Source of the DNA: a virus
Direction: 5' to 3' (one strand)
DNA: 28,903 nt
Virus record (IMG/VR): IMGVR_UViG_3300017987_000281
Location: 1 to 28,903 of that record
Shown here: positions 1 through 28,903 of the stretch, piece by piece
Numbering within the stretch: the first letter of the stretch is position 1
Layout of the letters: the number at the start of each line of letters is the position of its first letter
Notes under the pieces: generated by a model
The model's input: only the letters and a program-made list of their open reading frames with translations
The model's database searches: none
Told to the model about the DNA's origin: nothing
Program-made: the position numbers and the translations under genes

Positions 1-5
1 CTGAC

Positions 6-19
6 CTGCGGAAACGCAG
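6..19. other. 5-bp hairpin with tetraloop at the left edge
   Basis: CTGCG (6-10), GAAA (11-14) and CGCAG (15-19) form a perfect short stem-loop. On the transcribed minus strand the loop is TTTC. It lies just downstream of the 17-base palindrome, and the window ends before any T-run could be seen. Confidence 0.4.
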
Positions 20-24
20 CGCAG

Positions 25-41
25 TCTTGACAGTGTCAAGA
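25..41. promoter_or_regulatory. 17-base palindrome overlapping a stop codon
   Basis: TCTTGACA (25-32) and TGTCAAGA (34-41) are exact reverse complements around one central G. Each arm contains TTGACA on one strand, the sequence of a sigma70-type -35 box, but I see no good -10 box at the usual distance on either strand inside the window. It overlaps the stop codon of the 81-residue gene. It could be a repressor operator or part of a hairpin. Confidence 0.5.
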
Positions 42-281
42 CCCATCCTCGAACTCGGCGCCCGCCCGCATCTCCTCGGCCGCTGCCAGCAAACCATCGG
101 TGACATAGTCGGCCTGGTCCTCCGGCGCGGCCACCCACGAGCTGGACACCACCCGGCCGTCCCCGTCCATCCGCTGGATGCCCATCACGATCACGTAGTG
201 GGCCAGCATGTAGCCGTCGCCGCACTGGTTGAGCACGTCCTGCAGGGCTTGGCGCAGCTTGTCAAAGGCGCTGCTGGTCAT
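36..281 (-). CDS. conserved-looking 81-residue protein, function unknown
   Basis: I read 81 residues from the ATG at 281, which overlaps the previous stop by four bases (ATGA). The sequence MTSSAFDKLRQALQDVLNQCG, then GYMLAHYVIVMGIQRMDGDGRVVSSSWVAAPEDQADYVTDGLLAAAEEMR, looks like an alpha-beta fold. I recall close relatives ('MxxxxFDxLRDALxxVLDxCGDGYLLSHYVVVxGLQ') in actinobacteriophages, but with no known role. A longer frame to 488 lies in the preceding gene and is not credible. Its stop lies inside a 17-base palindrome. Confidence 0.7.
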   Translation of the reverse strand: MTSSAFDKLRQALQDVLNQCGDGYMLAHYVIVMGIQRMDGDGRVVSSSWVAAPEDQADYVTDGLLAAAEEMRAGAEFEDGS

Positions 282-520
282 TTGATCAGTCCGGCCAGCC
301 GGTGCAACGGGTCGAGGCGGGCGGGCCAGCGGCGCAGCAGGTGCCCGGCCAGGTAGACGACCATGACATGGGTGGCGACGGGGTGGCCGGCGCGGTAGCG
401 GTCGGCGGCCTCGGAGAGCAGCTCCCAGTCGCGGCGGGCCATCGCCGTCACCTCGTAGGCGGCGACCACGCCGGCCAACGCCAGCCACGCCACGTCGGCG
501 TGCTTATACCGAGCGCACAA
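278..520 (-). CDS. small predicted membrane protein, function unknown
   Basis: I start this 80-residue protein at the TTG at 520, which overlaps the exonuclease end by 17 bases; AGAGG lies eight bases upstream. It has two hydrophobic stretches, about 9-28 (DVAWLALAGVVAAYEVTAMA) and 50-62 (THVMVVYLAGHLL), with basic residues between, and ends PLHRLAGLIK. I recall small actinobacteriophage proteins of this pattern ('VAWLALAxxVAAYEV ... DPLHRLAGL') close to exonuclease or lysis genes; I know no function for them. It ends with an ATGA overlap into the next gene. Confidence 0.65.
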   Translation of the reverse strand: MCARYKHADVAWLALAGVVAAYEVTAMARRDWELLSEAADRYRAGHPVATHVMVVYLAGHLLRRWPARLDPLHRLAGLIK

Positions 521-1325
521 TGGACAGCCTCTCGGGCTCGATGGAGATGCGGCTGTAGCCGCCGCAGCTGGTGCAGCGGCGCATCGTGTAGGACAGGACG
601 TTGGCGATCCAGCGGCGCGGTATCACCTCGGTGTCGTGCCCGCAGCGGTGGCAGATCGTCAGCGAGTCCGCGCCCTCGACGCGCAGCGCGGGATGGTTGG
701 CGATGTGCGGACGTAGGAAGTCGTACAAAGCCTGCGTGGCGATGAGATCCCCGGCGCAGTAGTCGACCAGGCGCTCACGGTCCTCTACCGACTTCTGGGT
801 GACGGCCCGCTCCATCGCGTCCCGGTCATACCGGTCGGTCTTGGCGGGCAACCCGACCATCTGGCAGAAGGCGTCGAGGCTTTTGAACGGCGCCCCGCCT
901 TTGAACTGCTTGCGCAGCACCTTGAGGGTGTCCACGGTTTTGATAGGCGGCAGAACCGGCAGTCGGGCTTCGAGGTAGAGATCCCCGGACAGCCAGGGGA
1001 TGTCAGCGCCATCCACATTATGGCCGACGATTATCTCCGCGCGGCTCATCAACCGATGCACCCGTTGGAGGAACTTGCGCCGGCCACCTTTGTCCCATTC
1101 GGCCAGCCGGATGATCTCGTCGGAGTCGTACCACTTGGCGCAGACGACCGTCGTTCGCGGGTGCCTTTCGACGGTTTCGTAATGAATGTATCGGTTCTTC
1201 AAATCCCCTCGGTCGAAATAGAACTGGCGGCTAATGCCGCAGAGCCGTTCGACGTCGAGGATTAGGATCTTGGTGGTGACGCCCGGCCGCATGGTGGCCA
1301 GGTCGTCAGCCAGTTTGCGTGCCAT
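504..1325 (-). CDS. DEDDy 3'-5' exonuclease with C-terminal zinc ribbon
   Basis: This 273-residue protein has the three exonuclease motifs of the RNase H-like DnaQ group: ILDVERLCG (D24, E26), VGHNVDGADIPWL (D105), and VDYCAGDLIATQAL (Y189 and D193, a YxxxD motif). The middle VDTLKVLRKQFKGGAPFKSLDAF matches the segment between motifs II and III in DNA polymerase-type exonucleases. After about residue 215 two CxxC pairs (C225-x-x-C228 and C251-x-x-C254) form a likely zinc ribbon. A role in replication, repair or DNA degradation is inferred. The start ATG at 1325 has no strong ribosome binding site and relies on the 20-base overlap; an in-frame ATG at 1292 is an alternative. The stop lies inside the next gene. 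Confidence 0.88.
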   Translation of the reverse strand: MARKLADDLATMRPGVTTKILILDVERLCGISRQFYFDRGDLKNRYIHYETVERHPRTTVVCAKWYDSDEIIRLAEWDKGGRRKFLQRVHRLMSRAEIIVGHNVDGADIPWLSGDLYLEARLPVLPPIKTVDTLKVLRKQFKGGAPFKSLDAFCQMVGLPAKTDRYDRDAMERAVTQKSVEDRERLVDYCAGDLIATQALYDFLRPHIANHPALRVEGADSLTICHRCGHDTEVIPRRWIANVLSYTMRRCTSCGGYSRISIEPERLSIVRSV

Positions 1326-1548
1326 GGTGATACAGCAGGTGGTATTTCAGGCTGGACTCGCACGAGGTGTATCCCCAGCGTTCGGAGATGACGCGGTGCA
1401 GGGCGGCGCGGTTGTAGTGCGGCTGGGCGACATAGTCGTGGAACGCTTTCCGGTCCTCGTCGGACAGCGCGGCCACCCAGGCGCAGGTGGAGCAGGGCGG
1501 CCCGGAGGTCAGCTTGGGGCTGGAGGCCAGATCATCGGCCAGGGACAC
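1306..1548 (-). CDS. small Cys-containing protein, possibly DNA-binding
   Basis: This 80-residue protein starts with GTG at 1548; AGGAG six bases upstream overlaps the stop of the previous gene, deciding the start. It holds C19-S-T-C22, then a helix-rich part (ALSDEDRKAFHDYVAQPHY, AALHRVISERWGYTSCESSLKYHLLYHH). The Cys pair with later Cys and His residues could bind metal, and the 'AALHRVISERWGYTSCESSLKYH' part resembles a helix-turn-helix. I recall small phage proteins of this type ('CxxCxWLxxLxxEDxxAFxxAL ... HRVSxSSVRRHR'), but the function is not known to me. It overlaps the exonuclease gene by 20 bases. Confidence 0.7.
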   Translation of the reverse strand: MSLADDLASSPKLTSGPPCSTCAWVAALSDEDRKAFHDYVAQPHYNRAALHRVISERWGYTSCESSLKYHLLYHHGTQTG

Positions 1549-1556
1549 GGGAACTC

Positions 1557-1874
1557 CTAACGGGTTCGGCGATACCGTTCGAACCGGCTGTCGAGGTCGA
1601 GCCGGTCTTTACGCTCCTCCCGAAGCTCGTGGCGGATGTCACCCAGCTCGGACTTGACCGCGTGTATGTCGGCGCGGATGTGGCCGAGGGTGTCGCGGAT
1701 CTCGTCGACGTCTTCGCGTAGCGGCGAGGTGTGCCCGTTGCTGATGGATTTGTCCATCCTGGCGAGCTGCTTGTGATTGCGCAGGCTGAGCCAGGAGGGG
1801 ACGGCGACGATGAGTGACACGATGATGATCGTGGCGACGTCCATCCAGCTGTCGGGGTTGGGGATGGATTGCAT
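1557..1874 (-). CDS. second lysis-module membrane protein with coiled coil
   Basis: This 105-residue protein begins MQSIPNPDSWMDVATIIIVS and has one membrane segment (about 13-33, VATIIIVSLIVAVPSWLSL), then a basic stretch (RNHKQLARMDK) and a long charged coiled coil (about 50-103, REDVDEIRDTLGHIRADIHAVKSE and on), ending RRTR. I recall proteins of this pattern ('NGH..PLR.D.D.IR') next to mycobacteriophage holins; I believe the family is DUF2746, from memory. A second holin, an antiholin or a spanin-like role is possible. It starts seven bases after the holin stop, without a strong ribosome binding site. Confidence 0.75.
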   Translation of the reverse strand: MQSIPNPDSWMDVATIIIVSLIVAVPSWLSLRNHKQLARMDKSISNGHTSPLREDVDEIRDTLGHIRADIHAVKSELGDIRHELREERKDRLDLDSRFERYRRTR

Positions 1875-1880
1875 GACCGG

Positions 1881-2264
1881 TCAGAACTTGACCTTGGCCA
1901 GCGCGTCGGCGGCCATCGGGCCGAGGACGGGGATGTCGTCGACGACGTCGGAGACGGCCACCCGCACGGCTTCGGCGGCGGCCTTGGCTGAGGCGAGCTG
2001 ATCTTGGACGGCTTGGACGCCTTGGGTGACCTGAGTGACGGGGTCAGACTTGTCGAAGGTGCCGTCGTGGCGCTGCTTTGAGGTCACCACCGCGGCGGTG
2101 CCGGCCGCGCCCACACCGGCCAGGGACAGCAGGGCGGCGACGGCCGCGGAGATCGACGATGCGGCCTCGGGCGAGACGATCGACCACAACGACAGCAGCG
2201 TCAGCGCCGAGGTGGCGATAGTGCCCAGCGCATACAAACTCTGGCGGATACGGGGAGTCATCAT
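1881..2264 (-). CDS. holin-like membrane protein
   Basis: This 127-residue protein starts MMTPRIRQSLYALG at an ATG overlapping the lysin A stop by four bases. It has two hydrophobic segments, about 11-31 (YALGTIATSALTLLSLWSIV) and 38-60 (SAAVAALLSLAGVGAAGTAAVV), then a polar helix (PVTQVTQGVQAVQDQLASAKAAAEAV) and a weakly hydrophobic end (VSDVVDDIPVLGP). Two membrane segments, small size and position immediately after lysin A make a holin the best call. Holins have little sequence signature, so the call rests on build and context. A longer frame to 2855 lies within lysin A and is not credible. The start codon could also be the second of the two adjacent ATGs. Confidence 0.8.
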   Translation of the reverse strand: MMTPRIRQSLYALGTIATSALTLLSLWSIVSPEAASSISAAVAALLSLAGVGAAGTAAVVTSKQRHDGTFDKSDPVTQVTQGVQAVQDQLASAKAAAEAVRVAVSDVVDDIPVLGPMAADALAKVKF

Positions 2265-3709
2265 GATGCGATGCCCTTCCATTCGCGGTACGACTGCAGC
2301 GCACCGGGGTTGACCTGTTCCAGCCGGACCAGGACGTTCTTGGCGTGGTTGACCGCCCACGCATCGCGGAACTCCCCCTTGCCGGCGGCCACACGCATCA
2401 CTCGGTCGATGTCGTCGAGGCTGCCTTGGATGGCGGCGTCCTCGACGGCTTCGCGGTGGGACATGGCGTCGATCGACTGGATCAGTTGGGCCAGGGTGTA
2501 GCGGGCGCCTTCGCCGGGAGTCTTGTAGATAGAGATGCTGGGGTAGAGGCGGTCGGCCATATCGAGCCCTTCCTCGGTAGGGATGTCGCCCTCGCGGGTG
2601 ATGGCGAGCAGTTGGTCGCCCTGGGCGAGGGCGAGGGCGTACCGGCGGCGGCGGTCCTCGGCGCCGTTCTGCCCGCCGTTGATGCGGTAGGTGACGAGGT
2701 CGAAGTCGCCGCGGTCGCAGAGGGTGTTGATGTCGGGGCGGGCAACAGTCCAGTACCAGGCGGGTCCGATGCCGGCCCAGCGGAGGTCGGCGAGCCGTTT
2801 CGGGTAGCGGACGAAGTAGTTGGCGGCGTCCACCAGATTGTTTTCCCACGCCCATCTACTGAACCCGGCGTAGTTGGCTTCCCAGGTGATCTGTATCCAG
2901 GTGCGGCCTTTGTACCGCCAGCGGTCGGTGGACTCATCCCCGGAGGCGTATTCCTCGGTGGCGTTGAAGCTCGCGGATTCGTGCCCGATCTGGGCGAGCC
3001 AGGTGGCGACACGGTTGACGGTGGTGCAGTTGGAGAGCCGCAAGCCTTGCTGGACGGTGGGCAGGATTTCGGCGGCTTTGGCTTCGGTGATGCCGGTGGC
3101 GGCGGCGAGGACGGTGACCGGGCGGGCCGACGCCACCGGGGGTGGTGTGGTAAAGACAGGTTGCACGTTGGCGTAGCAGTACCCTTTGGGGGGGATGAGG
3201 GTGGCGCACTGGTCGAAGGACACCCAGTAGCCGAAGGGCCGGAACCCGGAGTCGGCGATCCACACCGCCCGATCCCCGGCCGAGTCGTAGCCCATCGCCG
3301 CGACGTAGTGGTACACGGTGCCGCCGCCGTAAGCCGGTGACACACTGCCCTTTACGCCCCTGGGGTAGTTGTTCGGTGGGGCGACCCAATTCATCACCAC
3401 GCCGTAGCCGGCGTCGATGGAGCGAGTCAGGTCGGCCCACAGGCGAGACTTCTGCGCGGCGGTCATCGGGTCGCGTTCGCAGTAGACGCTGGTGTAGCGG
3501 CCGTCGGGCAGTCGGCGGTCCAGCACCCGTTCAATCAAGCCGATGTAGTCGGTGCCGCCGCGGTGAGTGCCCATTTCGGCGGCAAGATCCCGTTCGGCGG
3601 CGTGTTTGCCTTGGGTGTCGAGCACGATCTGGGTGGATGCCGGCCCGCACCACCAGCCCGCCTCCTGCGGCACCAGGGCGCGATTGTAGGGCAGGACTTT
3701 CACGGTCAT
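2261..3709 (-). CDS. lysA: endolysin (lysin A): C39 peptidase and GH19 domains
   Basis: This 482-residue enzyme degrades peptidoglycan at lysis. Residues 1-185 are a C39-family peptidase-like domain with WWCGPAS (C21), YHYVAAMGY (H134) and WIADSG (D153) as the expected catalytic set. Residues about 195-370 are a GH19 chitinase or lysozyme-like domain: LAQIGHESASF with E244 as the likely acid, YKGRTWIQITWEANY (266-280), and VTYRINGGQNGAEDRRRRY (339-357). The C-terminal 100 residues (after EEGLDMADRLYP) are a separate domain, probably for cell-wall binding, that I do not recognise. This domain order is well known from mycobacteriophage lysin A. There is no signal peptide, so a holin is needed. 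The stop overlaps the holin start by four bases. Confidence 0.93.
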   Translation of the reverse strand: MTVKVLPYNRALVPQEAGWWCGPASTQIVLDTQGKHAAERDLAAEMGTHRGGTDYIGLIERVLDRRLPDGRYTSVYCERDPMTAAQKSRLWADLTRSIDAGYGVVMNWVAPPNNYPRGVKGSVSPAYGGGTVYHYVAAMGYDSAGDRAVWIADSGFRPFGYWVSFDQCATLIPPKGYCYANVQPVFTTPPPVASARPVTVLAAATGITEAKAAEILPTVQQGLRLSNCTTVNRVATWLAQIGHESASFNATEEYASGDESTDRWRYKGRTWIQITWEANYAGFSRWAWENNLVDAANYFVRYPKRLADLRWAGIGPAWYWTVARPDINTLCDRGDFDLVTYRINGGQNGAEDRRRRYALALAQGDQLLAITREGDIPTEEGLDMADRLYPSISIYKTPGEGARYTLAQLIQSIDAMSHREAVEDAAIQGSLDDIDRVMRVAAGKGEFRDAWAVNHAKNVLVRLEQVNPGALQSYREWKGIAS

Positions 3710-3873
3710 CGCCGGTCGGCGCCGCCGCCGGGGAAGATCAAATCGCAGTCGATGGGCCGTTCGACTGCGGGTTGGGTGGTAGGTGTGCCGGGGGTGCGGC
3801 CCATGATGGGGTCAAGGTCGGCGCAGCCGGCGAGGGTAAGGGTGATGGCGAGTAGTGTTGCAACGGTTTTCAT
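3706..3873 (-). CDS. small lipoprotein beside lysin A
   Basis: I read 55 residues from the ATG at 3873 (AAGGA six bases upstream), eight bases after the adhesin stop, ending at a TGA that overlaps the lysin A ATG (ATGA). The N-terminus MKTVATLLAITLTLAGC is a classic short lipoprotein signal: a Lys, a hydrophobic core and the lipobox LAGC with Cys17. The mature part is only 39 residues, Pro and Thr-rich (PGTPTTQPAVERP), with a second Cys (C43) and an acidic-to-basic end. Function is unknown. Possibilities are a spanin-like lysis accessory, since position beside endolysin and holin fits, or a superinfection-exclusion lipoprotein. I found it by reading the strand directly. Confidence 0.75.
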   Translation of the reverse strand: MKTVATLLAITLTLAGCADLDPIMGRTPGTPTTQPAVERPIDCDLIFPGGGADRR

Positions 3874-3881
3874 GGTTGTCC

Positions 3882-4739
3882 TTAGATGGGGTATCGGATG
3901 ATGACGATGCCGCTGCCGCCGTTGCCGCCGTAGTTTCCTGCCTGATTGCCCAACGCAGCGCCGGCACCGGCGCCGCCGCCGCCGGTGTTAGCGCCTCCTG
4001 CGGCGTTGGTGCGTTGGTCACCGGCTTGAGATGTGGCGACACCGCCGGTATTCAATGCTGAACCCCCGCCGGTTGCTGAAAAGGCAGCGCCGCCGCCGCC
4101 TATACCGCCGTTACCGGGCGTTTTGCTAAATCCGGCATAGCCGCCACCACCGCCCCAGTAATAGGTCGTCCCCAGAATGTCGTCTGCTATTCCTGCGCCG
4201 CCGTGTTGATCAGTGGCTGATGCTCCTGCACCACCACCGCCACCAGTCGTAGCACCGTCGCCGCCGGAACCGTCGCCGCTGCCGCCGGATTGGTTATATC
4301 CACCGCCGCCGCCGGAACCGTTGGAAGCCCGGCCGGCAGCCCCTGGTGCGCCACTGAAGTAGCCGCCGCCGCCGCCGCCGCCTGCGATCAACCCCGCGAA
4401 CGTGCTGTCGGAACCGTTCCCGCCGACATTCTTGCCGTCAGTACCGGAACCACCATCACCAACGGTCACCGTGTACGAATTGGCGGATAATGTCAGCGTT
4501 TGGCGCAGAACGCCGCCACCGCCACCGCCACCGCCGTTGTCACCGGCACCACCGCCGCCGCCGCCGACAAGAAGAACATCAACAGAACCGCCGCCAGAAA
4601 TAACTAGTGTCCCACTGCTGGTAAAAGTGTGGATTCGGTAGCCCCCAGAATAGGTAACCGTTCCACCCGATGCTAAAACGCCGGTGTTACCGATTCGCCG
4701 CGCCGACCACAACCGCTCCGAGTATCTGCGGAACGTCAC
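3882..4739 (-). CDS. glycine-rich adhesin-like tail protein
   Basis: This 285-residue protein starts with GTG at 4739, overlapping the preceding stop. A short beta start (residues 27-60: VTYSGGYRIHTFTSSGTL, then SGGGSVDVLLVGGGG) leads into more than 200 residues dominated by glycine runs broken by short polar or aromatic loops (YNQSGGSGDG, TTYYWGGGGGYAGF). It ends NGGSGIVIIRYPI, the usual ending of this family. The pattern resembles the polyglycine sandwich of phage S16 Gp38-type adhesins, where loops at the tip touch the receptor. The DNA is AT-richer than its neighbours in places: 62 of 120 bases at 4561-4680 are G or C by hand count. A role in host recognition is inferred. Confidence 0.85.
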   Translation of the reverse strand: MTFRRYSERLWSARRIGNTGVLASGGTVTYSGGYRIHTFTSSGTLVISGGGSVDVLLVGGGGGGAGDNGGGGGGGGVLRQTLTLSANSYTVTVGDGGSGTDGKNVGGNGSDSTFAGLIAGGGGGGGYFSGAPGAAGRASNGSGGGGGYNQSGGSGDGSGGDGATTGGGGGAGASATDQHGGAGIADDILGTTYYWGGGGGYAGFSKTPGNGGIGGGGAAFSATGGGSALNTGGVATSQAGDQRTNAAGGANTGGGGAGAGAALGNQAGNYGGNGGSGIVIIRYPI

Positions 4740-5065
4740 GACAGTTCGGCCCCGAACGCGGTGAAGGACAGGTTGCCGTCACCTGCATACACTTCCAGAA
4801 CGTCAGTCGCCGCCAAACTGACACCCAAGGTCAAAGCGATTGAGTCTTTGCCAGGGACCGCAATGTCGTAGCAAAGATAATGCTGGCTTGCCAAGGCCGC
4901 GCCCGCCGGCCTAACAGCAACCCGGAAATCCACACTGGAAGCCGAGCGGTTGCACACGTTGATCGTGGACACCACCGCCGACGTAGCGGCTGGCACGGTG
5001 TAGAGGGCCGTCGCCGTCGTCGCGCTGGGAGCCGACTGCCCCAACACTTTGTAGGTCGTCGCCAT
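4736..5065 (-). CDS. small tail fibre-associated protein
   Basis: I read 109 residues from the ATG at 5065 (MATTYKVLGQSAPSATTATA), five bases after the fibre stop; the open frame upstream to 5329 lies inside the fibre gene. The sequence is a beta-rich domain with LYTVPAATSAVVSTINVCN, SVDFRVAVRPAGAALASQHYL, PGKDSIALTLGVSLAATDVL and NLSFTAFGAE. I recall very similar short proteins beside tail fibre genes in many phages of diverse hosts; they are usually called structural or tail fibre proteins. I infer a small beta-sandwich cap or attachment piece. It overlaps the next gene by four bases (GTGA). Confidence 0.8.
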   Translation of the reverse strand: MATTYKVLGQSAPSATTATALYTVPAATSAVVSTINVCNRSASSVDFRVAVRPAGAALASQHYLCYDIAVPGKDSIALTLGVSLAATDVLEVYAGDGNLSFTAFGAELS

Positions 5066-5070
5066 GTCAG

Positions 5071-7485
5071 TCAGGCTCCCATCAGTAGAAATTGATTGAA
5101 CGTCTCGGCGCCGCCGCCGCCGGCCGGTGTGGCCCACTGCCCGTCGCCGCGGAGATAAGTGGTGTCGTCGGCGGTTCCGGTCGCGCCGATCGCCGACACC
5201 GGAATGTCGGACAGCGTGTTCGACGAGCCGGAAATCGTTTTGTTGGTGATGGTTTGGGCGTCGTTGGTTCCGACCGCAGCACCCGTCGGCACGGTCTTGC
5301 CGGCCCAGGAGTCGAGGGTCGGCGACCACGCCTGCACCGACGATCCGACCGCCGCCGTCACCCGAGCATCAGCGCGGCTTTGCGTGTAGTAGAGGTTGGT
5401 GCTGCCTTCGGGAACTGCGTCGGTGCTACCTGGCGAGGGTGATATTTCGACGTAAGAGGAACCGCCCCAACGCCAAATCTTCCCGGTGTCCAGTGCGACG
5501 TAGATCGTGGCCGCGGTGCCGGTGGCCGGGAACGATGCAGCGTCGGCCGCCTCGACCACGTCCTCAACAAAGGACGGCAACTGGTCGGCAGGGACTAGGC
5601 CGGATGCGTCGAGAGCACAGTATCCATTCGGTTGCCCTTTGTTGCCGGTGTACTCCGCTGAGATAACCGACCGCGCCGCAGCAGCATCCACGCCGGCGGC
5701 GATGACCGCAGGCTTGTCGGTGATGCCAGCCCAGGTGGTTGTGCCCGGTTCGCCCTGCGGCCCCGTAGGGCCGACCGCCCCGTCGCTACCGTCAACGCCG
5801 TCGGCGCCGTCGCTGCCGGCCGCCCCCGTGGCCCCCGCCGGCACAGTAAATCGCAGAACAGCGTTGGTCGAGTCGCCAAGGTTATCCACGGCCGCGCTGC
5901 TGCCGGGATCGCCAGTCACCGTCGAGTCAATGGTGACGGTGGCGGCCTGACCAGATGCGCCGGTAGCCCCAACCGGGCCGACGAACGGAACACCGTCAAC
6001 CTCGGCGGGGAACGATGAGCCGTCAAAGACGAACAGCAGTCCCGAGTCGACTGCAACGTAGGCGTCGCCGTCGGTCAGCCCGCTCGTCGGGAGTGAGGCG
6101 TAGTCGGCAACGCTGCCTCGCAGGTTGGCCGCCTGGCCGGCGGCGCCGGTGGCCCCGACGGCGCCGGTGGCCCCGGTGTCGCCGCGGGGCACGGTCACGC
6201 GGATCAGCGCGTCATTCGCGTCGCCGAGGTTTTCGACAGCAGCGGTGCTGCCGGGGTCGCCGGTGACCGTCGAGTCGATAGTGATCGTCGCGGCCGCCCC
6301 CGTGGGGCCGACCGCGCCCGTGGCCCCCGTAGGGCCGATCGGGAGAACTATGTCAAAGACGGCCGCCGAGCTGTCGCCACTGTTCGTGACGGCGGCGGTC
6401 TCACCGCTGGTGACGGTGCCGACCGCGATGGTGGCGGCCTGGCCCACTGCGCCCGTAGCCCCGACCAAGCCCTGAATCCCTTGAATCCCCTGCGGACCCT
6501 GCGGGCCGACGAAAGGGACACCAGCGCCCTCAGCGGGCCAGCTCGTCCCGTCGAAGAAGTACAGCTTTCCGTCGGCTGCCACCACGATCGCGTCGCCAGG
6601 CTCCGGTGACGCCGGAAGATCACCGTAGGTCGCCACGGTGCCGTTAATGTCAAGGGACACACCAGCTTCGCCCTGAACGCCCTGGATTCCCTGGATTCCC
6701 TGCTCTCCCTGGATTCCCTGAGCCCCCGTGGCCCCGGTGGCCCCTGTGGACCCGGTCACCAGACCAAACGAAAATACAGCCGCACCCGAGCTGCCCTCGT
6801 TGACGACAGTCGCGGTCGAACCCGGCGGCAGCGACGTGACCGAGCCGACCGCGATCGTCGCCGCCGCCCCCGTAGCGCCCGTCGCGCCCGTGGCACCGGT
6901 CGGCCCGGACAGCGCAGCCAGCGACACCGTGGGCTGAAGATCCACACCGCCGAACGTAAATGCGATGGTGGTGCCGTCGATCTGACGAACCCCGCCCGGG
7001 GACACCTTCACGATGCCGTTGGCGATCGAGCCGGGGACCGGGGCCACCTCGATCAGGTTGACCTCTACCCCGCCGGTGGTGGGTGCCTCGAAGTCGAACG
7101 GCGCGAGGTAGCCGGGGCGGCCGCCGATGACCACCTCGGAGAAGGTGACCCGGTAGTAGAGCGGGCCGTCGATCTCCAAGAGGCTTGTATTGGCCATGAG
7201 GGTGATCGGGCTGAACGTTCCGGTGCCGCCGTCGTCGGGGTCGACGCGCAGCATCAGCCGGCCGGTCTCCACGTCGATGCGGCCCACCACCGGCACCGGC
7301 ACATAGCCGGTCGGCCGCGGGGTCGCGGTGGTGGCCAGGAGCACGTCGCCGGACTGGAGCAGCGGCGTGAACTGGACGGTGGCGCTGATCGGCCCCAGCT
7401 CCCCCAGGTAATCGCTGTCCAGCGGTGAGTCTGCGATCACCGATTTGTAGTCGGCGGTGACGGTGAAGAATTCAGGCGTCGACAT
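5071..7485 (-). CDS. collagen-like tail fibre protein
   Basis: I start this at the ATG at 7485 (GAGGAG seven bases upstream), giving 804 residues; a longer frame to 7512 adds only nine unlikely residues. Residues 1-190 are a beta-rich base (FTVTADYKSVIADSPLDS ... IDGPLYYRVTFSEVVIGG). Then collagen-like GXY runs at about 194-207, 246-275, 327-348, 384-397, 435-449, 503-512 and 551-582 alternate with four copies of a 34-38-residue module beginning AATI or AATV and with two copies of a 50-residue module around YGDLPASPEPGDAI and YASLPTSGLTDGDA. The end (about 740-804) has ITNKTISGSSNTLSDIP and YLRGDGQWATPAGGG, a common fibre ending. Trimerisation through GXY runs and a role in receptor contact are inferred from the family. 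Confidence 0.9.
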   Translation of the reverse strand: MSTPEFFTVTADYKSVIADSPLDSDYLGELGPISATVQFTPLLQSGDVLLATTATPRPTGYVPVPVVGRIDVETGRLMLRVDPDDGGTGTFSPITLMANTSLLEIDGPLYYRVTFSEVVIGGRPGYLAPFDFEAPTTGGVEVNLIEVAPVPGSIANGIVKVSPGGVRQIDGTTIAFTFGGVDLQPTVSLAALSGPTGATGATGATGAAATIAVGSVTSLPPGSTATVVNEGSSGAAVFSFGLVTGSTGATGATGAQGIQGEQGIQGIQGVQGEAGVSLDINGTVATYGDLPASPEPGDAIVVAADGKLYFFDGTSWPAEGAGVPFVGPQGPQGIQGIQGLVGATGAVGQAATIAVGTVTSGETAAVTNSGDSSAAVFDIVLPIGPTGATGAVGPTGAAATITIDSTVTGDPGSTAAVENLGDANDALIRVTVPRGDTGATGAVGATGAAGQAANLRGSVADYASLPTSGLTDGDAYVAVDSGLLFVFDGSSFPAEVDGVPFVGPVGATGASGQAATVTIDSTVTGDPGSSAAVDNLGDSTNAVLRFTVPAGATGAAGSDGADGVDGSDGAVGPTGPQGEPGTTTWAGITDKPAVIAAGVDAAAARSVISAEYTGNKGQPNGYCALDASGLVPADQLPSFVEDVVEAADAASFPATGTAATIYVALDTGKIWRWGGSSYVEISPSPGSTDAVPEGSTNLYYTQSRADARVTAAVGSSVQAWSPTLDSWAGKTVPTGAAVGTNDAQTITNKTISGSSNTLSDIPVSAIGATGTADDTTYLRGDGQWATPAGGGGAETFNQFLLMGA

Positions 7486-7741
7486 CAGTGGGCTCCTCGC
7501 TGTCGGCCACAACCTCGGCCTGCTCGGCCTTCAGCTCCCGGCGCCGCTCCTCCACCATCTTCTGGGTGTTGTTCTTGCGGGCGCCGGCCAGCAGATCCAA
7601 CAGCCCAGCACTGGCCGCGGCCTTCGGGGCGGCGACCTTGCCGCTCACCGACACATGAGTGGCGCTGTCGGTGAAGCTGAACTCCTCAACCTCGCCGTCG
7701 TGCAGCACGAGGTCGTTGTAGCGGATGGTCAGGCGGGGCAT
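7472..7741 (-). CDS. 89-residue protein upstream of the tail fibre, function unknown
   Basis: This begins MPRLTIRYNDLVLHDGEVEEF at an ATG with TAGGAG four bases upstream, seven bases after the esterase gene. The first half is beta-like (FSFTDSATHVSVSGKVAAP). The second half is a charged helix (LLDLLAGARKNNTQKMVEERRRELKAEQAEVV) with an acidic end. The last 14 bases overlap the fibre gene in another frame. The position between esterase and fibre suggests a structural or assembly role. I do not recognise a family with confidence, and I cannot tell whether it is part of the virion. Confidence 0.7.
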   Translation of the reverse strand: MPRLTIRYNDLVLHDGEVEEFSFTDSATHVSVSGKVAAPKAAASAGLLDLLAGARKNNTQKMVEERRRELKAEQAEVVADSEEPTDVDA

Positions 7742-7748
7742 GAGGCTC

Positions 7749-8867
7749 CTATGCGACGAGGGTGGTGGACCAGGCGGCGGTTTGGACAGTGGAGGCGACG
7801 GTCAGGGTGGGTGACCATGCGGGTTCGATGGGTGCCGGTTCGGGCACCACGATGGGAGTGGTCGACCATTCACCGGCCAGCGTGTTGAGGTATTTGAGGG
7901 CGATTTGGTAGCAGGTGTCGCCGACTGGGGCGCGGTAGGTTTCGCCGTTGACCGTGATGGTGGTGGTGGGGATGACGCCGTTGGCGGCCGGCGGCGGCAG
8001 ATACGGGTAGATGGTGTGCCCGTTCCCGCCGATGCGCCACGGCAGGCCGAGGGCATCGACGATGAGGTTCTCGACTTGGCCCACGTCGAACATCGCCTGG
8101 ATGACGGCGTCGGCGACGGTGGGCAGGTTCAGCAGCGCGGCGGCGACGTTGGGTTGGAAGATGTTGAGGAAGATGTCGTTGGCTTGCCGCCATGCGCTGC
8201 CGATGGCCGAGGTGCCGGTCGAGGTGAAAATATCGAGTGGTGCGGCGAACTCAACCCAGGTGTCGGGCGGGTTGGTCAGCCGCGCCCACGGCCCGCTGTC
8301 GGGGAACGAGCCGCCGCCGCCGGTCGTTGACCCGGGTACATCCCAAGCGCCCGACCACGTCCCCCCTACCGGGCCGCGATAGTCCTGTTTCCTGCGCGGG
8401 TTGCCGAACATCACACCGCCCAGAAACGAGGGGTAGTGGGCCGTCAGGGAACCGGACTGCGCCTCCACCAGAATCGAGGAACACACTCCGGCACCTTGGC
8501 TGAAACCTGCCAGCGCCCAGGGGGTTCCGACCGGCATGTCATCAAGGTGGCGTTTGATTTCGGTGACGCCGTCGTCGATCGAGTTGCCCATGGCGATCTG
8601 GTTGGCCGGGTAGTTGACGAACACCGCATCCCAGATGTTGTCGTCGAGGAGCCGTGGGAATGGGTCACGGCCGGGGAAGTTGTCCCACGGTAGGGAGAAT
8701 CCGTTGAGGCCGGGCACTTCGCCGGTGTCGGCGGGTTCGTGAACGCCGCCGGGGTTGAGGATGCGGGTGATGAACTCGGTGAACTGGCCGACGAGTTCGG
8801 CGACGGGGTCTTCGAATTGTCGGATGATGTAGGCGGTGCCGTGGGCGTAGAACAGCTTGGGACGCAT
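7749..8867 (-). CDS. lysB: lysin B-like serine esterase (cutinase-type alpha/beta hydrolase)
   Basis: This 372-residue protein begins MRPKLFYAHGTAYIIRQFED. It carries a cutinase or lysin B-type nucleophile elbow GFSQGAG (121-127, S123) after a strand (TPWALA), then VMFGNPRRK (153-160). The likely acid is D212 in APLDIFTST and the likely base H284 in GNGHTIYPY, the order and spacing seen in mycobacteriophage lysin B. Lysin B cleaves the ester between mycolic acids and arabinogalactan, freeing the outer layer at lysis. There is no signal peptide. After about residue 295 an extension of roughly 75 residues carries a TITVNGETYRAP element and a Ser, Thr, Pro, Trp-rich tail. The gene lies between tail genes, about 4 kb from lysin A. 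Its TGATG overlap with the preceding gene supports co-expression. Confidence 0.85.
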   Translation of the reverse strand: MRPKLFYAHGTAYIIRQFEDPVAELVGQFTEFITRILNPGGVHEPADTGEVPGLNGFSLPWDNFPGRDPFPRLLDDNIWDAVFVNYPANQIAMGNSIDDGVTEIKRHLDDMPVGTPWALAGFSQGAGVCSSILVEAQSGSLTAHYPSFLGGVMFGNPRRKQDYRGPVGGTWSGAWDVPGSTTGGGGSFPDSGPWARLTNPPDTWVEFAAPLDIFTSTGTSAIGSAWRQANDIFLNIFQPNVAAALLNLPTVADAVIQAMFDVGQVENLIVDALGLPWRIGGNGHTIYPYLPPPAANGVIPTTTITVNGETYRAPVGDTCYQIALKYLNTLAGEWSTTPIVVPEPAPIEPAWSPTLTVASTVQTAAWSTTLVA

Positions 8868-9031
8868 CAGTCGCCTTCGGCGATCACTTCCCAGCCGTCG
8901 ACCACCGACGCCGGCGACCAGGCTGACCCGTGTTCGACGTGGCAGACGCCCCAGGCGCGGCGGCCGTCAGCAGGGTGGTCGGTGCGGATCGCGACGGCCT
9001 GACCGTCAGGGGAAACTCTGATCTCGCGCAT
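8867..9031 (-). CDS. 54-residue protein between tail genes, function unknown
   Basis: I read MREIRVSPDGQAVAIRTDH and onward, ending in VVDGWEVIAEGD, from the ATG at 9031. AGGAG lies four bases before the start and overlaps the stop region of the preceding gene, and the TGA shares bases with the next ATG (TGATG). These junctions and the even codon use make it a real gene despite its size. It is rich in Trp and charged residues, with a small beta look (RVSPDGQAVAIR ... AWGVCHVEHGSAWSPASVVDGW), and has one Cys and two His in the CHVEH segment. I recall small proteins beginning 'MREIRxSPDGxxVAIRxD' beside fibre genes in actinobacteriophages but know no function. Confidence 0.75.
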   Translation of the reverse strand: MREIRVSPDGQAVAIRTDHPADGRRAWGVCHVEHGSAWSPASVVDGWEVIAEGD

Positions 9032-9038
9032 CTGACTC

Positions 9039-11885
9039 CTAGGCGTAGGACTTGTTCAGTAGTGACACCGAAAAGTAGGTGTCGACGCTGGTGCCGCTGC
9101 CGCTGAAAATGTTGCTAAAGCTTCCCGAGGCGTCGTAGCCCGCCCCGACGTTCTCGCCGGCGTTGAGGTAGACGATGAAGCTCGACTGAATGTATCTCTG
9201 GGAGTTGGCTATCACGGCGTTGACCTGCATCCCGTCAGAGCCGATGCGGAACGGGCTGCCGTTCTTGTACAGCAGTGGGGCGATGTTCCAGTCAAAGCCC
9301 GTGTCAGGATCGACCAGATAGCAGATTTCGCACAGATACCAGCCGTCCATAGTGACCTGGAACCGTCCGGTGTACTGCCCGCCACTGGTTAGGGCGATGA
9401 TGTCGGTCGATGACGACAGTGAGTTGTAGAACCCCGTGCCGATCTCGTTTCGGTCGTTGTTGGCGGTGTAGTTGGTAGTACCGGAGCGGACCAGCGTGGC
9501 ACCGGAGCCGGCTTTGGGGTTGATCTCGGTGCCGATGTCGTCCAAGGGTAGGAAATCGGCCGACACCTGACCGTCGACAATCTTGTCACCGTTTAGGCCG
9601 GGGATAGCGGCTTCAAGCAGCGTCTGCGAAATACCTAGCGGCAGGAACGCCAGCCCGAACAGCTTCTGGAATATCGTCTCGATGACTGGCTGGACGGCGG
9701 TCAGAGGGTTCCCGGTCGTCGCAGTCTCCTCGATGGCGCCCTTGATCGAGTCCACGATCGTCTGAAAATCCTGGCCGACCGTGCCGAGAATCCCGGTCAT
9801 CCAATTACCGTCCAACAGACCGGTTTTCTTAACCGAGATGGCGTCGAACCACACCACCGAGCCGCTCACCGCGGCCACAGTGATCGACAGCTTCACGCGG
9901 ATGTTGGTGACGCCGGCCGGCACCACATATGGGGCCGCCTCACTGTTGCCGAGCTTGACCCAGTCGGCCGAGCCGTTGCGCTGAGCGATAGGCGCGGTCG
10001 CGCCCTGGGTGGTGCCGTTGAACTCCACGATGTCGATGCGGATACCGCCGCTGTTGACGGTTCCGGTCGACTTCACATAGCAGTGGATCAGCAGCTTGTC
10101 GCCGGGAGCCACCTCGATGGACTGGTTGGCGAACAGTGCGCGGGTGGTGCTGGCGCCTAGGACTTTCGCTGACCCGCCGGTGGTTTCGGTGACCGGGTAG
10201 CGTTGCGTGCCATCCCACGACCAGCCCGACCCTTCGGCTAGCGTCGCCGAGGTGTCGAACCCGCCGCGGGCCATCAGTTCGGGGTTGACCACATTGATGG
10301 CAGGGATGGGTAGCACACCGAGGATCGCGGCCGGGATTGAACCAAACAGGTCGAACAAACCCTGCCAGCCGAGCCCTTTACTGAGCAGGTTCCGCGCCCA
10401 CGATGCGATGTCGCCGAATGGGGCGCCGGTCAAAGACTCCACCACCGAGGCGGCCCAATCCCCCACCGCGCTTAAAGCGTCCTCAATGGTTTTCCCCACT
10501 GCGGCGGCCCCACCAGACACCGCCGACCACAGCCCGTCAATGATGCTCTGCGCGAAAGAGGGTATGCCGGCTAGCCAGTCGGCCAACGAACCGCCGACGA
10601 ACAAGCCCTGGAACGTTTCGACGATGGTTTGCAGCGCGGTCAGGAACCCGGCCCGAACGTTCGAGGCGATAGCGACGAAAAAGTCAATCACCTGTTTCAG
10701 GACGCCGACCCACGTCGACAGATTCGCCGTCCCCAGCAGCCCGTTGACAATCGTGGTCAGAGTGCTAGTCCAAGTGCCGAGGTCAACGATTCCCAAGATG
10801 CCGTTAACGAACGTTCGCAAAGCAGTCATAAACGCTGGCACGTTGATTACCGCGCCGAAGCCTTCGACGATCTGCTGCAGGATGCCGAGGAACGGAACCC
10901 GGGCGGCTTCGGCGATCCCGCCGAACCAGTCGACGATGATCTGCATCAGCGACAGGAACCCGGCCGGGTTCAGCAGGCCGAGGAAGAAGTCGACGAGGTC
11001 GCCGAGCTGGCTGAGGAACCCGTCGAGGTTGACGATCCCGCCGAACCATTCGATGACGTCCTGCAGGACGGTGAGGAACCCGGCGGGGTTGAGCAGGCCC
11101 AGGAAGAAGTCGACCACCTCGCCGAGCTGGGTGAGGAACGCGGGTAGGTCGACCAAGTCGCCGAACCAGTCGACCACGGTCTGCAGCACCTGCAGAAAGG
11201 TGTCCCGCGCCCCGGTGGCGATGTCCCCGAAGAACGTGGTGACCTGCTGCAGCACGTTGAGGAACTCCGACTCGCGGAACTGGTCGAGCAGCCCGGCCAC
11301 ATCCGAGAGGGTTTTACCGACCCCGCCGCCCACACCGGTCAGCAGCAGCGACAGCCAGTTCCACACGTTGGTGACCAGATCCGACAAAGCGTCAAAGGCG
11401 GTGCCGCTGATGTCGCCAAGCAGATCCCCGGCGTCGCCGGCCAGTTCCAGCACTTTGTCGATGACGTCCTGGGCGCTGACCCCCGTCAGCGACTGGCAGG
11501 TCAAGGCGTTGAAGATCGTCTCGACGATGTTCTGGATGCCGGCACCCAACGTCACCAAAGGGTTGCCGGAGTTCAGCCGGATGTTCAGGTCGTCGAGGGT
11601 GGCCTGCAGGGAGGCGGCCAGATCCTCGTCACCCTCACCGAGGGCGGTGTCGACGGCGTCGACCAGGCCGCCGATGAGATCCTCGATGACCACCCGGCCG
11701 ATCTCGGAGATCCCGTCGACCAGCGGCCCGCACCCGGTGAACAGGCTGAACAGGAACCGCTGGATGGTGGTGCCGGCGTTCAAAGATGCTTCGCCGATGA
11801 TCGTGCCGGGATCGCCCCAGGTGGTGGCTGAGATCAGCGGGTTCTTGTCGGCATCGGGGATGCCGCGGTCGAACGCTCTGGGCAT
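9039..11885 (-). CDS. large minor tail protein: helical repeats, carbohydrate-binding-like and C1q-like domains
   Basis: This 948-residue protein has four visible regions. Residues 1-205 are helical and hydrophobic with FLFSLFTG and VWNWLSLLL stretches. Residues 208-433 are about 11 tandem repeats of 20 (sometimes 22) residues of the form FLxxLxxVVDWFGxxxxxxG. Residues about 532-687 (NPELMARGGFDTSAT ... VVWFDAISVKKTG) have the outline of a CBM4/9-like carbohydrate-binding jelly roll. Residues about 800-948 (QYTGRFQVTMDGWYLCEI, APLLYKNGSPFR, VYLNAGENVGAGY, TYFSVSLLNK) resemble a C1q/TNF-like trimerising domain. A tail-tip protein that contacts the host surface fits both end domains. The ATG at 11885 lies three bases after the previous stop. 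Confidence 0.8.
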   Translation of the reverse strand: MPRAFDRGIPDADKNPLISATTWGDPGTIIGEASLNAGTTIQRFLFSLFTGCGPLVDGISEIGRVVIEDLIGGLVDAVDTALGEGDEDLAASLQATLDDLNIRLNSGNPLVTLGAGIQNIVETIFNALTCQSLTGVSAQDVIDKVLELAGDAGDLLGDISGTAFDALSDLVTNVWNWLSLLLTGVGGGVGKTLSDVAGLLDQFRESEFLNVLQQVTTFFGDIATGARDTFLQVLQTVVDWFGDLVDLPAFLTQLGEVVDFFLGLLNPAGFLTVLQDVIEWFGGIVNLDGFLSQLGDLVDFFLGLLNPAGFLSLMQIIVDWFGGIAEAARVPFLGILQQIVEGFGAVINVPAFMTALRTFVNGILGIVDLGTWTSTLTTIVNGLLGTANLSTWVGVLKQVIDFFVAIASNVRAGFLTALQTIVETFQGLFVGGSLADWLAGIPSFAQSIIDGLWSAVSGGAAAVGKTIEDALSAVGDWAASVVESLTGAPFGDIASWARNLLSKGLGWQGLFDLFGSIPAAILGVLPIPAINVVNPELMARGGFDTSATLAEGSGWSWDGTQRYPVTETTGGSAKVLGASTTRALFANQSIEVAPGDKLLIHCYVKSTGTVNSGGIRIDIVEFNGTTQGATAPIAQRNGSADWVKLGNSEAAPYVVPAGVTNIRVKLSITVAAVSGSVVWFDAISVKKTGLLDGNWMTGILGTVGQDFQTIVDSIKGAIEETATTGNPLTAVQPVIETIFQKLFGLAFLPLGISQTLLEAAIPGLNGDKIVDGQVSADFLPLDDIGTEINPKAGSGATLVRSGTTNYTANNDRNEIGTGFYNSLSSSTDIIALTSGGQYTGRFQVTMDGWYLCEICYLVDPDTGFDWNIAPLLYKNGSPFRIGSDGMQVNAVIANSQRYIQSSFIVYLNAGENVGAGYDASGSFSNIFSGSGTSVDTYFSVSLLNKSYA
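10587..11264 (-). repeat. about 11 tandem 20-residue repeats in a tail protein
   Basis: Units begin with FL, FM or W(T/V) at residues 208, 230, 250, 270, 290, 310, 332, 352, 372, 392 and 414, with spacing of 20 residues and occasionally 22. The common form is F-L-x-x-L-x-x-V-V-D-W-F-G, then a variable N-P-A-G-type turn. The 40-residue pairs encoded at 11138-11019 and 11018-10899 are also close at the DNA level, suggesting a recent duplication. Confidence 0.85.
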
Positions 11886-11888
11886 CGG

Positions 11889-12998
11889 CTACTGGGCCAC
11901 CGGGCACACGTCGACGCGCAACTGGGCGTCGGTTTTGGTGAACTGCCAGGAGCCGTTCCCGCCGAGCTTGTGCACGAACACGAACAGGGTGTAGGCGGTT
12001 CCGGCGTCGCACAGTCCGGCCGCCGAGTCCGGGCTCAGCGACCGGTTCGGGTCGGAGGTGGACGAGAAGTGCGGCATGATGTGGGCGACGGTGATCGCGT
12101 CCAGCAACGCCACTGACGGGTCATATGGGCCGAGGGCGCACAGGTCGGAGGTTTCCCCGGTGCCGGCGGTGGCGGTGGGGCCGATGCGCACCTCGACCTC
12201 GCACTGCGCTGAGGACAGCAGCCCGGAGCGTTGCAGCCGCACATGGCCGATCACATCCGGGTACCAGTCCCAGTCCTGGGCGGGGATGTTGATCGAGCCG
12301 ATCATGAACCGGGCCTCGGAGCCGGTGTGGTCGATGAAGTTGTTGTGCGGGATGGTGTATTTGCGGGGCACGAAGTAGGTGGGGCTGCCGGGACCCCATT
12401 TGTCGTTGGCGAGTTTGACCAGGAAGTCCCCGGCGGCGCTGGGGGTGGTGTCGTCATAATCCGACGCCAGTTCGATCGCCGACGCCGGCCCCTCCGGGCC
12501 GGGCAGCGCCGGTATTTTGATGTGAAAGTTCGGGGCGACCGAGGTGCCGGTTTCGACCACCTCGATGTCGCCGTAGGTGAACTGGCCGGCGTCGGCTTCG
12601 ATCACTTCGGCGGTAACCGAGATGTCGGGGGTGACCCCGGCCGGGCCGGGGATGGAGCCCTGGACGACGACGTACTCGGCGGCGTCGTCGGAGTAGACGT
12701 GCCATTCGCCGTCGATGTACCAGGCGCGGCCGTCGTCGGATTCATCCAGGGTGGCCAGCGCGGGCAGGTCGCCGACCTCGGCGACGGGGGACCCCCACTG
12801 CGGCCGGATGATCGGGGAGGGCTGGCCGGGGTCACCTTTGGGGCCGACGAGGGCGTCGAGGGTGAGCACACCTTCCGGGCCGACCAACGTCATGGTGCCC
12901 TCGATGCGGCGCGGGTCGTCCTGCTGGCGGGGCATCGCATAGAACTTGAGGTAGACGCTGCGGCCGCCGATGAGGATCGGCTCTGCGGGCACTGTCAT
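11889..12998 (-). CDS. minor tail protein with collagen-like and Trp-rich modules
   Basis: This 369-residue protein starts at an ATG overlapping the previous stop by four bases, with GGAGGA eight to ten bases upstream. The N-terminal 50 residues look like beta (PAEPILIGGRSVYLKFYAMP). A short collagen-like run GPKGDPGQP (52-60) is followed by a Trp and Tyr-rich module (about 69-105) with VGDLPALATLDESDDGRAWYIDGEWHVYSD-type composition, which resembles two modules in the 804-residue fibre gene. Further GPAG and GPEGP segments lie at 118-121 and about 168. The C-terminal half is a beta-rich domain with NFIDHTGSEARFMIGSIN and VALLDAITVAHIMPHF. I infer a tail-tip spacer or fibre. It is followed after three bases by the 948-residue protein. 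Confidence 0.75.
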   Translation of the reverse strand: MTVPAEPILIGGRSVYLKFYAMPRQQDDPRRIEGTMTLVGPEGVLTLDALVGPKGDPGQPSPIIRPQWGSPVAEVGDLPALATLDESDDGRAWYIDGEWHVYSDDAAEYVVVQGSIPGPAGVTPDISVTAEVIEADAGQFTYGDIEVVETGTSVAPNFHIKIPALPGPEGPASAIELASDYDDTTPSAAGDFLVKLANDKWGPGSPTYFVPRKYTIPHNNFIDHTGSEARFMIGSINIPAQDWDWYPDVIGHVRLQRSGLLSSAQCEVEVRIGPTATAGTGETSDLCALGPYDPSVALLDAITVAHIMPHFSSTSDPNRSLSPDSAAGLCDAGTAYTLFVFVHKLGGNGSWQFTKTDAQLRVDVCPVAQ

Positions 12999-13516
12999 GA
13001 GGTTTCCTCCTGGCGCATCTCGCGCTGCTCGATGATGATGTTCTCGGCGCTCTCCCGGCGGGTCACGGTGGCGGCGTCGGTGGCGGCTTTAGCTTCCTCG
13101 GCGAGGATGGCCATCACCGCCGCCCGCACTTGCGGGGTGAGCTGGCTGCGCATCTGGGAGGCGACTGCGGCGGCTTCGCCGGTCGGGTCAGACACCGGCG
13201 GGCTGTCACCGAAGTCGCCCCGCGGCCGCCACTCATACATCTCGAACATCTGGCTGTTGTCGACACAGGTGCGGGATTCGATGAGCTGCCGGTGGTCGTT
13301 GTGGACGTCGACACCGGCCAGGGCTTGATGAAAGGCGAGGATGTGCATCATGTCGACGGGCACGTTGATGAGGGTGCCGTCGGGGCCGACGGGGTCCATC
13401 AGGGTTTCGATGATGCGGTCTTTGCGGTCCATCGCCTCGGCGAGCTGCTCGGCGGTGAACCGGCCCTTATACGGGAAGTTAGGCAGCGCCAGCGGTGAGG
13501 CTTTGCGGCTGTCCAC
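12995..13516 (-). CDS. small minor tail protein (possibly DUF2744-type)
   Basis: This 173-residue protein starts with GTG at 13516, sharing one base with the stop of the hub gene (TAGTG). It begins MDSRKASPLALPNFPYKGRF, then TAEQLAEAMDRKDRIIETLM, a helical segment. The middle holds VDMMHILAFHQALAGVD, and residues about 115-170 are a charged, alanine-rich helix ending in ENIIIEQREMRQEETS. I recall a family of short, mostly helical proteins of this build between the hub and the collagen-like tail proteins in mycobacteriophages and think it may be DUF2744, but I am not sure of the number. A role in tail-tip assembly is inferred from position. GGAGGA near its end also serves as the next gene's ribosome binding site. 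Confidence 0.65.
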   Translation of the reverse strand: MDSRKASPLALPNFPYKGRFTAEQLAEAMDRKDRIIETLMDPVGPDGTLINVPVDMMHILAFHQALAGVDVHNDHRQLIESRTCVDNSQMFEMYEWRPRGDFGDSPPVSDPTGEAAAVASQMRSQLTPQVRAAVMAILAEEAKAATDAATVTRRESAENIIIEQREMRQEETS

Positions 13517-15228
13517 TAGAACAGTTCCCCGGAGCCGGCGACCATGGCGGCGAAGTTGGCGACGTTGGCGATCGCGGCGAACCCTTGGGCGACCGGGTCT
13601 TCCTCGCGGGAGTCGTCACCGAAGGAGATGACCGGCCGGCCCGAGGATTTGCGGTCCCCGGAGCGTTTGATGGCCATGATCTGGTCGGTGTAAATGACAC
13701 CTTTGCGTTCGGCGGAGACACGGGAGCCGAGGCGGATGTCCTCGCCGAGGACGAACGGGGCGCCGTCACCGACATCGAACTTGAAGCTGGTGTAGGGCCG
13801 TGTGGCGTACCAGCCTTGGCGGGCGGTTTGGACGCTGGACAGGGTGAACGCCGAACCGCCGGGGGACTCGAAGTGCTCATTGCGGGCATAGGAGCCGACG
13901 GCGGCGGCGCGGCGCGGGTCGACGAACGGCATGAACGCCAGGAACACGTCGTCGAGCTGGCCCTGATACAGGTTGTCCAAACCTTCGGAGCCGGTGAGCT
14001 GGGCGGGCGCCCCGGGGATGGTGGAGATCGCGGTAGCTATCTGCGAGAGGCCGTACCTGATCCCCCAGGTGATGGCCTGGTTCACCCATGATGGGGACCG
14101 CCCCCCGACCACCACCGTCACCGCTTTGGCTTTGTGCACCACCATCGTTCGGCCACTGACCCCGCCGTATCCGGTGTCGCGGTAGACGAACGGCGGCCGC
14201 TTCGGCGCCACACCGAGAATCTTGCGGATGAACGGGTCGGTCTCCCCGTCCCCGTCCCCGTCAACGGCGATCAGCGTCTCAGTGAACAGGTTGTCGGCGG
14301 TGACCGCGAACAGGTTGATCGCCCCGTCGATGGCCGTGCCGGTCGGGCCGTCCACACCGGACTGGTCCTCGAAGGACAGGATCACGCACGCCCGGGTCGG
14401 TTTGAGCAGCTGACCCAACGCCTCCCCGAACACCGAGGTGTACGGCGGCGGGTCCCCCGGCAGCCAGGTGTAGGCCCGGCAGATGACGCCCGCATCCTTC
14501 ATGACCGGCGTCAGCACCGTCTGGGCGTCTTTCCAGCGGGAGCCGAACGTCACCCACCGGGACTGATCGACCAGCGGCCGCACCGGCATCACCTGCACCG
14601 GCCACGACAGCGGGGAGATGTTGTTCAGCCACGACAGCGGATCGAACACGTTACGAGGCACCGGCCAGAACCCGTTCAACGTGTAGATGCGGAACAGGTT
14701 GATCCACACCGCCGTCGCGCAGGCGGTCACACAAGGACCGCCCCACAAAAACATGCGCAAGGGCTGCACAGCGTGCGGCAGCATCGGGGTGGCCGCCAGC
14801 ATGATGTGCTGCAGATGAATCCGGTTTGACACGGCGTTGATGGTGGTGACCGTCGGCTGGCCCTGGCGTTCCTCGTCGACGATCGTCTCCACTTTGCCGC
14901 CCCACCGGTTACGCCAGTCGGTCGGCTTGTCCGGGTCGGGGTCGATCGTCAGGTGCAGATCCTCAGCCGGCCGGGTTTTGAACATCAGGATTTCGCGCAG
15001 CCAGTCGTTGTCGGCGCCGACGATCTCCACCCGCGCCATCCCGTTGTCGTGGGCGATCTCCTCGCACTCCCACGATTCCGGCAGCGCCACCCGGGCGATC
15101 AGCCGCATCTCCTTATCCCACAAACGGATCAGGGGTTGTTTGATCTGCCGGGACCGGTAGGCGTGGCGGCGGTCGAGCAGCTGCTGCTCGATCTCCCGGA
15201 ACGTCGAGGCGGGCAGCAGCGAGGTCAC
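13516..15228 (-). CDS. minor tail protein, ReqiPepy6 Gp37-like family
   Basis: This 570-residue protein matches in position and sequence feel the Gp37-like (tail-associated hub) proteins of actinobacteriophages. It begins MTSLLPASTFREIEQQLLDRR, a pattern I recall from these hub proteins. It then has LIRLWDKEMRLIARV, WGGKVETIVDEERQGQPT and AYTWLPGDPPPYTS stretches, and ends with a beta-rich part containing VGDGAPFVLGEDIRLG and IKRSGDRKSSGRPVISFGDD, a common feature where hub proteins describe an opening to a ring. The GTG at 15228 overlaps the distal tail protein stop by four bases, and the stop at 13516 overlaps the next GTG by one base. Confidence 0.85.
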   Translation of the reverse strand: MTSLLPASTFREIEQQLLDRRHAYRSRQIKQPLIRLWDKEMRLIARVALPESWECEEIAHDNGMARVEIVGADNDWLREILMFKTRPAEDLHLTIDPDPDKPTDWRNRWGGKVETIVDEERQGQPTVTTINAVSNRIHLQHIMLAATPMLPHAVQPLRMFLWGGPCVTACATAVWINLFRIYTLNGFWPVPRNVFDPLSWLNNISPLSWPVQVMPVRPLVDQSRWVTFGSRWKDAQTVLTPVMKDAGVICRAYTWLPGDPPPYTSVFGEALGQLLKPTRACVILSFEDQSGVDGPTGTAIDGAINLFAVTADNLFTETLIAVDGDGDGETDPFIRKILGVAPKRPPFVYRDTGYGGVSGRTMVVHKAKAVTVVVGGRSPSWVNQAITWGIRYGLSQIATAISTIPGAPAQLTGSEGLDNLYQGQLDDVFLAFMPFVDPRRAAAVGSYARNEHFESPGGSAFTLSSVQTARQGWYATRPYTSFKFDVGDGAPFVLGEDIRLGSRVSAERKGVIYTDQIMAIKRSGDRKSSGRPVISFGDDSREEDPVAQGFAAIANVANFAAMVAGSGELF

Positions 15229-16232
15229 GAGATGGCCCGCTCGTAGCGTTGCGGCAACCGCACCGACACCCTGGCCCCGTCGGTGTCGTGATACACCGGC
15301 AGCGTCGCCACCGTGCCCGGGGCGATCGGCTGGGTGAACCCCTGGCCGTGGAACCGTTCCAGCACCGTCAGACCGGACTCGCCGTACTGGCCGAACAGCC
15401 AGGACAGCAGCTCGGAGTTGCGGACGATCTGGCGGGTCCAGTCATCGACCGGGTCGATCGCCGAGATCGCGATCCGGTTCTCCGGGTTGGTGTCGACGAT
15501 GATGTGCTCGCCGGCCGCCAGCTCGGGCACCGCGATCATCCGCCCGGAGGTGCCGTCGGGCAGCCAGCAGCGGCCCGGCGCGGAGACGGTGTAGATCGGC
15601 CACGATGGGGCGGTGCCGCGGTTGGCGACCTTGAAGCGGCCCACACCGACGGTGATCGTCGGGGCCAGCAGCCCGTCACCATCCTTGATGGTGGTGGTGG
15701 TGGCCATCGCGTTGACCCAGTCCGGTGGCTGCAGGTCGGGCATCCGCCAGCGCGGCTCCCCGTCGGTGGCCAGCAGGATGTCCCACTCCTGCACATAGTT
15801 CTGGTAGCCCGGGTCGTCGGACAGTTCGGTCTGGACGGCTTCGACGAGCTGCATCGGCAGCCACAGCTCCCCGGTGCGGCGGGTGAACGTGCACCAGCAA
15901 CCCGGCTTATCCCCGGTCATGCCGTTCCAAAATTTGGCTTCGACGTCCTGCCAGCCGAACTCGCTGTCGGAGCAGATGGCGATGCGGGTGGAGATCTCGC
16001 GGCGTTCGTCGACGGTGCGCTCGAACCGGGGTGCGCCGTAGGCGGGCTCATGCCAGATGGAGCGGAACGGCCGGTGGACCAGGCCGCGGATCGGCCCGGA
16101 GATGAAAACCCCCTCGGCGCCCTCGTTGTGGCCGGACAGATGCCACACATCGGGGCGGTCCTCGTTGCCGATCCACTTGTTCGACATGCCCGCGGCCCGC
16201 AGATAGCCGGGGAGGTCTTTCCAGGCGGTCAT
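15225..16232 (-). CDS. minor tail protein (distal tail-like)
   Basis: This 335-residue protein begins MTAWKDLPGYLRAAG at an ATG overlapping the tape measure stop (ATGA). Its place directly after the tape measure and its make-up (an early beta-rich region with GVFISGPIRGLVHRPFRSIW, a middle with KFWNGMTGDKPGCWCTFTRRTGELWLPMQL, and a later beta domain) fit the distal tail protein that links the tube to the tail tip. The later part (about 195-335) has FKVANRGTAPSWPIYTVSAPG and HIIVDTNPENRIAISAID, which looks like a second beta-sandwich (galectin-like) domain common in siphophage distal tail proteins. The longer frame to 16559 lies inside the tape measure gene and is not credible. Confidence 0.8.
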   Translation of the reverse strand: MTAWKDLPGYLRAAGMSNKWIGNEDRPDVWHLSGHNEGAEGVFISGPIRGLVHRPFRSIWHEPAYGAPRFERTVDERREISTRIAICSDSEFGWQDVEAKFWNGMTGDKPGCWCTFTRRTGELWLPMQLVEAVQTELSDDPGYQNYVQEWDILLATDGEPRWRMPDLQPPDWVNAMATTTTIKDGDGLLAPTITVGVGRFKVANRGTAPSWPIYTVSAPGRCWLPDGTSGRMIAVPELAAGEHIIVDTNPENRIAISAIDPVDDWTRQIVRNSELLSWLFGQYGESGLTVLERFHGQGFTQPIAPGTVATLPVYHDTDGARVSVRLPQRYERAIS

Positions 16233-19200
16233 CCGCCCATGCCGATCGGCAGGCGCGGGGCGCGGTTGATGTTGTTCTGCCGGGCTTTCTCCACCGCGGC
16301 CGGGTCGGCCCCGACGGGTGAGTTGTTGAAGTTCTGGCTGTTGTCGACGTTGACGATGGTGGCCGGGCCGGGGGGTGCGCCGCCGCCGTGCACACCGGCG
16401 GCCGGCATCGGCGGTGCGGTGATGTCGGGCAGCCCGAACGCATCGTTGGAGGTGCCGGTGTCCTCGGCCATGCCGCCGCTGAGCAGCGGCCCGGCCAGGG
16501 CGCCGATCAGGCTGTCGGCGGCCTGCAACGGCATGATGTTGTCCAGGCCGGGGAGCCAACTGCCGATGCCGAAGGTGTCGCCGAGGAAGCTGGAGAAGAT
16601 CGAGCCGAGCCCACCGAGCTGGGAGCCGGCGCCGCCGCGCTGCCGTTCGGCTTTGCGCTCCTCGGTCTTGGAGACCTCTTTGGCTTTGGTGAACCGGCCT
16701 TTGGCGGCTTCGGCGGCGTCGGTGGCGGCGTAGGCGGCGTCCTCGCGGGCGCGGGCCGCCTTGCGCTCAGCCTCAAGGACTTTGCGGTCGGCGCCGGCGA
16801 TCGCGGTCTCGTCAGCGTTGGGGTCGTCGTCGAGGGCGGCGCGGGCATCGCGGGCCTCCTGGGCGGCGATCTCGGCGTCCTGGACGGCGATCGCCGAGTC
16901 CTCGACGCGGCGGCGGGCGTTGCGCAGGGCACGCTCGTCGACCCGGTAATAGCCCAGTTCGCCGTATTCGTCGACGCCGGGGGTGCCGATACCCGGCTCG
17001 TAGCCGGGACCGTAGGCGTTGACCAGTTCGGAGTTGACCTGCGGGTCGTAGGTCAGCCCGGAGGTGTCCACCGTGGGCAGGGGCGGGAGGCTGGACATCG
17101 CCGAGCTGCCAGGCACCGACGGTGTAGCGGCCGGGGCAGGTTTAGCCGCCGTCGACGGCGCCGGCTTCGGCGGGGTTTTCGCCCCCGGCAACTGCGGGGT
17201 GTTGACGGTGTGGGCGTGGACGTGATCCATGTGGTTCTGCGTCGGGTCACCGCGGTCACCCATCGCCGAGGAGGTGCCGTCGGCGTTCCACTGCCGTTGC
17301 TGCCACAAAACATAATCAATGCCGAGGGCGGCGGCGTTGGCCAGCAGATACTGGGCCACCCGGTCGCCGTAGGCCTTACCCGAGGCTGACCCCCAGTCGG
17401 GGATCATGATGTCGATCGCCTCACCGCGGAAGTGCTCGTTGAACCCGTCCTGGGGCCGCCACCCGCCGATGGTGGTGATCTCGGGGAACGCCGCCTCCAC
17501 CGCCCGTTTAGCGGCCACAGTGTTGGGTTGCAGGCCTTTCTCGCTGCCGGTGGAGCCGTCCCCGGAACCAACGCCGGCGGGGATACCGGCGCCGAGCAGG
17601 GCGCCGGCGTTGATGCCGACCACCGCGGCGCTGGCGTCGTCGAGGAACGCCTGGATATCGGCCGAAGCCTGGTCCAGGCCGGTCACCTCGACCGGGATCG
17701 ACACGTCCTTGCCGTCGAGATTCTCGACGGTCGCGGTGAAGTCGGTGGTGGCCTCATCAGCCGCACCGGCTTTCTCGGCGGCCCCGTCCAGCGCCTCGTG
17801 CAGTTTGGTGGGGTCAATGGCTTTCATGGCTTCGCCGGTGGCGGTGAGTCCTTCGCCCCAGCCGAACGCTTCCTCGGCCTGCTCCCGCAAAGTGCGCGCG
17901 GTCTCGTCGTCGCCGCGGATATCGGCCTGCCACGCTTGGAACTTCAGCATGGCGCCCTGGACGTCGCCGATGGGTTGGATGATCTGCCCGATCATCGACG
18001 CGGCGTCACCGAAGGCGCGGACGATGAACGCGCCGGCGTCGATGGCGACATGGCCCATCGTGACGAAGAAGTCGGTGATCTCCTCGCGGTGCTCGATGAC
18101 CCAGTCGGCCAGCTTCTGCAACGCCGGCCCGGCCACCTCGGCCAAGGACTGCTGAATACCGTCGGCGGCGACCTCGATCGAGCGTTTCGCCGACTCCCAC
18201 GACGCCGCCGCCGTCCCCCCGACAGTCTCGGCGGCCTGCTCGACCGCGCCCTCCACCTGACCGAACTCATCGACCGCGGTCGACAAATCCATGCTGTTGA
18301 TGGCATCGCCGAGATCCTCGGCCTTCGTCCCGAACAGGGCGACCTGAATCTGGGCGCGTTTGGTGGGGTCCTCCACCGCCGCGATCCGCGACACCACCTC
18401 CTGGAACATCCGCTTGGCGGTGTCCCCGCCGGCGGCGAACGCCTCAGTCGTCGCTTTCCACGACAGGCCAAGATCTTTGTAGGCCTTGCCGGTGGACTCC
18501 GAGCCGTCGATCGCCCGGATCGTGAACTCTTTGAGGGCGTCGGCGGCGGTGTCGGTGTCGCGGGCGCCGCCCTGCACCGCCTGGGCGATCAGCCCGAACG
18601 CTTCCTCCCCCGACAGCCCCAGCTTGCGGAACTGGGTGCCGTACTCGTTGATCGTGTCCAGCAGATCGTTCGAGACGTTCAGCCCGTTCTGCTGGGCGCG
18701 GACAATCAAATCCAGCGCGCCGGTGACATCGTCAGCCAGGCCGGTGCGCACCGCCTGCTGCGCCGAGCGCACCGCGGCGGGGATGTCCTCCCCGGTGACG
18801 GTGGCCACGGTGGACAGCTGCTCGACGATGCGCTGCACATCAGCCTCGGAGGCATCAGCGTCGATCAGCCCGCCCTGGATGGCGGCGCGGGCCGCATCCA
18901 TGTTCGATTCGATCGAATCACCGAAATTGCCGACATAGGCCTCGGCCGCGGCGCGGGCGATCGGTTTGATCTGCTCAGCGGTCAAGCCCAGCTTCGCGGC
19001 GACGTTGGCCTGCTCCTGCAGCTGATCCATGCCGGCCAGAATGTTGTCGGCGAGGATCTTCCCGGCGCCCAGGCCGAGCGCGGCGGCGGCGGTCAACGCC
19101 AAACCGATCGGCCCGGCCTTGGTGCCGAGGGCGGCGATCGGCCCGCCGAAACCGTCGACGAACCCGGCCGCGGCGGCCGAGCCGCTGCTGGCCGCCGCCC

Positions 19201-19627
19201 CACCCGCACCGCGCAGCTTGTCGAAGAACGAGGTCGAGGATTGCGCGACGCGGTCCTGGGCGCGGCGCAGCTCCTCATAGCCGGCGGTGGCGTCCTTCGT
19301 GATGCGTTTGGCGTCGCGGCGGGCCTTGTTCAGCCGCTCCTCAGCCGCCACAATCTGATCGGTCTTACCCCCGGCGCGGGCTTTAGCGAGCCGCTCTTCC
19401 TCGACGCGGACCTTGCCGATCGCGTCCTCAGCCTTGTCGCGCAGCTTGCCGTAGGCGTCGGTGGCGCGTTTGATGTCGGCCTCGGTGTTGTCGGCCAACG
19501 ACTTCGAGGCTTTCTTGCCGACATCACCGAACGCCTTCGACAGCTTGGAGGTGACCTGCCGGTCGATGCCGTCGAAGGACAGGATCACCGGCAGGGTGTA
19601 GTAGCCGATGTCGGTGCCCTCAGCCAT
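16229..19627 (-). CDS. tape measure protein with M15-like peptidase motif
   Basis: This 1132-residue protein should set tail length (by the usual rule of about 0.15 nm per residue, roughly 170 nm) and is ejected ahead of the DNA. The first 140 residues are charged helix (coiled coil). A Gly, Ala-rich hydrophobic region lies near 165-210 (GPIGLALTAAAALGLGAGKIL). Residues about 215-520 are the TP901-type tape measure core (RIVEQLSTVATVTGEDIPAAVRSAQQAV; QVALFGTKAEDLGDAINSM). Around 725-810 is an inserted domain with H732-x-x-G-x-A-x-D739 and H799-M-D-H802-V-H804, the layout of M15-type zinc peptidases (D-Ala-D-Ala carboxypeptidases). A Pro, Ala-rich linker follows, then a helical charged region (930-1030) and a C-terminal stretch with Gly and Pro-rich loops. 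It ends with an ATGA overlap into the next gene. Confidence 0.95.
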   Translation of the reverse strand: MAEGTDIGYYTLPVILSFDGIDRQVTSKLSKAFGDVGKKASKSLADNTEADIKRATDAYGKLRDKAEDAIGKVRVEEERLAKARAGGKTDQIVAAEERLNKARRDAKRITKDATAGYEELRRAQDRVAQSSTSFFDKLRGAGGAAASSGSAAAAGFVDGFGGPIAALGTKAGPIGLALTAAAALGLGAGKILADNILAGMDQLQEQANVAAKLGLTAEQIKPIARAAAEAYVGNFGDSIESNMDAARAAIQGGLIDADASEADVQRIVEQLSTVATVTGEDIPAAVRSAQQAVRTGLADDVTGALDLIVRAQQNGLNVSNDLLDTINEYGTQFRKLGLSGEEAFGLIAQAVQGGARDTDTAADALKEFTIRAIDGSESTGKAYKDLGLSWKATTEAFAAGGDTAKRMFQEVVSRIAAVEDPTKRAQIQVALFGTKAEDLGDAINSMDLSTAVDEFGQVEGAVEQAAETVGGTAAASWESAKRSIEVAADGIQQSLAEVAGPALQKLADWVIEHREEITDFFVTMGHVAIDAGAFIVRAFGDAASMIGQIIQPIGDVQGAMLKFQAWQADIRGDDETARTLREQAEEAFGWGEGLTATGEAMKAIDPTKLHEALDGAAEKAGAADEATTDFTATVENLDGKDVSIPVEVTGLDQASADIQAFLDDASAAVVGINAGALLGAGIPAGVGSGDGSTGSEKGLQPNTVAAKRAVEAAFPEITTIGGWRPQDGFNEHFRGEAIDIMIPDWGSASGKAYGDRVAQYLLANAAALGIDYVLWQQRQWNADGTSSAMGDRGDPTQNHMDHVHAHTVNTPQLPGAKTPPKPAPSTAAKPAPAATPSVPGSSAMSSLPPLPTVDTSGLTYDPQVNSELVNAYGPGYEPGIGTPGVDEYGELGYYRVDERALRNARRRVEDSAIAVQDAEIAAQEARDARAALDDDPNADETAIAGADRKVLEAERKAARAREDAAYAATDAAEAAKGRFTKAKEVSKTEERKAERQRGGAGSQLGGLGSIFSSFLGDTFGIGSWLPGLDNIMPLQAADSLIGALAGPLLSGGMAEDTGTSNDAFGLPDITAPPMPAAGVHGGGAPPGPATIVNVDNSQNFNNSPVGADPAAVEKARQNNINRAPRLPIGMGG

Positions 19628-19631
19628 GCCT

Positions 19632-19639
19632 CACCTCCT
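19632..19639 (-). promoter_or_regulatory. ribosome binding site of the tape measure gene
   Basis: On the minus strand this reads AGGAGGTG, four bases before the ATG at 19627. It is a near-perfect match to the 16S anti-Shine-Dalgarno and lies in the longest intergenic gap of the window (33 bases). Confidence 0.8.
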
Positions 19640-19660
19640 GCCCGGCTCGCGCGTCAGCCA

Positions 19661-19936
19661 CTAGCTGTTGTGGCGTTCCATCGCCGCGGAGAACAGCTGC
19701 AGGAACTCCTTGAAGTGCCGGAACGGCATCTTCGCCAGGCGTGCCCACTGCTCCTCGCCGAGCAGGCTGGCCACCACGTCGTCGTAGGTGGCCCGGCCCG
19801 AGGCGACCCGGCCGGCGGCCACGATCGCCCCCGTCGGCCAGTCATCCTGATCGGCCGGCCAACTGAACCGTTCGCCGTGCAACTCGACGACGACGGTGTC
19901 CTCGCCGGGAGCCGGGGTTTCGGTTTTCTTAGCCAT
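19661..19936 (-). CDS. second tail assembly chaperone-type protein (single domain)
   Basis: This 91-residue protein begins MAKKTETPAPGEDTVVVELHGER, starting at an ATG inside the last codons of the previous gene with AAAGG six bases before it. Its core (FSWPADQDDWPTGAI, then a helix-rich SLLGEEQWARLAKMPFRHFKEFLQL) aligns by eye with the N-terminal domain of the 264-residue protein upstream: both have a proline-aspartate-tryptophan-proline element and an LLGxxQW element. I infer that the two are paralogous chaperone domains. There is no following frame overlapping its end into which a frameshift could read. The tape measure gene begins after 33 bases. Confidence 0.75.
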   Translation of the reverse strand: MAKKTETPAPGEDTVVVELHGERFSWPADQDDWPTGAIVAAGRVASGRATYDDVVASLLGEEQWARLAKMPFRHFKEFLQLFSAAMERHNS

Positions 19937-20723
19937 CGGTGCCTTTCATACGTCTTTGGGCGTTGGCGCGGGCCTGGTCGAGGCCGCTGGCCAGCCGGTC
20001 ACCGCGGGCCACCCGGCGGGCCTCGTAGGCGGCCAACGCTTTGGCTTTCGCGGCGGCTTCGGCTTTCCGTTCGGCGATCTGCGCGGCGGTCAAAGGCCGC
20101 GCCGGGTGCGCCCGACCGGCCAGCGGCTCATACAGATCCATCAGCAGCAGCTCGGTCGGTGAGCGGCGGTTCATCGCCACCGCCAACGCCGAATCAGCCG
20201 GCAGGTGGGTGATGCGGGCGTGGATCTGCCGCAGCGTCAACCGGCGGCGGCCCTGCTCGTCGAACCGGTATCGGTCCCGCAGATCCAACCCCCAGAACCG
20301 GTTCAAATCCGATTCGACGGCATCAGGCCAGGTGTCGATCAACGCCAGGGTGCGCAGGATGGAGCCGAACGCCAGGTCGTAACGTTCGGCGATGTCGTCG
20401 GTGCCGCGGCCCATTCCGACCGCCTCGGCGATCGCATGGCTGGCCGGCACCAGGTCGCGGCGGCGCGGCGCGAACGCCAGGAACAGCTCCCACTGGTCGC
20501 CGAGGAGTTCCTCGATGGCTTCGCTGACCGCGATGTGGTTGACCACCATCTCGCCGTCGCGGGACCCGATCGCCCGCCGGACCCGGGCCAGCGGCCAGGT
20601 GTCGACATCGCGGGGCACCTGCCAGCCGCGGCCGCCGAACCAGGCGAGGACGTCGTTGTCCCCGCGCGCCTCGGCGGCCAGCGGGTCAGGCGGCGTCGGG
20701 CTCGTCGTCGACGTCGTCGACAT
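19929..20723 (-). CDS. tail assembly chaperone with both domains in one frame
   Basis: This 264-residue protein looks like a tail assembly chaperone with two parts joined in a single frame. Residues about 27-100 (a WQVPRDVDTWPLARVRRAI segment and a helix-rich part with EELLGDQWELFLAFAP) resemble the N-terminal chaperone (lambda gpG-like) domain. Residues about 115-185 carry a distinctive pattern, AVESDLNRFWGLDLRDRYR and LTLRQIHARITHLPADSAL, which in related phages is normally found in the C-terminal (gpT-like) part made by a -1 frameshift. The last 60 residues are Ala, Arg and Lys-rich helix. The start ATG at 20723 lies in a low-complexity stretch and has no clear ribosome binding site, so the exact start is uncertain. 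It overlaps the next gene by eight bases. Confidence 0.8.
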   Translation of the reverse strand: MSTTSTTSPTPPDPLAAEARGDNDVLAWFGGRGWQVPRDVDTWPLARVRRAIGSRDGEMVVNHIAVSEAIEELLGDQWELFLAFAPRRRDLVPASHAIAEAVGMGRGTDDIAERYDLAFGSILRTLALIDTWPDAVESDLNRFWGLDLRDRYRFDEQGRRRLTLRQIHARITHLPADSALAVAMNRRSPTELLLMDLYEPLAGRAHPARPLTAAQIAERKAEAAAKAKALAAYEARRVARGDRLASGLDQARANAQRRMKGTDG

Positions 20724-20895
20724 CGGCGGCCGGGACCGGCGCCGCTACCGGCGGCGTGGGCGGGCCGTCGACCCGCACCGCCACCTTCTTCACATCCACC
20801 AGCGACACCGCCGAGGCCTTGTCGACCTTCAGCCGCTGCCCGACCGCGCGTTTGGCGGTGGCCTCGACGAACTCGATCAGCACCAGGTGGCGCAT
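20686..20895 (-). CDS. 69-residue protein after the tube gene, function unknown
   Basis: I read 69 residues from the ATG at 20895, which overlaps the tube protein stop. The body (HLVLIEFVEATAKRAVGQRLKV, then ASAVSLVDVKKVAVRVDG) looks like a small beta-rich domain with a KVDKASAVSLVD turn. The tail is Pro, Ala and Asp-rich (PPTPPVAAPVPAADVDDVDDEPDAA). Its last 38 bases overlap the next gene in another frame. A short gene here is common in these phages, and I cannot name its function. A longer frame upstream (to 21285) lies inside the tube gene and is not credible. Confidence 0.7.
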   Translation of the reverse strand: MRHLVLIEFVEATAKRAVGQRLKVDKASAVSLVDVKKVAVRVDGPPTPPVAAPVPAADVDDVDDEPDAA

Positions 20896-21410
20896 CAGGC
20901 GGGGGTGCCTTCCTGAATCAGCCAGTAAGCGCCGGCGACCGGCTCCAAAGCGCCGGTGACGGTGCGGCCGTTGATGTCCTGCTCCTGATTGTCGGTGGCC
21001 ACGAACAAGCCCACCTTCGCCAGGGACACCCACCGCTTCTTGTAGCCCTCGTCGTTGACGAACTCCAGGGCCACATAGCGGTACTTGACGGCGGGCACGT
21101 TGGCCGGGTCGGTCAGGTCCGCGGTCACGTCGTTGTCTTCGAGCAGGTTGAACTCGATGTCGACCTTCGGGTTCTTCACCCGCTCCTTGACGCGGCCCTG
21201 CTGCCAGGACATGACGTCGGTGCGCTCGATCTGGCGGTTCATCGCCACACCGGGGGTGCCCATCATCAGCCCGGCGGGCAGCCACGAGGCGTGCAGGTCG
21301 GTGTCGATGTCGGCGGGGCTGTGGGTTGCGGCCGCGTAGGTCACATCGGGGTCGAAGATGTAAACGTCGCCGGTCTCCCAGACCTGGATGTTGCTGGCGT
21401 CACCAGCCAT
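20895..21410 (-). CDS. major tail (tube) protein
   Basis: This 171-residue protein is the expected subunit of the tail tube. It begins MAGDASNIQVWETGDVYI, and the pattern of a short strand-rich start, a long loop with DTDLHASWLPAGLMMG, and later strands (KVDIEFNLLEDNDVTADLT, KYRYVALEFVNDEGYKKRWVSLAKVGLFVATDNQEQDIN) is that of actinobacteriophage tube proteins. GAGGAG lies six bases before the ATG at 21410. It sits between the tail terminator and the assembly chaperone-like genes, as expected for a siphovirus. The stop overlaps the next ATG (TGATG). Confidence 0.88.
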   Translation of the reverse strand: MAGDASNIQVWETGDVYIFDPDVTYAAATHSPADIDTDLHASWLPAGLMMGTPGVAMNRQIERTDVMSWQQGRVKERVKNPKVDIEFNLLEDNDVTADLTDPANVPAVKYRYVALEFVNDEGYKKRWVSLAKVGLFVATDNQEQDINGRTVTGALEPVAGAYWLIQEGTPA

Positions 21411-21435
21411 GACTATCTCCTCAGAGTAGCGGGGA

Positions 21436-21840
21436 TTATTGCGGTCTCACGGTGACCGGCACCGTGATCGACGCCAGGTAGGCGCCGGTCTCCCGGTCGC
21501 GTGCATCCAGCACGGCCGGGACGTTCTCGACGCGGACGATGTCCGCGGGGCGTTGGGTCAACAGGTGGTGGGCGGCGGCGGCCAGCACGTCGCGGGCCTC
21601 GGTGCGCCCCGCCGCCATTGCGGTCAACCTCAACACGATGCGCAGCAGATCCCGGCCGGCCAGCCACGGCCCGCCGGTCACCGCCGCGCCGCCGTCATCG
21701 GCGACCAGTAGCACCGGGGAGCCGTCCTCGGGCACGAACCCGGCGTCGACGTGCAGGGTGGCCGTCCAGTCCTCGTGGTTCTCGGCCCAGTCGGCGGCGA
21801 TCGAGTCCTTGAGAGCCTTGGCGGGGTCGGGTTGGGTCAC
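21436..21840 (-). CDS. tail terminator protein
   Basis: This 134-residue protein is the likely ring that caps the tail tube and joins it to the neck (lambda gpU or HK97 Tc1 role). It begins MTQPDPAKALKDSIAADWAE, has a strand segment DGSPVLLVADDGG, then DLLRIVLRLTAMAAGRTEARDVLAAAAHHLL (about 63-94), a strand-helix pattern common in terminators, and ends in LASITVPVTVRPQ. The start is GTG at 21840, overlapping the preceding stop by four bases. The next gene, the major tail protein, follows after 25 bases with its own ribosome binding site, in the standard order. Confidence 0.8.
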   Translation of the reverse strand: MTQPDPAKALKDSIAADWAENHEDWTATLHVDAGFVPEDGSPVLLVADDGGAAVTGGPWLAGRDLLRIVLRLTAMAAGRTEARDVLAAAAHHLLTQRPADIVRVENVPAVLDARDRETGAYLASITVPVTVRPQ

Positions 21841-22085
21841 GGCTTACCTGGGGAGATTCCGGCCGCGGACGCGGCTTTGGTGGCGACACCGTCGCGGGCC
21901 TGGGCGTCGGCGGCTACCACGATGCCGACTACCTTGCGGTCGGTGACGTATTCGTCGATTCGGACCAGCTGGTCGTCGTCGATGTTCGCCACAATTACGG
22001 CCGCCGCCGCCTTCAACGGGGCATCTTTAGTCTTTAGAATGCGCTCAATAGTCTTGGAGTTGCGACGCCAGAGCGGGCGGGCCAT
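21837..22085 (-). CDS. small neck protein (HK97 gp10-like position)
   Basis: This 82-residue protein begins MARPLWRRNSKTIERILK, starting at an ATG that overlaps the preceding stop (TGATG). The middle has VIVANIDDDQLVRIDEYVTDRKVVGIVVAADAQARDG, followed by an alanine-rich C-terminus ATKAASAAGISPG. I recall similar short proteins ('RxxxDRxxxxVxxAxPxAxxxQAKDGxLTRAAAxxGL') between head closure and tail terminator in actinobacteriophages, where they are annotated as neck or connector proteins. It is shorter than the usual gp10-type proteins of about 130 residues. Position is the main support. Confidence 0.7.
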   Translation of the reverse strand: MARPLWRRNSKTIERILKTKDAPLKAAAAVIVANIDDDQLVRIDEYVTDRKVVGIVVAADAQARDGVATKAASAAGISPGKP

Positions 22086-22441
22086 CAGGCGGCCTTACCG
22101 CTGCGCAGCCGGGCCAGCACCGCCACACCGCCCCGGTTGCCGCCGCGCTGGGAGCGCCACACCTGCACCATCGCCACACACGGCTCGCCGCGCACGGTGA
22201 TGATGTCGCCGGTGCGGACCACCGACTCGGTGGCCACCCACGCATCCCCGGTGTACACGGTCAGCGGCAGATACACGGTGAAGTTCACATCCACCAGGTC
22301 GGCGCCGACCCCGTAGCGGATCAGGGTGTTACCGGGTGCGATCTCGATGGGGGTGAGCTGCACCGGGGTGCCGCGGGTCACCGGGTCGCCGTCGGAGTCC
22401 AAACCCGGGGAGGCGGGAGTCACGGTCACCGTCTCGGTCAC
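22085..22441 (-). CDS. head-closure (stopper) protein
   Basis: This 118-residue protein sits where the head-closure or stopper protein (SPP1 gp16 type) is expected: after the adaptor and before the neck and tail terminator proteins. I chose GTG at 22441 because it gives a four-base GTGA overlap with the adaptor stop; the longer open frame upstream lies inside the adaptor gene. The sequence is all-beta in look: VTVTPASPGLDSDG, then VQLTPIEIAPG, FTVYLPLTVYTGDAWV and VRTGDIITVRGEPCVAMV. A strand-rich core with a 'GDxIxVRGxP' turn is typical of this group. Its role would be to seal the filled head until the tail joins. Confidence 0.8.
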   Translation of the reverse strand: MTETVTVTPASPGLDSDGDPVTRGTPVQLTPIEIAPGNTLIRYGVGADLVDVNFTVYLPLTVYTGDAWVATESVVRTGDIITVRGEPCVAMVQVWRSQRGGNRGGVAVLARLRSGKAA

Positions 22442-22980
22442 GGGGTGCGCTCCAGACGGTAGGAGTCCAGCACGTGCCGTTCGATGCCCGTCCAGACGGC
22501 GTCGGTGCCGCCGGCCGGTTCGGAGTATTGGAAAGGCCCGATGACGCGGGGTGCGTCGGTGGCCTCCTGGGAGAAGGCGCCGCGGTCGATCGCCGCCAGG
22601 ACCGCGGACTCGAAGTCGGCGGCCGTGGCGTAGCCATGCGAGATCCGCACCGTGATCCCCCCGAGGGCGGTGGTCCACATCGTGCCGTTGTTCTTGCGGA
22701 CCAGGCCGCGCGCCGACCAGGACAGCCCGGACACATCCAGGGCCACTGAGTCCTCGCTGGCCAAACTCAGCGCGGTCATCTGCAAGGTGGGCAGGATCAA
22801 GGTGAACCCGCCCGGCCCGTCCAACGTCAGATCGGCGTTGGAGATCACCGGGGTGACATGCCAGCCGCAGTAGCGGCGGGCCGCGGTCAGCGCAGCGTCG
22901 AGCTGGCGGGCGGTCTCGGGGTCATCCCGGTCGAGGCGGCCTTTAGTAAACGCCTCGACCGCGATGACATCCAGGGTCAT
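22438..22980 (-). CDS. head-tail adaptor (connector) protein
   Basis: This 180-residue protein matches in position and build the first connector that binds the portal (HK97 gp6 or SPP1 gp15 type). The N-terminus is a pair of helices (DPETARQLDAALTAARRYCGW, 20-40) of the kind that packs against the portal, followed by beta segments ending in TVRISHGYATAADFESAVLAAID (about 108-130), a classic adaptor pattern where the ISHGY segment precedes a helix. A variable C-terminal loop ends in HVLDSYRLERTP. It starts with an ATGA overlap at the previous gene and ends with a GTGA overlap into the head-closure gene. Confidence 0.85.
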   Translation of the reverse strand: MTLDVIAVEAFTKGRLDRDDPETARQLDAALTAARRYCGWHVTPVISNADLTLDGPGGFTLILPTLQMTALSLASEDSVALDVSGLSWSARGLVRKNNGTMWTTALGGITVRISHGYATAADFESAVLAAIDRGAFSQEATDAPRVIGPFQYSEPAGGTDAVWTGIERHVLDSYRLERTP

Positions 22981-23270
22981 GACTCGGCGTCACCCTTAGC
23001 GGTGAACGCCGACTTGGCGGCCTCGGCGCGCTTGGTGGCCGGCTTGCGGGCCTTGTTCGCCGGGGTTTTCGCCTTGTGCTCCACCACCGGCTCGGCGGCG
23101 GCCGGGGTGGGCGCGGTGAGCAGGCCGCGGGCGGCGGCGTCAGCGTCGGAGAGCAGCAGGGTGGTGCGGTTGCCGTCAATCACCACGTCGTACCGTCGCA
23201 CGGGTCCTCCAGGGGTTGGCGACGTGACCGGCGACCCGTCAAGGCCGCCGGTCACGCCGATCAGTGCCAT
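22977..23270 (-). CDS. small head-module protein with basic C-terminus, function unknown
   Basis: This 97-residue protein starts with MALIGVTGG at an ATG overlapping the capsid stop (TGATG). A short beta-like domain (about 24-45, RRYDVVIDGNRTTLLLSDAD) is followed by a long Ala, Lys, Pro-rich tail with KAKTPANKARKPATKRAEAAK. I recall small proteins of this build (a 'VxVNGxxTTxLLxxxDA' core, then repeated 'KxxTPANKAR' segments) just after the capsid gene in many actinobacteriophages, but I do not know a proven function. The basic tail suggests contact with DNA or with the acidic capsid interior. The open frame extends upstream to 23417, but that part lies inside the capsid gene and reads as out-of-frame low-complexity protein. 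Confidence 0.8.
   Translation of the reverse strand: MALIGVTGGLDGSPVTSPTPGGPVRRYDVVIDGNRTTLLLSDADAAARGLLTAPTPAAAEPVVEHKAKTPANKARKPATKRAEAAKSAFTAKGDAES
23223..23256 (-). promoter_or_regulatory. 11-bp perfect inverted repeat just after the capsid gene
   Basis: The arms 23223-23233 and 23246-23256 are exact reverse complements (CGTGACCGGCG with CGCCGGTCACG), with a 12-base loop. In the transcript it forms 14 bases after the capsid stop codon, within codons 5-16 of the next gene. No run of T follows, so it is not a classical terminator. It could protect the capsid message from decay or lower expression of downstream genes. Confidence 0.6.
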
Positions 23271-24571
23271 CAGGCGGTCAGGTCCAGCTGGCAGAACGCC
23301 GTCGGACGGGTGACACCGAAGGCCAGACGCTCCTCGGCGAGGATGGCGACCAGGTTGCGGATGAAGAAGTCCGCGTGGCTGTCGGTCATCGTCACCGTGG
23401 TCTGCTCCCGATCCCACAGCACACCCTTGGCGAAGTCGCCGAGCAGGCCGGTGCCGGCCGCCTGGGACTCGCTCTCCACCACCGGAACGCCCCAGATGGT
23501 GCGCTGGCCGATGGACTGCGGGCCGCCGTAGTAGTAGCGGTTCTCGCCGTCCTTGGCCAGGTCGATGGCCTCGGCGTCAGCCGGGTTGAGCACCAGTGCG
23601 GTCGGGTTGACCCGGCCCACGGTGCGCAGCTTGGTGACACCCTTGCGGATCGTCTCGAACAGGTCGGTCGAGTACGCCTGGGTCTGAATACCCGAGGTGT
23701 TGTTGATGCCGGTGAAGTTTTCACCCGAGCCGTCGCCGTTGAGGATCTGACCCTCCTCGGCCTCAGCAACATCCTGGCGCAGCTCGTCGTTGATCAGACC
23801 TTCGAGCTGGGCCACATCGGCGAGGGCACGCTTGGTGACCGGCACCCACTCGGCGATGGTCTTGACCGTGGTGGTCACGACCTCGAACGCCCAGGAGCCC
23901 TCGGGCTTGTAGCCGCCGCCGGCCGCGTTGACCAGGCTTGCGCCGGCCGCCAGGGCGTCGCCGTCCAGGGCGGGCAGCGTCGGCGCCGCCGAGCTGGTCG
24001 CCTCGGCGACGACCGCCGCGGAATTGGTGTGGCTGGTCTCCTTGACGTACTCCACCGCATCAGAAGCGGTGCGCCGGTTGGACACCAGGTTGCGGATCGT
24101 CAGCGCCTTGCGGCCCAGCATCTCCACGATGTCGGTGCGCTCGTTGACGACGAACGCGCCCGCGCTGGTGGAGCTGGCGCCGGTGAACAGGCTCTTGACG
24201 GCGATCGGGTTGGACTGCACCCGACCCTTGGCCGGGATGCGGCCATCCGGGTACTGGCCCAGCAGGGACTTGAACTCCGGGGACTCGACCACCGTCAGTC
24301 CGAGGCTGCGCATCCGCGCCTTGACCTCGGGCTGCTCGGCCACGCCGACGCTGTCGGCGAACTCGCGGGCCTGGGCGATGATGGCCTCATCGGCCTTGAC
24401 CGCCTTGATGGCGTCCAGGGTCTCGCCGAGGGTCTTCATCGCCGGCTCGTAGATGGCCCGCTCGTCGTCGGTCATGTCCCGGTTCTCGTCGGCGGCCTTC
24501 TCGGCCACCTCGCGCGCCGCCTTCGATGCGGCGTCGGCGCGCTCCTTGAGCATCGTAAGACGATTACTCAT
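23270..24571 (-). CDS. major capsid protein (HK97 fold)
   Basis: This 433-residue protein builds the icosahedral shell. The first roughly 110 residues are strongly helical and charged (KERADAASKAAREVAEKAADE and beyond) and match the delta (scaffold) domain that the upstream protease removes; cleavage is likely near the transition around residues 100-130, before FTGASSTSAGAFVV. The rest has the HK97-type course: a long N-arm, the spine helix region with LEGLINDELRQDVAEAEEGQILNG-type composition, and the late segment WGVPVVESE...LLGDFAKGVLWDRE. AGGAG lies six bases before the ATG. A strong perfect hairpin lies just after its stop, inside the start of the next gene. Confidence 0.95.
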   Translation of the reverse strand: MSNRLTMLKERADAASKAAREVAEKAADENRDMTDDERAIYEPAMKTLGETLDAIKAVKADEAIIAQAREFADSVGVAEQPEVKARMRSLGLTVVESPEFKSLLGQYPDGRIPAKGRVQSNPIAVKSLFTGASSTSAGAFVVNERTDIVEMLGRKALTIRNLVSNRRTASDAVEYVKETSHTNSAAVVAEATSSAAPTLPALDGDALAAGASLVNAAGGGYKPEGSWAFEVVTTTVKTIAEWVPVTKRALADVAQLEGLINDELRQDVAEAEEGQILNGDGSGENFTGINNTSGIQTQAYSTDLFETIRKGVTKLRTVGRVNPTALVLNPADAEAIDLAKDGENRYYYGGPQSIGQRTIWGVPVVESESQAAGTGLLGDFAKGVLWDREQTTVTMTDSHADFFIRNLVAILAEERLAFGVTRPTAFCQLDLTA

Positions 24572-24593
24572 TGCACTCTCCTATCTGAGTGTT

Positions 24594-25397
24594 TTAGGGG
24601 GTGGCGATCTCGGCCTGGATTTGGCCGTAGATCGCGTGGATGAGCGCCGAGCGGTCGACGGACGACGCCGTGATGGCCTCACGCGGCAGCTCCTCGGACC
24701 CGTCGGCTTTAACCTCCGGGTCGTCGTCCACCTGGCGAGACGGGCACGGCTCGCTGGCCTTCTGCTCGTCGGATGTGCCGTCGAGAGCCGTCAGCACCGC
24801 ACCGAGAGACTCGTATGCGGTGCGGATCGCGTTCTCGTTCTTGGCCGACAGCACGCGGCCAGCTTTGATGTTCCCCGCCATCCGCTCGGCGAGGTCGGCG
24901 GCCTGCTTCACCGCCAGGATCTCGGTCTCCTGATTCGCCCCCACCGTCACCACCGACACCTCGTACAGCTTGAGGTCCCGCAGCTCGTAGACGTCGTCCT
25001 CGTCATCACCTTTGACCATCGCCCCGTCGAGCACGTCGTAGGCGAAGCTCATCTGGTTGATGCGGCGGCCCTTGAGCATCCGGTAGGTCTGCTTGGCCTT
25101 CGGGTTCTCCAAGTCGAGCTGGGCGGTGACCTTCAGCCCGACCTCGTCCTCTTCGGCGGAGACGAGGTGGCCGATGTTGTAGTCCGGGTCGCTCATGTTG
25201 TGCCCGAACAGCAGCGGGATGGGGTTGCCGGACTTCTCCCAGCGGGCCAGGTCGTTGGCGAACGCGCCCGGGGCGACCACATCGCCGTAGGAGTCGACGT
25301 TGCCGAACACGCTGGCGTAGGCGGTGAACTGGCCCTCGGCCAGCCCGTCGTCGGGTCCGGCCTTCAGGTCGATCGCGGGCTGGTTCTTGGTCAGCAT
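24594..25397 (-). CDS. HK97-family prohead (capsid maturation) protease
   Basis: This 267-residue serine protease is expected to cleave the capsid scaffold domain and itself during head maturation. The family hallmarks are present: FGNVDSYGDVVAPGAF (31-46), the catalytic histidine in LLFGHNMSDP (H66), and the catalytic serine in INQMSFAYDV (S117), followed by LYEVSVVTVGANQE (144-157). After about residue 160 there is an alpha-helical, charged extension of about 100 residues (KQAADLAERM and onward) with a low-complexity acidic linker, which may serve as an internal scaffold. The ATG at 25397 has GAGGAG six bases upstream. It lies between portal and capsid genes as expected. Confidence 0.95.
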   Translation of the reverse strand: MLTKNQPAIDLKAGPDDGLAEGQFTAYASVFGNVDSYGDVVAPGAFANDLARWEKSGNPIPLLFGHNMSDPDYNIGHLVSAEEDEVGLKVTAQLDLENPKAKQTYRMLKGRRINQMSFAYDVLDGAMVKGDDEDDVYELRDLKLYEVSVVTVGANQETEILAVKQAADLAERMAGNIKAGRVLSAKNENAIRTAYESLGAVLTALDGTSDEQKASEPCPSRQVDDDPEVKADGSEELPREAITASSVDRSALIHAIYGQIQAEIATP

Positions 25398-25411
25398 CAG
25401 ATCTCCTCGTG

Positions 25412-26647
25412 CTAGGCCGGCGGCTCGTCAGCCGGCGCGGCCGGGATGGGCTCGTCGTCACCGTTGGCGGTGACGTTGAGCGGTCGGATGAGGTCGTCCC
25501 CGCCGTCGACCGGCGGGCGGTTGTCCAGGGCGCGGGCCTCGTTGACGGTCATCACCGGCCCGCCCACCGCCTTCGAGATCGCCTCGGCGCGTTCCTCGAA
25601 CGAACCGGTCAGCTTCTCCCGCAGGTTGAACTCGACGTAGAACCGGTCGGCGTCGGGCTCGAAGTCGGGCAGCAGCTGCAGCGCGATCTCCTCGGAGATC
25701 ATCGACAGCCACGGCCCCAGCGTGTCCTGGTACAACATCTTGTGCTGCTCGGTGATGTTGGAGAACGTGGCGTGGTCGAGGATGCCCAGCATCGGCGGCG
25801 GCACGAAATACGCGGCGGCCACTTCCTCGCGGGTCAACTTGCGGGCCTCGATGTACTGCAAATCCTTCGCGGTCTGGCTGACCGGCTTAAAGGTCATGCC
25901 GTCCTCGAGGATCGGGGTGCCGCCCGCGCCCGGCCCCGACCCGGCGTACTGGGCTTGCCAGGCGGTGCGGAACCGCTCCCGGGCCACCTCCGACCACTCC
26001 GGGGCGTCCTTCGGGCGCTCCAGATAGCCCGACATCCGCGCCCCGTTGCGCATCACCTGCTCACGCATCTCGGTGGCGGCGAACTCCTCCCGCAGGGTGC
26101 GGCGCAAAGCCTCCAAAGGGCTGATCCCGGAATCCTTATCGAGGCCATAGCCGCGGAAATACACCATCTGATCGGCCGGAACCACCCGCACACCGGAGTT
26201 GCCGTCGATCTTGAACCCCGCCGGGGTCAACCAGTCATCCCCGTCGATAGTCACGATCTGCGGCGGAATCCGCACCAACCCCACCGACTGATCCCCACCG
26301 AACCGGGTTTTCAACCAGTAGGCGTTGTCGTAGATAGCGAAATCATGTACCAGGGCGTTGATGAACCGGTAGCGGGTCGTCCACGGGTTCGGCCGGCGCA
26401 GCAACCGGGCCAAAGGGTGATCCTGCAGCCGCTGACGGTCAGCATCCCCCACCCGCTCGAACAGATGCAAACCGAGCTGGGCGATGTTGCGGGCCAGGAA
26501 CGTCACCACCGTGCGCACCGACTCCTGGGTGCGCCAGATCGTGGCGTAATCCGCCGAATACGTGGAGGACAGCAGGATTCGGGACGGGGTGGTGATGCGG
26601 TGGCGCGACAGGGCTTCTATCGAGCCGGCGGTGGCGACGAAGGGCAC
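25412..26647 (-). CDS. portal protein (HK97-type)
   Basis: This 411-residue protein forms the dodecameric portal through which DNA enters and leaves the capsid. The HK97-type portal pattern is visible: an early helical region with VRTVVTFLARNIAQL (45-59), a FINALVHDFAIYDNAYWL segment, a DKDSGISPLEALRRTL segment, an RNGARMSGYLE stretch, and a late region with PPPMLGILDHATFSN. The C-terminus is acidic and proline-rich, as is common. The GTG at 26647 is chosen because it follows a GGCGG element and because the protein then begins just before the conserved region. It overlaps the preceding small gene by 31 bases and is followed after 14 bases by the prohead protease, the standard terminase-portal-protease-capsid order. 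Confidence 0.95.
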   Translation of the reverse strand: MPFVATAGSIEALSRHRITTPSRILLSSTYSADYATIWRTQESVRTVVTFLARNIAQLGLHLFERVGDADRQRLQDHPLARLLRRPNPWTTRYRFINALVHDFAIYDNAYWLKTRFGGDQSVGLVRIPPQIVTIDGDDWLTPAGFKIDGNSGVRVVPADQMVYFRGYGLDKDSGISPLEALRRTLREEFAATEMREQVMRNGARMSGYLERPKDAPEWSEVARERFRTAWQAQYAGSGPGAGGTPILEDGMTFKPVSQTAKDLQYIEARKLTREEVAAAYFVPPPMLGILDHATFSNITEQHKMLYQDTLGPWLSMISEEIALQLLPDFEPDADRFYVEFNLREKLTGSFEERAEAISKAVGGPVMTVNEARALDNRPPVDGGDDLIRPLNVTANGDDEPIPAAPADEPPA

Positions 26648-26868
26648 CTAGCACCGCCTCTCAAACGTTGCACGAAGTCAATGTTCGTGCGTTCGATGAG
26701 CACCTCGCCGTCGGCGGGTGCCGGATCAGATCCTGGGGAGTGCACCGTCGCGCCGCGCAGGATCACCGCGCGGCCGTTCTCCCATGCGCACACACCCGAC
26801 ACCGCGTTACCGGAGACCAGGTTGACCACCACCGAGGCGCCGACGATCTTGAGCTGGGAGCTAAACAA
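26617..26868 (-). CDS. small protein between terminase and portal (Sm-like fold suspected)
   Basis: I read an 83-residue protein starting with TTG at 26868, eight bases inside the end of the large terminase gene, with AAAGGA seven bases upstream. The body (GASVVVNLVSGNAVSGVCAW, then a conserved-looking end EVLIERTNIDFVQRL) looks like a small all-beta barrel. I recall short proteins at exactly this place in many actinobacteriophages that end in a similar 'VLIPRxxVxFVQ' pattern. Its function is unknown; the position suggests a role at the packaging or portal stage. The last 31 bases overlap the portal gene, and the tail after FVQRL is simply the read-through of that overlap. The open frame extends upstream to 26937, but that part overlaps the terminase more deeply and has no ribosome binding site I can see. 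Confidence 0.7.
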   Translation of the reverse strand: MFSSQLKIVGASVVVNLVSGNAVSGVCAWENGRAVILRGATVHSPGSDPAPADGEVLIERTNIDFVQRLRGGARCPSSPPPAR

Positions 26869-28414
26869 CGAGCAGTCCTTTGTCCTCGTAGGCTGAGCGG
26901 CGCAGCGGGGCGGCGGTCTCCGTCGCCCACACCGCACCGATGAACGCCTTCAACGGGGCGGCGTCGGTCGGGCTGGACGCCAAGTCGATCACCCACGCAC
27001 CCTGGGAAAGCACCTTCACCGACGCCGAGGTGGCCGCAGCGTCCAAACCCGGGTGGGCCAGATGCCGGATGCGGCGCTTGTCCAGCCGGTCGAACACGAT
27101 CCCGGTCGCCGAGCCCAGATCCGGGCCGGCCCAGGCGATCACCGGCAGGTTCGCCGGCGCGCCCTCGGCGGTGACCGCGTTGGCGATGTCGTCGATCAGG
27201 GAAGTCTCCGGGGCGCCGTTGGACTGAATCACAATCCCTGAATAGCTGTCGCGGTTGTCGATCAGCCACGGGATCACCCAGTCAGTGCCCGCACGGTCGG
27301 CGGCGATACCGGCCACCGGGTTGCCGTCGGCGTCCCGAGCGGCGCGGGCGATGTAACACTTGCCGCGATTCCATGACACGGCCAAACACACGAAGCGGGG
27401 GGTGTCCTGCGCGGGTCTGGCGTCGTTGTCCAAGGTTTCCCGCCACGAACCCTCGGGGAACGGGCCGGACTCGGCCATCGACACCCACCGGCACAACACC
27501 TCGATCTCGAACTGGCTCGGCGGGTTGGTGCGCAACGCCGCCGCGATCGCCCGCTCCGTCACACAGTTCTCGACGATGTCGGTGTGATTCATCGACGGGT
27601 TGGCCTGCGCCCACGCCCCCCGGTCGGTGCGCTTCGCCGACGGGGACGCCGACCACTCGAACCAGCCCAGCACCTGCTCGTCGGCGGTCTGATCCAGATA
27701 CTCCTGCATCTCCTCATCAAGGCCTTCGAGGATCTCGGCGTCGCCGTCACCATCCGGCCAGCCCAGCTCGCGGTGGGCCTGGGCGCGCAAATACCGCAGC
27801 ACCGTCGACAGCGCGTCCCCGGCGTTGGAGAACGCCCACGCCTGCGCCTTCGGGCGGGCGTTCATCGTGTTTGTCACTGCTGACCACGAATCCCACGTCT
27901 GATGCTCGCGCAGCTCATCCAGCAGGATCAGGTCACCGGAGAATCCGCGGCCGCCGCGGCGGGACGCCGCAGCCACCCGGTACTGGCAGCCGGTCACCAG
28001 CCGCATCACCTTGGGATGGCCCAACGACACTTTCTCGATCAGCTCTTCGAGTTCCTCGTCGGACTGCGCCCACTCCACCGCTTCGGCCCACGCTTTCTCG
28101 GCGTTGGCCAGATCCTGGGCGGTGCCGATCACCGTCGGGCTGTCGAGGGCGTAGATGTGCCACAGCGCCAGGATCAGCATCAGCAGGGTCTTGCCATTCT
28201 GCCGGGCCACGTTGACCACCACGAACCGGTAGCGGTAGGCGCCGGTCTCATCCAGCTCCAGGGCGTGGATCAGCAGCCACCGCTGCCACGGGAACAGATT
28301 GACCCCGAGCACATCCTCGGCGAACGCGATCGCCGCAAACCCGTGCGTCGTCTCCGGGGTCAACTCACGCTTCGGCGGGGTAAAGATCCGCGGCTGCTCA
28401 CAGCCAACAATCAC
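26861..28414 (-). CDS. terL: terminase large subunit (packaging ATPase, divergent nuclease)
   Basis: This 517-residue protein is the ATP-driven packaging motor that docks on the portal. The ATPase is clear: an adenine-binding region around FPWQRWLL (41-48), a Walker A-type loop ARQNGKT (70-76), a Walker B stretch DLILLDE (161-167) with E167 as the catalytic acid, and a coupling motif near AFSNAGD (194-200). The C-terminal half (about 335-505) follows the RNase H-like nuclease layout. However, where relatives as I recall them read LDVSxDR and VVIDxxxP, this protein reads LAVSWNR (A345) and IVIQSNG (Q397); only the last acidic position (TDAAPLKA, D484) looks kept. The start is GTG at 28414, overlapping the small subunit stop. 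Identity as a terminase is very secure; the nuclease reading is an alignment by eye. Confidence 0.95.
   Translation of the reverse strand: MIVGCEQPRIFTPPKRELTPETTHGFAAIAFAEDVLGVNLFPWQRWLLIHALELDETGAYRYRFVVVNVARQNGKTLLMLILALWHIYALDSPTVIGTAQDLANAEKAWAEAVEWAQSDEELEELIEKVSLGHPKVMRLVTGCQYRVAAASRRGGRGFSGDLILLDELREHQTWDSWSAVTNTMNARPKAQAWAFSNAGDALSTVLRYLRAQAHRELGWPDGDGDAEILEGLDEEMQEYLDQTADEQVLGWFEWSASPSAKRTDRGAWAQANPSMNHTDIVENCVTERAIAAALRTNPPSQFEIEVLCRWVSMAESGPFPEGSWRETLDNDARPAQDTPRFVCLAVSWNRGKCYIARAARDADGNPVAGIAADRAGTDWVIPWLIDNRDSYSGIVIQSNGAPETSLIDDIANAVTAEGAPANLPVIAWAGPDLGSATGIVFDRLDKRRIRHLAHPGLDAAATSASVKVLSQGAWVIDLASSPTDAAPLKAFIGAVWATETAAPLRRSAYEDKGLLVV
26876..26881 (-). promoter_or_regulatory. 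ribosome binding site deciding a TTG start
   Basis: On the minus strand this reads AAAGGA, inside the last codons of the large terminase gene and seven bases before the TTG at 26868. It is the main reason for starting the next small gene at TTG rather than at the upstream end of the open frame. Confidence 0.55.
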
Positions 28415-28845
28415 CCGGTCGCCTTCGCAGACGAAGTCATCGACCGCACCGAGGCCAGCTTCGACCGGCGGGCATCCGCGCCACGCCGCAGCTTGTCCAA
28501 CGTCTCCGACAGCCGATGCGCGGCACTGGGGTGCTGGGCGATCGCCAACGGCGAATCCAACACCCGCGCCAACGCGATGGCCACCTCGACCAAACCCTGC
28601 CGGGTCGCGGCCGTCGATAATCCGCCAATTTCAGCCAAGACGCCGGCCTCGACCCGGCCCGGCTCATGCTCGGCCGGCGCCGACGCAGTCGGCAGCGCAG
28701 TGACCGTCGCCCGAGACGGTTTGGTGTGCTTGGCGGCCAGCATCTTCTGCCGGCGCGCCTTGTCGTAGTCGCGGCTGGCCTGCTTGCACTCATCGCAGCG
28801 GCAGCCGGTGTTGTAGCGGGTGCGGGTGCCGTGTTGGGACGCCAT
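28411..28845 (-). CDS. terS: terminase small subunit
   Basis: This 144-residue protein is the likely DNA-recognition subunit of the packaging motor; it binds the packaging site and recruits the large subunit. The N-terminus has a compact motif, H5-G-T-R followed by C15, C17 and C20, which could bind zinc and which I recall from many actinobacteriophage small terminases. A polar linker follows (about 25-65), then a helical region (about 66-130) with LSTAATRQGLVEVAIALARVL and a basic tail. The ATG has a GGAGGAGG ribosome binding site. The stop overlaps the GTG of the large terminase by four bases (GTGA), so the two are translationally coupled. Position directly before the large subunit supports the call; the sequence itself is only loosely conserved in this class. 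Confidence 0.8.
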   Translation of the reverse strand: MASQHGTRTRYNTGCRCDECKQASRDYDKARRQKMLAAKHTKPSRATVTALPTASAPAEHEPGRVEAGVLAEIGGLSTAATRQGLVEVAIALARVLDSPLAIAQHPSAAHRLSETLDKLRRGADARRSKLASVRSMTSSAKATG

Positions 28846-28903
28846 CAGCGGCCCTCCTCCGGTCCTAACTGTGGAAATCGAGTGATGTTTGCCAAAGTTC
28901 CCA
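28845..28903 (-). CDS. possible 3' end of a gene upstream of terminase (partial)
   Basis: One minus-strand frame is open from the window edge to a TGA at 28847-28845, which overlaps the terminase small subunit ATG as TGATG. That is the junction style used repeatedly in this operon. Only about 18 codons are visible (ending GPEEGR), so no function can be given. The stretch also holds the small terminase ribosome binding site. Other frames are open or end nearby too, so the call rests mainly on the junction pattern. Confidence 0.3.
   Translation of the reverse strand, partial: GTLANITRFPQLGPEEGR
28853..28860 (-). promoter_or_regulatory. strong ribosome binding site of terminase small subunit
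   Basis: On the minus strand this reads GGAGGAGG, seven bases before the ATG at 28845. It fixes that start and is among the strongest Shine-Dalgarno matches in the window. Confidence 0.75.

Follow-up and report, generated by a model that had tools for sequence, protein, structure and literature searches.

The closest described systems include the cos packaging machinery of phage HK97, which leaves 3' overhangs and in which the large terminase subunit (TerL) has the catalytic acids D302, D388 and D471 (PMC9410871). The HNH protein gp74, encoded at a like position in the HK97 genome, promotes cos cleavage in vitro (PMC9410871). HK97 TerL and its HNH protein both have intact sites, and the identity of the cos cutter in phages with an HNH gene by the terminase is apparently unsettled. 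The TerL of G20c cannot dispense with any of its three acids (PMC5389553). The packaging ATPase of phi29 has an RNase H-like domain whose metal ligands have been lost and which is kept for other roles (PMC7672431); phi29 packages unit-length, protein-capped genomes with no cut. Nearer in sequence are Mycobacterium phage phiT45-1, for which 10-base 3' extensions are published (PMC7953293), and M. abscessus prophages such as prophiGD05-2.

The stretch of DNA analysed here (28,903 nucleotides; the window) is a partial virus record that encodes an intact TerL of 517 amino acids with a GTG start (Table 1). The gene runs on the minus strand, which the first-pass annotation had left unstated. The whole protein is covered by a family profile (phrog_9, residues 1–505, E 9.4e-68); the open reading frame has no Pfam match at 0.01, and 617 phage records hold a match to it. 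The ATPase domain has its Walker A motif and Walker B glutamate, which, together with D484, are found in the translation as the first-pass annotation had stated. The genes for the portal, prohead protease and capsid come after TerL, and the small gene upstream occupies the place of a small subunit, in the same gene order as in prophiGD05-2 and phiT45-1. TerL is 68–69% identical to its counterparts in these elements, which also share the position of cos and the Gln at the second catalytic site. The window TerL belongs to a cos-packaging actinobacteriophage related to phiT45-1 and is a genuine terminase of a known kind with a degenerate nuclease site. Its place among terminases is given by homology and the ATPase domain; what fails, as read from the sequence, is the claim of an active canonical nuclease. 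A small open reading frame between TerL and the portal gene (26617–26937, minus strand) resembles by eye gp3 of phiT45-1 and gp3 of Gordonia phage Santhid, the latter annotated as an RNA binding protein.

Table 1. Positions in the window of the terminase gene, its sites and the adjoining genome end.
Feature	Position	Strand	Basis
Terminase large subunit gene	26861..28414	-	phrog_9 match; model (pLDDT 88.6) matching HK97 TerL, Z 28.1
Walker A ARQNGKT, residues 70-76	28187..28207	-	Translation; kept in homologues
Walker B glutamate E167	27914..27916	-	Invariant in alignment A3
RNase H-like nuclease domain, residues 335-505 (predicted)	26900..27412	-	Strand and helix order in the model; terminase nuclease matches, Z 12-15; dN/dS
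A345, place of first catalytic acid (HK97 D302)	27380..27382	-	Non-acidic across the window clade
Q397, place of second catalytic acid (HK97 D388)	27224..27226	-	Gln across the family
E403, Glu in two clades only, both without the first acid	27206..27208	-	Homologue alignment, tree
D484, probable third metal ligand, retained	26963..26965	-	Asp or Glu in 110/115; off D471 by two residues
Small gene upstream of TerL, small-subunit place	28411..28845	-	phrog_37967 (unknown function), 1.3e-34
Left genome end at cos, TGGGAACTTTGGCAAAC, with conserved TTTNGCAAAC block	28887..28903	-	Contig ends; read-through contig L003; phiT45-1 ends

The structure of the window TerL was predicted with AlphaFold2 from 79 sequences, yielding a model with a mean pLDDT of 88.6 that matches HK97 TerL (PDB code 6z6d) with a Z score of 28.1 and has the same two-domain fold. 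A first prediction from 16 close homologues had reached a mean pLDDT of only 50 and was set aside. The nuclease domain alone matches the nucleases of E217, Sf6, G20c, P22, RB49 and SPP1 with Z scores of 12–15, and is thus predicted to keep the RNase H-like terminase fold. The median pairwise dN/dS within the window clade is about 0.15 for the nuclease domain and 0.11 for the ATPase, rough values because dS is near 1; this purifying regime indicates that the nuclease domain is maintained.

The catalytic site of this domain is degenerate. The first-pass annotation had drawn attention to LAVSWNR and IVIQSNG at places where related terminases hold metal-binding aspartates; these motifs span residues 344–350 and 394–400, and its proposal that two of the three nuclease acids are gone is borne out by A345 and Q397 at the canonical ligand positions. 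When a profile of 23 homologues was aligned to HK97 TerL (1.6e-27), A345, which lies in the first nuclease strand of the model, fell on D302, and the profile-profile alignment gave the same match. Q397 closes the fourth nuclease strand, where D388 would be expected; this correspondence is drawn from the strand end and is not given by the sequence alignments alone. D484 lies two residues before the last helix, and its correspondence to D471 is approximate, as hhalign places it two residues ahead of the D471 column. In the model, the three residues thus sit at the three metal-holding places of terminase nucleases. Whereas HK97 TerL has all three acids, the window TerL has one probable equivalent, and because G20c needs each of its three (PMC5389553), the canonical two-metal site is absent from the window TerL. 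No active close homologue with the same residues was found, the close relatives keeping an acid at the first site, and the lineages that lack the first one share no conserved acid that could replace it. In having a nuclease-like domain devoid of the first two catalytic acids, with D484 probably retained, the window TerL resembles the phi29 ATPase. It is not of that kind, for the window virus, with its cos ends, needs a cut. A search of open-licence papers turned up none that describes a cos phage whose TerL nuclease site is degenerate.

The two losses differ in history, as judged from an alignment of 115 homologue rows in which some contigs are counted twice. The second site is Gln in 104 rows, and a real Asp occurs only in three distant proteins (L106, L111 and L112; VVIDPRSEA). 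The motif VVIDxxxP that the first-pass annotation gave for this place therefore belongs to more distant relatives, and its Asp position is mostly Gln in the family of the window TerL itself. Q397 is accordingly not peculiar to the window virus and is normal in the family, including cultured, plaque-forming phages; it is an old state, found family-wide. By contrast, the first site is Asp or Glu in 81 rows, and A345 is specific to the window clade. All 17 distinct proteins of this clade, about 80–100% identical, have Ala or Ser there, whereas phiT45-1 and prophiGD05-2 keep Asp (VDVSWSR). The agreement of 17 distinct proteins, encoded with varied synonymous codons, shows that A345 is neither chance nor a sequencing error. 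The clade departs from the usual family residues also at G369 (usually Glu) and N349 (usually Asp), while D442, H451, D477 and D484 stay conserved in it as elsewhere.

Outside the window clade, the first site is non-acidic in L104, L105, L108 and L110 (Thr), L086, L090 and L095 (Ala), L067 (Gly), L103 (His) and StAB (Asn). On a quick tree with some long branches, the loss maps to no fewer than five branches within the family, an approximate count. The plaque-forming Corynebacterium phages of the genus Samwavirus (StAB, SamW, Dina) resemble the window virus in having no acid at either the first or the second site (Asn and Pro). Their TerL is only about 29% identical to that of the window, and the loss is independent on the tree. 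StAB stands within 14 records of near-identical cultured phages from which the first acid is gone; IME1320_01, its closest relative beyond them, keeps it. Two other cultured phages, Kuleana (L022) and phi673 (L029), have lost the third acid (Gly or Pro/Ala at the position of D484) and keep the first.

The genome ends of the window lineage were located from metagenome contigs. Window-clade contigs from several metagenomes start near one conserved TTTNGCAAAC block, and 18 of 80 homologous contigs end 250–600 nt upstream of TerL, against an expectation of 1.9 given the density at greater distances. Contig L003 reads through cos. The window is 100% identical to it from the second base of the window (L003:2513), placing its start at L003:2512–2513, and L117, another contig from the same virus, matches L003 at 100% identity over 2501 nt before stopping at L003:2501. 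The ends of the window and L117, both metagenome contigs and not virion DNA, therefore stand 11 nt apart across L003. The gap stretch, TGCCGGCGGTA, fits the loss of a single-stranded 3' overhang stripped during library preparation, with the polarity deduced and not read. At the homologous place the phiT45-1 record ends in CCGCGGTAA and begins with GGCTCCC, and the two are contiguous in prophage L018. The pile-up of contig ends, the match to phiT45-1 and the 11-nt gap together indicate that cos is cut in the window lineage. As far as metagenome contigs define them, the window virus has precise genome ends at cos, produced by a staggered, site-specific cut and consistent with a short 3' overhang whose strand polarity is deduced.

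L004 carries at positions 1–23 a 23-nt fold-back, an artefact of the contig end at cos whose sequence is the cos junction in reverse complement, and positions 1–1656 of L009 are unlike its relatives, have a bacterial look and are probably chimeric. The genome_contigs scan returned one relative, L017 (CAJBHN010000871.1), a contig of a Myxococcales MAG with an 86% identical TerL of the window clade, probably a binning error.

The window as a whole has no HNH gene of the cos-adjacent family, as expected from its stopping at cos. Across cos, a same-strand HNH gene is present in all window-clade contigs that extend upstream by 1 kb or more of non-chimeric sequence (L003, L006, L007, L010, L014 and L045), and also in L086, L090, L095, L103, L104, L108 and L110 from other lineages that lack the first acid. 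Two such genes are found in L003, a contig that matches the window at 100% identity over 4138 nt; the second HNH protein is encoded closer to cos and has further cysteine pairs. The proteins of L003, L007 and L045 pass the Pfam HNH cut-off; that of L104 matches phrog_338 and not Pfam HNH, and that of L014 matches only a custom profile built in this analysis. In an alignment of five clade members and a prophage copy (A4), the catalytic motif does not vary: the cysteine pairs, the DH, an Asn and a His are invariant. HNH genes likewise adjoin cos at the right end of phiT45-1 and prophiGD05-2, and the annotated gene nearest the right end encodes an HNH protein in phiT45-1, StAB and the other Samwavirus phages, Arthrobacter phage Popper and HK97. 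The gene also adjoins cos where relatives retain the first acid, and its presence alone therefore does not prove that it has replaced the terminase nuclease. A link between loss of the first acid and a second HNH copy was considered and dropped: the second hits belonged to another HNH subfamily reached by profile drift, and phiT45-1 keeps the acid yet has two annotated HNH genes.

Given the lost acids, the precise ends, the HNH gene by cos and the activity of HK97 gp74, the simplest account is that the HNH protein makes the cut and that the TerL nuclease domain is vestigial or accessory, as in phi29, though in a phage that needs a cut. TerL, with intact ATPase motifs and a domain predicted to keep the RNase H-like fold but without the canonical two-metal site (the second ligand Gln family-wide, the first lost in the window clade), would bring the DNA. 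The degenerate domain may serve in DNA gripping, docking or regulation, and the most likely cutter is the HNH endonuclease whose gene adjoins cos at the opposite end of the genome in the virion. The first-pass annotation had offered three options, an inactive nuclease, the use of other residues or cutting by another protein; the genome ends and gene neighbourhood point to the last, in the form of the HNH protein, while a non-canonical TerL site retains some plausibility. We hold it somewhat probable that the TerL nuclease is vestigial or accessory and that the HNH protein beside cos makes the cut. The chances appear even that this is a cos phage lineage in which the terminase nuclease has been retired in favour of HNH cutting, and that such a retirement took place about five separate times within a single actinobacteriophage TerL family.

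The strongest competitor to cutting by the HNH protein is a TerL that cuts cos with a rearranged site, built from D484 with D477, D442, H451, Q397 or the clade-specific E403. Conservation of D442, H451, D477, D484 and Q397 is more uniform than that of the first acid, within the window clade too, and E403, which is Val in phiT45-1 and prophiGD05-2, is confined to two lineages, neither of which has the first acid. E403 may conceivably compensate in these two lineages; the residue is absent from three other lineages that lost the acid (L067; L086, L090, L095 and L103; StAB). In canonical terminase nucleases, moreover, the first acid is in contact with metal A and, while catalysis proceeds, also with metal B, and its change to Asn removes most activity in G20c (PMC5389553). 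We therefore judge a rearranged TerL site unlikely, at perhaps one chance among several.

Less probable still is a division of labour in which the HNH protein nicks one strand and a weak or one-metal TerL cuts the other, or in which TerL needs the HNH protein for activation. The cos cleavage promoted by HK97 gp74 takes place in a mixture where TerL is present as well (PMC9410871), and an HNH gene by cos is common both with and without the first acid in TerL; both points agree with such sharing. The half-reaction of a TerL with A345 and Q397 would, however, need ligands not identified in the window protein. A different phage or host nuclease, or a resolvase, might instead cut the concatemer: the window is incomplete, phiT45-1 has further predicted HNH proteins (57, 59 and 60; PMC7953293) and Popper encodes a Holliday junction resolvase. 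Near TerL, only the cos-adjacent HNH gene is consistently found in these lineages, and we consider this source of the cut very improbable. Neutral decay in a defective virus would account for two non-acidic catalytic positions but is largely refuted, and barely credible, in view of the intact reading frame in 17 distinct proteins, the dN/dS of 0.11–0.15, the precise genome ends and the same kind of loss in cultured phages.

The window lineage constitutes a natural mutant that separates the roles of TerL and the HNH protein, with the TerL site broken and the ends precise. Cultured relatives among the Samwavirus, phiT45-1-like, Gordonia and Arthrobacter phages make the question testable. The case is a caution, too, against annotating TerL proteins as nucleases without exception.

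Four other genes of the window, all on the minus strand, could be characterized. A DNA polymerase exonuclease subunit-like protein is encoded at 504–1325 (phrog_403, 2.1e-69) and an endolysin with a C39-like peptidase part at 2261–3709 (phrog_1519; PF13529). Two probable tail or fibre proteins follow, one very rich in glycine (3882–4739) and one large, with collagen-like G-x-x repeats (5071–7512).
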